From Marivita geojedonensis (GTDB taxonomy: Bacteria > Pseudomonadota > Alphaproteobacteria > Rhodobacterales > Rhodobacteraceae), in the NCBI RefSeq assembly GCF_002115805.1, contig NZ_JFKC01000003.1:248001-312000 (forward strand): a stretch of DNA of 64,000 nucleotides. Reading direction: 5' to 3'. This document shows, piece by piece, positions 1-64,000 of the stretch. How positions within the stretch are numbered: the stretch's first letter is position 1; each line of letters begins with the position of its first letter. The translations under genes were made by a program, and so were the position numbers. A model generated the notes under the pieces. That model searched no databases and was not told the DNA's origin. It saw only the letters and a list, made by a program, of their open reading frames with translations.

Positions 1-186
1 ACGGCGGAGAGTATCCGCACGTGCATCGCCACATTCCAACGCAAAGACATAGGCGTGCGTCAGAAAGAACCCCGAGGCCTGTTCGTCGCCGGCCTCGTTG
101 GCCGCCTGTTCATACAGTTGGATCAGCGCCGGGCCGTCTTCGCGGTCGTGCGCAGCCAGCAAAGCCTCGTCCAGTGTGCGGTTCAT
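1..186 (-). CDS. Hypothetical protein, partial (C-terminus outside window)
   Basis: The first 62 codons are visible, beginning MNRTLDEALLAAHDREDG; the gene runs off the left edge. The start codon overlaps the stop of the Rieske oxygenase gene (ATGA), so the two are probably translationally coupled and functionally linked. The visible part is Ala/Glu/Asp-rich and looks helical, in the style of a tetratricopeptide (TPR/Sel1) repeat, but one partial copy is not enough to assign a family. Function unknown; the coupling is the only contextual hint. Confidence 0.7.
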   Translation of the reverse strand, partial: MNRTLDEALLAAHDREDGPALIQLYEQAANEAGDEQASGFFLTHAYVFALECGDARADTLRR

Positions 187-1331
187 TTGGCCGCGCGGTG
201 ACTCGCGATCCGATCCGCCGCCCACTTATGGAAACAATGCGTCGGACCGTCCATTGCCGGCGAGAACCGTCCGCCATCGAAACCTGGCGCGCGCCGTCCA
301 CGTTGCATCCCTTCCACAACGAATATGTCTTCTTCGAACACGACCTTCCATTGCGCTGCGTTTTTCTGGCGCAACGCGTCGTCTGTGTCGGGCGTGGCGT
401 AGTAGAGATGGATGAATTCCTCGGTCTGTTCCGGTCCGTTCGGGCGCAGAATGATCGCGAATGCATGATCCCGGTGTACCCCAAGAAGCACGTTGGGATA
501 GATCGACAGGTATTCCGCGCCGGCATCCCACTTGGCGTCAAGATTGGCGAAATCCGGAAAAATCGCCCCATTATCGCCGTGCAGTTGACGGTACACGAGC
601 GTGCCTTGACCCGATGTCAGCCCGTCCTGTTCGATATTGTAGTGGTCCTCGAGCCGGGAATAGCTGTTCAACCCGGGATGCACCCAAGGCAGGTGATAGC
701 TTTCACAGTAGTTCTCGACTGCGAGTTTCCAGTTGCCGTTCACAGTCAGCGAAAACGTGCTGTCCGCGCCACCATGGAACATAGGCTGCTCGAACTCCGC
801 CCAACGGGCAATGACATCGGCCATCGCGTCTTCGAAGGCCGGTGCGGTGCCGGACATGTTGATCCAGACCACATCGCGCCATACATGGCTGCGCACTTCG
901 ATCAGGCCTAGCGTGCTGCGGTCAACGTCCTGATGCGAGTTGAAGCCGGGGCCGCCAACATGCGGTGTGGCAACCAACTGCCCCTGAGTGCTGTAGCACC
1001 ACGAATGATACGGGCATCGGATTGCACCCTCGATCTTGCGCGGTTCCTCAACAAGGATCATGCCGCGATGGCGACAGATGTTCTGGAACACCCGCACCAC
1101 GTTGTCTCGTCCCCGGATCAGCAGCAGCGGGATATCGAGAAATGTGATCGGAACCGCGTCTCCCGCCTCTGGCACATCAGAGGCAACTGCAAGACCTGCC
1201 CAACCCGCGCCGAACAGCGCGTCCCGTTCCTCGGCGAATTTCTCCGGATCGGTATAATGCGCGTTGGGAAGACCGCGTGCCTTGGCCGTGGGTTTCTGAA
1301 CATCCGCCAGAATGGGATCAATCACAGTCAT
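183..1331 (-). CDS. Rieske non-heme iron oxygenase, alpha subunit (choline/betaine-type)
   Basis: A 382-residue terminal oxygenase of the ring-hydroxylating family. The Rieske [2Fe-2S] motif C-x-H...C-x2-H is visible at about residues 86-108 (CRHRGM then CPYHSW). The catalytic mononuclear iron motif follows as ENYCESYHLPWVHP. The layout resembles the branch containing choline monooxygenase, glycine betaine demethylase GbcA and stachydrine/carnitine demethylases, which oxidise N-methyl groups using electrons from a separate reductase. No reductase gene is present here, so the electron donor must be encoded elsewhere or left of the window. The substrate cannot be read from sequence; a quaternary amine is an inference. 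It is followed with a 4-base overlap by the partial gene at the left edge. Confidence 0.88.
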   Translation of the reverse strand: MTVIDPILADVQKPTAKARGLPNAHYTDPEKFAEERDALFGAGWAGLAVASDVPEAGDAVPITFLDIPLLLIRGRDNVVRVFQNICRHRGMILVEEPRKIEGAIRCPYHSWCYSTQGQLVATPHVGGPGFNSHQDVDRSTLGLIEVRSHVWRDVVWINMSGTAPAFEDAMADVIARWAEFEQPMFHGGADSTFSLTVNGNWKLAVENYCESYHLPWVHPGLNSYSRLEDHYNIEQDGLTSGQGTLVYRQLHGDNGAIFPDFANLDAKWDAGAEYLSIYPNVLLGVHRDHAFAIILRPNGPEQTEEFIHLYYATPDTDDALRQKNAAQWKVVFEEDIFVVEGMQRGRRAPGFDGGRFSPAMDGPTHCFHKWAADRIASHRAAK

Positions 1332-1442
1332 CGCCGCCTCCGATCATTGACTGACCGGCAACCTGCCTCGAATGCGCGCACTGGTTCGCGTCAGATCACG
1401 ACACAAACTGACGCCAACCGACCTCCGCATTTCCTGATTTCG

Positions 1443-2237
1443 TTAGTGGAAGGGTTCATCCACCCGCAACTGCGTGCGTTGATAGGGAACCAGATCATCC
1501 ACCGAGCAGAAGCCGGATTTTCGGGCAGCCTCTCGGACTTTGGGCCCATTGGATCCAAGATATTCATAGACGAGCCGCGCGACACGCGATCCGGTCAGGC
1601 TTTCGCGAACGGTCCGAACGGTGTAGCCGACCCAGTAATTGTTCTGGAAAGACGGCACCTGTGCGAGAAAATTGAACGATGTCGTCAGCGCACCGCGTCT
1701 GCTGACCAGACCGGCAATGCCACCCTCCTGCGCCAAAAGAATTCCTCGGAACTCGCGGGTCTTGGCATTGGGCGGCAATCCCTGCTGAATAATGGCCTGC
1801 TTTGCCTCGAAACCGCGCAGAAAGGTCGCGTCATCCTTGCGGTAGACATAGACCAGCCCCTGAATGAATTGGGTCTCGTCCAGAAAACTGCGTCGGGCAA
1901 ACTGATAAAAGCCACTGGGAAACAGGCTTTCCGTCAATTCTCCGACACCACCCGAAAGAAATTCCGAGATCTCCGGATGGTTGAGCAGCGACCGAGCGCC
2001 CGAGTCCATATCCGACAGGGGTTCGAGTATGATGCGCGCATCTACGTTGAAATACTGGCAAATCCGAAAGAGCACATCAGGTCTGGGAAAGCTTTCACCA
2101 GACAGGTATCGATTGAATTGCGTTCTATTGATCCCGAGATCCCTGCAAAGCGCCGAAACGGATTCCGTCGATTTGACCAATTCCCGCAGATTGGCTCCCA
2201 GCGTGTTGCGCAATTCGGATGGGCTCGGGGTCGACAC
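1443..2237 (-). CDS. XRE-family transcriptional regulator
   Basis: A 264-residue protein with an N-terminal Cro/C1-type helix-turn-helix at about residues 22-67 (ALCRDLGINRTQFNRYLSGE), followed by a long C-terminal domain without a recognisable fold that could sense a ligand. It lies upstream of the Rieske oxygenase gene in the same direction with a 111-base gap, so it may regulate that gene, itself, or the divergent gene at 2503. The shared intergenic region carries two CGTATAA direct repeats that could be its operator. The effector and targets are not evident from sequence. Confidence 0.85.
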   Translation of the reverse strand: MSTPSPSELRNTLGANLRELVKSTESVSALCRDLGINRTQFNRYLSGESFPRPDVLFRICQYFNVDARIILEPLSDMDSGARSLLNHPEISEFLSGGVGELTESLFPSGFYQFARRSFLDETQFIQGLVYVYRKDDATFLRGFEAKQAIIQQGLPPNAKTREFRGILLAQEGGIAGLVSRRGALTTSFNFLAQVPSFQNNYWVGYTVRTVRESLTGSRVARLVYEYLGSNGPKVREAARKSGFCSVDDLVPYQRTQLRVDEPFH

Positions 2238-2287
2238 GACATGATGCCTTTTTGAAGTGTCCGTGCGGTCTGCTCATACGCATTACA

Positions 2288-2318
2288 CGTATAAGGTGTT
2301 AATAGACATTCCGTATAA
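2288..2318. promoter_or_regulatory. Direct repeat CGTATAA x2, candidate operator
   Basis: CGTATAA occurs at 2288-2294 and again at 2312-2318, 24 bases start to start, in the AT-rich region just upstream of the XRE regulator and divergent from the gene at 2503. A perfect 12-base palindrome, TTGGAATTCCAA, lies further along at 2474-2485, close to the start of that gene. Either could be bound by the XRE protein; assignment is inference from position. Confidence 0.35.
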
Positions 2319-2502
2319 ACTATAACAGGTTTTCCGTGAGAGTTTCTGTTGTGAGTGGTGCGGAATTGTGTCAATGGTGACGCGTGTTCGCGTCAGGGTC
2401 AATTGCAAATGACACAAATTCCGAGGGTCCGTCTCCAAATTCGGGATGTTGTGACGCAAAAAAAATTAAGACATTGGAATTCCAAAATGGGGAACCAATA
2501 GT

Positions 2503-2868
2503 ATGAAACTGCAGAACATGTTCGGTGTTGTCCTGTGGTCGGACGCAGATGCCCAGAAGGCGGTCATCTGGTGTGAAGATCAGGGCGAACTCGCCTATTA
2601 TACACCGGGTGACGACTGCGTTCACGAGGCGCCGTCGCTCGATGCGGGTGATCTTATTCAATTTGACGTTTCGATTCAGCAAAACGTGCGGAAAGCGACC
2701 AATCCGCAGCTTCTGATGCAATCGCATTCGCCGGATCTGCCCCGGCAACTGCAGGCGCGCCAGAAAGCTTACTCCGGTTCGTCGGACCTCCCGTGCGGGA
2801 AGCCGGCAAACAAAGTTGTGGACCTCGCGGATTACTTCGATTCCGAACCGCAGAGAAAAATGGCGTGA
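2503..2868 (+). CDS. Conserved-type hypothetical protein, possible OB-fold
   Basis: A 121-residue protein of unknown function, with a plausible ribosome site (GGGGA) about ten bases before ATG. The N-terminal 65 residues have a beta-rich pattern (FGVVLWSDADAQKAVIWCED, then DAGDLIQFDV) that resembles the spacing of a cold-shock or OB-fold domain, including an acidic GD-x-I-x-F strand, but lacks the RNP motifs that would prove it. The C-terminal half is polar and probably disordered. It is transcribed divergently from the XRE regulator, which may control it. OB-fold membership is my inference. Confidence 0.6.
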   Translation: MKLQNMFGVVLWSDADAQKAVIWCEDQGELAYYTPGDDCVHEAPSLDAGDLIQFDVSIQQNVRKATNPQLLMQSHSPDLPRQLQARQKAYSGSSDLPCGKPANKVVDLADYFDSEPQRKMA

Positions 2869-2924
2869 TCTGACGTCAGCCTGCGAAACCGCAAGTCTGA
2901 CGGTTCAAGTCGGCTGAGACTGTC

Positions 2925-3485
2925 TCACAAACCGCGCGACAGCGCTGCAACACCCGTGCGCGCCACTTCGACCAGGCCAAGCGGGCGCATCAGATCGACG
3001 AAGGCATCGACTTTTTCGGGAGTGCCTGTGATCTGGAACACGAAGCTTTCCAGTGTGCTGTCGACCACCTGCGCACGGAAGATATCGGCCAGCCGGAGCG
3101 CCTCGACACGTTTGTCGCCGGCCCCTTCGACCTTGATCAGCGCCAGTTCCCGCTCGACCGATCCACCCTCGACAGTCAGGTCATGCACTTCATGCACCGG
3201 AACGATCCGACCAAGCTGCGCCTTGATCTGTTCGATGACCTGAGGTGTCCCGGTTGTCACGATGGTGATGCGGCTGGTGTGACCCAGATGGTCGACCTCC
3301 GCAACTGTCAGGCTTTCGATGTTGTATCCCCGGCCCGAGAACAGCCCGATCACCCGGGCAAGCACACCGGGTTCGTTGTCCACGAGAACCGCAAGTGTGT
3401 GGGTTTCCTGCACGTCCGAAAAGGTCGGGCGAAGGTTGTAGGCGGAATGCTTGGTGGAGCCTTTTTTGATATTCAGCGGGGACAT
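2925..3485 (-). CDS. ilvN: Acetolactate synthase small (regulatory) subunit
   Basis: This 186-residue protein is the regulatory subunit of acetohydroxyacid synthase, which stimulates the catalytic subunit and mediates valine feedback inhibition in branched-chain amino acid synthesis. An ACT domain spans about residues 30-105 (HTLAVLVDNEPGVLARVIGLF, GRGYNIESLTV), followed by the typical C-terminal domain of the IlvN/IlvH family. It lies 86 bases downstream of ilvB in the same operon; the gap contains a G-rich/C-rich hairpin repeat that may tune relative expression. Length and motifs are normal. Confidence 0.96.
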   Translation of the reverse strand: MSPLNIKKGSTKHSAYNLRPTFSDVQETHTLAVLVDNEPGVLARVIGLFSGRGYNIESLTVAEVDHLGHTSRITIVTTGTPQVIEQIKAQLGRIVPVHEVHDLTVEGGSVERELALIKVEGAGDKRVEALRLADIFRAQVVDSTLESFVFQITGTPEKVDAFVDLMRPLGLVEVARTGVAALSRGL

Positions 3486-3498
3486 GATCTTCTTCTTT

Positions 3499-3540
3499 TT
3501 CCAAATATGCCGGGGGGTGTGGGGGGCTGGCCCCCCACGG
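3499..3540. repeat. Dispersed hairpin repeat, copy A
   Basis: Contains a perfect palindrome, GTGGGGGG-CTGG-CCCCCCAC (3519-3538), preceded by CCAAATATGCCGGGGGG. The same architecture (CCAAATA..., a G run, then a G-rich/C-rich stem) recurs at 17485-17527 and in opposite orientation at 37391-37430. Here it sits between ilvB and ilvN. Confidence 0.6.
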
Positions 3541-3571
3541 ATCGGGCCGGCATCAAAGCCGGCGCGAACCT

Positions 3572-5326
3572 TTACACCATGACTGCGCCCTTGGAGCCGA
3601 TGGCATCCTTGGTGCTTGCTTCACCCAGAAGCATCTTGTTGTGCGGCTCTCCCGACGGGATCATCGGGAAGCAGTTCTCGTGTTTTTCGACAAGGCAGTC
3701 GAAAATCACCGGTCCGTCATAGTCGAGCATTTCCATGATCGCGTCGTCCAGATCCGCCGGATCGCTGCAGAGGATGCCCTTGCAGCCAAAGGCCTCGGCC
3801 AGCTTTACGAAATCGGGCAGGGCCTCTGACCAACTGTGCGAATAACGTTCACCGTGCAGCAGTTCCTGCCACTGGCGCACCATACCCAGACGTTCATTGT
3901 TGAGGATGAACTGCTTGACCGGCAGGCGGTACTGAACTGCGGTGCCCATTTCCTGCATGTTCATCAGCCAGGAGGCCTCACCGGCCACGTTGATCACCAG
4001 CGCGTCCGGATGCGCAACCTGCACGCCGATTGAGGCCGGGGTGCCATAGCCCATCGTGCCGAGTCCGCCCGATGTCATCCACCGGTTCGGATCTTCGAAC
4101 CCGAGGTACTGCGCCGCCCACATCTGATGCTGGCCGACCTCGGTGCAGATGTAGCGATCGCGGCCCTTGGTCAGCGCCTCGAGGCGGTCAAGTGCGTGCT
4201 GCGGCCGGATCGTTTTGCCGGAGGGCTTGTATTTCAGACAGTCGACCTTGCGCCATTCCTCGATCCGCGCCCACCATTTCTGGATCGCTTCGCGGTTCAC
4301 CTTGCGACCGCGCGCTTTCCAAACCTTGAGCACGTCCTCAAGCACGTGGCCCACATCTCCGATGATCGGCATGTCGACGCGGATTACCTTGTTGATCGAA
4401 GACGGGTCGATATCGATATGGGCTTTGCGCGACTTCGGGCTGAACGCATCCAGACGCCCAGTAATCCGGTCATCGAACCGTGCGCCCACATTGATCATCA
4501 GGTCGCAGCCATGCATGGCGAGGTTGGCTTCGTAAAGCCCATGCATTCCCAGCATACCCAGCCAGTTCTTGCCGGACGCCGGGTAGCAGCCCAGACCCAT
4601 CAGGGTCGATGTGATCGGAATGCCGGTGGCATCCACCAACTCGCGCAGAAGCTGGCTCGCACCCGGTCCGGAGTTCACGACGCCGCCCCCGGTGTAGAAC
4701 ACCGGGCGTTCTGCCGTCTCGATGGCTTCCACCAGCTGCGTGATGGTCTCCATGTCGCCCTTCACCTGCGGCTGGTAATGGCTCACCGAGGCTTTGGCCT
4801 TTTCGGTATAGGCGCCGCTCGCGAACTGAACGTCCTTCGGAATGTCGATCAACACCGGGCCGGGACGGCCAGAGGTGGCGACATGAAACGCCTCGTGGAT
4901 GATGCCGGACAGCGTGTCGGTGTCTTTCACCAGCCAGTTATGCTTGGTGCAGGGGCGGGTGATGCCCACGGTGTCCGCTTCCTGGAAGGCGTCCGAACCG
5001 ATCATGAAGGTCGGCACCTGACCGGTGAGAACCACAATCGGAATGCTGTCCATCAACGCATCGGTCAGGCCGGTCACAGCATTGGTGGCACCCGGGCCGG
5101 ATGTCACCAGAACCACACCGGGCTTTCCGGTTGCGCGCGCATAGCCTTCTGCGGCATGCACCGCACCCTGTTCGTGGCGCACGAGATAGTGACGAATTCC
5201 GTTCTGCTGAAAAATCTCGTCGTAAATCGGTAGCACAGCGCCACCGGGATATCCGAATACTGTGTCCACACCCTGATCCTTCAGGGCCTGAACCACCATT
5301 TTCGCTCCGGTCATCTGACGTGTCAT
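3572..5326 (-). CDS. ilvB: Acetolactate synthase large (catalytic) subunit
   Basis: A 584-residue thiamine-diphosphate enzyme that condenses two pyruvates to acetolactate, or pyruvate with 2-oxobutyrate to acetohydroxybutyrate, the first common step of valine, leucine and isoleucine synthesis. The N-terminal PYR domain shows the catalytic Glu context (VRHEQGAVHAAEGYARA); the central FAD-binding and C-terminal PP domains are intact. In the PP domain the usual GDG/GDA metal-binding motif reads AGEAS, an Asp-to-Glu change that keeps a carboxylate. Expression is probably attenuated by the leader peptide upstream, and ilvN follows in the operon. Confidence 0.97.
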   Translation of the reverse strand: MTRQMTGAKMVVQALKDQGVDTVFGYPGGAVLPIYDEIFQQNGIRHYLVRHEQGAVHAAEGYARATGKPGVVLVTSGPGATNAVTGLTDALMDSIPIVVLTGQVPTFMIGSDAFQEADTVGITRPCTKHNWLVKDTDTLSGIIHEAFHVATSGRPGPVLIDIPKDVQFASGAYTEKAKASVSHYQPQVKGDMETITQLVEAIETAERPVFYTGGGVVNSGPGASQLLRELVDATGIPITSTLMGLGCYPASGKNWLGMLGMHGLYEANLAMHGCDLMINVGARFDDRITGRLDAFSPKSRKAHIDIDPSSINKVIRVDMPIIGDVGHVLEDVLKVWKARGRKVNREAIQKWWARIEEWRKVDCLKYKPSGKTIRPQHALDRLEALTKGRDRYICTEVGQHQMWAAQYLGFEDPNRWMTSGGLGTMGYGTPASIGVQVAHPDALVINVAGEASWLMNMQEMGTAVQYRLPVKQFILNNERLGMVRQWQELLHGERYSHSWSEALPDFVKLAEAFGCKGILCSDPADLDDAIMEMLDYDGPVIFDCLVEKHENCFPMIPSGEPHNKMLLGEASTKDAIGSKGAVMV

Positions 5327-5365
5327 CGCTTTGCTCCGTTTACAGACACTTCTGTTCGTTACGCG

Positions 5366-5395
5366 AAAAAAAACCCCCGCTTTTCAGTCGGGGGC
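5366..5395 (-). terminator. Intrinsic terminator/attenuator of the ilvBN leader
   Basis: On the minus strand a GC stem CCCCCG/CGGGGG (5389-5394 paired with 5374-5379) with a 9-base loop is followed immediately by eight U (5366-5373). It sits between the leader peptide and ilvB, so it must be read through for operon expression. An alternative 9-bp stem, 5394-5402 with 5427-5435 (GCGCATGGG/CCCATGCGC), abuts and overlaps it by one base and may compete with it. Confidence 0.88.
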
Positions 5396-5419
5396 GCATG
5401 GGGTCCTCATCAGGTTCCG

Positions 5420-5467
5420 TTACCGGCCCATGCGCTTTCCTACAACAATGACAAGTACTCGTGCCAT
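5420..5467 (-). CDS. ilvBN leader peptide (MARVLVIVVGKRMGR)
   Basis: A 15-codon open frame preceded by AAGGAG five bases before ATG. Five consecutive codons, Val-Leu-Val-Ile-Val-Val with Arg before them, specify exactly the end products of the pathway. It lies between a good promoter and a rho-independent terminator, ahead of ilvB. This is the classical design of ribosome-mediated transcription attenuation: scarcity of charged branched-chain tRNAs stalls the ribosome and favours read-through. The peptide itself probably has no other function. Confidence 0.87.
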   Translation of the reverse strand: MARVLVIVVGKRMGR

Positions 5468-5767
5468 TTTGGCTCCTTTTCGCGTGGGGCGGACATTATG
5501 GTGAGCCTTCTGGGGCGTCAACATCGAAAAGCGCGAAAAAAGTACCCGTGCGGCAGTTTTTCTTGTCAGAAATTTCGTGAAGTGACCTGTTTGGCGAAAT
5601 ATCGCGAAATCCAGAGGGCGGATGCCACCAATACGACTCGGTTTGCCGGCTCTCACACGCCATGTGCGCCAGCGCGCGGAGTTGTGAATTGCCTGTAATG
5701 GGGTTTCAGATTTAAAGTGAACCGCAGAGTTTACTTGTAACGCCAAAGTTCCCGCAGGGAGGGTTCC
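5468..5767. other. 300-base intergenic region between ilv leader and gene at 5768
   Basis: Apart from the leftward ilv promoter at 5495-5521 and the leader ribosome site, no gene, hairpin or repeat stands out. The rightward half near 5700-5767 presumably holds the promoter of the small gene at 5768; I cannot pick one convincingly. Confidence 0.5.
5495..5521 (-). promoter_or_regulatory. Promoter of the ilv leader and ilvBN operon
   Basis: On the minus strand TTGACG (5516-5521) and CATAAT (5495-5500) are separated by 15 bases and would start transcription near 5488, about 20 bases before the leader peptide ATG. Spacing is slightly short of the usual 16-18. Confidence 0.6.
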
Positions 5768-6007
5768 ATGATTGGCAAACACAAAACCCGGGCAGCGTCC
5801 TTCACTCTGGTTCATGCGGGTGTGTTGATCGCTGCGCTTGGACTGGCTCCGATCCTGAGTGCGGAGCTGGACAACATCCGCAAGGCGGCTGGCGTCGAGC
5901 TGTCAGAGCTGTCCTACCAGGAACAGCCTGAGCCACGGATCATCCGCGCGTCTTTCAAGGCGTTCTGGTCCTGCGACGAAACCGAAGTGGACGATGTCGA
6001 CGTGTGA
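5768..6007 (+). CDS. Small exported or membrane-anchored hypothetical protein
   Basis: A 79-residue product preceded by a strong ribosome site (GGGAGGG six bases upstream). Residues 11-31 form a hydrophobic segment (SFTLVHAGVLIAALGLAPIL) that could be a signal peptide or membrane anchor after a basic N-terminus; the remainder is acidic and ends in EVDDVDV. No family is recognised. It is transcribed convergently towards the response regulator gene, its stop directly abutting that gene's stop. Reality rests on the ribosome site and the signal-like segment. Confidence 0.6.
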   Translation: MIGKHKTRAASFTLVHAGVLIAALGLAPILSAELDNIRKAAGVELSELSYQEQPEPRIIRASFKAFWSCDETEVDDVDV

Positions 6008-6652
6008 TCAGCCGTTGACGCCGGTGCCCTGAAGGACACCGTGCTCCAGCGCGTATCGTGTCAGCCCGGCGGTCGAGCTGATGCCGAGCTTTCGCTTGAT
6101 GTTCTTGCGGTGCGTTTCCACTGTGCGCACAGAGATATCCAGGCTCAGAGCGACTTCCTTGTTGGATTTGCCCTGGGCCAGTTCCAGAAGAATGGTCTGC
6201 TCCCGGTTGGTCAGCTGTTCGCGCCCGGACCCTTCTGCCGGTGTCAACGCACCTTCGGCACCCGTACATAGATACTGTTCACCGCGCATCACCGCGTCGA
6301 TCGCGTTCTTGATTTCGTCTGTTGGCACGTCTTTCAGCACATATCCCTTTGCTCCGTGGCCAAGCGCAGTCGAAATGTATTCCGGGGTATCATGCATGGA
6401 CAGGACGAGCACGCGGGTCTGCGGACGGCGCTCCAACACGATTTCCGTTGCAGATAGACCGTTCAGGCCCGGCATGTTCAGGTCCATCAGGACCACATCC
6501 GGCGCCAGTTCGTCCAGCTGGTCGATCAATGACTGACCGTTGCTCAGTGTCGCAATCACTTTGATGTCGTCATAGCCTTCGAGGATCGCCTCGATCCCCT
6601 CGGCCACCATCGGATGATCATCGACAACAACGACCCGTGTGCGATCAGTCAT
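6008..6652 (-). CDS. NarL/FixJ-family response regulator
   Basis: A 214-residue two-component response regulator. The receiver domain (residues 5-125) has the acidic pocket DD at 11-12, phospho-acceptor Asp57 (VVLMDLNMPG) and the conserved Lys near 106. A LuxR-type helix-turn-helix lies at about 148-210 (LTNREQTILLELAQGKSNKEVA). It overlaps the 3' end of the histidine kinase gene by four bases, so the two form a pair. The adjacent TRAP transporter, divergently transcribed from this pair, is a likely target, by analogy with other substrate-induced TRAP systems. Confidence 0.93.
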   Translation of the reverse strand: MTDRTRVVVVDDHPMVAEGIEAILEGYDDIKVIATLSNGQSLIDQLDELAPDVVLMDLNMPGLNGLSATEIVLERRPQTRVLVLSMHDTPEYISTALGHGAKGYVLKDVPTDEIKNAIDAVMRGEQYLCTGAEGALTPAEGSGREQLTNREQTILLELAQGKSNKEVALSLDISVRTVETHRKNIKRKLGISSTAGLTRYALEHGVLQGTGVNG

Positions 6653-8073
6653 ACCGGTGCCTCCGTCAGTTTCGTATTGCGCCGATCTTCCGGCGGCAGG
6701 ATGTGGGTCAACGGAACCTGCGCTTCGATAAGGGTCCCCTTTGGCGTTGACAAGACCCGCAACGAACCGCCCAGCTGGTCGATCCTTTCTTGCATGTTGC
6801 GCAGGCCGATCCCGGTGCGGCCTTCCTTGCCGCCGGTTTCGAAGCCGCGCCCATTGTCTTCGATCCGAAGCGTGGCACCATCCCGGTGACCACGCAGATC
6901 GATCTTCACCTCTGTGGCCTGCGCGTGGCGTTCAACATTCGTCAATGCTTCCTGCGCGATCCGATAAAGCGCAATCTTGGCATCCTGATCCAGCCGATTG
7001 CGGAACACCACGGTGTCGAAATCCGTTCGGATGCCGGTGCGGCTGCGGAAATCCTCGCTCAGGGATTTGATCGCCGGACCGAGGCCCAGATCGTCAAGAA
7101 CGCCGGGCCGCAGATCGCGGCTGATCCGGCGCACTTCGGTGATCGCGGTGTTCAGATTGTCGATGCCTTTCTGCAGCGGTTCGGCTGCATTTGCCTCACC
7201 TTTCCGGGTGCGGCGAAGAGCGACGTCCAGCGCATATTTGACCCCGACAAGAATCTGGCTGATCCCGTCGTGCAATTCCCGCGCAACGCGACCGCGTTCT
7301 TCCTCCTGCGCGTCCAGCACCCGTTGGGTAAGCTCTCGCAGCTTTGCGTCGGCCAGCTTGCGTTCGCGCACGTTCAGGAACAACCCGCTCAGGAACACCA
7401 TTGTCAGGGCGACCAGCGTGATGACCGAAATATAGACAAAGGTACGCTGAACCCGTGCCTCCACTTCGGCCCGCGCTGCCGCAACCGAGGCAAGGATGTC
7501 GTCAATGAACACACCGGTCCCCACGGCCCATCGCCAGCTTGGAAATGAAGTGACGTAAGTGATCATCCGCGCCTCTTCTCCGGTCGAAGGTTTGGGCCAC
7601 AGGTGTTCCACATATCCGGCACCGGATCTCGCGGTTCGGATGAACTCTTCGACAACGCGGGTGCCATCGCTGTCTTCGAGATCGAGCCAGTTGCCATTGA
7701 TCAGCTCGGTCTGCCGCGGGCTGACAAGGTTGGTGCCATCGTAATCGTAAACGAAAAAGAACCCTTCATCGCCATAGATCATGGCGCTGAGGATCTGTGC
7801 CACCTGATCGCGCGCCGCCATGTCATCGGGGGCTGCAGACCCGTAAATGAAGTAAAACCCGTTGCGCGCCTGTGTGACATAGTTCTGAAGCTCGCGCTTT
7901 TTCGCCTCGATCAACTGGCTCTCAAGCACTGCGATTTCGCGATCCGCCATTGCCCGCGACTGATTCGCCACAAGAATAGCGATGGCCGCTGCCGACAGGA
8001 TCAACGGCAGCGAGGCCAACAGAAACAGCTTCTGGCCGTTGGTGATCCGAAGTCGTTCGAACGCCCTGCGCAT
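6649..8073 (-). CDS. Cache-domain sensor histidine kinase (HisKA_3 type)
   Basis: A 474-residue membrane kinase. Transmembrane segments lie near residues 17-36 and 214-234, enclosing a periplasmic sensor of about 180 residues with single-Cache features (GDEGFFFVYDYDGTNLVSP, FPSWRWAVGTGVFIDD), typical for small carboxylate ligands. The HisKA_3 phosphoacceptor is His268 in RELHDGISQILVGVKYAL, followed by an HATPase_c domain (EDNGRGFE, GIGLRNM). It is coupled to the response regulator and divergent from a TRAP transporter, so it probably senses that transporter's substrate. Confidence 0.92.
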   Translation of the reverse strand: MRRAFERLRITNGQKLFLLASLPLILSAAAIAILVANQSRAMADREIAVLESQLIEAKKRELQNYVTQARNGFYFIYGSAAPDDMAARDQVAQILSAMIYGDEGFFFVYDYDGTNLVSPRQTELINGNWLDLEDSDGTRVVEEFIRTARSGAGYVEHLWPKPSTGEEARMITYVTSFPSWRWAVGTGVFIDDILASVAAARAEVEARVQRTFVYISVITLVALTMVFLSGLFLNVRERKLADAKLRELTQRVLDAQEEERGRVARELHDGISQILVGVKYALDVALRRTRKGEANAAEPLQKGIDNLNTAITEVRRISRDLRPGVLDDLGLGPAIKSLSEDFRSRTGIRTDFDTVVFRNRLDQDAKIALYRIAQEALTNVERHAQATEVKIDLRGHRDGATLRIEDNGRGFETGGKEGRTGIGLRNMQERIDQLGGSLRVLSTPKGTLIEAQVPLTHILPPEDRRNTKLTEAPV

Positions 8074-8296
8074 GACAAATCGCTACCGCAGGAGGGGGAG
8101 GATGCAAAGCGGCGAAATCATCGGGACATCGGCAAATGACGCAATTTTTGTCGGAAATCGGCGCAATTTCTGCATGGCCTACGTAGGAGTGGGTATTTGC
8201 ATCGCCAAATCGTCTGGCTAGGGTCGGCGCACTTAACGATCCGCGCAAACAGCGGGCTGGCTGCTTTTGCGCATCCAATTCAAGGGGAGGAAATAC

Positions 8297-9382
8297 ATGG
8301 ATCGTCGTTCATTCCTACGTGCGTCTACTGTCGGTGCAGGTGCTGCCGCAGCAACCACTCTGGCAACACCGCTTGTCGCTCAGAGCACCCGGACGCTGAC
8401 AATGGTCACATCCTGGCCGCGCGGCTTCGCGGTTCTCGATGACGCAGCAAGCTACTTTGAAACCATGGTGCGCGAAATGTCCGGTGGCAGCCTCGTCATC
8501 GACAAGAAAGCACCGGGCGAACTGGTGGGCGCGTTCGAAGTGTTCGACGCTGTGTCCTCGGGTCAGGCAGACCTGTACCACTCCGCAGACTACTACTTCA
8601 TCGGTCAGCACCCGGGCTACGCGTACTTCACCGCCGTGCCGTTTGGCGGCACCGCGCAGGAAGTATCGAACTGGTACTACCATGGCGGCGGCGAAGAGCT
8701 GCACGACGAACTGGGCTCGATCTTCAACCTCAAGGGTCTGATTGCCGGTAACTCCGGTTCGCAGTCCGGTGGCTGGTTCCGCAACGAAATCACGTCGGCA
8801 GACGACTTCAACGGCCTCAAGTTCCGTATGCCGGGCCTTGGCGGTCAGGTTCTCACCAAGATGGGCGCCTCCGTGCAGAACATTCCGGGTGGCGAACTCT
8901 ACCAGGCTCTGTCCTCGGGTGCGCTCGACGGTCTGGAGTGGGTTGGCCCGATGGCTGACGAACGCGCCGGCTTCCAGGAAGTGGCAAAAGTTTACTACAC
9001 CGCCGGTTTCCACGAGCCGGGTTCGGCGCTTGCTGCCAACGTCAACCTCGACGTCTGGAACGAGCTCAGCGACCAGCACAAGGCCATCCTGCGGTATGCA
9101 TCCATGGCGACCACACAGTTCCAGCTGGCCGAAACTCTCGCCAACAACGGTGCCGCACTGGCCCGTCTGCAGGCGCAGGGCGTCAAGACGCTTCAGTTCT
9201 CCGACGACGTCTGGGATGCGTTCGGCGCAGCCTCGAAAGAGGTCATGGACGAAAACATGAACGACGAACTGTTCGCCAAGATCCGCGCGTCCTTCGAGGA
9301 AAGCCTCGCGACCTCGGCCGCATGGATCAACAAGTCCGACGGTTACTACGTCGAACAGCGCGTTCGCGTTCTGGGTCAGTGA
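8297..9382 (+). CDS. TRAP transporter solute-binding protein, TakP-like (DctP family)
   Basis: A 361-residue periplasmic binding protein for a sodium-driven TRAP transporter. The start at 8297 is chosen over an in-frame ATG ten codons upstream because AAGGGGAGG lies six bases before it. The N-terminus MDRRSFLRAS...TPLVAQS is a Tat-type signal with twin arginine. Motifs YYFIGQHPGYAYF, GGWFRNEI and LEWVGPMADE match the TakP group, which binds 2-oxo acids such as pyruvate in Rhodobacter. Ligand identity is inferred. A stem-loop follows the gene before the two permease genes. Confidence 0.92.
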   Translation: MDRRSFLRASTVGAGAAAATTLATPLVAQSTRTLTMVTSWPRGFAVLDDAASYFETMVREMSGGSLVIDKKAPGELVGAFEVFDAVSSGQADLYHSADYYFIGQHPGYAYFTAVPFGGTAQEVSNWYYHGGGEELHDELGSIFNLKGLIAGNSGSQSGGWFRNEITSADDFNGLKFRMPGLGGQVLTKMGASVQNIPGGELYQALSSGALDGLEWVGPMADERAGFQEVAKVYYTAGFHEPGSALAANVNLDVWNELSDQHKAILRYASMATTQFQLAETLANNGAALARLQAQGVKTLQFSDDVWDAFGAASKEVMDENMNDELFAKIRASFEESLATSAAWINKSDGYYVEQRVRVLGQ

Positions 9383-9406
9383 TCCGGCCAGTTTCACAAT
9401 AATCGG

Positions 9407-9429
9407 GGGCTCCTGCATCGCAGGGGCCC
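9407..9429 (+). other. Stem-loop between dctP-type and dctQ-type genes
   Basis: GGGCTCCTGC-ATC-GCAGGGGCCC pairs over 10 bp with one G-U, followed by CTTGTTTGG. It can act as a 3' stabiliser or partial terminator, giving more binding protein than permease, as is common in binding-protein transport operons. Confidence 0.6.
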
Positions 9430-9516
9430 TTGTTTGGCGTCCGGTACAAAATGCCGGGCAACCCGATACAGGACCCGGGGAGAGAGGGTCCGATCTGGGA
9501 GTGACGGGGGAACATC

Positions 9517-10455
9517 ATGGAAGAGGTCCGTGCAGTCAGCTTTGGTGAAGCCTTAGCTGCGTTCGGGGGCGGAATTGTCTGGGTGCTGCAGAATATTGCC
9601 GCATCCTTCTACAATTTCGGCTACGCAATCACACATCCGGGGCTGTGGCTCGACTGGAGCGACAAACAGGCGATCATGCGGTTTGTCTATTACGGCGGCT
9701 CGGTGGAATTCTTCTTTGTTGTTTTCACCACCTTCCTGATCGTCACGGCCATCGGCCTGTGGCGCAACGACTTCATGTGGGCCTGTGTACGCGGTCTAGA
9801 AGGGATGGCGAACACGGTCGGCCGGTTCTTTGCATGGGCCGGTCTGCTTATGGTGATCCAGCAGGTCGTCATCGTTTTCATGCAGCGGATCTTTACGCGT
9901 CCGGACATCTCGATGGGGTTCGGCATCCCACTCCAGTTCGATATTTCGTGGTGGGCGGAAGAGTTGAAGCTCTACAACGCGCTCGTCGTGACGCTATGTC
10001 TGACCTACACGTTCGTGCAGGGCGGACACGTGCGCGTGGACCTGATCTACTCTGCCGTATCGCACCGGACAAAAAAGATCATCGACATGGTTGGCAGCGT
10101 CATCTTCATGATGCCCATGGCGGTGCTGATCTGGCTCTACAGCTGGTTCTTCATGTGGCGGCACCTGATCGTGCCGAAGCCATCGGCCTCCGAAGACCTC
10201 GACCGCCTGATCAACAAGGCGCGCGCGCTGCGCTGGAACGTCGAGACGATCGGTTTCAGCCCATCGGGGTTCAACGGCTATTTCATGTTCAAGGTGCTTC
10301 TGGTGATAATGTGCGGACTGATCTTCCTTCAGGCCGTCGCCTTCCTCTACCGGTCTTACCTTGAACTCAGGGAAGGCGAAGACAGCCAGGACAAGTATCT
10401 CGACAGGGATGTGCTTGAAGCTGGCGAAGAACCCTACGACCACGCAGAATTCTAA
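9517..10455 (+). CDS. TRAP transporter small permease (DctQ family)
   Basis: A 312-residue membrane protein, longer than the usual 160-230 residues of the DctQ family. Hydrophobic segments appear near residues 64-86, 103-122, 155-172, 189-212 and 258-280, with the family's GGHVRVDL motif about residue 168. It forms the membrane complex with the large permease encoded 14 bases downstream and accepts ligand from the TakP-like protein. The extra length, also seen in the partner, suggests a subtype with elaborated loops. Confidence 0.88.
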   Translation: MEEVRAVSFGEALAAFGGGIVWVLQNIAASFYNFGYAITHPGLWLDWSDKQAIMRFVYYGGSVEFFFVVFTTFLIVTAIGLWRNDFMWACVRGLEGMANTVGRFFAWAGLLMVIQQVVIVFMQRIFTRPDISMGFGIPLQFDISWWAEELKLYNALVVTLCLTYTFVQGGHVRVDLIYSAVSHRTKKIIDMVGSVIFMMPMAVLIWLYSWFFMWRHLIVPKPSASEDLDRLINKARALRWNVETIGFSPSGFNGYFMFKVLLVIMCGLIFLQAVAFLYRSYLELREGEDSQDKYLDRDVLEAGEEPYDHAEF

Positions 10456-10469
10456 GGGCGGAGACAGTC

Positions 10470-12824
10470 ATGCTTTTTGGACTTGATGGCGTCGAGATCG
10501 GCCTGATCATCGTTTTTCTCACGCTCTTCAGCGCAATTCTTTCGGGTTTCCCGGTGGCGTTCGCCATCGGTGGGGCAGGGGCGATTTCCTTTGGAATCAT
10601 CGCCGCACTCGACAGTGCGGGCCTGCTGATCCACCAGGCAATCGACACCGCGTCGCCGGCCTATGCCGCGTTGGTCGCTGAAGGAACCAATCCGAACTCG
10701 ATCTCGATATTCAGGTATCCTGAACTTCCGAGGATCGGTGAACATGTCTTCCCACAGGGCTGGGAGGTCGCGCTTGACCGGAACGTGTCGTTCATTGTGA
10801 ACCGCATCAACGAACGCGTGCTGGCAGGCCAGTCGATCGAAACTCTGCTTGCCGTTCTGATGTTCGTTCTGATGGGGATCGTGCTTGAGCGTTCGAAGAT
10901 TGCAAACGATCTTTTGACGACGATGGCAAGGGTCTTCGGTCCGCTGCCGGGCGGTCTCGCGGTGTCCATCGTTGTGGTGGGTGCGTTCCTCGCGGCATCC
11001 ACCGGGATCGTGGGCGCGACCGTTGTGACGATGGGCCTGTTGGCCTTGCCGACGATGCTTCGGAACAACTATTCGCCGGAACTGGCGACCGGTGTAATCG
11101 CGGCATCCGGGACACTCGGACAGATCATCCCGCCCTCGATTGTGATCGTTCTTCTCGGAACGCTCGCCGGCGACATCTATTCCGCCGCACAGGAAAACCG
11201 CGCCGTTCTTGCGGGCTGTACCGACGCATTGACCTATCTTGGCGAACCGGCGGTTGTGTCGGTCGGAACCCTGTTCCAGGCCGCTCTGCTTCCGGGTATT
11301 CTCCTTGCGGGTCTCTATGCGGCCTATGCCTTTGGGTTCGCGATGCTGAACCCGTCAAAGGCCCCGCCGGTCGAGCTTGGCTCCACCAATGCCGAACCGG
11401 TGACACGGGGTGAGGCTCTGACATGGTTCCTCTTTATTCCGGTCGCGCTGATTGCCGGTACGCTCCTGTTGGGACAGGTCAACGTTGTCGGATCGCAGTC
11501 CACACAGGTGGACAGCTTCTCGGACATCGGCGAGGCGGCAAGCCTGCGCACCAGCGTCAGCCCGGAGTGTCAGGCGTCCATGATCGAACTGCACGGTCAG
11601 GAAGCATGGGACACCGCTGTTGAGGAACAGGAAGCGATCAACGCAGCCGGCGGGCAAGCCCAGAGTGTGCGTCTCAGCGAAGAGGAAATGACCGCAGCCA
11701 TTGCCGAGAAGGTCGCAAATGCTGCGCCCATCGGAACCGGTATTGCCGTTCTGATTGTCATGTTCGGACTGGCGCTCAGCATTGGACGGGGTGTTTCGCC
11801 CAGCGCGGAACCGCGCCCGCTGATCATCGGTGCAGGCGGTTTGGCTCTGATGGTGCTGGTGGATATGCTGTTCATCAAGCCGACGACCTCGGCCAGTGGC
11901 ACCGTTGCCCTGATGGCAATCCCCGCTGTGCTGACGCTCTATGGGACTGCGGCGGCGGTCAGGCTGATGGCCGGGAACGAACTGATCCGCGTCGTGTTCC
12001 CGCCGCTGGTTCTGATTGTCGCCGTGCTGGGGTCCATCCTCGGCGGCATCACCAATCCGACACCCGCTGCGGCACTTGGTGCGGCAGGTGCGATCATGCT
12101 TGCGGCCTATCGTAAACTGCGCGAGCAGGATAAGTCGGGCAAGATCATCATCAACTCCACTTTCGCGGTGGCGATCATGATCCTGATCGGTGTCAATTTC
12201 GATCTCCGGATCAATCTCGACACCGTTTCGGCGGAAAGCTGGGTTGGCTTCTTCGTAGCATATGCGGCCTATCTCTATGCTTTCTTTGGCCTCTTGTTCA
12301 GCTGCTGGGTGCTGTTCCGCTCGGGTGTTCTGACGCCTGCGGTGCGGGAAACGGCAAAGGTAACCAGTATGGTGTTTACCATTCTGATCGCCTCGCAGCT
12401 TCTGAACCTCGTGGTGATTTCATTCGGTGGCGAACACTACATTCAGGATTTCCTGAAGAGCTTCGACAACGAATTCAAGGTGTTCCTGATCGTTATGCTG
12501 ATCATGTTCATCCTTGGCTTCGTTCTCGACTTCCTTGAGATCATCTACATCGTCGTGCCCATCGTCGGTCCGGTTATCTATGGCGGATCCTTCGATCCGG
12601 CATGGGTGACCATCATGATCGCGGTGAACCTGCAGACGTCGTTCCTGACACCGCCCTTCGGTTTTGCACTCTTCTACCTGCGCGGCGTCGCACCGAAAGA
12701 GGTGACAACCGGACATATCTATCGCGGCGTGATCCCGTTCGTGCTGATCCAGGTTCTTGGTCTTGCGATCCTGTGGTTCTTCCCGGGTATCGTGACGATT
12801 GTGCCGGATCTGATGCCGAACTGA
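10470..12824 (+). CDS. TRAP transporter large permease (DctM family), enlarged
   Basis: At 784 residues this is far longer than the typical 425-440 residue DctM ion-coupled permease. Core motifs are present: the N-terminal LSGFPVAFAIGG, the GIVLERSKIANDLL and STGIVGATVVTMGLLALPTML helices, the GQIIPPSIVIVLLG motif, and the C-terminal DFLEIIYIVVPIVGPV and TSFLTPPFGFALFYLRG. Between the halves lies a large insertion (about residues 310-560) with several added membrane helices and a soluble loop near 345-415 containing SPECQASMIELHGQEAWD. It is probably a subfamily trait, not a fusion. A terminator follows. Confidence 0.9.
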   Translation: MLFGLDGVEIGLIIVFLTLFSAILSGFPVAFAIGGAGAISFGIIAALDSAGLLIHQAIDTASPAYAALVAEGTNPNSISIFRYPELPRIGEHVFPQGWEVALDRNVSFIVNRINERVLAGQSIETLLAVLMFVLMGIVLERSKIANDLLTTMARVFGPLPGGLAVSIVVVGAFLAASTGIVGATVVTMGLLALPTMLRNNYSPELATGVIAASGTLGQIIPPSIVIVLLGTLAGDIYSAAQENRAVLAGCTDALTYLGEPAVVSVGTLFQAALLPGILLAGLYAAYAFGFAMLNPSKAPPVELGSTNAEPVTRGEALTWFLFIPVALIAGTLLLGQVNVVGSQSTQVDSFSDIGEAASLRTSVSPECQASMIELHGQEAWDTAVEEQEAINAAGGQAQSVRLSEEEMTAAIAEKVANAAPIGTGIAVLIVMFGLALSIGRGVSPSAEPRPLIIGAGGLALMVLVDMLFIKPTTSASGTVALMAIPAVLTLYGTAAAVRLMAGNELIRVVFPPLVLIVAVLGSILGGITNPTPAAALGAAGAIMLAAYRKLREQDKSGKIIINSTFAVAIMILIGVNFDLRINLDTVSAESWVGFFVAYAAYLYAFFGLLFSCWVLFRSGVLTPAVRETAKVTSMVFTILIASQLLNLVVISFGGEHYIQDFLKSFDNEFKVFLIVMLIMFILGFVLDFLEIIYIVVPIVGPVIYGGSFDPAWVTIMIAVNLQTSFLTPPFGFALFYLRGVAPKEVTTGHIYRGVIPFVLIQVLGLAILWFFPGIVTIVPDLMPN

Positions 12825-12846
12825 TCGGCGACAGAAATCCAAAGCG

Positions 12847-12875
12847 AAAGGCCGCCCCCGAGGGCGGCCTTTTTC
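12847..12875. terminator. Bidirectional intrinsic terminator
   Basis: AAAGGCCGCCC-CCGA-GGGCGGCCTTTTT forms a strong GC stem flanked by A and T runs. It lies between the convergent TRAP permease and cupin genes and could serve both strands. Confidence 0.88.
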
Positions 12876-12878
12876 GTT

Positions 12879-13265
12879 TCAGTCTTCGTTCGGATCTGCC
12901 TCGGCATCGGCCTTTGACTTGTGCTCCGTCCCGGGCTCATGTTCGGGTGGGGAATAGGTCGTATAGAGCCGCATCATCCCCGAGCCGGTATTCCTGAAGT
13001 TGTGATATTGGCCGGAAGGCACGATTGCCACGTCGCCAGCCCACACGGGCATCTCGTCATCGCCGATCTTGGCTGTTCCCGTACCGTCCACGAAATAAAG
13101 AAGCTGATCATGGCCTTCATGGGTCTCGCCACCGATCTCACCACCTTCGGGAATCGCCATGAGAACCAATTGCGTCTTGTTCCCTGTCCAGATCACTTCG
13201 CGGAACTTGTCGTTGCTCCGCGCCAGTTCCGCCACCGGCAGTACCAATGTGTCATGTTCAGCCAT
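12879..13265 (-). CDS. Single-domain cupin protein
   Basis: A 128-residue cupin. Motif 1 reads GGEIGGETHEGHDQLLYFVDGTG and motif 2 reads WAGDVAIVPSGQYHNFRNTG, giving the usual His/His/Glu/His metal set on a small beta-barrel. The start at 13265 is preferred because the beta-barrel begins soon after and the longer frame upstream has no cupin-like sequence. The polar C-terminus (about residues 105-128) is Glu/Lys/Asp-rich and probably disordered. The family includes dioxygenases, isomerases and sugar-binding regulators; nothing here decides between them. Confidence 0.88.
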   Translation of the reverse strand: MAEHDTLVLPVAELARSNDKFREVIWTGNKTQLVLMAIPEGGEIGGETHEGHDQLLYFVDGTGTAKIGDDEMPVWAGDVAIVPSGQYHNFRNTGSGMMRLYTTYSPPEHEPGTEHKSKADAEADPNED

Positions 13266-13338
13266 GAATGCTCGCTCCTGTGTCGTTGCGACAGAAGAAC
13301 GTGCGACTTCGGGATCCGTTCCCGTAGCTGACTGACGG

Positions 13339-14151
13339 CTACCCGCGAAGATCGGGAAGTGAGATGTTGGCCACCTGCTCGGCAATCGGATCCGTGGACA
13401 TCGGGTGCGTGTCAGCCGAATAGCTGTCCCTGCTGCGGAACGGCTCCCATCCACCATGGCGGTAAAGTTCCAGCCCCGAGAAGGCGGACTTGTACCCCAT
13501 TTTCGCGCTGCCGGGCACCCAATAGCCAAGATAGACATAAGGCAATCCGGCCTCTCGCGCGATCTCCACATGATCGAGGATCATGTAGGTGCCAAGGCTC
13601 TGCGCCGGAACGTCGGGCGAATAGAAGGAATAGACCATGCTCAACCCGTCATCGAGCACATCGGTCAGACACACCGCCTGCAATTCGCGCGTCACCTCAT
13701 CGCTGTATTCGATCACACGTGACCGGATCGGCGTTTCCTCGACCATGGCCGCGAAATCGAACACATCCATATCCGCCATTCCGCCATCGGCATGGCGCGC
13801 ATCCAGATAGGTTCGGAACAGCTCGTACTGGTCTTCTGTGGCCCAGGCGCTTGTCGCCCGCCGCCGCAGATGAGCGTTGCGTTTGATGGTCCGTTTCTGA
13901 CTGCGGGACGGACGGAACTTTTCCACCGAGATCCGCGCCGAAAGGCAGGCCGCACAGTCCGAACAGGACGGGCGGTAAAGGACGTTCTGCGACCGTCTGA
14001 AACCCTGTTTCGACAGGCTGTTGTTCAACTTGTCCGCCGCTTCACCCTGAAGGGCGGTGAACAGCTTGCGCTCCATCCGGCCCGGAAGATACGGGCAGGG
14101 CTGAGGCGCAGTCACATAGAACTGCGGCGCAAGTGGCAGCGAGTGGCGCAT
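13339..14151 (-). CDS. bpt: Aspartate/glutamate leucyltransferase (N-end rule)
   Basis: A 270-residue leucyl-tRNA-protein transferase that adds leucine to proteins with N-terminal Asp or Glu, creating ClpS/ClpAP degradation signals. The start is placed at [22 protein letters not shown], the characteristic N-terminus of the family; a longer frame adds 18 unrelated residues. The conserved Cys cluster (CPYLPGR, then [15 protein letters not shown]) and the C-terminal [17 protein letters not shown] motif are present. Cytoplasmic. Length is normal for the family. Confidence 0.94.
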
Positions 14152-14228
14152 AGGGTTCTCTTTGTCGTACGGGCTGACCGTAGCCCAAGGCTTTGGTTCC
14201 GCCAACCCCCCAGAAACGGCGGGGTCGC

Positions 14229-14816
14229 TCAGCGTTCGAGGATCAGGCGGCCGTTGTTGATTTCCAGCCGGGCAAACCGGTTGAGGTATTCCATCCCAAG
14301 CAGAGATTTGCTCATTTCGCCTTCATTGACAAAGGCGCGCACATCGCTGTCGTGAAACGGTCCTAGCGCCACATCCTCAAGCCGGACCGGCGCGGTCCGC
14401 ACAGGACCGTTCGCCGTCATGGCCTCGGAATAAAAGATCATGTCCTCGTCTGTCAGACCGATCCGTTCGGCGTCCTGCTGCGTCAGGACCATCCCTGTCG
14501 CCCCTGTATCGACGACGAACCGAACCGGTGCGTCGTTGATTTCAAGAGTGAGGTAGTAATGCCCATCCGGCCCACGCGGCACCTCGATCCGACCAGCCTC
14601 CGCCATGACAAGCTGCTGTGGCTGGACCGTCTGACGGATATCGCCCCAAAGACCGACCGCCGCGATCACACCGAGAAAGATCAGGCCCCAGATCGCGCCC
14701 TGCTGCAGGGTACGGTTCAGGCTCTGCCGGTTTTGCACGAAGAACCAAAAACCGATGACGGCGCCAAGCAGCACCAGATAGGCCAGATTGCCATACTCCA
14801 TCGCGGTCATTGTCAC
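14229..14816 (-). CDS. Membrane-anchored retropepsin-like aspartic protease
   Basis: A 195-residue protein of the TIGR02281-type clan AA proteases. Two hydrophobic segments at about residues 11-28 and 41-57 anchor it; the C-terminal domain carries the single retroviral-type catalytic motif [11 protein letters not shown] (Asp103), followed by [19 protein letters not shown] near the end, the second conserved block. Such proteins are expected to dimerise to form an active site. Substrate unknown. The exact start among three Met codons within the first six residues is uncertain. Confidence 0.87.
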
Positions 14817-14877
14817 ACCCCAGCTTGCCCTTCAGGAAATGTAGGTCAGCGGGGCGCGGTTTTGTAGGGCAGGCTGC

Positions 14878-15501
14878 TTATGCCCCCATCATGAGCCCAA
14901 ATCCGCGGATGCCGTCCAGAACGAACTGAACCGAAAGCGCGGCCAGAAGCATCCCCAGAAGCCTTGTCACAACGACGATCCCGGTCTTGCCCAGCGCGCG
15001 TTCGATGAAGGTCGCACTCAGGAACAGCACAAACACGATGGCCAGAACGCCCACCATCACGCCCAGAACCGACATCATCCCAACCGTACCGTCGGCCTGA
15101 CCGACCAGCAGGATGATCGATGCGATTGCCCCGGGTCCGGCAATCAGCGGGATTGCAATTGGAAACACCGAGGGATCGGGCACGTCGTCCATCTCGGCCT
15201 GATCTTCGCGTCGTTTTGTACGCCGTTCGAAAAGCATGTCGAGGGCCGTCAGAAACAGCAGGATACCACCGGCGATGCGGAAGGCCGGCATGGAGATGCC
15301 GATAAACCCAAGAACCTGCTCGCCCAGAAAGGCAAACAGAAACAGAAGCCCTGCCGCAATCACTGTTGCCCGCACGGCAATCGCCCGACGGTGCTGCGCC
15401 GTCATTCCGGGTGTCAGGGCAATGAAGATCGGCGTCAGTCCGATCGGGTCGATGACCACGAACATGGTGACGAAGGCGGATATGAGAAAGGCGCTGTCCA
15501 T
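14878..15501 (-). CDS. marC: MarC-family integral membrane protein
   Basis: A 207-residue protein with six predicted membrane helices, beginning MDSAFLISAFVTMFVVIDPIGLTPIF, the MarC signature. The second conserved block PSVFPIAIPLIAGPGAIASIILL lies around residues 110-133. MarC family members (also called NAAT transporters) have been linked to small neutral amino-acid export, but the E. coli protein has no firm function. A charged cytoplasmic loop (RRTKRREDQAEMDD) separates the halves. It is encoded upstream of the aspartic protease gene on the same strand. Confidence 0.9.
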   Translation of the reverse strand: MDSAFLISAFVTMFVVIDPIGLTPIFIALTPGMTAQHRRAIAVRATVIAAGLLFLFAFLGEQVLGFIGISMPAFRIAGGILLFLTALDMLFERRTKRREDQAEMDDVPDPSVFPIAIPLIAGPGAIASIILLVGQADGTVGMMSVLGVMVGVLAIVFVLFLSATFIERALGKTGIVVVTRLLGMLLAALSVQFVLDGIRGFGLMMGA

Positions 15502-15575
15502 GATCCCCGCTCAATCACGTTCGTGCCCGTGGCGCAAGCGCTGTACGCTAAGAACACGTTTCGCCAGCGCGCCTC

Positions 15576-17429
15576 TCAGGCGCTTTCCGCCGCCTCGAGT
15601 TTCTCCAGCGCCTTTTCCCAAAGCGCTTCAGCGCGGCTCAAGCCCTCCATCACCTCGGCATATTTCCGGTTCCAGGTCTCCAACTCGCCTTTGCGGGCGT
15701 CCTCATACAGCGCCGGGTCGGCGAGTTTCTTCGCCAGCGTCTCGCGCATCTCCTCGATCTTCTCGACCCGCGCTTCGCATTTGCGCACCTCGGCGCGCAG
15801 CGCAAGCATGGTGTCCCGGTCGGGCCGGGCAGGGCGCGCAGGCTTGGGCTTCTCGGGCTTCACCGGCTTGTCAGCAGCCAGCAGCATGGCGCGATAGGCA
15901 TCGAGGTCGTCCTCATAGGGCGCCACAGTGCCGTCTTTCACCAGCCAAAGCCGGTCGGCCACCATCGACATCAGATGCATGTCATGGCTCACAAGGATCA
16001 CCGCCCCCGAATAGGCGGTCAGCGCCTCAACCAGCGCTTCGCGGCTCTCGATATCAAGGTGGTTGGTCGGTTCGTCGAGGATCAGCAGATGTGGCGCGTC
16101 CAAAGTTGCCAAAAGCAGCGACAGCCGTGCCTTCTGCCCACCCGACAGCTTGCCCACGACGGTTTCCGCCTGCGCCGCCATCAGCCCGAACCCGGCCAAC
16201 CGCGCGCGGTGCCGTGTCGGCATCTCATCGGGGCGCGCCCGACGCAGGTGGTCAAGCGGTGTCTCGTCCACGTGCAACTCGTCCACCTGGTGCTGGGCAA
16301 AGAACCCGATCCGCAGCTTCGACGACCGCGTGATCCGACCCGCCATCAGCGGCAGACGGTCGGACAGCAGCTTGGCCAGAGTGGACTTCCCCTGGCCGTT
16401 CTTGCCCAGAAGCGCGATCCGGTCATCCTGATCGATCCGCAGGTCCAGCTTGCGCAGCACCTCGGTGTCGCCATAGCCGGTGACCCCGTTCTCCACGCGA
16501 ATGATCGGCGGCGACAGTTCATCGGGCTGCGGAAAGGTGAAGACGCGCTTGGCGATGTCTTCCGGCGCCGCCACCATGTCCATCCGCTCGATCATCTTCA
16601 GCCGCGACTGCGCCTGCTTGGCCTTGCTCGCCTTGGCGCGGAACCGGTCGACAAAGCTCTGCAGATGCGCCACGCGCGTCTGCTGCTTCTTGGCCACCGC
16701 CGCCGCCTGCGCCCGCCGTTCGGCGCGCTGCCGCGCGAATTGGTCATAGGGTCCCTGATAATAGGTCAGTCGCCGATCTTCGAGATGCAGGATCGACCCC
16801 ACCGCCCGGTTCAGCAATCCGCGGTCGTGGCTGATGACGATCACCGTATAGGGATATTTCGCCAGATAACTTTCCAGCCACAGCGCGCCTTCAAGGTCCA
16901 GATAGTTGGTCGGTTCATCGAGCAGCAGCAGATCGGGCTGGGCAAAAAGCACCCCCGCCAAAGCCACCCGCATGCGCCAACCGCCCGAAAAGGCCGAGCA
17001 TGGCATCCGCTGCTCGTCATCATCAAAGCCCAGCCCCTTGAGGATCGCTGCCGCCCGCGCTTCCGCCGACCACGCATCGATATCCGCCAGCCGCGTCTGT
17101 ACCTCGGCGATGCGTGCCCCGTCCGTGGCTGTCGCCGCCTCGGCCATGAGGGCAGCGCGCTCGGTATCTGCGGCCAGAACCGTATCGATCAGAGAGACCG
17201 ACGACCCCGGCACCTCCTGGCTCACCCCGCCGATCCGCGCCCCGCGCGGCACGGAAAGACTGCCGCCTTCCAGCACCAGTTCCCCGCGGATCAGCCGGAA
17301 CAGCGTTGTTTTTCCTGCCCCGTTCGGCCCGACAAGACCCACCTTGTGGCCATCGGGAATAACGGCACTCGCGCCCTCGAAAAGAGGGCGCCCTTCAACG
17401 GAATAGGTGATGTCTTCGATCTTCAGCAT
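15576..17429 (-). CDS. ABC-F family ATPase
   Basis: A 617-residue soluble protein with two ABC ATPase domains and no membrane segments, the ABC-F layout of ribosome-associated factors (Uup/YheS/EttA relatives). Walker A motifs [11 protein letters not shown] and [11 protein letters not shown], signatures [12 protein letters not shown] and [12 protein letters not shown], and Walker B boxes [12 protein letters not shown] and [12 protein letters not shown] are all intact. The inter-domain linker is Arg/Lys/Gln-rich, as expected for the P-site tRNA-interaction motif, and a C-terminal coiled coil spans about residues 545-617. The start at 17429 ([13 protein letters not shown]) is the family N-terminus. 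It may rescue or tune stalled ribosomes. Confidence 0.93.
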
Positions 17430-17484
17430 GGCACGCCCATAGCAACGCCGGTGATGACAAACCAGCACCCTTCGCTTCTTTGGG

Positions 17485-17527
17485 CCAAAAATACCTCGGG
17501 GGTTCGGCGGCAGAGCCCCCGTACGCC
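17485..17527. repeat. Dispersed hairpin repeat, copy B
   Basis: CCAAAAATACCTCGGGGG is followed by a G-rich/C-rich segment ending AGCCCCCGTACGCC. It has the same order of elements as the copies at 3499 and 37391. It lies in the divergent region between the ABC-F gene and ndk. Confidence 0.55.
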
Positions 17528-17605
17528 ACGGCAGGGGCTTTCCAACGCCAAACCCTCATGCTAACGGGCGCACCAATCCTTAAACCCAACCACGGAGCGA
17601 CCATC

Positions 17606-18028
17606 ATGGCCCTCGAACGTACATTCTCGATCATCAAGCCCGACGCCACCCGCCGCAACCTGACCGGCAAGATCAACGCCAAGTTCGAAGAAGCGGGCCT
17701 GCGCATCGTTGCGCAGAAGCGCATCCACCTGACCAAGGCGCAGGCTGGCAAGTTCTACGCCGTACACGCCGAGCGTCCATTCTACGACGAACTGTGCGAA
17801 TTCATGGCCTCCGAGCCGGTTGTCGTGCAGGTTCTCGAAGGCGAAGGCGCAATTGCCAAGAACCGCGAAGTCATGGGCGCAACCAACCCGGCAGACGCCG
17901 CTCCCGGCACCATCCGCGCCGAGTTCGCCGAATCCGTTGGTGAAAACTCCGTGCATGGCTCCGACGCTCCGGAAACCGCAGCAGAAGAAATCGCATTTTT
18001 CTTCTCGGGTCTCGAACTGGTCGGCTAA
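17606..18028 (+). CDS. ndk: Nucleoside diphosphate kinase
   Basis: A 140-residue enzyme that transfers the gamma-phosphate between nucleoside tri- and diphosphates through a phosphohistidine. The start [14 protein letters not shown] is the family N-terminus, and the active-site block [20 protein letters not shown] contains the catalytic His. Length is typical. It is a single-gene unit, ending in a strong terminator, between the ABC-F gene and the tfoX-like gene, which read the other way. Confidence 0.98.
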
Positions 18029-18057
18029 GCCACCCGTCGCAGACGTCTGACATGATG

Positions 18058-18087
18058 TAAGCCGGGCATTTGCCCGGCTTATTTTTT
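18058..18087 (+). terminator. Intrinsic terminator of ndk
   Basis: TAAGCCGGGCA-TT-TGCCCGGCTTA, an 11-bp perfect stem, followed by TTTTTT. The 3' end of the convergent tfoX-like gene lies inside it: its stop codon is part of the stem. Confidence 0.92.
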
Positions 18088-18417
18088 GGCTACGACGCCA
18101 ATCTCGTCCAGAAACCGCTCGATCCCGGAAGGTACACCATCCGAGCTTTCGGCAGCTTCAGTCTCGATGGCATCAAAACGCATCCGCAGGGCTTTCTTCT
18201 CATCACCCTTGCAATCGTTCCACGGTCGCCCCTGCAAGCCCATCACCAGAACGTAATAGCCGATGAAATGCGGCCGCATCCCAGACAGCAGCAGGCGCCG
18301 ATAGGCCGCATCCGCGCCCATTTCGCGCAACTCCTCTGCCGATGTGATCCCCGCCTTGGCGCAGGCGGCATCCATCGCCGGTCCCAGATTGCGGATCGAC
18401 GAGACCGGCTCTGCCAT
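18079..18417 (-). CDS. TfoX C-terminal domain protein
   Basis: A 112-residue protein matching the TfoX C-terminal domain, a helix-hairpin-helix-like module: SIRNLGPAMDAACAKAGITSAEELREMGADAAYRRLL. The N-terminal TfoX domain of the competence regulator is absent, which is common in alphaproteobacteria. The start is set at 18417 because ATG overlaps the stop of the upstream aminotransferase gene (ATGA), implying coupling. A role in competence cannot be claimed from this domain alone. Confidence 0.85.
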   Translation of the reverse strand: MAEPVSSIRNLGPAMDAACAKAGITSAEELREMGADAAYRRLLLSGMRPHFIGYYVLVMGLQGRPWNDCKGDEKKALRMRFDAIETEAAESSDGVPSGIERFLDEIGVVAKK

Positions 18418-19598
18418 CACGCGGCCTGGGCCAGCCCGGCTGCAAACGCGCACAGGGTGCGCAGCGCCGCCTCGAACCGGCTGTCCTCCAGCGTCTTGGC
18501 CACCCGCACATGGCCCGCTGCCGACTGACCGAAACTTTCGCCCGGCATAACCGCGATGTGATGCGCGTCGAGCAGGGCAAAGGCGAATTCCTCACCGCTC
18601 ATCCCTGTCGCGCGCACATCCAGCATCACGTACATCGCGCCCTGTGCGGGGATCATCCGCACCGCCTGCTGCCCGGCAAGAACCCGCTCGGCAATGGCAC
18701 GCCGCCGCAGGAAAGGAGCAGCGACCTGCGCCTCCAATTCGGCCCCGGCCCGAAGGCCGAACAGGGCCGCGTCCTGAATGTAACCCGGCACGCCGTAGGT
18801 GGTGTTGGTCGCCAGATCGACGAGACAGGTGATGACCTCTTCCGGCCCGACGATCCAGCCGATCCGGCTGCCTGTCATCGCATGGCTTTTGGACATCGAT
18901 CCGATCACCAGCGTTCGCTCGGCCATGCCGGGCAGGGCGCGAGGGCTCAGATGGGCGCCCTCCCAGACCTGTGTGTCGTACACCTCGTCCGAGATCAGCC
19001 ACATGTCCCGCTCCGTCACCACGTCGGCGATGCCCTCAAGCGTGTCGCGCGGATAGACCGCACCGGTCGGGTTGTTGGGGGTGTTGATCAGCAGCGAAAC
19101 AGCCCCGTCGCTTGCCGCCTCCAAAACATCGCGTTGGGGCAGGAAGCCTTGCGACGACCGTGTCGGCACGGCCCGAGGCACCGCGCCCGCGGACCGCACA
19201 ACACCGGGATAGGTCGCGTAATAGGGGTCGATATAGAGCGCCACATCTCCCGGTCCGCAAACCGCCATATGCGCGGCAAAGAGCCCGGCCTGACCACCCG
19301 GTGTGATCAGCACGTTCTCACGCCGGGTCGGTACACCTGACTGCGCCTCGACACGTGCCGCGACTTCGTCCCGTAAGGCGCTGATTCCCGGCACAATTGC
19401 GTAACCCGTGTGTCCACCCACAGCACTTTCGTACATCGCCTTGAGGATCGACGGATCTGTGCGGATGTCATGCTCCCCGATGGTCAACTCGGTCACCGGT
19501 GTGCCCGCGTCAATCATCGCGCGGGCGCGGTAGAACACGTCCCAGCCATCGGATCCGTCGCCGTTGAGCGTGGTGATGCGGTGTGACAAGGCTGGCAT
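18417..19598 (-). CDS. PLP-dependent class I aminotransferase
   Basis: A 393-residue fold-type I aminotransferase. The PLP-binding Lys is in GSMSKSHAMTGSRIGW, with the upstream NTPNNPTG and SDEVYDTQVW blocks that contact cofactor and substrate, and a C-terminal substrate-binding Arg in AAGHVRVAKTLED. It belongs to the aspartate aminotransferase superfamily; arginine:pyruvate and valine:pyruvate-type enzymes have similar N-termini, so substrate is uncertain. Its stop overlaps the start of the tfoX-like gene. Confidence 0.9.
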   Translation of the reverse strand: MPALSHRITTLNGDGSDGWDVFYRARAMIDAGTPVTELTIGEHDIRTDPSILKAMYESAVGGHTGYAIVPGISALRDEVAARVEAQSGVPTRRENVLITPGGQAGLFAAHMAVCGPGDVALYIDPYYATYPGVVRSAGAVPRAVPTRSSQGFLPQRDVLEAASDGAVSLLINTPNNPTGAVYPRDTLEGIADVVTERDMWLISDEVYDTQVWEGAHLSPRALPGMAERTLVIGSMSKSHAMTGSRIGWIVGPEEVITCLVDLATNTTYGVPGYIQDAALFGLRAGAELEAQVAAPFLRRRAIAERVLAGQQAVRMIPAQGAMYVMLDVRATGMSGEEFAFALLDAHHIAVMPGESFGQSAAGHVRVAKTLEDSRFEAALRTLCAFAAGLAQAA

Positions 19599-19682
19599 GA
19601 TGGTCTCCGGATACTGGTCTCCGACTCCTGCCAGAGCCGGTGCCCGAAAGTCCAGATCGAACCGGCACCTGGCGCAAAACCC

Positions 19683-19710
19683 TTGACCGGAAAAGCGGAT
19701 CGCGTCTAAC
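19683..19710 (+). promoter_or_regulatory. Promoter upstream of cysS leader peptide
   Basis: TTGACC (19683-19688), 16-base spacer, TCTAAC (19705-19710). The expected start of transcription is 19716-19719, that is, at or within three bases of the leader peptide ATG at 19719, which would make the leader peptide mRNA leaderless. Confidence 0.55.
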
Positions 19711-19718
19711 TGCGCGCC

Positions 19719-19760
19719 ATGACCCGTATCGCAACGATTATTTGCTGCATTATCCGCTAA
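19719..19760 (+). CDS. Candidate cysS leader peptide (MTRIATIICCIIR)
   Basis: A 13-codon open frame ending TAA, with two adjacent Cys codons (TGC TGC) flanked by Ile codons. It lies immediately after a plausible promoter and ahead of a strong hairpin whose 3' arm reaches the cysS ribosome site. Cys is rare, so tandem Cys codons upstream of the cysteinyl-tRNA synthetase gene suggest a regulatory uORF that senses Cys-tRNA. There is no room for a Shine-Dalgarno if transcription starts at about 19717; leaderless initiation would be needed. Confidence 0.55.
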   Translation: MTRIATIICCIIR

Positions 19761-19765
19761 TCCAC

Positions 19766-19838
19766 CTGGCGGGCCGGTCTTCTATTCCCATCTTGAAGTG
19801 AAGTTGCTACTCCCGCCGCGAACCCGGCCCGCGAGGAG
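19766..19838 (+). promoter_or_regulatory. Hairpin masking the cysS ribosome binding site
   Basis: GCGGGCCGG (19769-19777) pairs perfectly with CCGGCCCGC (19824-19832); beyond a single G-G mismatch, CCT on the 5' side can also pair with the AGG of the cysS Shine-Dalgarno GAGGAG (19833-19838). No U-run follows, so this looks like control of translation, not of transcription termination. Confidence 0.6.
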
Positions 19839-19843
19839 CATCC

Positions 19844-21199
<1,356 letters not shown>

Positions 21200-21386
21200 T
21201 GGTGCTCCGCTCGAAGCACTGTGCCCGGCGGCACGCCGGGCCGCGCCCGACCCTCCCCCCGGGAGGGCGCATTGGGGACCCGCTCGCTCCGAACCAACGA
21301 TATGCGCGTGACGCCGCCTCTTACCGCTCGAACACAAAAAGCGCCCACCCAGGGTCGGGCGCGGCCCTCTGCACAAAGGCCAAGCT
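21200..21386. repeat. Cluster of intergenic inverted repeats between cysS and cimA
   Basis: Three GC-rich potential stems lie in 187 bases: CCCGGCGGCACGCCGGG near 21227-21243, CCCTCCCCCCGGGAGGG near 21251-21267, and a later GCGCCC...GGGCGC pair around 21340-21361. No long U-run follows the first two. They may be extragenic palindromic elements or mRNA stabilisers for cysS; no gene is evident in the interval. Confidence 0.5.
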
Positions 21387-23006
21387 ATGACCAAAACCCG
21401 CCTGACCCTCTACGACACCACGCTCCGCGACGGCCAGCAGACGCAGGGCGTGCAGTTCTCGACCCCCGAAAAACACCGCATTGTCGAGGCGCTCGACGCG
21501 CTTGGCATCGACTACATCGAAGGTGGCTGGCCGGGGGCGAACCCCACCGACAGCGCGTTCTTCGACGAGGTCGGCCACACCCGCGCCACCGTCACCGCCT
21601 TCGGAATGACCAAACGCGCGGGCCGCTCGGCCGAAAATGACGACGTCCTTGCGGCCGTGATGAACGCCGGGACCAAGTCGGTCTGCCTTGTCGGCAAAAC
21701 ACATGATTTCCACGTCACTGCCGCGCTTGGGATCACGCTAGAGGAAAACGTCGAACACATCCGGGCCTCGGTCGCCCATATCGTGTCGCAGAAACGCGAG
21801 GCGCTGTTTGACGCCGAACATTTCTTCGACGGCTACAAGGCCAATCCCGACTACGCACTGACCTGCCTGCACGCCGCATACGAGGCGGGCGCGCGCTGGA
21901 TCGTGCTCTGTGACACTAATGGCGGCGCGCTGCCCAGCGAAGTGGGCAGGATCACCGAAGCCGTCATCGCCTCTGGCATCCCCGGCACCCATGTGGGTAT
22001 CCACACCCACAACGATACGGAAATGGCGGTCGCCACCACTCTGGCCGCCGTCGACGCAGGCGCGCGGCAGATCCAGGGCACGCTGAACGGGTTGGGCGAA
22101 CGCTGCGGCAACGCGAACCTCACATCGCTGATCCCGACGCTGCTGCTCAAGGAACCTTACGCCAGCACCTATGAGACCGGTGTCACGCTGGAGGCGCTCG
22201 AAGGCATGACCCGGATCAGCCGGATGCTGGACGAAATCCTCAACCGCGTGCCGCTCAAGCAATCGGCCTATGTCGGGTCATCCGCCTTTGCGCACAAGGC
22301 CGGTCTGCACGCCAGCGCCATCCTGAAGAACCCGACGACCTACGAGCATATCGACCCCGCACTGGTGGGCAACCGCCGGGTGATCCCGATGTCCAATCAG
22401 GCTGGACAGTCGAACCTGCGCCGCCGTTTGGCCGAGGCCGGGATCGAGGTGCCGGACAAGGACCCGGCGCTTGCCCGCATCCTCGACCGGATCAAGGCGC
22501 GCGAGGCGGAAGGCTATTCCTACGACACCGCGCAGGCGAGTTTCGAGCTTCTGGCGCGTGATGAATTGGGAATGCTGCCCGAGTTCTTCGAGGTCAAACG
22601 CTACCGCGTGACGGTGGAGCGGCGGAAGAACAAGTACAACAAGATGATCTCTCATTCCGAAGCGGTGGTTGTCGTGAAGGTGGGCGACGAGAAGAAGCTG
22701 TCGGTCAGTGAGTCCATGGACGAGCTTGGCAATGACCGCGGCCCTGTGAACGCGCTGTCGAAGGCGCTCGCCAAAGACCTTGGCCCGTATCAGCACATGA
22801 TCGACGATCTGCGTCTTGTAGACTTCAAGGTCCGTATCACCCAGGGCGGGACCGAGGCCGTGACCCGTGTCATCATCGACAGCGAAGACGGTCAGGGGCG
22901 GCGTTGGTCTACTGTCGGTGTCAGCGCCAACATCATCGACGCGTCGTTCGAAGCGCTTTTGGATGCGGTGCGCTGGAAACTGGTGCGGGACGCAGCCCCG
23001 GCATGA
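21387..23006 (+). CDS. cimA: (R)-citramalate synthase
   Basis: A 539-residue enzyme of the LeuA-like family condensing acetyl-CoA with pyruvate to citramalate, which gives 2-oxobutyrate for isoleucine without threonine deaminase. The catalytic barrel starts LTLYDTTLRDGQQTQGVQFS, with metal-binding HTHNDTEMAVA and the block GTLNGLGERCGNANL. A C-terminal LeuA regulatory domain (about 400-530) suggests feedback control, probably by isoleucine. Length about 530 fits the long CimA type and not isopropylmalate synthase. It precedes the synthase-like gene with a 4-base overlap. Confidence 0.94.
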   Translation: MTKTRLTLYDTTLRDGQQTQGVQFSTPEKHRIVEALDALGIDYIEGGWPGANPTDSAFFDEVGHTRATVTAFGMTKRAGRSAENDDVLAAVMNAGTKSVCLVGKTHDFHVTAALGITLEENVEHIRASVAHIVSQKREALFDAEHFFDGYKANPDYALTCLHAAYEAGARWIVLCDTNGGALPSEVGRITEAVIASGIPGTHVGIHTHNDTEMAVATTLAAVDAGARQIQGTLNGLGERCGNANLTSLIPTLLLKEPYASTYETGVTLEALEGMTRISRMLDEILNRVPLKQSAYVGSSAFAHKAGLHASAILKNPTTYEHIDPALVGNRRVIPMSNQAGQSNLRRRLAEAGIEVPDKDPALARILDRIKAREAEGYSYDTAQASFELLARDELGMLPEFFEVKRYRVTVERRKNKYNKMISHSEAVVVVKVGDEKKLSVSESMDELGNDRGPVNALSKALAKDLGPYQHMIDDLRLVDFKVRITQGGTEAVTRVIIDSEDGQGRRWSTVGVSANIIDASFEALLDAVRWKLVRDAAPA

Positions 23007-23779
23007 GCTTTGACGCCGACCTGATCGCCTGCGCGAAGCTCGTCGAAAAGGGTGATCCCGACCGGTTCGCCTCAACAATGGCCGCGCCGGTCGAGGCGCG
23101 TAAGGTGTTGTTTCCCATATATGCATTCAATGTCGAAGTCTCACGCGCGCCTTGGGTGACGAAAGAGGCGATCATCGCCGAAATGCGCCTGCAATGGTGG
23201 ACTGATGCGCTGGAGGAAATCGCCAGCGGTGGGCTGGTGCGGCGGCATGAGGTGGTGACCTCGTTGGCACATGTTTTGGATGCTCCCGCCGCGCGGGAGC
23301 TTCAAAAGGTGGTCGAGGCGCGGTTCTGGGATGTTTATCGCGATCCGTTTGAAGATCAGGCAGCATTTTCAAAATATATCGAAGATACGTCCGCGTCGCT
23401 GCTGCGTGCAGCATCCCAAGCCCTGAGTGGCACCATGCCCGACATGCTGTCCGACCTTGGCTATGCCAGCGGCCTCGCGCAATTCCTCCGGGCTGTGCCG
23501 GAACTGGAACGGCAGGGTCGCAGGCCGCTGGTGGATGGGCGTCCCGATGCGGTGCGCGATCTGGCTGCTGAAGGATTTGACCGTTTGGTAAAATCCCGCC
23601 AGCGCCGCGCCGATCTGCCCAAGGCGGCGCAGCCGCTTACCCTTGCCGCGTGGCAGGCGGGGCCAGTCCTGAAACAGGCAAAGGCTGATCCGCGCCGGGT
23701 GGCGAACGGAACGCTTGGCATGTCTGACGCGTACAGGACGCTGCGCCTGATGTGGCAGGCCGGAACCGGGCGCTGGTGA
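23003..23779 (+). CDS. Squalene/phytoene synthase family protein
   Basis: A 258-residue all-helical protein of the trans-isoprenyl diphosphate synthase superfamily. The start at 23003 overlaps the stop of cimA (ATGA). Characteristic blocks are ARKVLFPIYAFNVEVSRAP, EMRLQWWTDALEEI and the second region FSKYIEDTSASLLRAASQAL. The aspartate-rich catalytic motifs of true phytoene or squalene synthases are not convincing, and the length is short, so it resembles the NDUFAF6-like group associated with respiratory complex I assembly more than a carotenoid enzyme. Enzymatic activity is doubtful. Confidence 0.8.
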   Translation: MSFDADLIACAKLVEKGDPDRFASTMAAPVEARKVLFPIYAFNVEVSRAPWVTKEAIIAEMRLQWWTDALEEIASGGLVRRHEVVTSLAHVLDAPAARELQKVVEARFWDVYRDPFEDQAAFSKYIEDTSASLLRAASQALSGTMPDMLSDLGYASGLAQFLRAVPELERQGRRPLVDGRPDAVRDLAAEGFDRLVKSRQRRADLPKAAQPLTLAAWQAGPVLKQAKADPRRVANGTLGMSDAYRTLRLMWQAGTGRW

Positions 23780-23780
23780 C

Positions 23781-24023
23781 TTAGAACGCCAGCGCCACGC
23801 TGCATCCCAAACCCGTCGACAGAATATCCGCCGGGTCCGCGACCTCGTCGACCATTTCCTTGAGAACCCCGACCCCGATGGCGGCAAGACAGCCCGCCGT
23901 CGGGTTTCCGGTTTCCTGTGTCACGATATGTGACACCGCCGCACCGGCGGCGAAATGCGCGGCCTTGTCGTAATGCTGGCACCCGGCCAGCAGGGGGAGA
24001 GAGAGCAAGAGGAGTCGGAGCAT
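23781..24023 (-). CDS. Small lipoprotein, YfiM/DUF2279-like
   Basis: An 80-residue protein with a lipoprotein signal peptide: MLRLLLLSLPLLAGC, Cys15 being the lipidated residue. The mature part begins QHYDKAAHFAAGAAVSHIV, with the DK-x2-HF block and two weakly hydrophobic glycine/alanine-rich helices that recall the YfiM family of putative periplasmic lipoproteins. It lies tail-to-tail with the preceding gene, one base apart. Function unknown. Confidence 0.72.
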   Translation of the reverse strand: MLRLLLLSLPLLAGCQHYDKAAHFAAGAAVSHIVTQETGNPTAGCLAAIGVGVLKEMVDEVADPADILSTGLGCSVALAF

Positions 24024-24121
24024 GGCAAACACCGTTCTGGTGGAATTTGCCTGCAACCCTGCGTGAAACCTGTGAACGCGTGCTTACCCGGCGATAGGAA
24101 AACTGCGTTGCATTTTACCGA

Positions 24122-25360
24122 TCAGGCCGTGGTCTCTTTCGACTGGAACATCAGCCAGATCAGCGCGCCACCGGCCAGCATCAGGAACGGCGCCATCGCC
24201 ATGTTCACGGCGCTCCACCCTTCAACCGGGGTGCCGCCGGAACAGTTCAGTAACCCGCCCGACGCCAGTGAGGCCATCGTCACGCCGCCGAACAGGAGCA
24301 CATCGTTCATGCCCTGCACACGGCCGCGCTCGTGCGGCTCATGCGCGGCGGTCAGCATCGCGGTTGCGCCGATGAAGCCGAAGTTCCAGCCAAAGCCAAG
24401 CAGGATCAGGGCGATATAGAAATTCTCGATCGCCACACCCTGCAGCGCCACAGCGCCGGCGGCCGCGAGGATCAACAATCCTGTGGCGACGATCTTTTCC
24501 ACCCCGAACCGAACGATCAGATGCCCGGTGAAAAAGGACGGAATGAACATCGCCAGAACATGCGCGGACACGATGTCGGCCGCGTTGTTGGCGGTGTAGC
24601 CACATCCGACCACGGCCAGCGGTGTCGAGGTCATGACGAGGTTCATCAGCGCATAGGTGACCATGCCGCAGATGATCGCCACTGCGATGCGCGGCGTCTT
24701 TATCAGCTCCAACCGGGTGCGACCCTTGGGGTCGTCCGCGTTGGGTGCCTTGGGCTTTGGAATGTCGAGGAACAGGAACAGCGTCGAACCGAACAGGTTC
24801 AGGGTGATCACCGCAAAATAGGTGCCTAGGAACGGCACAACGTACCAATCCGCCGTTGCCTTGACCAATTGCGGCCCAAGGATCGCGGCGACAAGGCCAC
24901 CTGCCATGACATAGGAAATGGCTTTGGGGCGAAAATCATCCGTGGCGGTGTCGGCGGCAGCGAAGCGGTAAAACCCCTGTGCTGACATATAGATACCGGT
25001 CAGGAAACTGCCCAAGAGGAAGACCGGAAAAGACGCGATATAGAGACCATAGGCCCCGATGGCACCGCCCAGTGCGCCACCCATTGCGCCCACGGCAAAC
25101 CCGGCACGACGCCCGAATTTCTGCATGAAGGCCGAGATGGGTGTTGCGGTGGTCATCGACCCCAGAACGATCAGCGAGATCGGGAGCGTGGCAAAGCAGA
25201 TGTTTGATGCCAGCGACTGACCTGCCAGACCACCCACGGTAAACAGCATTGGCATCTGCGCACCCAGAATGGCCTGGGCGAGGACCAGAACAAACACGTT
25301 GCGCTTGGCACGGCGGTTTTCTGTGGTGTTGTCGGGGGTGGCATGGTCAATTGTGCTCAT
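24122..25360 (-). CDS. Major facilitator superfamily transporter
   Basis: A 412-residue membrane protein with about twelve hydrophobic helices and a polar loop after helix six (IPKPKAPNADDPKGRTRLELIKTP). MFS loop motifs are visible after helix two (FMQKFGRRAGFAVGAMG) and in the second half (HEPHERGRVQGMNDV). The start MSTIDHATPDN is chosen since the longer frame is basic low-complexity sequence. The family layout suggests drug or metabolite efflux by proton antiport; substrate unknown. Divergent from cobK, with an 89-base gap holding both promoters. Confidence 0.88.
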   Translation of the reverse strand: MSTIDHATPDNTTENRRAKRNVFVLVLAQAILGAQMPMLFTVGGLAGQSLASNICFATLPISLIVLGSMTTATPISAFMQKFGRRAGFAVGAMGGALGGAIGAYGLYIASFPVFLLGSFLTGIYMSAQGFYRFAAADTATDDFRPKAISYVMAGGLVAAILGPQLVKATADWYVVPFLGTYFAVITLNLFGSTLFLFLDIPKPKAPNADDPKGRTRLELIKTPRIAVAIICGMVTYALMNLVMTSTPLAVVGCGYTANNAADIVSAHVLAMFIPSFFTGHLIVRFGVEKIVATGLLILAAAGAVALQGVAIENFYIALILLGFGWNFGFIGATAMLTAAHEPHERGRVQGMNDVLLFGGVTMASLASGGLLNCSGGTPVEGWSAVNMAMAPFLMLAGGALIWLMFQSKETTA

Positions 25361-25449
25361 GCGAGAAGCCGTATGTCCAAATTCAAGTTCCTGCAAGTGT
25401 GCGCAACGCTGCGTGGCGCTTTGCCCCGAGGTTTTGTAAACGGGGCGGG

Positions 25450-26190
25450 ATGAAGGATTTTGACGGCTCCAATTCCGCTGGCCGCGGCCAGGTGGTGATA
25501 CTCGGCGGTTCCGCCGAAGCGCGGCATCTGGCGGAACGGCTTGGCGCGACAGCACAGCTCTGGTTGCCGGACAGTGACCGGATCACCGGGCAGGGGGCAT
25601 CAGCCTCGGCCGCGCTGGTCGCGCAGGTGCAGTCAGCGGACGCCTTGGTTCTTGCACCTCATCCCTGTGACGTGGACAGCCTGCGCCTTGGCGCGCGGCT
25701 CGGTGCGCAGGCCGGGGTTCCGGTGTTGCGCCTCGCGCGTCCGGCGTGGCGACCGACCGCACGGGATCATTGGGTCGTTCTGCCCAGCGCACGGGACGCG
25801 GCGGCGCATATCCCGAAAGGGGCGCGGGTCTTGGTGACGCTGGGGCGACCAGCCTTGCACGAATTGCGGGCGTTGCGGCACGCGGTTCTTTATGTCCGGC
25901 AACTGAACAAACACCACGACCCGTTTCCGCTGCGCTACGGGCGTTATCTGCACGGCACCGCCCCGTTCACCGTTGCGCGAGAAATCGCGCTGATGCGCAG
26001 GTTTCGGATCGACGCGGTGCTGACCCGCAATGCAGGAGGGCCGGGCGGCTGGCCCAAGATCGCGGCGGCGCGGGCGCTGGGTCTTCCGGTCTACATGGTC
26101 GGCCGCCCGCGCATCGCAACCGGCCCGGAGGTGAACTCGGTCGAGGCCGCGATGGATTGGCTGGAGACAAAGCTGTGGTTGGACGCCTGA
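25450..26190 (+). CDS. cobK: Precorrin-6A/cobalt-precorrin-6A reductase
   Basis: A 246-residue enzyme of the CobK/CbiJ family that reduces precorrin-6A with NADPH in corrin-ring synthesis. The N-terminal dinucleotide region shows VVILGGSAEARHLAERL, and the C-terminal half has HGTAPFTVAREIALMRRFRIDAVLTRNAGGPGGWPKIAAARALGLPV, the conserved CbiJ block. It is an isolated cobalamin gene: its neighbours are not cob genes. Its end overlaps the start of the glycosylase gene by 16 bases. Confidence 0.9.
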   Translation: MKDFDGSNSAGRGQVVILGGSAEARHLAERLGATAQLWLPDSDRITGQGASASAALVAQVQSADALVLAPHPCDVDSLRLGARLGAQAGVPVLRLARPAWRPTARDHWVVLPSARDAAAHIPKGARVLVTLGRPALHELRALRHAVLYVRQLNKHHDPFPLRYGRYLHGTAPFTVAREIALMRRFRIDAVLTRNAGGPGGWPKIAAARALGLPVYMVGRPRIATGPEVNSVEAAMDWLETKLWLDA

Positions 26191-26804
26191 TCGAAACCGA
26201 CGCCTGCGTGGCCGAAGGTGCCGCGTGGCTGGCGAAGGCAGAGCCACGCTTTGCCGACGCGCTTGAACAGACCGGACCGCTGCCGCTGCGGCGCAGGCCG
26301 GACGGGTTTGCGCAGCTTCTCAGTGCGATTGTCAGCCAGCAGGTCAGCGTGGCCTCGGCCCGTGCGATCTGGGCCAAGTTGGAGGACGCGGGGGCGGTCA
26401 CACCCGACGCGGTGCTGCGCCATGATCAGGACGGCTTGCGAGAGTTGGGGCTCAGTCGACAGAAAGCGCGCTATGCCTGTGCGCTGGCCGAGGCGGGGAT
26501 CGACTATGACGCTTTGCGTCATGCCCCCAATGACGAGGTCATCAAGACCCTGACCAATGTCACGGGGATCGGCGTCTGGACCGCTGAAATCTACGCGATG
26601 TTCTCGCTTGGCCGGGCGGATGTGTTCGCGCCCGGCGACCTTGCCTTGCAGGAAGGTGCGCGGATTTTGTTCGATCTGCCCGAACGCCCCAAGGAAAAGC
26701 CGCTGCGCCAGATGGCCGAAGCGTGGAGCCCGTGGAGATCGGTTGCGGCGCGGGCGCTCTGGGCCTACTACCATGTGGCAAAAGACCGAGAGGGGATCGC
26801 ATGA
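26175..26804 (+). CDS. DNA-3-methyladenine glycosylase II (AlkA-type, HhH-GPD)
   Basis: A 209-residue base-excision repair glycosylase that removes alkylated purines. A GTG start at 26175 is preferred: GGAG lies eight bases upstream inside cobK. The helix-hairpin-helix VTGIGVWTAEIYAMFSLG is followed by the GPD-type catalytic loop VFAPGDLALQEG with its Asp. The substrate pocket block QLLSAIVSQQVSVASARAIW is typical. It lacks the N-terminal domain of E. coli AlkA, like other short members. Overlaps cobK and the downstream esterase gene, implying one transcript. Confidence 0.9.
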   Translation: MVGRLIETDACVAEGAAWLAKAEPRFADALEQTGPLPLRRRPDGFAQLLSAIVSQQVSVASARAIWAKLEDAGAVTPDAVLRHDQDGLRELGLSRQKARYACALAEAGIDYDALRHAPNDEVIKTLTNVTGIGVWTAEIYAMFSLGRADVFAPGDLALQEGARILFDLPERPKEKPLRQMAEAWSPWRSVAARALWAYYHVAKDREGIA

Positions 26805-27466
26805 CACGGGTGTTGAACGCAGGCCGCAAGGAACCGCTATCCGGGGAAACCCGATCTGCCGTGGTGTTCCTGCATGGCTACGGGGCCAACGGGGCCGACC
26901 TTTTGGGGTTGGCGGATCCGCTGGGCGAACACCTGCCAGACACGCTGTTTGTCGCGCCTGACGCGCCCGAAGCCTGTGCCGGCGCGCCGTTCGGGTTCCA
27001 GTGGTTCCCGATCCCGTGGATTGACGGCTCCTCTGAGGAGGAATCGATGGCGGGCATGGCCCGCGCGGTCGATGACCTGAACGCGTTTCTTGACGCGTTG
27101 ATGGTGGATGAGGATCTGCTGCCCGAGCAGGTGGTGCTGTTCGGCTTCAGCCAGGGCACGATGATGGGGCTGCATGTCGCTCCGCGCCGCGAAGACGCCA
27201 TTGCCGGGATGGTGGCGTTCTCGGGCCGTCTGCTGGCGCCGGAGCTGCTTGCCGACGAGGTGGAAAGCCGCTTCCCGATCCTTCTGGTGCATGGCGATCA
27301 GGACGACGTGGTGCCGCCGCAATCTCTGCCGGAAGCAGCCGAGGCTCTGCAGAAAGCGGGCTGGGATGAGGTTTATGCCCATATCATGAAGGGCACGGCA
27401 CATGGCATCGCGCCGGACGGTCTGTCGGTGGCGCTGGCCTTCATGCGGGACAAATGCAACCTCTGA
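26801..27466 (+). CDS. Carboxylesterase/phospholipase, alpha/beta hydrolase
   Basis: A 221-residue hydrolase of the small carboxylesterase (YpfH/EstB) family. The oxyanion segment is VVFLHGYGANGADLL; the catalytic triad is Ser in FGFSQGTMM, Asp in LLVHGDQDDVVP and His in KGTAHGIAP. The start overlaps the alkA-type stop by four bases (ATGA), so the cobK-glycosylase-esterase set is translationally linked. No signal peptide, so cytoplasmic. The physiological ester is unknown. Confidence 0.92.
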   Translation: MTRVLNAGRKEPLSGETRSAVVFLHGYGANGADLLGLADPLGEHLPDTLFVAPDAPEACAGAPFGFQWFPIPWIDGSSEEESMAGMARAVDDLNAFLDALMVDEDLLPEQVVLFGFSQGTMMGLHVAPRREDAIAGMVAFSGRLLAPELLADEVESRFPILLVHGDQDDVVPPQSLPEAAEALQKAGWDEVYAHIMKGTAHGIAPDGLSVALAFMRDKCNL

Positions 27467-27481
27467 CGCTCTGATCGGCGG

Positions 27482-29284
27482 TCAGCCTGAGTTCTGCGCG
27501 GTCTCGGACAGGTCAAGGAACTCTGGGTAACGGCGCAGGAATTGCGCGTGCGCGTCGGGAAAGCCGTGCGCGAAGTCCCTTAAATGTCCACGACACGCAT
27601 CCTGCTGTCCCAGCCTGCGGCTGAGCCAGATGCAGCGCACCAGAGGACGTTGATCGTCCGGTGCTTTGTGGTGTTTTTCAAGGAAACCATCATACATCCC
27701 GCCCAGATCACGGCTCAGGTGGCAGAGATGGATGTAGAGGTCGAGCAAGCGCTCCCGGTGTCGGCCGGGCGCACGTTCAAGCGCCGCAAGGGCCTCGGCC
27801 TTCAGGTCAGGCGCGCCGATATCGAAAGAAAAGCGACTGGCGTTCAGATCGTCGATCAGCCTGTAATACCGCGTCTTGTAGGCGTCGAACGAATAGCTTT
27901 CGACCGACGCCGGGCAGGCCGCGGTATATTGCTCGTGATTGGCGTGAACACGCAGGATCGCCTGTGCAATCGCGTCGATATCTCCGGGTGTCACCAGCTC
28001 GCCATTCCGGCCCGGCGTGATCAGTTCCCGCGGTCCGTAATCCACGTCGTAGCTGATTACGGGGCAACCGGCGTTCAGCGCTTCAAGAAGGGCAAGACCG
28101 AACCCTTCGGTCATGGTCGGCGCGAGTGACAGAAGCGACCGGGCAAAAACACCGGGCGCATCCGAGGTATGGCCCATCAGCTTGACCCGGTCGCCGCAAT
28201 CATGGTGGTCAATCAATTGCTGCAACCGCGCCTGACCGATGCCGGAGCCGTAGATCAGGTAGTTGGTGCCGGGGATCAGATGCATGACCCTCACAAAGGC
28301 CTCGATACACTGGTGGATCGGTTTGCCGGTCAGATCCAGCCGCGACACCGTGCAGATGTGATGGCGGGGGCCTTTGGTGGCGGGGGCAGCATCGACCACA
28401 TGCGGGATCACGTAGATCGGCGCCGAAGGCGAGGTGTCCCGTTCGAGTTGCCGCTTGTGGACATGGGTGGCCGTGATGATCGCTTCCCCGTCGAAAGCCT
28501 GGATCAGGCCGCGCGACCGCGGCACGACCTTGCCCGCCGCATCGCGATGGTCCGCGTGCAGGAACAGGACTTTGCGGGCCGTGATCGGCCGGGACAGATG
28601 CGCCGATGTCACTCCGTCGATGAAGACGATGCAATCCTGTGGGAAATACCGCAGCACCAGCGCCCGCTGATGTGCGACCTCATCGGTAAATGTCTGACCC
28701 ATGCCGAAATCCTCGACATGCACGAAGGCGCGTGTCTCCCGCCGGATGACGCAGCGGGCCTCTCCTTCGACATAGGCGATTTTGTCCACCATTCCATCAC
28801 CCGACCGGGTGCGGGCCTCGACCAGGGATTGATCCAGATATTTCAGGCGGATGTCTTTGTCGGGGTCGGTCAGGATCTGCCGGATTGTCAGGCGTCCGGC
28901 CGCGCTTGGCGCAATGCTGTCCCGCATGACAGGCACGCCGTCCCGAGTGTAGGTGATCCGGAGTTTGGCCCCCATGCTCGAGGTCTGTTCGTCCCATTCC
29001 GGCAGAGCGATATCTGGACCTTCTGAGGCAGGCTGGTCGGGGACGCAGATCTCATAGAGCGATCGATGGTCAATCCTAGGATCAAGAACACCCTGTGCCA
29101 CCAGTTCGGCAAACGCGATCTTCTGATTGCAGTCATGCTGAAGGTTGAGCAGCGTCACCTGCGTATCAGGACGGTCCGCAAGCAGGCACATTCTGCGGAA
29201 CACCGCGTTGATCTTACCTCCCCCAACGCTCGCGCCCAGACGGGGAACGATGCAGATGATGTGCGTTGAGGTGCGTTCGGGCAT
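27482..29284 (-). CDS. GT4-family glycosyltransferase with N-terminal extension
   Basis: A 600-residue GT-B glycosyltransferase. The C-terminal donor-binding half is clear: VSRLDLTGKPIHQCIEAF, YLIYGSGIGQARLQQLI, and the EX7E-type element SLAPTMTEGFGLALLEALNAGCPVISYDVDYGPRELI. The N-terminal third resembles TagE-like poly(glycerol phosphate) glucosyltransferases (receiving HVEDFGMGQTF, VLFLHADHRDAAGK). About 100 residues after the GT domain are uncharacterised helices. It is a lone gene with no sugar cluster around it, so acceptor and product are unknown. Confidence 0.85.
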   Translation of the reverse strand: MPERTSTHIICIVPRLGASVGGGKINAVFRRMCLLADRPDTQVTLLNLQHDCNQKIAFAELVAQGVLDPRIDHRSLYEICVPDQPASEGPDIALPEWDEQTSSMGAKLRITYTRDGVPVMRDSIAPSAAGRLTIRQILTDPDKDIRLKYLDQSLVEARTRSGDGMVDKIAYVEGEARCVIRRETRAFVHVEDFGMGQTFTDEVAHQRALVLRYFPQDCIVFIDGVTSAHLSRPITARKVLFLHADHRDAAGKVVPRSRGLIQAFDGEAIITATHVHKRQLERDTSPSAPIYVIPHVVDAAPATKGPRHHICTVSRLDLTGKPIHQCIEAFVRVMHLIPGTNYLIYGSGIGQARLQQLIDHHDCGDRVKLMGHTSDAPGVFARSLLSLAPTMTEGFGLALLEALNAGCPVISYDVDYGPRELITPGRNGELVTPGDIDAIAQAILRVHANHEQYTAACPASVESYSFDAYKTRYYRLIDDLNASRFSFDIGAPDLKAEALAALERAPGRHRERLLDLYIHLCHLSRDLGGMYDGFLEKHHKAPDDQRPLVRCIWLSRRLGQQDACRGHLRDFAHGFPDAHAQFLRRYPEFLDLSETAQNSG

Positions 29285-29351
29285 CAGAGAGGGCTTTGTG
29301 CTGCTCTCCCTTAAGGTGAATTAAGCGCGCCCGCGACGCAATGACTTTTGC

Positions 29352-30491
29352 TCAGCCGCGCCAGATCCAGCCGCCCCCAAGGATGCGGCTGCCTTCGGTT
29401 TCATAGAACACGCAGGCCTGACCCGGTGACACGCCTTCTTCAGGCGTCAGCAGTTCCACCTCTGCGGTGGTGTCCGTCAGGGGCCGGATGATCGCCTCGC
29501 GTGGGGGGCGGGTGGAGCGGACCTTGACCGAGACATGCCATTCTTTCTGGCTGGTGAAGGGCGCATCACCCAGCCAGTTGATTTCGCGCACCGGGATGGT
29601 GCGGGTGGACAGCATCTCTTTCGGACCGACGATCACCTGCTTGGCGTCCACGTCGAGTCTGACCACATAAAGCGGATCGCTCAGCCCGCCGATGCCCAAG
29701 CCCCGGCGCTGACCGATGGTGTAATGGATCACGCCGTGATGCGTGCCCAGCACCCGTCCGTCGGCATGCACGATCTCGCCGGGTTCCGCCGCACCGGGGC
29801 GCAGTTTCTCGATCACGCTGGCATAATTGCCGTTCGGCACGAAACAGATGTCCTGGCTGTCGGGCTTGTCCGCCACCTGCAAGCCATAGCGCGACGCTAA
29901 TTCGCGGGTCGCGTCTTTGGAGGGCAGGTGGCCCAACGGAAAGCGCAGGTAATCAAGCTGTTCCGGCGTGGTCGAGAACAGGAAATAGCTCTGGTCGCGG
30001 TTCGCATCGGTCGCGCAATGTAGTTCGGGCCCGTGTTCCCCCATCTTGCGCTGGATGTAATGGCCGGTCGCCATGCAGTCGGCCTCAAGGTCTTTGGCCG
30101 TTTCCAGCAGATCCTTGAACTTCACCCGCTCATTGCAGCGGATGCACGGAACCGGCGTTGCGCCGGCAAGGTAGCTGTCGGCAAACTCGTCGATCACCGC
30201 ATCCTTGAAGATGTTTTCGTAATCCAGAACGTAATGCGGAAAACCCATGTCTTCGGCCACGCGGCGCGCATCGTGGATGTCGATGCCGGCGCAGCACGCG
30301 CCTTTCTTGGCCAAAGCTGCGCCATGGTCATAAAGCTGAAGCGTCACGCCGACCACGTCATAGCCTTCCTCGGCCAGTTGCGCGGCCACAACCGAACTGT
30401 CCACGCCGCCCGACATCGCCACGACGACACGTGTCTCGGACGGGGGCTTGGCAAATCCAAGCGAATTGAGCTTTGGCGCATCGAGGGCCAT
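29352..30491 (-). CDS. mnmA: tRNA-specific 2-thiouridylase
   Basis: A 379-residue enzyme that thiolates U34 of tRNA-Lys, -Glu and -Gln. The PP-loop is [21 protein letters not shown]; the catalytic Cys lies in [14 protein letters not shown], and the second Cys is in [11 protein letters not shown]. The start [10 protein letters not shown] is used because GGAGA lies eight bases upstream; the longer open frame adds 26 residues with no conservation signature. Cytoplasmic, single gene facing away from sciP across a 145-base gap. Confidence 0.96.
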
Positions 30492-30636
30492 TTCGGGTGT
30501 CTCCGGGTCGGTCGGGCTGATCGGGCGAAATATAGGTAAATCCGAGACACTCTCAACCCTTGGCTTCACCTCGCATTAAGGCTGGGACGCCCAAAGTGCC
30601 GGGCAACACGGAAATCTGGCTTGGAAGGGGCCGCAC

Positions 30637-30909
30637 ATGTATCTAAAGAAATCGCACGGCCCCCGCACCGTGACCCTCGCCAATGGGGCGGTCCTGTCGC
30701 GCGGGGATCTGCCGCCGCCCAACACATATCGCTGGGTGGCGTCACGCAAGGCCATCGTGGTTGATGCGGTGGTGCACCGTCTCATTACAAAGAAAGAAGC
30801 GCTTGAACGGTACGAGTTAAGCGAAGAGGAACTTGAGTCCTGGATCGCCGCGTCAACCCGTCATGGCCGCGAGGCGCTCAAAGCGACTGCAGTGCAACGG
30901 TTTCGATGA
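30637..30909 (+). CDS. sciP: CtrA inhibitor SciP (DUF1153)
   Basis: A 90-residue DUF1153 protein carrying a helix-turn-helix. SciP binds CtrA, and possibly promoter DNA, and blocks CtrA-dependent transcription in Caulobacter. Motifs LPPPNTYRWVASRKAIVVDAV and ITKKEALERYELSEEELESW match the family. It is encoded 115 bases upstream of ctrA on the same strand, so activator and inhibitor are neighbours. Length and basic C-terminus (VQRFR) are typical. Confidence 0.94.
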   Translation: MYLKKSHGPRTVTLANGAVLSRGDLPPPNTYRWVASRKAIVVDAVVHRLITKKEALERYELSEEELESWIAASTRHGREALKATAVQRFR

Positions 30910-30957
30910 CTGTTGGAATCAACACAATCTATGGTTGAGTTAATTGCGCGTACGCTG

Positions 30958-30973
30958 CTAACCTTGGGTTAAC
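30958..30973 (+). promoter_or_regulatory. Near-consensus CtrA box upstream of ctrA
   Basis: CTAA (30958-30961), seven bases, TTAAC (30969-30973): the CtrA site TTAA-N7-TTAA(C) with one mismatch. It is 52 bases before the ctrA start codon, which fits autoregulation. Confidence 0.6.
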
Positions 30974-31024
30974 CTTTTTGAGACAGTCTCCCCACGCCGG
31001 AGACTGACATTGCGGAGAAAATTG

Positions 31025-31735
31025 ATGCGTGTACTCTTGGTCGAGGATGACCCGACGACTTCAAAAAGCATCGAATTGATGTTGGGCAATGCCAACCTGA
31101 ACGTCTATTCCACCGATCTCGGGGAAGAAGGCGTCGATCTGGCCAAGCTGTATGACTACGATCTGATCCTTCTTGATATCAATCTGCCTGACATGAACGG
31201 TTTTGACGTGCTGCGGCAGTTGCGCCTTGCGCGGATCGAAACGCCGATCCTGATCCTGTCGGGCAATGACGCCAGTGAAGACAAGATCAAGGGTTTCGGG
31301 TTTGGCGCGGACGACTACCTGACCAAACCGTTCCACCGCGAAGAACTGGTCGCGCGGATTCATGCGATTATCAGACGTTCGAAGGGTCACTCCCAGTCGA
31401 TCATCCGAACCGGCAAGGTAGAGGTCAATCTCGACGCCAAGACCGTTCAGGTGGATGGCAACACGGTGCATCTGACCGGCAAGGAATACCAGATGCTCGA
31501 GCTGCTCAGCCTGCGCAAGGGGACCACGCTGACCAAGGAAATGTTCCTCAACCACCTTTACGGCGGGATGGACGAACCCGAACTCAAGATCATTGATGTG
31601 TTCATCTGCAAGCTGCGTAAGAAACTCGCGGAAGCCACCGGCGAGGGCAGCCATATCGAAACCGTCTGGGGGCGGGGCTATGTCCTGCGTGATCCGGAGG
31701 TTGAGGAAACAGGGCGTCTTGCCATCGGGGCCTGA
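31025..31735 (+). CDS. ctrA: Cell-cycle response regulator CtrA
   Basis: A 236-residue OmpR-type response regulator. The receiver domain begins [20 protein letters not shown], with phospho-acceptor Asp51 ([10 protein letters not shown]) and Lys near 103 ([11 protein letters not shown]), followed by a winged-helix domain with [17 protein letters not shown] and the C-terminal block FICKLRKKL...[11 protein letters not shown]. In Rhodobacterales CtrA controls motility and related processes more than division. The C-terminus ends LAIGA and not in the Ala-Ala used for ClpXP degradation in Caulobacter, so proteolysis may differ. A terminator follows. Confidence 0.96.
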
Positions 31736-36096
<4,361 letters not shown>

Positions 36097-36114
36097 CCGC
36101 TTTTGTTCCCAAAT

Positions 36115-36129
36115 GTTCTCATAAAGTTC
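36115..36129 (+). promoter_or_regulatory. LexA (SOS) box of alphaproteobacterial type
   Basis: GTTC-TCATAAA-GTTC matches the alphaproteobacterial LexA consensus GTTC-N7-GTTC exactly. It lies 54 bases before the ATG of the 44-residue protein and inside a larger inverted repeat (36115-36156) whose arms are GTTCTCAT/ATGAGAAC and TTCTTTAC/GTAAAGAA. Confidence 0.75.
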
Positions 36130-36156
36130 TTTACAGGCCGTAAAGAATATGAGAAC
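36115..36156. repeat. Interrupted inverted repeat containing the LexA box
   Basis: Two 8-bp arm pairs, 36115-36122 with 36149-36156 and 36127-36134 with 36140-36147, flank the centre AGGCC. The outer arms are separated from the inner by 4 bases on the left and 1 on the right. Confidence 0.8.
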
Positions 36157-36182
36157 AAAGGGGCAACAAGGAGGACTTAACC

Positions 36183-36317
36183 ATGATGCAGCGGATCAAA
36201 ATCTCGTTCCACGCCGCCAGGGCCCAGACCAACACGGCGCTTCTTCAGGATGCGCTTGGGGCCATGTCGCTGGTTGTGATGCTGGTTGCGGCGCTGCATC
36301 TGCCGGTGCTCGTCTGA
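36183..36317 (+). CDS. 44-residue SOS-controlled membrane microprotein (candidate)
   Basis: A 44-codon gene starting MMQRIKISFHAARAQ, with AAGGAGG eight bases upstream, a nearly ideal ribosome site. The N-terminal half is basic/polar; residues 24-44 form one hydrophobic helix (ALGAMSLVVMLVAALHLPVLV) that runs to the very C-terminus, so it should be a tail-anchored inner-membrane protein. A perfect LexA box precedes it and a strong terminator follows about 125 bases later. Caulobacter SidA, a 29-residue SOS-induced membrane inhibitor of division, is the obvious functional analogue; homology is not evident. Confidence 0.8.
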   Translation: MMQRIKISFHAARAQTNTALLQDALGAMSLVVMLVAALHLPVLV

Positions 36318-36443
36318 TCTGTTACCTTTTTTGCCTGCGTGTTTCTGCCTGACGGCTCCGCATCCTGTCCCAACTGATGCACCTGTCCCAGAAGGTTGCC
36401 TGCCTTCACCGTCCTGATGGCCCCCAACGAACGCGCGACTTTC
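36318..36443. other. Untranslated stretch between microprotein and terminator
   Basis: About 126 bases without a convincing gene; it may be the 3' untranslated region of the microprotein mRNA or the body of a small RNA that ends at the terminator at 36444-36480. Confidence 0.4.
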
Positions 36444-36480
36444 CCGCCGCCTTCAGTTTCTGGAGTGCGGCGGTTTTTTT
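36444..36480 (+). terminator. Strong intrinsic terminator
   Basis: CCGCCGC + CTTCAG, TTT loop, CTGGAG + GCGGCGG, a 13-bp stem with one bulge and one G-U, followed by TTTTTTT. Ends the transcript of the SOS microprotein. Confidence 0.92.
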
Positions 36481-36503
36481 ATCAGATGGTAAAATTTCTG
36501 AAA

Positions 36504-36956
36504 TCAGGCGCTTTGCGTTTCCGCCAGTTGCGCCACGGCATCCGATGCCGCTTCGAGCGTCAGCAGGATCGAGGCATGGCGGTTCTTGAACGCCACCGCC
36601 GGGCGCAGCACTTCCAGCCCGTCGAATGGAGCGGAGGGGGTGGGGCCGTCTTCCTTGAGCATGGTGCGCAATTCGTCACGCGCCTGGACGATCTGTGCGG
36701 GCGTGGTGCCGATGATCGCGCCACCGACAACGGACGCGGCGGCCTGACCCAGCGCACAGGCTTTGACATCCTGACCGTAGGCCGCGACGGTGCCGTTCTC
36801 CAGCGTCAGATCCACCGTCACGGTCGACCCGCAGAGCGGCGAGCGTTTCTTGACTGTCGCTCCGGGTGCATCAAGCCGGGTGTGGTGCGGAATATCCGCA
36901 GCCAGTGCGAGGATTTTGCCAGAATACAGCTTGATCAGATCCGTGTCGCCCGACAT
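36504..36956 (-). CDS. Iron-sulfur cluster assembly scaffold (IscU/SufU/NifU-N-like)
   Basis: A 150-residue protein of the NifU N-terminal fold. Two conserved cysteines are present, Cys42 (RSPLCGSTVTVDL) and Cys67 (DVKACALGQAAAS), but the position usually holding the third ligand Cys reads NRHASILL, with Ala128. It therefore cannot bind a cluster exactly as canonical IscU does. The start MSGDTDLIKLYSG is family-like; the longer frame upstream is unrelated. Transcribed away from hisI (68-base gap). Role as a variant scaffold is inferred. Confidence 0.85.
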   Translation of the reverse strand: MSGDTDLIKLYSGKILALAADIPHHTRLDAPGATVKKRSPLCGSTVTVDLTLENGTVAAYGQDVKACALGQAAASVVGGAIIGTTPAQIVQARDELRTMLKEDGPTPSAPFDGLEVLRPAVAFKNRHASILLTLEAASDAVAQLAETQSA

Positions 36957-37024
36957 GGCTTTTCCTTTCGACGTTCCCCCCATAGATAGGGGACCATCCG
37001 GCAGATGCAAAAAGGTTTTTCCCG

Positions 37025-37387
37025 ATGCGCTTTGATCCTGCGACTTTGGTCTATAACGAGGCGGGCCTGATCCCGGCGATTGCACAGGACGCGTCAAGCG
37101 GTGAGGTGCTGATGATGGCGTGGATGAACGCCGAGGCCGTGGCCAAAACGCTTGAGACCGGGAAGGTGACCTATTGGTCGCGCTCGCGGCAGGCGTTCTG
37201 GGTCAAAGGCGAAAGCTCGGGCCATGTGCAGGAGCTGGTGGCGCTGCGCTTGGATTGCGACCGGGACTGCCTGCTGGTGACGGTGAACCAGACTGGTCCC
37301 TCCTGTCACACGAACCGGCGGTCGTGTTTCTACACCGAAGTCCAGGACGGTTCGGAAGTGGAGATCATGGCGCCGGTCGAGGCGTAA
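37025..37387 (+). CDS. hisI: Phosphoribosyl-AMP cyclohydrolase
   Basis: A 120-residue enzyme of histidine biosynthesis that opens the purine ring of phosphoribosyl-AMP. Signature blocks are [37 protein letters not shown] and the zinc-binding DCDRDCLL and [10 protein letters not shown]. The HisE domain of the enterobacterial fusion is absent, as usual in alphaproteobacteria. Isolated from other his genes here. Normal length. Confidence 0.96.
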
Positions 37388-37390
37388 GAA

Positions 37391-37430
37391 TGGGGGCGCT
37401 GCCCCCATACCCCCGGAGTTTATCTGGCAA
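37391..37430. repeat. Dispersed hairpin repeat, copy C (inverted orientation)
   Basis: TGGGGGCGCTGCCCCCA, then TACCCCCGGAGTTTATCTGGCAA; its reverse complement has the same order of elements as the copies at 3499 and 17485. It sits between convergent hisI and gluQRS and may also act as a terminator. Confidence 0.55.
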
Positions 37431-37438
37431 GATGAAGA

Positions 37439-38293
37439 TCAGCCGGTGGCCAGGCCCACCATCTCGCGGATGTCCTGCGGCGTTGCCCCTTCTGATCGGT
37501 AGAGTGCAATGGCGCGGGCGTCGTCGCGTTTGGCGAGGCGTTTGCCTGTCTCGTCGCGGATCAGGCGGTGGTGGTGATAGGTGGGGGTCGGCAGCCCCAG
37601 CAGCGTTTGCAGCAGAACGTGGATCGGTGTGGCGGTGGCAAGGTCTTCGCCGCGGATCACGTGGGTGATGCCCTGTGCCGCGTCATCGACCACGACACTC
37701 AGGTGATATGCGGCGGTTTTGTTGTCGCGACGGGCCAGAACGATGTCGCCGACCTCTTCCGTGAGATGTGCACGCGTTAACGTTAATGCGGGGTGAACGC
37801 CGGTCTCGGTGTATTGGGGCAGCGTATTGAGGTGGTCCACAGCTCGGGCCATGTGAAGGCGGACGGCATCCATGTCGGAGCGATCGGACCACGCGCGGTG
37901 GCGGCATGTGCCGGGGTAGATCAGCCCGTCGGGCCCGTGCATCGGTGCGCCTTCCTGCGGGGCGGAGGCGGCGCGGCGGATGTCGCCGCGCGTGCAGGAA
38001 CACGGGTAAAGCAGTCCCATCTCTCCCAATCGCTCAAGCACAGTCTCATAAGCGGCGGTGTTGTCGGACTGGCGGAGCACCGGGGTTTCCCAGCTCAGGC
38101 CAATCCAGGCAAGATCGTCGTAGATCTGTGCCTCGAACGCGGGGGTGCAACGGGCGGTGTCGGTGTCTTCGATCCTGAGCAGGAAACGACCACCTGCCTG
38201 CTGCGCCATGTCAAAGGCGAGAAGCGCGGAATAGGCATGGCCCAGATGCAACTGTCCCGTTGGGCTGGGAGCGAAACGTGTTGTGAAGGTCAC
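37439..38293 (-). CDS. gluQRS: Glutamyl-Q tRNA(Asp) synthetase
   Basis: A 284-residue catalytic-domain-only paralogue of glutamyl-tRNA synthetase that attaches glutamate to queuosine at position 34 of tRNA-Asp. The HIGH-type motif is FAPSPTGQLHLGHAYSALLAF, zinc-finger residues appear in LYPCSCTRGDIRRA and CRHRAW, and the KMSKS-like segment is GKRLAKRDDARAI. The anticodon-binding domain is missing, which defines the family. Starts four bases inside the end of the methyltransferase gene. Confidence 0.95.
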   Translation of the reverse strand: MTFTTRFAPSPTGQLHLGHAYSALLAFDMAQQAGGRFLLRIEDTDTARCTPAFEAQIYDDLAWIGLSWETPVLRQSDNTAAYETVLERLGEMGLLYPCSCTRGDIRRAASAPQEGAPMHGPDGLIYPGTCRHRAWSDRSDMDAVRLHMARAVDHLNTLPQYTETGVHPALTLTRAHLTEEVGDIVLARRDNKTAAYHLSVVVDDAAQGITHVIRGEDLATATPIHVLLQTLLGLPTPTYHHHRLIRDETGKRLAKRDDARAIALYRSEGATPQDIREMVGLATG

Positions 38294-38904
38294 GTTTTTT
38301 CAAGCACGTAGACGGCGGAGTTGATGTTGCGGGCGGGCAGGTGCGGTCCGTAGTCCCGGTTGATCATCCGCAGGGTGCCGTCTGCCACCAGAGCTGTGAC
38401 CCGGTTTTCAAAGGCGGGGTCTTCCAGCGTGTGATCGTTGAACGAAAAACACACCAAGCCACCCGGCACGAGAGCTGCGCAAAGCTGATCCAGAACGCTC
38501 AGGGGGGCCGCGCCGGAACCGATCACGCCGATCGCGGTGATGGCGGTATAGGTGCCGGCGTCGCCGGGAGGTGGATCGCCTGCGTCGATCACCGTCAGGC
38601 TGCGGTAGAGCGACTTGTCTTTTGCCTTCGCCAGCATGTCGGGTGACAGATCGACGCCATCGATGCAGGTGAAACCAGCCTGACGCAGCGCGATCCCGGA
38701 CAAACCCGTGCCGCAGCCGAAATCGAGGATTGGAGCGTCTTTATCGGGCAGGGCGGCGGACAGCGCCTCGGCACAGCGTTTTGGCGTGGCATAGCCGTTT
38801 TCGGCGATCTCGGCCTCGTAGCTTTCGGACCACGCGTCATAGAGTGCTCGGGTCTCTTCCGCGCCCTTCACATCATAAACTTTGTCGAGGTAGGACTTGC
38901 TCAT
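38290..38904 (-). CDS. Class I SAM-dependent methyltransferase
   Basis: A 204-residue methyltransferase. The SAM-binding motif I is ILDFGCGTGLSGIALRQAGF, followed by IDGVDLSPDMLAKAK (motif II acidic residue) and ALVPGGLVCFSFNDHTLED. The start at 38904 (MSKSYLDKVYDVKGAEETRALYD) gives a compact domain; the longer open frame is excluded because it overlaps the end of trmFO. Resembles small-molecule methyltransferases of the Methyltransf_11/25 group; substrate unknown. Confidence 0.85.
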   Translation of the reverse strand: MSKSYLDKVYDVKGAEETRALYDAWSESYEAEIAENGYATPKRCAEALSAALPDKDAPILDFGCGTGLSGIALRQAGFTCIDGVDLSPDMLAKAKDKSLYRSLTVIDAGDPPPGDAGTYTAITAIGVIGSGAAPLSVLDQLCAALVPGGLVCFSFNDHTLEDPAFENRVTALVADGTLRMINRDYGPHLPARNINSAVYVLEKT

Positions 38905-38917
38905 GGGCAGAGCATAG

Positions 38918-40288
38918 TCATTCCGCGGCAGAGGCGTCCAGCGTTTCGGATTGTGCGGCGAGCCAGTCGCTCCAGGCCACCTTTGCGCGGTCTGTATAGG
39001 CCTTGTAGCGGTCCTTGCGGCCGCGGCGTCCGCCTTTGAGTCCATCGACCGGACGGAAGAGGCCGAAATTGACGTTCATCGGCTGGAAAGTCTTGGCATC
39101 GGCCCCGCCGGTGATGTGGTGGATCAACGCGCCATGGGCGCTGTCCTGCGGCACTGTGGGGATCGGAGTGCCGGTGATCTCGGCGGCCGCCATGCGACCC
39201 GCGAGGAGGCCCATTGCGGCGGATTCGACATAGCCTTCAACACCCGTGACCTGTCCGGCAAAGCGGATATTGGGCCGGGAGCGCAGGCGCATCTGGTCAT
39301 CAAGCAGCGTCGGGCTGTTGAGGAAGGTGTTGCGGTGGATGCCGCCAAGACGCGCGAAGCTTGCGTTCTCAAGTCCGGGAATCATCCTGAAAACAACGGT
39401 TTGCGCGCCGTACTTCATTTTGGTCTGGAAGCCGACGATGTTGTAGAGCGTCCCCAAGGCATTGTCGCGGCGCAGCTGGACCACGGCCCATGGTTTCACG
39501 TCGGGTTGGTGCGGGTTACTCAGGCCCACAGGCTTCATCGGGCCGTGGCGCAGGGTTTCACGGCCCCGCTCGGCCATCACCTCGATCGGCAGGCAGCCGT
39601 CGAAGTAGCCTGCGGTCTCGCCTTCGTGGAACTCGGTCTTATCGGCGGCCAGAAGCGCGTCGATGAAAGCTTCGTATTGGTCCTTGTCCATCGGGCAGTT
39701 GATATAGGCGCGCTGTTCTTCCTCGGTTTCGCCCTTGTCATAGCGCGACTGGAGCCACGCTTTGCTCATGTCGATGCTGTCGAAATAGATGATGGGGGCA
39801 ATGGCGTCGAAGAAGGCCAGCCGGTCGGTGCCGGTCTCAGACTGGATCGCCTGACCCAAGGCCGCGCTCGTCAGTGGGCCGGTGGCGAAGATCCAATGGC
39901 CTTCGGAGGGAAGTTCTTTGATTTCTTCGTGGCTTACGCGGACATTTTCATGTGCTCGAAGACGTGCTGTGATTTCGGCGCTGAAGGCATCGCGGTCGAC
40001 GGCCAAAGCACCCCCGGCGGGCAGACGGTGCTGATGCGCGGTACTGATGATCAGACCACCCGCTTCGCGCATTTCCCAGTGCAGCAGGCCCACGGCGTTC
40101 TGTTCGTGATCGTCCGACCGGAACGAGTTGGAGCACACCATCTCGCCCAGATCGCCGGTCTTGTGGGCGAAGGTTTCGACCTTGGGGCGCATTTCGTGGA
40201 TCACGACGCGCACGCCCCGGTTTGCGGCCTGCCAGGCAGCTTCGGATCCGGCCATGCCGCCGCCAACGATGTGGAGTTCCTGTGTCAT
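38918..40288 (-). CDS. trmFO: Folate-dependent tRNA m5U54 methyltransferase TrmFO
   Basis: A 456-residue FAD enzyme that uses 5,10-methylenetetrahydrofolate to methylate U54 of tRNA. FAD binding is at [21 protein letters not shown]; conserved blocks are [11 protein letters not shown], the Cys region [30 protein letters not shown] and the C-terminal [14 protein letters not shown]. The start [11 protein letters not shown] is the family N-terminus. Upstream of the methyltransferase and gluQRS genes, making a tRNA-modification cluster. Confidence 0.96.
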
Positions 40289-40325
40289 GAGGCGCGATGT
40301 AATCCGTCGCTGGGGGTTTGTCACG

Positions 40326-40943
40326 TCACTGATCGGGGGCAATCAGGCCCAATCCGCGCAGGTAGACGCCGATTGCGGATTCCAGCAGTTCCTCGGGGGG
40401 GAACGGCGAGGTCGTTCCGGGAGAGTTCCGCGCAAAGAGTTCGACCACGCCGTGGCTCAGCGCCCAGATATGGGCGGAGAACATGGAGGCGGGCGGGCGC
40501 TTTTCTGGGGGAATGTGCTGCGACAGATCTTCTGCGGCGCGTTCAAGCACTGACCGGGCGCGAGCCGAGACTGCAGCCAGTTCCGGCGTGCGGTTCACCG
40601 AGATGCCACTTTCAAACATTGCAATATAGTGACCGGGGTATTTTCGCGCAAAAGCTAAATATGCGCGGCCTGTCGCCTCGAAGGCAGCCAAGGCCGAGGG
40701 TTGGCCGCTGTCATAGGCGTATTGCATCACATCGGCGAAAATCTCGTAGCCCTGAAGCGCCGCTTCGGCGATCAGGTCTTCGCGGCCTTCGAAATGGCGG
40801 TAGACGGCGGCGGGGGTGACGCCCGCCTGTTTGGCGGCTTCCGAGAGGGTAAAGCCGGTCGGGCCCTTCTCGGTGATCAGCTCGAGAGCTGCATCAACGA
40901 GGGCCTGCCGCAGATTGCCGTGATGGTAGCCGCGTTTAGCCAT
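40326..40943 (-). CDS. TetR-family transcriptional regulator
   Basis: A 205-residue regulator. The N-terminal helix-turn-helix reads [46 protein letters not shown] (key residues only: Gly, Thr, Tyr-Arg-His-Phe), followed by a C-terminal ligand-binding domain with a WHG-like pattern ([18 protein letters not shown]). It overlaps the ppk2 3' end by eight bases and is likely co-transcribed with it, so it could respond to nutrient or phosphate state; no operator was identified. Confidence 0.9.
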
Positions 40944-41805
40944 CCCAGATGTCCGGCCCACCGCAGACTTTCGGATCGGTCTTGCCCAAGGCCTTCACGT
41001 CCTTGCGGGCATAGTCCAATTGGGTCAGCACGCTCCGGATGGCATTGATCCGCGCGCGGCGCTTGTCATCGGAGCGGATCACGGTCCAGGGGGCGTGATC
41101 GCTGTGGCTTTTTGCAAAGGTTTCGCGGATGGCATCGCTGTAGGCGTCCCAGCGCTTGAGGCCTTCCACGTCAATCCAGCTGAGTTTCCACTGCTTGAGC
41201 GGGTCACTTTCGCGCGACAGGAAACGACGGAGCTGTTCGCCACGGCCGACATTGAGCCAGATCTTGAAGAGCTTGATCCCGTCATCGACCAGCATCTTTT
41301 CGAAATCGGGCACCTGGGTGAAGAAATGCATTCTTTGTTCCGGTGTGCAGAACCCGAAGACATGTTCGACCACCGCGCGGTTGTACCAGCTGCGGTCAAA
41401 GAACGTGATTTCCCCCGCCGAGGGAAGATGGTCGACATAGCGCTGGAAGTACCATTGGGTCGCCTCGGTCTCGGTCGGCTTTGACAGGGCGACCACCCGC
41501 GCGCCACGGGGATTAAGATTTTCCCGGAAGCGTTTGATTGTTCCGCCTTTTCCGGCTGCGTCACGACCTTCGAAAACGATGGCGACCCGCGCTCCGCTTT
41601 CCTTGGCCCAGGTCTGCATCTTGACCAGTTCGATCTGAAGCGCGGCAAGGTCCTTTTCATACGCCTTGCGCGGCATACGGTCGGAATACGGGTAGTCGGG
41701 CGTGATGATGTCGCCTTTTTCCGCGCGCTTGATTGCATTGCGCACGTCATCCGGCGCGGTGTCGTTGAAAAAGGCGCTGATCGCACCGTCAAAAGGAAGG
41801 TCCAT
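40936..41805 (-). CDS. ppk2: Polyphosphate kinase 2 (class I)
   Basis: A 289-residue PPK2 that uses polyphosphate to make nucleoside triphosphate from diphosphates, and the reverse. Walker A is [20 protein letters not shown], the Walker B-type segment [15 protein letters not shown], and the lid and C-terminal block [25 protein letters not shown] complete the one-domain class I pattern. The gene lies after the alpha/beta hydrolase gene (52-base gap) and before the overlapping tetR. Substrate preference (ADP or GDP) cannot be told from sequence. Confidence 0.95.
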
Positions 41806-41857
41806 GCCGGGCCCTTTCTGTCATCTGCTCTGACAGGAATATGGGATGTTAATGCGA

Positions 41858-42811
41858 TTAACGCAAACCCGCACGTTGCGCCGCGCGGTCAATTGCAGCA
41901 ATGACCTCGGGTTCGGCGGCGTGCTGCGGCATGTGGCCGATCCCTTCCAGAATGGTCAGGTTGGCGCCCTCGATCTGTTGCGAGAGGGGGATTGAGTGAA
42001 TGGTCAGCCCAACGGTGGTATCGGCATCGCCATGCACGATCTCGGTGGGCACGGTGATGGTGCCATAGCGGGTGTGCAGGGCTTTGATTTCATCCAGCAG
42101 ATTGGCGCGCTGCATGGCGTTGGCGCGCATCGTGTCGCGGCGCAGCGTGAGCGGCGCACCGATGTATTCGGCATATCCCTCTGGCTCTTTCTGGGGCGCG
42201 AACACGTCTTCGATGGCGCGGTCAATCACCGGATTGGGCACGAAAGCCGTCAGCGCCGGTACGACGAGCGCGCTGCCAAGATCGCTGGAGGTGACCTTGT
42301 AGTAAAGGCTCAGATCGCTGGTCCATGGGTTCGAAGCGGCGGCGAGCAGGATCAGGGCCGAAACGCTGTCTGGGCGTTCAACAGCCCAGGCCAGCGCTAC
42401 GGCGCCACCGTAGCTTTGACCCAGAACCATCGGATTTTGCAGGCCAAGTTGCTCTGACGCGTCTGCCAGTAGACGCGCCTGTTCGATCAGAGTGGTGCCA
42501 TGCGGATTGACCCGTTCGGTGTATCCAAGCCCCGGCCGGTCGAATGCGGTGACGCGGTAGCGGTCCGCGAGTTTATCGACCAGCGAGAAGGTGAAATCAC
42601 GCAGGTTGCCGCTCGCCCCGTGGATCAGGACGATATCGGGGCCGGACCCTTTGGTGACATAATGAACCCGCGTCCCATTGACCGTCAGGAAGTCGCCCTG
42701 CGGCGGGAATCGCTTTTCTGCCTGCGCTTCCCGATAGCCTGCCGTACAGGCCGTTGTCAGCACCAGGGCGGCTGCACATGCAAGCAGCACGCCGAACCCC
42801 TTTAACGCCAA
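41858..42811 (-). CDS. Alpha/beta hydrolase, putative lipoprotein
   Basis: A 317-residue hydrolase. The N-terminal MALKGFGVLLACAAALVLTTAC segment is a signal peptide with a lipobox-like LTTAC at Cys22, so it may be anchored to a membrane. The oxyanion HGASG (IVLIHGASGNLRDF), nucleophile Ser in VLGQSYGGAVALAW, acidic residue in IVHGDADTTVG and His in GIGHMPQH complete a triad. Family of general lysophospholipase-type or haloalkane-type hydrolases; substrate not predictable. Starts nine bases after metA stops. Confidence 0.87.
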   Translation of the reverse strand: MALKGFGVLLACAAALVLTTACTAGYREAQAEKRFPPQGDFLTVNGTRVHYVTKGSGPDIVLIHGASGNLRDFTFSLVDKLADRYRVTAFDRPGLGYTERVNPHGTTLIEQARLLADASEQLGLQNPMVLGQSYGGAVALAWAVERPDSVSALILLAAASNPWTSDLSLYYKVTSSDLGSALVVPALTAFVPNPVIDRAIEDVFAPQKEPEGYAEYIGAPLTLRRDTMRANAMQRANLLDEIKALHTRYGTITVPTEIVHGDADTTVGLTIHSIPLSQQIEGANLTILEGIGHMPQHAAEPEVIAAIDRAAQRAGLR

Positions 42812-42820
42812 ACCGGTCTC

Positions 42821-43765
42821 CTAGCGGTTGCGCAGATCCGTGCTTGAGGCGCCGATCTGCTCCATGTCGAATGGAGTCGTTAGATAGATCTCTGACACCC
42901 AGTTGCCATAGAGAAGATGCGCATGGCTGCGCCAGCGGTTCTGTGGCGTGCGGCTTGGGTCGTTGTCCGGATAGTAGTTCGCCGGCACGTTGATCGGCGT
43001 GCCATTTGCGATATCGCGGTCGTACTCGTCCTTCAGCGTGCCACTGTCGTATTCGAAGTGGTTGAACACATAGAGCGCCCGGTGCGTTGGATCCTCGACA
43101 AGGCACGGACCGGTTTCGTCGCTGTCGATCAGGATCGGCAGGCCGGCTTTTTCCACGTCTTCGCGACGGATCTCGGTCCAGCGGCTGACCGGGATCACCA
43201 TGTCGTCCGAGAAGCCCCGCAGATAGGGCGAGGCTGGCGCAAGGTTGCGGTGCCGGATGCATCCGAACGCTTTGTGCGGCAGCTCGATCTTGGGCACCCC
43301 ATGGAAATGATGAATCATCGCCATACCGCCCCAGCAGACGCCGAAGGTGGAATGCACATGGGTCTGGGTCCAGTTCATTACTTGGGTTAATTCTTCCCAG
43401 TAAGTCACTTCTTCATATGGCAAATGTTCAATCGGCGCGCCGGTGATGATCAGCCCGTCGAACTTTTCTCCACTGTCTGCCACTTCCGCGAATGGGCGGT
43501 AGAAGCTTTCCATATGCTCGGCCGCAGTGTTGCGTGTCTGATGCTCGGACATGCGGATCAGGTTGAATTCAATCTGCAGGGGCGTGGCGCCGATCAGCCG
43601 GGCGAACTGGTTTTCCGTCTGGATCTTCTTGGGCATGAGGTTGAGCAACGCTATGCGCAACGGACGAATATCCTGCTGGCTGGCAAGCTCATCGGGGATG
43701 ACCATCACGCCCTCGCGCTTGAGAACGTCATATGCGGGCAGGTTGTTGGGCAGTTTGATCGGCAT
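42821..43765 (-). CDS. metA: Homoserine O-acyltransferase MetA (predicted acetyl-type)
   Basis: A 314-residue enzyme that acylates homoserine on the way to methionine. Catalytic Cys is in [11 protein letters not shown], with the conserved [17 protein letters not shown] and HFEYDSGTL blocks. The residue deciding acyl donor, Gly111 in the E. coli succinyltransferase (GAPLG), is Glu113 here ([11 protein letters not shown]), which in B. cereus-type enzymes is linked to acetyl-CoA preference. It follows the ATPase gene by only three bases. No SAM riboswitch was seen before that gene. Confidence 0.93.
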
Positions 43766-43768
43766 GTC

Positions 43769-44635
43769 TTACTGTCTTTTCTGGTCCAGCGCGCTTGCGA
43801 TCAACGCGTCGAAATTGTGTGGCGTGGCATCCGCCATCAGGTCATGCGCGTCGATGGTGACGCCCCAGCGGTCCGCCATCATCTGGTATCGCGGCTGACG
43901 ATGTGCAAGAGCCTGAGCGTAGGTCCAACGGATAAACGCATTGGGATCAACTTCGTCTTCCTTGACGTTGTTTTCCCGCAGATATTCGGTCCAGACCCGA
44001 TCAAGGAACTCGGGTTGGTACGCCATGGGTTTCGGCGCCTTGTCGAAACGCCGGATCAGCTCCTGGGTGTGGGCCTCGTCGCCCTTGATCCAGACCAGAA
44101 GCGCGTGTTTTGACAATTCCGCCAGGATCGGATCGTTCGGGTCTTCAGGATCGACCCATTCGCAGATCGAACCGCCGGTGTCACAGACAAAGTGCGGATA
44201 GCCATAGAGGTCGAGTGCGCGGTCGATGAAGTACCCGGTATCGAGCAGCGCAGCCATCTCGGCACGGCGGAACTGATCCTGCCGTTTGCGGTATTCGTCG
44301 ATCGGCACACCACCGCGCGCGGGATTTCCCGGTTTTCCCAGATAGGCCGAGACCGGTGCGAGGTTGTGAAAGCTGAGATTGGTGCCGATGTAGATCGAAT
44401 CCGACATCAGCAGCTCGCGCAGAAACGGCACCTTCATCGCCTCGCGCTTGGCATTGTCCGCGATGTATTCGCCCATGTAACGCGTGCCGATGCGGTAATC
44501 GATGGAATAGTGAAACCACTCGCCTGTGTCGCGCAGCAGGTTCGACATATGGGTCTTCCCCAGACCCGACATGGCAAACAGCACAACCCGTTTGTGCGGC
44601 GCGTTGAGCCAGTCCTGTCCTGAAGCGTAGATCAT
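43769..44635 (-). CDS. Conserved P-loop ATPase-like protein linked to metA
   Basis: A 288-residue protein with a kinase-type P-loop VVLFAMSGLGKTHMSNLLR near residues 17-35. The rest shows no recognisable family motif, but the gene is three bases upstream of metA and reads in the same direction, so it probably shares its transcript; adjacency of such a gene to metA is common in this group. It may be a small-molecule kinase or a regulatory ATPase of methionine metabolism. Function unknown. Confidence 0.72.
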   Translation of the reverse strand: MIYASGQDWLNAPHKRVVLFAMSGLGKTHMSNLLRDTGEWFHYSIDYRIGTRYMGEYIADNAKREAMKVPFLRELLMSDSIYIGTNLSFHNLAPVSAYLGKPGNPARGGVPIDEYRKRQDQFRRAEMAALLDTGYFIDRALDLYGYPHFVCDTGGSICEWVDPEDPNDPILAELSKHALLVWIKGDEAHTQELIRRFDKAPKPMAYQPEFLDRVWTEYLRENNVKEDEVDPNAFIRWTYAQALAHRQPRYQMMADRWGVTIDAHDLMADATPHNFDALIASALDQKRQ

Positions 44636-44732
44636 CGCGCTGTCCCGTTTCGCATATTCCGTCGTCTGGGATTAGCGATGCGGCACCGGGGCGTCAAACG
44701 GTTGTAAGTCAGCTGGGCGGACAGGTGTCACG

Positions 44733-44764
44733 AAAAACCCCGCCAGACGGTGCCTGACGGGGTT
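44733..44764 (-). terminator. Intrinsic terminator of the FadL-like gene
   Basis: On the minus strand CCCCGTCAGGCACCGTCTGGCGGGG, a stem with one mismatch, is followed by TTTTT. It lies 25 bases beyond the FadL-like stop codon. Confidence 0.88.
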
Positions 44765-44788
44765 TGTTTCTTGGAACGTCTCTACCGA

Positions 44789-46114
44789 TCAGAAGTCGAC
44801 GGTGAGCGACACGCCCATACCAAGGGCAGTGTTGTCTTCGAACTTCACGCCGGATGCGTCTTCGGCTTCGCCGATCCAGACGTATTCCAGACCACCGCGC
44901 AGGGTCATGTTGTCCATCTTGTACTGGCCGCCGACGCCGAGGCTCACAAAGCCGTCACGCGGGGCAAGGCGGGACACGGTGTCACCGTTCTGCGCCTCGT
45001 AGGACACCTGAACAAAGACCGAAAGGTCTTCGGTGAAGGCGCGGCCAACCCCGAGCTTCCACGTGGTCCGGTCGTTTTCAAAGCTGGTGACGTTGCCGCC
45101 GGTCGCGGCTTCGTATTCCGGAGTGCGGACTTCCCACTTGGACCACTCGACCCATTTCACCTGACCAAACAGCAGGGTGCCCGGTGCAATGCCGGTCTGG
45201 AAATCGAGAGCCACCGCCTGCGGCATGGTCACCTTCGTGTCACCGCCGGTTGCGTCGACGCCGAGACCTGCAAGGGTTTCGGACGTGCTGAACGTGTGGG
45301 TGATCTCACTCTGCCAGGACAGGGCAACCCGCAGCGCAATGTCCGGGATTTCATAGGCAACACCAAGGATCGCACCCCAGTCACCCACGCGGCGGCCACT
45401 GGCGTTGTATTCCATCGACGTGCCGAAGTCCTGCGCGGCAGCGCCAAGCGTCTGTGCCTGCACGCCAAGCGCCTGCGCCTGAGCGCCAAGGGCCTGTGCC
45501 TGTGCGCCAAGCTCCTGTGCGGCGGCCAGATCACCGGCCGCACCTGCTGCCTGCGCCTGCGCACCCAGCGCCTGCGCCTCGGCACCCAGTGCCTGCGCCT
45601 GAGCGCCCAACCCCTGTGCGTTGCGGCCAACCGCGCTGCGAACGAGCAGATCCGGAATCGTGATGTCCGCCTCGCTTTCGACATAGCGCGCGCCGCCGAA
45701 GACCGAAACGCGGTCCGTGACGCGGTACTTGCCGACGAGGGCAACCTGGTCGCTGTCCCAGTCTGCGGTCAGACCGGAATAGATGCCCTGCGTGTATTCC
45801 GCGCCGGCGCCATACGGGTTGTTCACGTACATGCCGAAGGTCAGCTTTTCGGTGAAGTCGTTTTTGTACGCCAGACCGTAGTTGCTGTAGTCGGTCAGCA
45901 TGTTGCCGGTGCTGTCTTCACCGCCGCCAGCAGCGGTCAGTTCCGGTGTATACGTACCCGACAGTTCCGGCATCACGTGCGAAAAGCTGAGCTGCAGCTG
46001 GTCGTTCCGTGTGAACAGGAAGCCGTAATCGTTGTTCGAACGCTCGATACCGCCCGCATGTGCCGCGCCTGCAGCGGCGGCAAGCGCTGCTGCGCTTGTC
46101 ATAATTCTTGTCAT
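44789..46114 (-). CDS. OmpP1/FadL/TodX-family outer-membrane transporter with repeat insert
   Basis: A 441-residue porin-like protein with a cleavable signal (AAAAGAAHA, cut near residue 20) and a C-terminal Phe (VSLTVDF) typical of outer-membrane barrels. The family takes up fatty acids and hydrophobic compounds. Residues about 165-231 are an Ala/Gln/Leu/Gly insert built from roughly seven copies of a seven-residue unit (AQAQALG) and interrupted by AAGAAGDLAAAQEL. It is expected to be helical, perhaps a coiled coil outside the barrel. The insert is the oddity; the barrel on both sides looks intact. Confidence 0.9.
   Translation of the reverse strand: MTRIMTSAAALAAAAGAAHAGGIERSNNDYGFLFTRNDQLQLSFSHVMPELSGTYTPELTAAGGGEDSTGNMLTDYSNYGLAYKNDFTEKLTFGMYVNNPYGAGAEYTQGIYSGLTADWDSDQVALVGKYRVTDRVSVFGGARYVESEADITIPDLLVRSAVGRNAQGLGAQAQALGAEAQALGAQAQAAGAAGDLAAAQELGAQAQALGAQAQALGVQAQTLGAAAQDFGTSMEYNASGRRVGDWGAILGVAYEIPDIALRVALSWQSEITHTFSTSETLAGLGVDATGGDTKVTMPQAVALDFQTGIAPGTLLFGQVKWVEWSKWEVRTPEYEAATGGNVTSFENDRTTWKLGVGRAFTEDLSVFVQVSYEAQNGDTVSRLAPRDGFVSLGVGGQYKMDNMTLRGGLEYVWIGEAEDASGVKFEDNTALGMGVSLTVDF
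45421..45631 (-). repeat. Tandem 21-bp repeat encoding AQAQALG units
   Basis: In-frame, imperfect tandem copies of a 21-base unit lie within the FadL-like gene; the repeat length equals seven codons, and third-base divergence preserves the protein repeat. This is a protein-coding repeat, not a CRISPR array. Confidence 0.85.
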
Positions 46115-46236
46115 AGGACCCTCATCCCTAGGAAGTTCGTTGTCTCCTCGTCCCGCAGAGGTACAGAACCGCTGTTCGAACGGTCAATTTTAACCGTACG
46201 TCACCTCAACGGTTTTGCCGCAGCGTCACAAAGCTG

Positions 46237-47100
46237 CTACGAGCGCGTGCTGGACCAGATATTGTAGTAGTTCGCGCCAAATATCAGCGCCGCACCCAAA
46301 AGAACGAACGGATCCAGCGGTTCTGCGTAAAGCAGCATCCCGACAATCGCGATCACCGGCAGGCGGGTGAAGTCGATGGGCATCACAATTGTCGCCGGGG
46401 CCAGTGAAAGAGCCGTGGTCAGACAGAAATGCGCCACAAGACCGGCAATCGCGATCACCACGACCCACGGCAGATTTGCGGCTGTTGGCAGGGCAATGTC
46501 ACCGTCGAATCCGGCAAAGCCCAGTCCCAGCGCCGCCTGCATCACCGTCAGGTAGAACAGGATGCAGGTGATGGTTTCCGTGCGGGTCAGCTTGCGGGTG
46601 AACACCGCGGATCCGGCAAAGCCGATGGCGGCGAGTGCCGCCGTGACCAGACCAATGTGAAACGTGTCCGGGCTGGGGCGGGTGACGACAAGGATGCCGA
46701 TAAATCCGATCACGGCGGCGATGGCCTGCGATTTGGTCAACCGTTCGCCCAGAATGAACGGCGCCATCAGCATCACCCAGAGCGGCGAGGTGAACTCGAG
46801 CGCAAAGACCTGTGCCAGAGGGATCACGGTGATCGAATAGAACCACAGGTTCTGTCCGGCAAAATGGCTGACATTGCGGATGAAATGCAGGCCGAGTTTC
46901 TGCGCACGCACTTGCTGCAATGTGCCGGCAAGACTGGCGACGGTGATGACGATGACCATCCCGATCAGGCTGCGATACATCATGATCTCGAACGTATCGA
47001 GGTCGAGGCTCACAGCCCGGCCCGCAATCGCCATCGACGTGAACGACACGATTGCGCCGATCATCCAGAGGCAGGCCCGGATCGTCGGGGACAGCGTCAT
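46237..47100 (-). CDS. EamA-family (DMT) transporter
   Basis: A 287-residue membrane protein of ten hydrophobic helices, formed as two EamA repeats. Typical residues include the PLAQVFALEFTSPLWVMLMAPFILGERL segment in the first repeat and the VAHFCLTTALSLAPATIVMPIDFTRLP block in the second. Family members export amino acids or metabolites. It lies 38 bases downstream of the SH3 gene, on the same strand, so may be the third gene of the guaA operon. Substrate unknown. Confidence 0.88.
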   Translation of the reverse strand: MTLSPTIRACLWMIGAIVSFTSMAIAGRAVSLDLDTFEIMMYRSLIGMVIVITVASLAGTLQQVRAQKLGLHFIRNVSHFAGQNLWFYSITVIPLAQVFALEFTSPLWVMLMAPFILGERLTKSQAIAAVIGFIGILVVTRPSPDTFHIGLVTAALAAIGFAGSAVFTRKLTRTETITCILFYLTVMQAALGLGFAGFDGDIALPTAANLPWVVVIAIAGLVAHFCLTTALSLAPATIVMPIDFTRLPVIAIVGMLLYAEPLDPFVLLGAALIFGANYYNIWSSTRS

Positions 47101-47138
47101 ACGGGCCGGCCCGGAATATCGTGGCGCATGGAGGTCAT

Positions 47139-47762
47139 TCAGTCACGCGGCAGGTGGCAACAGCCGGACAGGAACCGCCGCTGGCCCGGCGCGATCAACT
47201 GCATGGTGATGGTCCACCCGTAGGAGCGGTCGCTCATGCCGTCAGAACAGGCCGCGCCCGAGATCGTGGCTTCGATCACGCGATTGTCTTCGGTCGCCAG
47301 AGTGACAAGCGCGGGACTGCCCAGACGGCCTTCGGCGGTGACGATGCTGTCAAAGGCGAAGTCGGTGTCGCCATCCACGGGATGCGAATAGCGGGCGTCT
47401 TCGCCATAAAGACCCAGCGCCCAGAACGGCTCAGTCCCGCCGCAGATCAGGCCTTGGGGCAGGGTCGTGTCGCCCAGCGTGGGAACCTCATCGCTGGTCA
47501 GGAAGCGGGTGGAGACCCAGCCATCCCGTTCGTTCAGCGCGATGCGGGCCCAATTGCCGGTCGGGTCAAACTCAAAGGCTTCGATCCGGCGGGCATCATG
47601 GGCCAGGTCGCCGATATCCGCACTGCTGGCGGACGGTTCGGCGCGCACGTTCAGAACGTCAGTCGCAGCAACCCCGATCACGCGGTGATACGACGGCTCT
47701 GCCTGCAAAACAGCAGGCAGCGCCAGCAGCGCGGCGATCAGGGAGATGCGTATCATTCCCAT
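47139..47762 (-). CDS. Secreted SH3-domain protein
   Basis: A 207-residue protein with a signal peptide ([18 protein letters not shown], cut near residue 21) and one bacterial SH3 domain at about residues 30-90 ([37 protein letters not shown]). The second half has cysteines ([37 protein letters not shown]) and resembles COG3650-type secreted proteins with a CGGTEPFW motif. The start at 47762 is chosen since GGGA lies eight bases upstream; it overlaps the guaA end by ten bases. A cell-wall or heavy-metal role is not established. Confidence 0.85.
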
Positions 47763-49324
47763 TCGATCGTTCCCGGCGGCTTCGATGTGATGTCATAGGT
47801 GACGCGGTTGATGCCCTTGACCTCGTTGATGATCCGGGTGGCGGTTTCACCAAGGAATTCATGGCTGAACGGGTAGTAATCCGCCGTCATGCCATCCACA
47901 GAGGTCACGGCGCGCAGGGCGCAGGCGTAATCATATGTACGGCCATCACCCATCACACCCACGGTGCGCACTGGCAGAATGGCGACAAAGGCCTGCCAGA
48001 TCTCGTCGTAGAGCCCATGCTTGCGAATCTGGTCGATATAGACCGCATCCGCCTTGCGCAGGATCTCGAGCTTTTCGCGGGTGATCTCGCCGGGACAGCG
48101 GATCGCCAGGCCGGGGCCGGGGAAGGGGTGGCGACCGATAAAGCTGTCGGGCAGGCCCAGTTCGCGGCCAAGCTCGCGCACTTCGTCCTTGAAAAGCTCG
48201 CGCAGCGGTTCGACCAGCTTGAGCCCCATCTTTTCCGGCAGGCCGCCGACATTGTGGTGGCTTTTGATGGTGACGGAGGGGCCGCCGCTGAAGCTGACCG
48301 ACTCGATCACGTCCGGGTAAAGCGTGCCCTGCGCGAGGAACTCTGCGCCTTCGATCTGGTTGGCGTATTTCTGGAACACGTCGATGAAGAGTCGGCCAAT
48401 GATCTTTCTCTTGGTTTCAGGGTCGCTTTGGCCGTCCAACTCGTTCAGAAACAGCTCTTGTTCCTGCGCGTGGATCACCTGCAGGTTCATGTGGTCGCGG
48501 AACATGGCGACAACTTCTTCGCCCTCGTTCAAACGCAGCAGACCGTGATCCACAAACACGCAGGTCAGCTGATCGCCAATTGCGTCATGCAGCAGGGCTG
48601 CGGCAACCGAACTATCGACACCGCCGGACAGGCCGCAGATCACCTTCTTGTCGCCGACCTGTTCCTTGATTTTACGGATCGCTTCTTCGCGGTAGGCACC
48701 CATCGTCCAGTCACCGGTGAAGCCGGCAAGTTGGACGAAATTCTGGTAGAGAGTCTTTCCGTTCGGCGTGTGGTGCACTTCGGGGTGGAACTGCACGGCG
48801 TAGAACCGGCGGTCGGTGTCGGCGGTGATCGCGAAGGGCGCGCCGGGAGATGTGCCCAGAACGTCAAAATCCGGAGCAATTTCAGACACATGGTCGCCGT
48901 GGCTCATCCAGACCTGTTCGCGGCCCGTGCCATCCATGAACCAGCCGCTCAGCAGATCGCTGCGGGTGTCCGTCGGGGTGACATAGGCGCGGCCAAATTC
49001 GGCTGTCGCACGTTCGCCGGCTTCGACCTTGCCACCCAGATCCTGCATCATCACCTGCTGGCCGTAGCAGATTCCAAGGATCGGCACGCCCATCTCATAG
49101 GCCTTTTTCGGCGGGCGCGGGCTGCCCTCGCGCATCACGCTGTCCGGGCCACCGGAGAAGATGATCGCCTTGGGGGCAAAATCGGTCAGGAAATCATCCG
49201 TCACGTTCTGATAGGGATGGATTTCGCAATAGACATTCAGCTCGCGCAGGCGACGCGCAATCAGCTGCGTGACCTGGCTGCCGAAGTCGATGATGAGGAG
49301 GCGGTCGTGTTCTGTCGTGCTCAT
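47753..49324 (-). CDS. guaA: GMP synthase (glutamine-hydrolysing)
   Basis: A 523-residue enzyme converting XMP to GMP with ATP and glutamine. The N-terminal glutaminase has [17 protein letters not shown], nucleophile Cys in [12 protein letters not shown] and His/Glu in [10 protein letters not shown]. The ATP-pyrophosphatase domain has [17 protein letters not shown], and the C-terminal dimerisation domain ends [14 protein letters not shown]. Start [17 protein letters not shown] is the family N-terminus. First gene of a likely operon with the SH3 protein and EamA transporter genes. Confidence 0.98.
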
Positions 49325-49551
49325 GGCTCCTGATAGGCAGAGCCATGGGGAATGGCAATATTGCCAATCGGCTTTGTGCGCCAACCGCCGCATTCCGTGC
49401 CCCGGTGCCAAGTCAGCCGGGCGGAGGGCTGCTCAAAGAATAAGAGCGACCCCATCGATGAGGCTCGACCCGACATACGGCCCGAATACGCCCGCCGCGC
49501 GGATCAGGGATTCAAGCGAACCGCGACTGTGCGGATCGGGCGCTGGTGGTC
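49325..49551. other. Intergenic region without identified feature
   Basis: 227 bases between guaA and the small membrane gene. A short palindrome GGCAATATTGCC lies near 49353-49364, close to the guaA start; otherwise no gene, terminator or repeat is recognised. Confidence 0.4.
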
Positions 49552-49722
49552 TCAGTCGATCAACACGTTGATCAGCGTCGCCCCCACGATCCAGATCGCA
49601 AGCGCGAGAAACAGCGCGATCCCCATGCCGTAGAGCCCGCCCAGCACACTGCCGAGAATGGCCACCACGCCCAAACCTCCGATCAGCCCCATCAACGGAG
49701 TCTTCTTGCGTTTCCAGTCCAT
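49552..49722 (-). CDS. Small membrane protein
   Basis: A 56-residue protein preceded by an AAGGAGG ribosome site about five bases before ATG. It begins MDWKRKKTPLMGLIGGLG, followed by two hydrophobic segments (about residues 11-30 and 33-54), giving a positive-inside hairpin or single long helix pair. Ends INVLID. No family is recognised. Convergent with nothing; it reads towards guaA's upstream region. Codon use and the ribosome site support a real gene. Confidence 0.68.
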   Translation of the reverse strand: MDWKRKKTPLMGLIGGLGVVAILGSVLGGLYGMGIALFLALAIWIVGATLINVLID

Positions 49723-49904
49723 GACGTCCTCCTTGGGCGGGATCGTATGGCGTCGCCCAAGTCGCGTCTTTGATCTGGCGCATCCCGGAATGTCGCTTTC
49801 GCAACGCACAGGACGCAATCTGTCCCTGACGGCTCCCGGTCTCATACTATGGAGTGTGCACGCAGCCGCAGGGCGGCACCATTTTTTCCCGCAGGAGGGC
49901 AGTC

Positions 49905-51449
49905 ATGGCAGAAGCAGCAACACGCAAACGGACCCGGGGTGGTGGCGGTGCCGCGCGGCGGGCCGAGCGCACGGCGGTTTCTGTAGAGACCGCCAAATTC
50001 ATTCAGCGGAACATTCCGAATTTCGAGATCCTGTCCGAAGAAGCACTGGAGATCATCGAGACCAATGCGGAGACCGTACTGGAAGAGATCGGCGTCGCAT
50101 TCGTCAATAACCCGGCTGCGCTGGACCGCTGGCGCGACGCCGGGGCCGATGTGACCGGAGAGCGCGTGCGAATCCCGCGCGGACTGGCCCGCAAACTGTG
50201 CAGCACCGCGCCCTCGACCTTCACCCAACATGCCCGAAACCCGAACCGTTCGGTCGATATCGGTGGGCGCAGTCTTGTGCTGGCGCCGGTCTATGGCCCG
50301 CCCTTCGTGCATGACGCGGCCGGTGGACGCCGCTATGCCACGATGGCCGACTTCGAGAAGTTCGTGAAACTGGGCTACATGTCCAAGTGGCTGCACCATT
50401 CCGGAGGCACCGTTTGCGAACCCACTGACATCCCGGTGAATAAGCGTCACCTCGACATGCTGGTGGCGCATATGACCCTGTCGGACAAGCCCTTCATGGG
50501 GTCCGTGACGGAACCCAGCCGGGCGCAGGACAGCGTCGAGATGTGCGAAATCCTGTTCGGAAAGCAGTTCGTTCAGGACAACACGGTGATGACCTCGCTC
50601 ATCAACATCAACTCGCCGATGACGTTCGACGATGTGATGATGGGCGCGCTGGAGGTCTATGCGGCCAACAATCAGGCCGCGATCATCAGCCCGTTCATTG
50701 TCGGTGGCGCGATGGCACCTGTATCCGTTGCGGGGACTTTGACACAGGTTCTGGCCGAAGTGATGGCCGGGATTGCCTACAGCCAGCTGATCCGCCCCGG
50801 AGCGCCCGTCATTTTCGGAGCTTTCGTGACCTCGATCGACATGAACTCCGGCGCGCCCACATTCGGCACCCCCGAGGCGAGCCAGATCACCTATGGCGCC
50901 GGTCAGTTGGCCCGCCGCATGGGCCTTCCGTTCCGGTCTGCCGGCAGCTTTACCGGCTCGAAACTGCCGGACGCGCAGGCGGCCTACGAAACGGCGAACA
51001 GTCTCAACATGGGTCTTCTCTCGGGCGTCAACTTCATGCTGCACGCCTGCGGCTGGCTTGAAGGCGGGCTTGTCTCGTCGTTCGAGAAATTCGTCATGGA
51101 TGCCGATCAGTTGGGGGCGCTGCACAAAATGGCGCAGGGCGTGTCCATCGACGAAGAGGCACAGGCGATGGGTGCGATTGCCGAAGTCGGCCCCGGGGGC
51201 CACTATCTTGGCTGTGCGCACACACAGGCGCATTTCAAGTCTGCATTCTGGCGATCCGAAGTGTTTGACTTCAAACCCTACGAGACATGGATCGAAGAAG
51301 GTGCGCGCGACACGATGGCGCTCGCAAGCGAACGCGTGAAACGTCTGCTTGATACCTATCAGCAGCCCGCACTTGACCCCGGCATCCACGAAGCCCTGAC
51401 AGAGTACGTGGCGAAGAAGAAAGCCTCGATGCCCGACGCCTTCATGTAA
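49905..51449 (+). CDS. MttB-superfamily methyltransferase (non-pyrrolysine)
   Basis: A 514-residue protein of the trimethylamine methyltransferase superfamily (COG5598). A basic, glycine-rich N-terminus (KRTRGGGGAARRAERTA) precedes the barrel; conserved blocks include ETVLEEIGVAFVNNPAALD, INSPMTFDDVMMGAL, the GFGTP-type segment GAPTFGTPEASQITYGAGQLARRMGLP and CGWLEGGLVSSFEKFV. No in-frame TAG is present, so it lacks pyrrolysine, as do MtgB-type glycine betaine methyltransferases. A corrinoid protein partner is not encoded here. Substrate is most likely a methylated amine, by inference. Confidence 0.87.
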   Translation: MAEAATRKRTRGGGGAARRAERTAVSVETAKFIQRNIPNFEILSEEALEIIETNAETVLEEIGVAFVNNPAALDRWRDAGADVTGERVRIPRGLARKLCSTAPSTFTQHARNPNRSVDIGGRSLVLAPVYGPPFVHDAAGGRRYATMADFEKFVKLGYMSKWLHHSGGTVCEPTDIPVNKRHLDMLVAHMTLSDKPFMGSVTEPSRAQDSVEMCEILFGKQFVQDNTVMTSLININSPMTFDDVMMGALEVYAANNQAAIISPFIVGGAMAPVSVAGTLTQVLAEVMAGIAYSQLIRPGAPVIFGAFVTSIDMNSGAPTFGTPEASQITYGAGQLARRMGLPFRSAGSFTGSKLPDAQAAYETANSLNMGLLSGVNFMLHACGWLEGGLVSSFEKFVMDADQLGALHKMAQGVSIDEEAQAMGAIAEVGPGGHYLGCAHTQAHFKSAFWRSEVFDFKPYETWIEEGARDTMALASERVKRLLDTYQQPALDPGIHEALTEYVAKKKASMPDAFM

Positions 51450-51753
51450 CGGGGCAGGGCGCGCCTGCCCGCGTCTGCGCGCGCAGCAGCTGTGCCTCGC
51501 CCATCAAGGCCGTCAGAACCTCAACATGCTCGGCGATGCTGTAACAGGCATCGCCGTTTTCGCGTCTTTCATTCTGCTCGGCCTCCAGAGCCATCAGCGC
51601 CACAAGCGCGGGGCCGGATCGCATCGCCGAGCCATAGCCGAGGAGCCGTGGGAGCCGGGTGTCGCGCCGGTACATCTGCATTCCGATCCGGGCGGCCCGG
51701 ATCAGGAGACGCGGACGGCGCAGGCTGGCGAGTTGTGTCAACAGATCTTGCAT
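51442..51753 (-). CDS. DUF6477-type protein
   Basis: A 103-residue protein of Rhodobacterales type, beginning MQDLLTQLASLRRPRLLIRAARIGMQ and with an Arg-rich helical region then MALEAEQNERREN. It overlaps the convergent end of the MttB-type gene by eight bases. It is divergent from the DUF6456-type gene, with which it shares a 245-base promoter region; the pairing suggests a joint role that is unknown. Naming is from memory of the family pattern. Confidence 0.7.
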   Translation of the reverse strand: MQDLLTQLASLRRPRLLIRAARIGMQMYRRDTRLPRLLGYGSAMRSGPALVALMALEAEQNERRENGDACYSIAEHVEVLTALMGEAQLLRAQTRAGAPCPVT

Positions 51754-51998
51754 TGGTGTCCCCTTGTGAATCGGCTGTATCGCCGGTTTGACGGGGTCAG
51801 GTATCGCACAACCTATGCGGGTGTTGCGTCGGGCCGGAATCTGCGAACGGTCATCTCTCCAATTGGTTACGAATTGGAAACAGAAACTTGTCCAGCCAGA
51901 AAAGTTAACAAAACAGAAACAAATACAATCCTAGGTTGTTCATCGTCTGTGGATAAGCCTGGGGATCTTTTTTGACAGACTCAACTTGGGGGTTCTCA
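51754..51998. promoter_or_regulatory. Divergent promoter region with a DnaA-box-like 9-mer
   Basis: 245 bases between the DUF6477-type and DUF6456-type genes; AT-rich around 51895-51956. It contains TGTGGATAA at 51948-51956, whose complement TTATCCACA is the consensus DnaA box, and GTTAAC near 51904. One copy alone could be chance. Confidence 0.4.
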
Positions 51999-53039
51999 AT
52001 GACTGACATTCAATCCGATTTAAACCACCCTTCTGCCAATGCTCTTCTGCCCGAAGCAGCGCGCCGTTATCTGGCGCACACGACGGATGGACGGCCAATT
52101 CGCGAAATTGCCCGGGAGGTGGGATGCCACGCATCCACGATCCTGCGCCAGGTGCGCAAACTTGAAACGCTGCGCGATGACCCGCTGGTGGATCGGGTTC
52201 TTGCCGAACCGGGTGACCTGCTGGATGATCCCGAGGACAGGCAGACCAGTATCGATGCGGCCACGCGTGCGCTGCGCCTGTTGTGCCTGCCTCGGGCGAT
52301 GATGCTCTACAGCGCGGACCTGCCCAAACCGGCCATCATCAAAACGGTTGATGAGGATGACACTGAACTGCTTGGGGCAATCGAACTGGATCTGGCCGCC
52401 GCATTGATCATGCGGAACTGGATTGCGCCAGAGGGGGGCACATCCATCAAACGATACCGCATTACGGCGGAAGGCCGCGGTGGCCTGTCCGAACTGATCG
52501 CGGCACAGGAATCGCGGGCTGCCCTTGCGCAGAGCGATGCGTCCGTCTTTCTGTCGGGCACGGGAAACGACCGGCGTTCGCGCAGCCGAGCGGTGTCGAA
52601 CGGACCGGGGTTTGAAAGCCCGCTATCCGCGCTCGCGCGGCGGCGTGGGCCAGACGGAAGCCCCTTTCTGTCACCGGATCTCGTGTCTGCCGGGGACCGT
52701 CTGCACGAAGATTATGCCATTGCGGGCTTCGGGAAATCTGATCTGATCGGATGGGACGGACCGGGGTCGCTGAAACCCCATTACGAGGCGGCGCACAAGA
52801 TGAAGGATCGCCGCCGTAGCGCCGCACTCCTGCGAACCCTCGACGCTATCCGTGATCTCGGTCCGGGCCTCAGCGAGGTTGTTCTGCGCTGCTGCTGCCT
52901 GCGCGAGGGGCTTGAGGCGACGGAAAAGCGGCTTGGCTGGTCGGCGCGTTCGGGAAAGGTGGTACTGCGCATCGCCCTGCAACGGCTGAGCCTCTTCTAT
53001 GGCAGAACCCTGACGAAGGACGGTGCGATGATCGGCTGA
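51999..53039 (+). CDS. DUF6456-type protein with N-terminal helix-turn-helix
   Basis: A 346-residue protein. The start is ATG at 51999 with GGGGG eight bases upstream; an in-frame TTG ten codons earlier is less likely. Residues 10-50 look like a helix-turn-helix (TTDGRPIREIAREVGCHASTILRQVRKLE). The C-terminal third (about residues 215-340), with LVSAGDRLHEDYAIAGF and GLSEVVLRCCCLREGLEATEKRLGWSARSGKVVLRIALQRLS, resembles the DUF6456 domain. It is probably a DNA-binding regulator; targets unknown. Confidence 0.8.
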   Translation: MTDIQSDLNHPSANALLPEAARRYLAHTTDGRPIREIAREVGCHASTILRQVRKLETLRDDPLVDRVLAEPGDLLDDPEDRQTSIDAATRALRLLCLPRAMMLYSADLPKPAIIKTVDEDDTELLGAIELDLAAALIMRNWIAPEGGTSIKRYRITAEGRGGLSELIAAQESRAALAQSDASVFLSGTGNDRRSRSRAVSNGPGFESPLSALARRRGPDGSPFLSPDLVSAGDRLHEDYAIAGFGKSDLIGWDGPGSLKPHYEAAHKMKDRRRSAALLRTLDAIRDLGPGLSEVVLRCCCLREGLEATEKRLGWSARSGKVVLRIALQRLSLFYGRTLTKDGAMIG

Positions 53040-53113
53040 AGCTGTTTCTGCCATCGGGACAGATCGACGCAACACAGGGTCGGAAACTGCGGAAATTGCA
53101 GTGTTTTCGGGGT

Positions 53114-53185
53114 GCAGGAGGTACTCGTTACATTTGGGAATTTGAAGCTGCAATGCAGCTATGCAACACTGGTACTACCTCCTGC
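53114..53185. repeat. Nested inverted repeats upstream of lipA
   Basis: Outer arms GCAGGAGGTA (53114-53123) and TACCTCCTGC (53176-53185) are perfectly complementary and contain Shine-Dalgarno and anti-Shine-Dalgarno sequences. An inner palindrome AGCTGCA-A-TGCAGCT lies at 53146-53160. A 15-codon frame (53153-53200) with three Cys codons overlaps the 3' arm but has no good ribosome site. Confidence 0.7.
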
Positions 53186-53234
53186 TGGTCTATATGTTAG
53201 ACGAGTTCAAACCTGACATTGCGGGGAAAAACCG

Positions 53235-54185
53235 TTGCGTGACCTCAAGATTCCTGAACAGCGCCACCCAGAGAAGGCGCATCGCCCGGACAACGCTCAG
53301 CCCAAGAAGCCCAGCTGGATCCGGGTGAAAGCGCCGGGCGGCGAAGGCTATAACGAAACCCGCCGCATCATGCGCGAGCACAAGCTCGTGACCGTGTGCG
53401 AAGAAGCGGGTTGCCCGAATGCGGGCGAATGCTGGAGCCAGGGCCACGCCACCATGATGATCATGGGGGAAATCTGTACGCGCGGCTGCACCTTCTGCAA
53501 CATCGCGACCGGACGTCCCGACACGCTGGATGCGTTCGAACCGGGCCGCGTGGCGGACGCGGTTCAAAAGCTGGGTCTGAACCACGTGGTCATCACCTCG
53601 GTGGACCGCGACGATCTCGAAGACGGTGGGGCCGAGCATTTTGCCCAGACGATCCGCGCGGTGCGGCATCGCTCACCCGACACGACGATCGAAATCCTGA
53701 CGCCGGATTTCCTGAAATGCGCGCCCGAGGCACTGGAAGTTGTCGTCGCAGCGCGGCCGGACGTGTTCAACCACAATCTGGAAACCGTTCCGGGCCTCTA
53801 CCCCGAAGTGCGCCCCGGCGCGCGCTATTTCCATTCCCTGCGTCTGTTGCAGCGGGTCAAAGAGATCGATCCATCGATCTTCACGAAGTCGGGAATCATG
53901 GTGGGGCTGGGTGAAAACCGGCAGTCGGTGATGCAGGTCATGGATGACATGCGCGCGGCGGATGTCGATTTCCTGACCATCGGCCAATATCTTCAGCCGA
54001 CCCCGAAACACCACGCGGTGGACCGCTTCGTGACCCCGGAAGAGTTTTCAGGCTACGAGAAGGCGGCCTATGGCAAGGGCTTCCTGATGGTGTCGGCGAC
54101 GCCGCTCACCCGGTCCTCCTATCACGCAGGCGATGATTTCGCGCGGCTGCGCGCCAACCGCGAAGCGAAACTCGCACGGGTCTGA
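53235..54185 (+). CDS. lipA: Lipoyl synthase
   Basis: A 316-residue radical SAM enzyme that inserts two sulfurs into octanoyl groups to give lipoyl cofactor. The auxiliary cluster cysteines are in [15 protein letters not shown], the SAM cluster motif is [15 protein letters not shown], and the C-terminal cluster ligand motif is [12 protein letters not shown]. Initiation is at TTG (53235), with GCGGGGAAAA upstream. The leader sequence CTGACATTGCGGGGAAAA is nearly the same as that before ctrA. Possible translational control by the inverted repeat. Confidence 0.97.
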
Positions 54186-54242
54186 GCCCGACCCCTAGAG
54201 GGCTTTGGCGCACCGGAACCATGTGAATATGCAAAGAATGTC

Positions 54243-54266
54243 GTCCAAGTCTCACGAGACTTGGAC
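54243..54266. terminator. Stem-loop between convergent lipA and cytochrome genes
   Basis: GTCCAAGTCT-CACG-AGACTTGGAC, a perfect 10-bp stem without a U-run on either side. It lies at the 3' ends of both genes, just before the cytochrome stop codon. Could be a rho-independent-like barrier or mRNA stabiliser. Confidence 0.5.
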
Positions 54267-55150
54267 TACGGCAGCGCCTTGAGATAGGCCGCCACGGCTT
54301 CTCGATCACTGGCGGGCAGCTTGGTGAAATTCGCGATTACCGCCACCATATGCCCTCCGGCACTGTCGAAATCGGGTGTGAAACCCGTTTCGAGGTAATA
54401 CGCAATCTCGGTGCTGCCCCATGTAAGATCATCGGGCGTCAGCGACGGGATCGTACCGCGCCCGGAAGGGTTCGGCGCGCCGGCCAGCCAGGCATCGCGG
54501 TCCAGCCCGCCCAGCGCATCGCGGGGCGTGTGACATTCGCCGCAATGGGCCAGCGCCTCGACAAGATAGCGGCCACGGGCAATCTGATCCGTCTCAGCGG
54601 ATGCCATCACCCAGTCGTCGGTCATATAAAGCTGTTTCCAGACCCCGACCGCGCGGCGGATGTTGAAGGGAAATCCGACCTCGTGCGGCTCACTGGGCGT
54701 CGCGTCCTGCGGCAGCGTCTGCCAATAGGCCCAGAGATCGGCCACATCCTGCTCGGTCATGTGAAGATACGCGGCATAGGGAAAGGCCGGGTAATAGTGC
54801 TGTCCCTCGGGCGAAACGCCTCTGGTCACGGCGCTTGCGAACTCGGCCAGTGTCCAGCCGCCGATTCCTGCCTCGGGATGGGGGGAAACGTTAGGCGCGA
54901 TGAAGGTGCCGAAATCGGATGCAAAGCGCTGACCGCCCGCAAGCACCAGCTTGGCCTCGCCCTCGGCGTCGGGCGCCGCGTGGCAGGACGCACAGCCTGC
55001 CGCGGTAAAGACCGTTTCGCCATTGGCCGGGTCGGCATCGATCCCGGCCAAAGCGGTGTCATCCAGAGGTGTGGCCTGCGTCAAAACCCATCCGGTGGCC
55101 GCGCCAAGGCCACCCAGAATCACAACGGTCCGGACCAGTCCACGCCACAT
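54266..55150 (-). CDS. Membrane-anchored dihaem cytochrome c
   Basis: A 294-residue protein with an uncleaved-type N-terminal membrane helix (VVILGGLGAATGWVL) and two haem c sites, CASCH (Cys53-His57) and CGECH (Cys203-His207). Each is in a class I-type cytochrome fold, giving a two-domain electron carrier in the periplasm, similar to the dihaem subunits of alcohol, aldehyde or thiosulfate dehydrogenases. No dehydrogenase gene is present here. It follows the cytochrome c' gene on the same strand with a 9-base gap. Confidence 0.9.
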   Translation of the reverse strand: MWRGLVRTVVILGGLGAATGWVLTQATPLDDTALAGIDADPANGETVFTAAGCASCHAAPDAEGEAKLVLAGGQRFASDFGTFIAPNVSPHPEAGIGGWTLAEFASAVTRGVSPEGQHYYPAFPYAAYLHMTEQDVADLWAYWQTLPQDATPSEPHEVGFPFNIRRAVGVWKQLYMTDDWVMASAETDQIARGRYLVEALAHCGECHTPRDALGGLDRDAWLAGAPNPSGRGTIPSLTPDDLTWGSTEIAYYLETGFTPDFDSAGGHMVAVIANFTKLPASDREAVAAYLKALP

Positions 55151-55159
55151 GGCAGCAGA

Positions 55160-55621
55160 TCAGTTCGCAGGAGCGCGATGCGTGTCGTGGCAGGCTTTGC
55201 ACGCCCCGCCAACCTGACCCATGAGCGGGCCAAGCGCTTCCTGACCACCTGCGGCAGATGCCTGAATCGCCTTGGCGGCGGTGCCGAAATCTGCCCACTT
55301 GGACAGGAAGTCGTCGTTCTGCTCCCAGATCGTGGTCTGTGCACGGGTGCCTTCGATGGACATGTCATCCGAACCCGCGGGCCACATCGGCGCCTGCTGG
55401 ATCATGGACACCGCCACCAGCGTGTCTGCAGCGGCCTGCGCGGCCTCAGCGTTGTATTCCGTTTTGCCCTGGGCCATGCCGCCCAGAATGCCAAGGTTGA
55501 TGGCCATAATGCGGAACTGTCCCTGACGCGCTTTCAGCTGGGCCGAGAAGTCATCCTGGGCGTATGCTGCAGTGCCACAACCCAAAGCCGCAAGGGCAAT
55601 CGCAAGTTTCAGATGTTTCAT
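55160..55621 (-). CDS. cycP: Cytochrome c' (class II)
   Basis: A 153-residue four-helix-bundle cytochrome. A signal peptide (MKHLKLAIALAALGCGTAAYAQ) is cut near residue 21, and the class II C-terminal haem site CKACH is at Cys141-His145. A conserved Arg near residue 37 (GQFRIMAINL) matches the haem-pocket region. The family binds NO and CO and is linked to nitrosative stress and denitrification. It is upstream of the dihaem cytochrome gene; the pair is divergent from a LysR-type regulator that may control them. Confidence 0.9.
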   Translation of the reverse strand: MKHLKLAIALAALGCGTAAYAQDDFSAQLKARQGQFRIMAINLGILGGMAQGKTEYNAEAAQAAADTLVAVSMIQQAPMWPAGSDDMSIEGTRAQTTIWEQNDDFLSKWADFGTAAKAIQASAAGGQEALGPLMGQVGGACKACHDTHRAPAN

Positions 55622-55720
55622 GGTAATCGTCACTCCCTGAAATGTGTTCTCTACCATACGTAGTATGCCTCGCCCTCAGCACAAATTAATTGTTAGAAAT
55701 TGCAAAAAGGGTCGGCATTC

Positions 55721-56590
55721 ATGCACAAGTTGAACTGGGATGATTTGCGTTACGTCTTGGCGGTGGCGGACACCGGCTCTGTAAACGCGGCTGCAAAATC
55801 TCTTGGAGTGAACCATGCCACCGTGCTGCGTCGGATCGCGGCGTTCGAAGAGGCAAGCGGCGGGCCGGTCTTTGAACGCGGCGCGACCGGCTATCGGCTG
55901 CGTACCGACCGGGCCCCGGTGATCGAGGCGGCGCGTCTTGCCGCCCAGCACGTGAATTCGGTGGAAGTTCTGATGCGCGGCGGCACGGCCGGAACGGGCA
56001 CCGTCCTGCGGCTCACAAGTACCGACACACTGTGCCAGACCGTGCTGGCCTGGATTTTTCCCGCACTGTCACGCCGCATTGCGCCGGATCGGATCACCTA
56101 TGTGCAATCCAACCCGCATCTGGACATGGCGCGCCTGAGTGCCGATCTGTCAGTGCGCCCGGCCATGGAACTGACCGACGACCTGTCAGGTCATCAGATC
56201 GGTGTAATGCGTTTCGCGCTCTATCATCGTGCCGGAGCCAACGTGCCGCAGGTCTGGCTGGGGCTGTCAGGTGCGCTGTCCCGATCGCAACCCGCGCGCT
56301 GGATGGCCGAGAATATCGAACCGTCAGACGTGATCGCCACCGCTGACAGTTTCTGCGCCCTGTCCGAGATTGCCGCAGCCGGGTCGGGGCGGGTGATCCT
56401 GCCCTGTATTCTGGGCGATGCCCATTCCGGACTGCAGCGCGATGGATCGATGGTGATTCCCGATCTGTCAGTTCCGCTCTGGGTGGCCTGCCACCGCGAC
56501 GTGGCCGGAAGCGACCGTATCCGCCGGAGCATGGACGCGGTGACGAAGCTGGTGAAACCCCATGCCGACCGGCTTGAGGGCCGGGGCTGA
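55721..56590 (+). CDS. LysR-family transcriptional regulator
   Basis: A 289-residue regulator. N-terminal helix-turn-helix: LNWDDLRYVLAVADTGSVNAAAKSLGVNHATVLRRIAAFE (key residues: Ser-Val, His-Ala-Thr, Arg-Arg). The effector domain follows from about residue 95. The start at 55721 (MHKLNWDD) is family-like. It is divergent from the two cytochrome genes, and LysR regulators typically control the divergent neighbour; effector unknown. It reads towards hpt, with a short gap between the convergent genes. Confidence 0.9.
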   Translation: MHKLNWDDLRYVLAVADTGSVNAAAKSLGVNHATVLRRIAAFEEASGGPVFERGATGYRLRTDRAPVIEAARLAAQHVNSVEVLMRGGTAGTGTVLRLTSTDTLCQTVLAWIFPALSRRIAPDRITYVQSNPHLDMARLSADLSVRPAMELTDDLSGHQIGVMRFALYHRAGANVPQVWLGLSGALSRSQPARWMAENIEPSDVIATADSFCALSEIAAAGSGRVILPCILGDAHSGLQRDGSMVIPDLSVPLWVACHRDVAGSDRIRRSMDAVTKLVKPHADRLEGRG

Positions 56591-56601
56591 CAATCGGACG
56601 C

Positions 56602-57144
56602 TCAGCTGTCGGGGAACCGCACCTTGCCGATATAGGGGAGGTTGCGGTTGCGCTGCGCATAATCGATGCCATAGCCGACCACGAATTCATCTGGAATCGA
56701 GAACCCGATCCAATCGGCCGTGACATCGGTCTCCCGGCGCGACGGCTTGTCGAGCAGTGCAATCGTCCGCAACCGTCCCGGATTGCGCGACTCCAGAAGG
56801 CCCACAACGTGTTTCAGCGTGTGCCCGGTGTCGACGATATCCTCAACCACCAGAACATCGCGCCCTTCGATCTGCCCGCGCAGGTCCTTCAGGATGCGCA
56901 CCTCGCGGCTCGATTCCATGCTGTCGCCGTACGAGGACGCTTCGAGGAAATCCACCTCGACCGGCAGATCCAGTTCGCGCACGAGATCGGCAATGAAGAC
57001 GAAACTCCCGCGCAGAAGACCCACGACCACCAGTTTGTCGGTGTCGCGGAACTCTTCCCGGATCGCAACGCACAGCTCTTCGATGCGCGCGGCGATCGCT
57101 TTGGCCGAGATCATTTCATCGATGACATAAGGACGCTCTGACAT
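56602..57144 (-). CDS. hpt: Hypoxanthine phosphoribosyltransferase
   Basis: A 180-residue purine-salvage enzyme that makes IMP/GMP from the base and PRPP. The PRPP-binding loop is [15 protein letters not shown], the acidic and Lys-containing segments [11 protein letters not shown] and [11 protein letters not shown] are typical. The start [23 protein letters not shown] gives the correct family N-terminus; the longer frame upstream is antisense to the RatA-like gene. Normal length. Confidence 0.96.
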
Positions 57145-57216
57145 AGGTTTCCCTTGATTTTTCGCGCGCACAATACGACATCCCCCGCCACTGTCACGGT
57201 CAAAACACAAGAGCAG

Positions 57217-57660
57217 ATGCCGACACATTCCGAAACCCGCACCCTGCCGTACACGGCGCAACAGATGTATGATCTGGTCGCGGACGTGGCGAGTTATCCG
57301 AAATTCCTGCCATGGACAGCGGCCGCGCGCATTCGGTCGCGTGAGGATCGGGGCGATCACGAAGAGATGCTGGCGGATCTGGTGATCAGCTTCAAAGTCT
57401 TCCGCGAACGCTTTGGCAGCCGCGTTGTGCTCTGGCCCAAACAGAAGAAGATCGACACCGAATACCTTGATGGTCCGTTCCGGCACATGCACTCCAACTG
57501 GGGGTTCAGAGATGTCGAGGACGGGGTCGAAGTGACTTTCTTCGTCGATTTCGAATTCAAGAACCGCATCCTGCAAGGCGCAGCGGGCATGTTCTTTTAT
57601 GAAGCGATGCAACGCATCGTCCGCGCGTTCGAGCGCCGGGCGGCCGAGCTTTACGGGTAG
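57217..57660 (+). CDS. RatA/COQ10-type START-fold protein
   Basis: A 147-residue protein of the polyketide-cyclase/START superfamily: [27 protein letters not shown] at the N-terminus and [22 protein letters not shown] at the C-terminus. In mitochondria and alphaproteobacteria the COQ10 homologue binds ubiquinone and supports respiration; E. coli RatA has been described as a toxin that binds the 50S subunit, but that role need not apply. Start chosen at 57217, where [12 protein letters not shown] begins. Downstream of the divergent hpt gene. Confidence 0.9.
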
Positions 57661-57686
57661 AGCGCAAACGCCCGGACAGGCGCCCA

Positions 57687-57713
57687 GAAAAAAGGCGGAC
57701 CGATTGGTCCGCC
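57687..57713 (-). terminator. Intrinsic terminator of amt (bidirectional stem)
   Basis: GGCGGACC-GATT-GGTCCGCC, an 8-bp perfect stem. On the minus strand it is followed by six U; on the plus strand only by TTCG. It therefore primarily serves amt, and sits between the convergent RatA-like and amt genes. Confidence 0.88.
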
Positions 57714-57738
57714 TTCGCACTCGTTACCACTAAGTCTG

Positions 57739-58926
57739 TTACGACGCGTGTTCGTAGGCCCGTTCACCATGCACGGCGAGGTCGAGGCCAGTTGTCTCGG
57801 TTTCTTCATCCACCCGAAGCGGTGTGATCAGTTTGACCACAAAGATCAGGACCACCGTCACCAAGGCGGTGAACACGCCGACGATGACCAGCGATCCAAG
57901 CTGCGCGGCAAAGCTGCCTGCGCCGAAGATGGCGATCATGATGGTTCCGAAGATGCCACCGACGCCGTGTACCGCGAAGACGTCCAGCGTGTCGTCGATC
58001 TTGAGCATGTTGCGCACGACCGTCACGGCCTCCTGACACAGCACACCGGCCACCGCGCCGATGATCAGCGCCTCGACAGGGCCGACAAAACCCGAGGCTG
58101 GCGTGATCGAGGCAAGACCCGCAATGGTCCCGGTCACCATGCCGACCAGCGATGCCTTGCCGAACTTGATCCGTTCCCACAGTGCCCATGTCAGCGATGC
58201 GGTCGCAGCCGAGATATGTGTCACGGTCAGTGCCATCGCTGCACCGCCGTCCGCAGCCAGCTGCGAACCGCCATTGAAGCCGAACCAGCCAACCCACAGC
58301 ATCGCCGCGCCGATCATCACGTAACCGGGATTGTGCGGCGGCGTGGTCTGGTTCCGCCGGGGGCCAAGGAAGACCGCAAGGATCAAGGCCGCAAGACCTG
58401 CGGTTTCGTGCACCACGATGCCGCCTGCAAAGTCACGTACGCCGGTTTCGCCGAAGATCCCGCCATCGGCAAGGAACCCGCCGCCCCAGATCCAGTGAAC
58501 GACCGGCGCATAGCACAGAAGCATCCAAAGTGCCGAGAACAGCAGTACGAAGCCGAAGCCCACACGTTCGACATAGGCCCCGACGATCAGCGCCGGGGTG
58601 ATGATCGCAAAGGTCATCTGGAACGCAAAGAACAGAACCTCGGGCAGGGTGCCCGAAAGTGCATCCCCATCGACGCCCAGAAGGAACATCTTGCCCAGAC
58701 CGCCCCAGTAGGCACCGCCATCGCCAAAAGCGATGGAATAGCCAACGGCCAGCCACAGAACGCTCATCAAACAGGCAATCGCGTAACAGTGCATGAAGAC
58801 ACTCAGCACATTCCGCGCCCGCACAAGCCCGCCGTAAAACAGGGCAAGCCCCGGCAGCGTCATGAACAGCACAAGCGCTGTTGCCACGATAATCCAGGCC
58901 GTATCGGCTCCGTTCATCTGTCCCAT
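57739..58926 (-). CDS. amt: Ammonium transporter
   Basis: A 395-residue Amt/MEP/Rh channel with eleven membrane helices. Signatures: MTLPGLALFYGGLVRARNVLSV, the Trp-rich VHWIWGGGFLADGGIFGETGVRDFAGGIVVHETAG segment (key His of the pore) and FAVHGVGGIFGTIM with the second pore His. A glnK gene, usually its neighbour, is not adjacent, so the PII partner is elsewhere. Expression is expected to depend on NtrC under nitrogen limitation; ntrBC is nearby but in another unit. No clear sigma-54 site is seen upstream. Confidence 0.96.
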   Translation of the reverse strand: MGQMNGADTAWIIVATALVLFMTLPGLALFYGGLVRARNVLSVFMHCYAIACLMSVLWLAVGYSIAFGDGGAYWGGLGKMFLLGVDGDALSGTLPEVLFFAFQMTFAIITPALIVGAYVERVGFGFVLLFSALWMLLCYAPVVHWIWGGGFLADGGIFGETGVRDFAGGIVVHETAGLAALILAVFLGPRRNQTTPPHNPGYVMIGAAMLWVGWFGFNGGSQLAADGGAAMALTVTHISAATASLTWALWERIKFGKASLVGMVTGTIAGLASITPASGFVGPVEALIIGAVAGVLCQEAVTVVRNMLKIDDTLDVFAVHGVGGIFGTIMIAIFGAGSFAAQLGSLVIVGVFTALVTVVLIFVVKLITPLRVDEETETTGLDLAVHGERAYEHAS

Positions 58927-59074
58927 CCTTTGATTTTGCTACGTTGAGCGGCGACAAAGCGTATGCGCATCGCGGAAAAAAGAGGCACTTGCGGAAATGC
59001 GCTGCCGAAAATTAAAGCAGACATCGTTTTGATTAAAGAATGTGCAAAAACATACACGTGTGACTATTTATAAG
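58927..59074. promoter_or_regulatory. Upstream region of amt
   Basis: 148 bases between amt and cinA. It is AT-rich near 59020-59072 (TTTATAAG, TGTGCAAAAACATACAC). No canonical -24/-12 sigma-54 element is present, consistent with a sigma-70-type, NtrC-activated promoter as known for Rhodobacter. Confidence 0.4.
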
Positions 59075-59554
59075 TCACTTCGTGCGTAGTGCAGCGGCAA
59101 TCAGGGACAGCGCTTCGTCCCGCGCCGCAGCCCGGACCGCCCCGCGTCCCAACGCGCCGAATTCGATGGTCTTGCTGTCCAGGTTCTGCGCCGTTGCAAT
59201 GGCAAAGCACACGCGGCCTTCGGGCTTGAATTCCGATCCGCCCGGTCCCGCGATCCCGCTGATCGCCACGGCAACCGTCGCTTTGGCCGCCCTCAGCGCC
59301 CCCGTCGCCATCTCCCGCGCAACCTCTTCCGACACCGCGCCATGCGCGTCCAGGGTGGCAGACAACACACCCAGCATTTCGACCTTGGCCTGATTGGAAT
59401 AGGTGACGAAGCCACGCTCGAAGATATTCGACGATCCGGCCACATCCGTGATCGCCGCCGCCACCATTCCGCCGGTGCAGCTTTCCGCGGTCGTGACCGT
59501 CGCCCCGGCCTCCATCGCGAGGTGGAGGATGGCTTCGGCCAGCGATGCGCTCAC
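59075..59554 (-). CDS. CinA C-terminal domain protein (PncC-type nicotinamide-nucleotide amidase)
   Basis: A 159-residue protein matching the CinA C-terminal domain, with VTTAESCTGGMVAAAITDVAGSS and ISGIAGPGGSEFKPEGRVCFAIA. In E. coli the PncC enzyme deamidates nicotinamide mononucleotide. The MoaB-like N-terminal domain of full-length CinA is absent, as in PncC. Start is inferred as GTG at 59554, overlapping the pgpA stop (GTGA); an upstream frame is out of place because it overlaps pgpA extensively. Confidence 0.85.
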   Translation of the reverse strand: MSASLAEAILHLAMEAGATVTTAESCTGGMVAAAITDVAGSSNIFERGFVTYSNQAKVEMLGVLSATLDAHGAVSEEVAREMATGALRAAKATVAVAISGIAGPGGSEFKPEGRVCFAIATAQNLDSKTIEFGALGRGAVRAAARDEALSLIAAALRTK

Positions 59555-60039
59555 ATCAGGACCAGATGAAACAGCGCCGCCAGAGCGATCACGCCAAGCG
59601 CGGCAAACACCCCGGCGATCACATCGTCCAGCATGACGCCCAGCGCGTCGCCGCGCGCGTCGGCCTTGCCCACGAGCCACGGCTTCCAGATGTCAAACAG
59701 CCGGAACAGCGCAAAGGCAGCGATCCAGCCGGGGTACAGCGCCAGCAGATCAACCGACATCATCATCGCCCCGTAACCCACTGGAAACAGGGAGATCCAT
59801 TGACCTACGGCTTCGTCCACAACGATATAGGATGGATCGTGATCCTCCTGTCCTCGGGTGATTTCGCGCGTGGCGATCCAGCCGGACATGAACACGAAGA
59901 AGGTGAGGTTCACCAAGAGCCAGAACCCGCCGATCGACAGAACGGCATAGGCCACCGGCAGCGCGGCCAAAGAGCCCCATGTGCCGGGCGCGGGTCTGAG
60001 GTAGCCAACCCCGAAAAACGTTGCGACCAGCCGGTTCAT
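59551..60039 (-). CDS. pgpA: Phosphatidylglycerophosphatase A
   Basis: A 162-residue membrane phosphatase that dephosphorylates phosphatidylglycerophosphate to phosphatidylglycerol. N-terminal block [21 protein letters not shown], the acidic segment [17 protein letters not shown] and [31 protein letters not shown] are the family motifs, with about four membrane helices. It overlaps ispF upstream and cinA-type downstream by four bases each, giving a three-gene operon. Confidence 0.93.
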
Positions 60040-60521
60040 GCGCTCACCAGCGCGGCTGTTGCGATGGCCGCAATCCCTTCGCCGCGCCCTGTAAAGCCCA
60101 GCTTTTCGGACGTGGTCGCCTTGACCGAGATATCCCCGACCGGCAGGCCCATGATCTCGGACAGCGCGGCGCGCATCGCGTCGGCATGGGGGCCGATCTT
60201 CGGAAACTCGCACACCAATGTGCAGTCCACATTGCTGATCACGAATCCTGCGTCACGGGCCATCTGAACCGCGTGTTTGAGGAAGATGTCGCTGGCCGCA
60301 CCCTTCCATTGAGGGTCGGACGGCGGAAAATGCCGCCCGATATCACCTTCGGCCAATGCGCCATAAATCGCATCGGTGATTGCGTGCATGCCGACATCTG
60401 CATCGGAGTGACCCATAAGCGCCTGATCATGCGGAACTTTTATTCCGCACAGCACGACATGGTCGCCGGGCCCGAACTTGTGAACGTCATAGCCATTGCC
60501 AAGCCGAACCTTCATGTGCAA
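60036..60521 (-). CDS. ispF: 2-C-methyl-D-erythritol 2,4-cyclodiphosphate synthase
   Basis: A 161-residue (159 if the third Met is used) enzyme of the non-mevalonate isoprenoid pathway. N-terminal [12 protein letters not shown] with metal-binding residues, [31 protein letters not shown] and the C-terminal [21 protein letters not shown] are family motifs. It is a stand-alone gene; in many alphaproteobacteria ispD and ispF are fused. Heads the ispF-pgpA-cinA operon and is divergent from dusB. Confidence 0.95.
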
Positions 60522-60695
60522 ATCCCTCGAAGTGTTACGGCTTGTCTAAGGTTTGTCCGGAGCCTGTGCAATCGCTCCGGCGTATTTGCACAATAATTAG
60601 GCAGATGCGTTTTGTTGGTCTGTTTTTCAGGCTAATATCATTGAACGGCGTGCAGCCAAGGCGTAGCTCAAACTCATCAATCAAGGATTGCAGCG
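60522..60695. promoter_or_regulatory. Divergent promoter region of ispF and dusB-ntrBC
   Basis: 174 bases; a 7-bp inverted repeat TGTGCAA...TTGCACA, arms separated by 14 bases, lies near 60567-60594. A similar TTGCACA is near the ispF start. It may be a protein-binding site of unknown identity. Confidence 0.4.
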
Positions 60696-61679
60696 GTGAC
60701 TCCGTCGGTTCCAGACACCCTTATTTCTCCTCCCGTGCTGCTGGCGCCGCTCGCTGGCATCACTGATTTGCCGTTCCGATCGCTGGTTTCACAGTTCGGG
60801 GCAGGTCGGGTTGTGTCGGAAATGATCGCCAGCGGAGAGTTCCTGACCGACCGGCCTGGCACGCGCGAAAAGGCAGAGCTTGGAGCAGGGATCGCCAACA
60901 CGTCGGTCCAGTTGGCTGGCCGGACACCCGAAGCCATGGCCGAGGCCGCGCGGATGGTCGAAGGGATGGGCGCGCAGGTGATCGACATCAACATGGGGTG
61001 CCCGGCGAAAAAGGTTGTCGGCGGCTATTCCGGCTCTGCGCTCCTGCGCGATCTCGACCATGCGTGCCGCCTGATCGAGGCGGTGATCGGCGCGGTACGT
61101 GTTCCGGTAACCCTCAAGACACGGCTGGGCTGGGACGATGCCTCGCACAACGCGGCAGAGCTGGCGCAGCGCGCCGAATCCCTTGGCATTGCAATGATCG
61201 TGATCCACGGGCGCACCCGTTGCCAGTTCTACAAGGGCAAGGCGGACTGGCGAGCCATCCGCGCGATCAAGGAGGCGGTCTCGATTTCGGTGATCGCCAA
61301 TGGCGATATCGTGGATACGGCGTCTGCGCGCACGGCACTGGCGCAAAGCGGCGCGGACGGCGTGATGGTGGGGCGGGGCGCGCAGGGCCGTCCGTGGGTG
61401 CTGGCGCAGATTGCCGCCGACCTGTTCGGCACCAAGGCGCCCCTGATACCCACCGGAATGCGCCTCGTGGACATGGTCGCCGGTCACTACGACGCGATGC
61501 TGTCGTTTTATGGAACAGAGCTCGGCAACCGGGTCGCCCGCAAACATCTGGGCTGGTACATGGACGATGCGGCCACCGCATCCAGTCTGCGCAAATCCAT
61601 CCTGACTGCCAAAGATCCTGATTACGTTTTCGATGCGTTGCCCGAAGCATTGCTCGGCACGGAAAGGTGCGCGGCATGA
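60696..61679 (+). CDS. dusB: tRNA-dihydrouridine synthase DusB (NifR3)
   Basis: A 327-residue flavoprotein that reduces uridines to dihydrouridine in tRNA. Motifs: PLAGITDLPFRSLVSQFGAG, INMGCPAKKVVGGYSGSALL with the catalytic Cys, VTLKTRLGWDD, IHGRTRCQFYKG, VIANGDIVD and VMVGRGAQGRPWVLAQI. Initiation is at GTG with AAGGA nine bases upstream. It leads the nifR3-ntrB-ntrC operon typical of Rhodobacterales; its stop overlaps the ntrB start by four bases. Confidence 0.96.
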   Translation: MTPSVPDTLISPPVLLAPLAGITDLPFRSLVSQFGAGRVVSEMIASGEFLTDRPGTREKAELGAGIANTSVQLAGRTPEAMAEAARMVEGMGAQVIDINMGCPAKKVVGGYSGSALLRDLDHACRLIEAVIGAVRVPVTLKTRLGWDDASHNAAELAQRAESLGIAMIVIHGRTRCQFYKGKADWRAIRAIKEAVSISVIANGDIVDTASARTALAQSGADGVMVGRGAQGRPWVLAQIAADLFGTKAPLIPTGMRLVDMVAGHYDAMLSFYGTELGNRVARKHLGWYMDDAATASSLRKSILTAKDPDYVFDALPEALLGTERCAA

Positions 61680-62782
61680 GCGAAGACCTGTCAGAACCGA
61701 CGATGGTGAACGAGGCCCTGATCTGGTCGTCTCTTCCGGCGCCTGCGATCATTATCGACGCGGATGAAAACATCCTCGACATGAACCCCGCGGCCGAAGG
61801 GTTCATGAACAACTCGGCCAAGTGGCTGCGCGGTCAGCCGATCTGGGATCGCCTGACGGTTGACGCCCCGATGGAAAAGAGCCTCGCCCGCGCGCGGGCA
61901 AATGGCACACCGCTTTTCGTCAACGATGTGGATGTCGGCCCCGGCACGCGCCCGCCGCTTGTCTGCAACCTGCAATTCGCTCCGGTACAGGGCCACGAAG
62001 GCTGCATGATCCTGCTCATCAGCCCGCGCGAACTGGCCGGACGCGTGAACCAGAGCCAGACGGTCAAATCCGCCGCGAAATCCGCCATCGGCATGGCCGA
62101 GATGCTGGCGCATGAAATCAAGAACCCGCTCGCGGGGATCACCGGAGCGGCCCAGCTTTTGAGCATGAACCTCAGCAATGGTGATCTCGAGCTGACCGAT
62201 CTGATCGTGGCCGAGACGCGCCGTATCGTGAAGCTGCTGGAACAGGTCGAACAGTTCGGCAATCTGTCCGCACCGGAACGCAAGCCGGTCAATCTCCATG
62301 ACGTGCTGGACCGCGCACGGCGCTCTGCGCTGCTGGGCTTCGGCGCACATATGAAGATCATCGAGGATTACGATCCCTCTCTGCCCATGGCGCTTGGCGA
62401 TGCCGACCAGCTGCTGCAGGTGTTCCTCAACCTGATCAAGAACGCGTCCGAGGCGGCTGATCCCAAAGAAGGCGGCACGATCCGTCTGCATACCTTCTAC
62501 GAACACAGCTACAGCCTGCGTCGCGCCGATGGTTCGGGTCAGTCTCTGCCGCTTCAGGTCGAGGTGATCGATGATGGGCCCGGACTGCCGCCCGAGATCC
62601 GGGGCGATGTGTTCGATCCCTTCGTGTCGGGCCGTGAAAACGGCACCGGGCTTGGCCTCGCCCTGGTGAGCAAGATCATCTCGGACCACGATGGCTGGGT
62701 GTCGGTGGACTCCGTCCCCGGCAAGACCCGCTTCCGCATTTCGCTGCCGCAGGCACCCCGCAAACAAAAGGAGTCTAATTGA
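61676..62782 (+). CDS. ntrB: Nitrogen regulation sensor kinase NtrB
   Basis: A 368-residue soluble histidine kinase that phosphorylates NtrC under nitrogen limitation, under control of PII. A PAS domain spans about residues 15-115; the phosphoacceptor is His146 ([21 protein letters not shown]), and the ATPase domain has [28 protein letters not shown] and [11 protein letters not shown]. The start is ATG overlapping the dusB stop, and its stop overlaps the ntrC start by one base (TGATG). Confidence 0.96.
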
Positions 62783-64000
62783 TGGATGGCACGGTTCTGG
62801 TCGCTGATGATGACCGCACGATCCGCACGGTTCTCACACAGGCTTTGACCCGCGCCGGGTGCAAGGTACACGCAACCTCGTCGCTGACGACGCTGATGCG
62901 CTGGGTGGCCGAGGGCAAGGGCGATGTGGTGATCTCGGACGTGGTCATGCCGGATGGCAACGGGCTCGAAATGCTGCCCAAGATCAGCCAGGACCGTCCC
63001 GATCTGCCGGTGATCGTGATCTCTGCTCAGAACACCATCATGACCGCAATCCAGGCTGCCGAGGCCGAGGCCTACGATTACCTGCCCAAGCCTTTCGACC
63101 TGCCGGACCTGATGAAACGGACGGCAAAGGCCCTCGATGCTCGGATGCGTTCGCCGCGCCCGACAACCGACATGACACCCGATGACGCGCCCGACGATCT
63201 GCCGCTGATTGGCAAGACACCGGCCATGCAGGCGCTCTACCGGCTTGTGGCCAAGGTAATGAACACCGATCTTCCGGTTCTGATCTGCGGCGAATCCGGC
63301 ACCGGCAAATCGCTCATCGCCCGCGCGCTGCACGATTTCTCAGACCGCCGGTCCCTGCCGTTCGTCACCGTGACGGGCAGCGATCTGGCTGACATTGAAG
63401 GCCCGGCGCGTATCCTCGCCCGGGTGCGTGGCGGAACGCTGCTCATCGACGAACTGGCCGATGTGCCGGACGAAGTTCAGGCGCGTATCGTGCGCATGAT
63501 GGACGGTCCGGGCGAACACGTGCCGCGCTTCATCGCGACCAGCCAGACCGATCCGGGGCAGGGCATCTCGAACAGTGGCGTGCGCGAGGACCTCTACTAC
63601 CGCATCAGCGGCGCAACCATTTCCGTGCCCTCCCTGCGGGAACGGGTCGATGACATCGCGCTGCTCAGCGAACACTTCCTGACCCGTGCCGAACGGGAAG
63701 GCGGTGCCAAGCGCTGGCTTTCGGAAGACGCAGCCGACCTCTTCCGCGCCTACAGCTGGCCCGGCAACGTGCGCCAACTGGAAAACGTGGTGCGCCGTCT
63801 CAGCCTGACCTCACGCGCCGACGAAATCACCCGCGCCGAAGTCGAAAACGTGCTGGGCAACCAACCCGAAACGGGCCCGGTCCTGCGCGGCGGCGACAGC
63901 GAAAAACTCAGCGCCTCGGTCGCGCGCCATCTGCGGCGGTACTTTGACCTGCACGGCACGATGCTGCCGCCCCCCGGCCTCTACCCGCGAATCCTGCGTG
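62782..64000 (+). CDS. ntrC: Nitrogen regulation response regulator NtrC, partial (C-terminus outside window)
   Basis: The first 406 codons of NtrC are visible; the end lies past the window. Receiver domain with phospho-Asp53 ([13 protein letters not shown]), then an AAA+ domain with Walker A GESGTGKS (170-177), Walker [13 protein letters not shown], and [22 protein letters not shown]. Between Walker A and B the spacing is about 18 residues shorter than in E. coli NtrC, and the sigma-54-contact motif GAFTGA is missing. In Rhodobacter the same protein activates RpoD-type polymerase and not sigma-54. Confidence 0.95.

Follow-up and report, generated by a model that had tools for sequence, protein, structure and literature searches.

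Small proteins of the inner membrane that are made under SOS control have been described in several bacteria. SidA of the alphaproteobacterium Caulobacter crescentus is a LexA-controlled protein of 29 residues with a single helix that inhibits division and is described as contacting FtsW; together with DidA it is counted among the small membrane proteins of the SOS response that act at a late stage of division (PMC4211646). YneA, ChiZ and SosA, from other phyla, are likewise small SOS membrane proteins with a single helix; a LysM domain is present in YneA and ChiZ, SosA has an extended region, and the YneA helix is described as contacting FtsW (PMC13396833). In E. coli, DinQ and TisB are SOS-controlled single-helix peptides with control at the RNA level, DinQ being described as a toxic single-transmembrane peptide with antisense RNAs (PMC3567139). 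Regulation through RNA is also known from Klebsiella, where DinR is cut from the 3' end of the LexA-controlled dinI mRNA and represses ftsZ (PMC10907235), and from the Rhodobacteraceae themselves, where UpsM, a family-specific structured RNA tied to division genes, is the 5' leader RNA of the division cluster; the part of the source available to us describes no LexA control for it (PMC5089854).

The locus reported here combines traits of several of these systems. It appears to be an undescribed microprotein gene that lies after recG in most Rhodobacteraceae, codes for a predicted membrane protein roughly 40 residues long, and has LexA sites on its 5' side and a folded RNA on its 3' side. With its putative LexA control, very small size, single helix, predicted inner-membrane location and alphaproteobacterial host, it fits the type that SidA represents. 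In contrast to SidA, however, the protein is 39 to 45 residues long, and its gene carries a structured RNA tail, a feature that the part of the SidA source available to us does not report (PMC4211646). Unlike YneA, ChiZ and SosA, it stops about three residues past a conserved proline; no LysM domain follows the helix, as the protein ends there and has no Pfam family. It differs from DinQ and TisB in that its helix is conserved on one face and its gene sits at a family-wide fixed address. Unlike DinR, the RNA is structure-conserved across the family and its partner protein is a membrane protein rather than DinI, and UpsM belongs to another locus. Among the papers listed by full-text searches of openly licensed literature, no title or abstract shown names the microprotein gene or its RNA, and none of those listed concerns an SOS division brake for Rhodobacterales.

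Layout of the unit

The features below are numbered within the window, that is, the whole 64,000-nucleotide stretch that was analysed.

36105-36108, + strand: upstream GTTC half-site, 10 bases ahead of box A
36115-36129, + strand: LexA box A, GTTC-N7-GTTC, GTTCTCATAAAGTTC, exact in sequence
36130-36134, + strand: conserved TTTAC (33 of 37 loci)
36153-36167, - strand: second LexA-like site, box B, GAAC-N7-CAAC on the + strand and GTTG-N7-GTTC on the - strand
36168-36174, + strand: ribosome binding site AAGGAGG
36183-36317, + strand: 44-codon frame of the predicted membrane microprotein, MMQRIKISFHAARAQTNTALLQDALGAMSLVVMLVAALHLPVLV, with ATG at 36183 and the stop codon at 36315-36317
36329-36442, + strand: structured RNA in the 3' untranslated region, with a closing stem and hairpins whose loops are C-rich (CUGUCCC and UUGCCUG type)
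36444-36480, + strand: intrinsic terminator, stem 36444-36473 followed by seven T to 36480

An initial annotation had proposed a LexA-controlled membrane microprotein here, and the exact box, the AAGGAGG and the 44-codon frame that it listed are all present on direct reading. Of the 17 genus members, 16 keep this ribosome site, the exception being L017 with CGGAGG. The strong terminator that it placed at 36444-36480 is borne out by the stem and run of seven T, and the segment 36318-36482 folds at -54.7 kcal/mol (z -4.19); in the genus alignment the terminator reads CCGCCGCC...GCGGCGG-T6/7. A simple scan did not list it. Three features were absent from that annotation: box B, the GTTC half-site ahead of box A, and the structured RNA on the 3' side.

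LexA sites before the gene

By count alone box A does not stand out, as the window holds three exact copies of GTTC-N7-GTTC against a mean of 2.0 in shuffles, which is chance level; the other two lie at 24545-24559 (- strand) and 40414-40428 (+ strand). In the whole genome the pattern occurs 190 times and the reversed pattern 76 times. Box A is significant because its place, its spacing and the gene behind it are conserved in relatives, not because of the number of boxes in the window. A chance match could be ruled out on the same ground, since an exact box A stands at the same place in 57 of the 58 loci found through the protein.

The same motif, on either strand and no more than 250 bases before the matched start, precedes recA in 18 of 18 family loci and lexA in 22 of 23, while the reversed control pattern precedes neither gene in these loci. 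The only lexA miss (L101) is a shorter locus, so that the offset is wrong and the frame read there is not a lexA start. GTTC-N7-GTTC is also the LexA consensus described for Caulobacter (PMC12700426). A motif shared with recA and lexA and kept in the promoter region of nearly all loci makes LexA control of the microprotein gene, as the initial annotation had proposed, very likely.

Further sites accompany box A. In 127 of 135 leaders box B takes the form GAAC-N7-[CG]AAC, whereas no alternative spacing between 4 and 11 is seen in more than 5; several diverged relatives have an exact GAAC-N7-GAAC. Among the 37 non-redundant protein-found loci with an exact box, which are also those counted for TTTAC, 34 have the upstream GTTC. 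Several LexA sites suggest tight repression, as would be expected for a product that needs to stay off. The TTTAC is probably part of the promoter; a sigma-70 scan returned no promoter at the locus.

Box A had initially been seen as lying within an interrupted inverted repeat. The outer arms of that repeat hold up as box A and the facing box B, but the repeat is not conserved as such, as its inner arms (CTTTAC / GTAAAG) vary among relatives. An RNA hairpin at this position was ruled out, since in addition to the variable inner arms, changes in the left arm are often uncompensated, and two facing LexA sites appear to fit the repeat better. We also dropped the idea that the 3' loops pair with the 5' leader: the leader element GAACAAANNNNCAAC holds the LexA spacing and, judged by eye, shows no visible co-variation with the loops.

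In one genome (G017), two overlapping tandem LexA boxes in 11-base steps stand before both lexA (L091) and a diverged small frame (L290). The in-silico LexA map of Dinoroseobacter shibae, in the part available to us, names other targets (PMC6473078), and a study of SOS regulation in multi-chromosome bacteria describes LexA sites at recG in some alphaproteobacteria (PMC3323433).

A fixed address after recG

By the family we mean the Rhodobacteraceae in a wide sense, as inferred here, with members such as Paracoccus, Rhodobacter, Ruegeria and Roseobacter. A single-sequence search recovered the frame in all 17 genus genomes and, at E <0.1, in 13 of 20 genomes of other family genera. With A1, a protein profile made from 30 sequences, matches at E 0.1 or better were obtained in 347 of 394 family genomes. 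Conservation of both frame and box among relatives, the lack of which was to have counted against the initial annotation, is thus found in these genomes and at 57 of 58 loci, respectively. In an even draw of 385 genomes from the class, all five family members matched the profile strongly, and 14 of the 380 others matched weakly (E 0.003 to 0.1 per genome), below chance expectation. Eleven of these 14 best matches outside the family lie in frames of at least 139 codons; the other three are in short frames that lack a box and have none of ligA, recG, iscU-like or hisI as a neighbour.

The placement after recG was confirmed at all 58 protein-found loci (54 distinct genomes), where recG lies directly upstream. 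The reverse test, in which the box signature alone was scanned across named genomes, gave at least 118 stretches. Among the 118 box-found loci listed, 116 encode the microprotein, and the two that do not, L169 and L240, end 116 and 77 bases past the box start. The same number, 116 of those listed, have recG, within 300 bases upstream in 114; of the exceptions, L244 starts 22 bases before the box and L254 has no recG in the sequence piece examined. In L151 and L253 the gap between recG and the box is about 545 bases instead of some tens, so something has been inserted.

We re-examined 20 family genomes that the profile had missed and found recG, at full or partial length, in 17, of which 15 loci were read. 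A diverged small hydrophobic frame follows recG in 10 of the 15, with an exact box on either strand; four have nothing recognisable after recG, and one further locus is incomplete. Taken together, these surveys suggest a unit that is ancestral to the family, with a protein that appears to be diverging fast. Shortened and strongly diverged proteins, for example with LWLPAILQA ends, stand behind the same box in L152, L206, L227, L251, L253 and L265.

A predicted membrane helix with one conserved face

The coding status of the frame is supported by purifying selection: the pooled dN/dS among 16 same-length members of the genus (of 17; L017, which has a deletion, was omitted) is 0.144, with a value of 0.07 for residues 20-44, and variable columns fall 37 times at codon position 3, 19 times at position 1 and 11 times at position 2. 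The hydrophobic C-terminal helix noted initially agrees with the AlphaFold2 model, a single helix over residues 3-43 (mean pLDDT 77.6, about 90 at residues 21-40; pTM 0.40). Together these data support a translated, small, single-helix protein that would reside in the membrane. Judging from the positive residues ahead of its hydrophobic stretch, the protein probably has its N-terminus inside. Neither Pfam nor NCBIfam has a family for the protein, PHROGs gave two marginal single-member matches and nothing more, and phage and plasmid collections gave no match.

Conservation is concentrated on one side of this helix. Among 94 non-redundant sequences, D23 and G26 are invariant (94/94), and L30 (90/94), L34 (83/94), L38 (93/94) and P41 (90/93) are nearly so. 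These 94 were drawn from 135 proteins by removing duplicates, 16 same-genus copies, short sequences and those more than 80% identical; nine diverged proteins were excluded from the counts. Conservation has a periodicity peak at 100 degrees per residue (p 0.013), which, as it comes from one fixed segment, we take as moderate evidence for a one-sided helix. Such one-sided conservation of a hydrophobic helix is suggestive of a specific partner in the membrane.

It is possible that this partner has nothing to do with division. Small single-helix proteins often regulate larger membrane proteins, and the microprotein might be an SOS modulator of a transporter, a protease, an envelope sensor or a respiratory complex. 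That precedent, and a conserved face that names no particular partner, speak for such a role, but no neighbouring gene hints at a partner of this kind, the constant neighbour being recG, and we consider the idea unlikely, though it deserves to be kept in mind. The sequence of the microprotein likewise holds nothing that favours FtsW over another membrane protein.

A structured RNA downstream of the stop codon

In the genus, the segment between the stop codon and the terminator has CUGCCUGCG, CUGUCCC and UUGCCUG-type stretches in common, which lie in folded regions. For 87 of the 135 3' regions, the cores were compared with dinucleotide shuffles, giving a mean z of -2.47 with 54 of 87 below -2, while recG coding stretches used as a control gave a mean of -0.21 with 4 of 59 below -2. 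Within the genus alone, RNAalifold found a two-sided change in only 1 of 33 pairs, because the sequences are too alike.

Two models of the RNA were built, R1 from 12 relatives and without the terminator, and R2 from 66. The search set for the models consisted of 79 loci, chosen mainly for long 3' regions, and a further search covered 55 other sORF loci and nine diverged ones, with four duplicate loci excluded. In the 66-row alignment (A6), which was fitted to the structure and is hence biased towards it, 90.1% of cells are paired, 29 of 30 pairs have at least one two-sided change, and covariation is 0.507 against 0.154 when shuffled and 0.06-0.10 when slid. Four of 78 rows were spurious in the preceding alignment A5 and none in A6.

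Of 76 held-out loci, some of them closely related to training loci, R2 matched 45 at E 0.05 or better. In a set of 38 never-used loci it matched 32 (E 0.03 or better), each time soon after the stop codon. Every one of the 140 hits with a mapped stop (66 from training and two held-out sets of 42 and 32) is on the strand of the gene and starts 2-111 bases past the stop. Across whole genomes, R2 found the locus in 21 of 23 from the family, six of them genus members belonging to the training set, and in none of 14 from outside, with no other match at E <0.05. In the source genome, whose locus (L001) was in the training set, the sole match scored 60.4 bits (E 1e-8). Two weak extra matches, G012:C20:739-822 and G012:C7:176831-176955 (E 0.06 and 0.34), are probably chance. 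With R1 alone and stricter filters, only 4 of 61 whole genomes gave a match to the RNA at E 0.01 or better, and Rfam matches at the locus fell far below gathering scores.

On this comparative evidence, a covarying structured RNA lies 3' of the microprotein stop codon; some members of the family have a weaker form of it or have lost it. In L152 and L206, which like L227 are from Paracoccus, none of the C-rich 3' motifs is present.

A small single-helix protein under LexA control, made from a transcript that folds strongly, might also be a membrane-active peptide of the TisB/DinQ type. On SOS induction such a peptide would lower the membrane potential and slow the cell, the structured mRNA restraining translation as at type I toxin-antitoxin loci. 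The conserved and mostly uncharged face, with its invariant D23 and G26, suggests a specific partner instead. The gene holds one fixed address in most family genomes, whereas toxin loci are typically scattered, and no antisense gene was noticed in the general examination of the locus. Taken together, we regard a peptide of this type as distinctly unlikely.

A possible RNA target at ftsZ

The example of DinR led us to compare the RNA with the leader of ftsZ. Most family loci do not have the usual AGGAGG as the ribosome site of ftsZ; the site reads CAGGCGGA(C/T)A, for example in L338 (source genome), L319 and L317. Read by eye, CAGGCGGA precedes ftsZ in 20 of 22 family loci, and CAGGCGG precedes it in none of 8 outside loci within the 33 bases examined. 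When 180 sites of the source genome, taken from crude gene calls, were ranked for their pairing with four C-rich segments of the RNA, the ftsZ ribosome site came 10th; this is one target, chosen after DinR, and an equally good result was reached by 2 of 60 shuffled segment sets. In RNAduplex runs of the whole RNA against the leaders of ftsZ, recA and lexA, the duplexes were too long to offer a usable contrast. Pairing of the 3' RNA with the ftsZ ribosome site is weakly indicated and suggestive at most.

Should it occur, one SOS transcript might act at two levels in most Rhodobacteraceae, the microprotein jamming the divisome while the 3' RNA, pairing through CUGCCUGCG and CUGUCC stretches with the family-specific ftsZ site CAGGCGGACA, would cut the supply of FtsZ. 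We think this improbable. Alternatively, the frame might be secondary and the locus serve chiefly to make the structured RNA, as an SOS small RNA that acts perhaps on ftsZ mRNA. The covarying structure of the RNA, the position of all 140 mapped hits 2-111 bases past the stop, the rank of the ftsZ site and the Klebsiella precedent (PMC10907235) are consistent with this. However, selection on the protein is clear, the protein persists at loci without an RNA match at E 0.05 (31 of 76 and 6 of 38 held-out loci), and the pairing concerns the single ftsZ target, picked after the DinR report and equalled by shuffled sets, so that a primary RNA product seems very improbable to us.

A proposed membrane brake on division

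Our preferred reading is that the locus encodes an SOS-induced membrane brake on division, a plausible candidate to which, as a whole model, we give about an even chance. The best functional analogy is with the small SOS membrane proteins that halt late division, SidA (PMC4211646) and YneA, with its FtsW-contacting helix (PMC13396833). In this model the unit would be a stand-alone SOS gene making one short transcript. LexA at box A, aided by box B and the upstream GTTC, would keep the promoter shut, and RecA-driven cleavage of LexA would open it and yield the transcript. The microprotein would then insert as a single helix, probably with its N-terminus inside, and its conserved face (D23-G26-L30-L34-L38-P41) would grip a multi-pass membrane partner, most likely in the late divisome (FtsW/FtsI/FtsN), so that septation might be delayed until DNA repair is complete. 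The structured 3' end would be a regulatory part of the same transcript, affecting its stability or translation or being released as a small RNA.

In keeping with a brake of this kind, a profile search for SulA (PF03846) found none in 37 genomes, the source genome and 23 family genomes included, while the E. coli control was positive. The absence of SulA leaves the division slot open, though it is not thereby filled.

Our findings add to the LexA maps of the Rhodobacteraceae a likely target that standard protein families have overlooked, with an attached RNA that matches no Rfam family above gathering. With the gene present in 347 of 394 family genomes, LexA sites before it and a fixed address at recG, the question of a division brake in Rhodobacterales becomes directly testable. 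If true, the pairing on one transcript of a membrane microprotein under LexA control and a conserved structured RNA would represent a checkpoint layout of a new kind.
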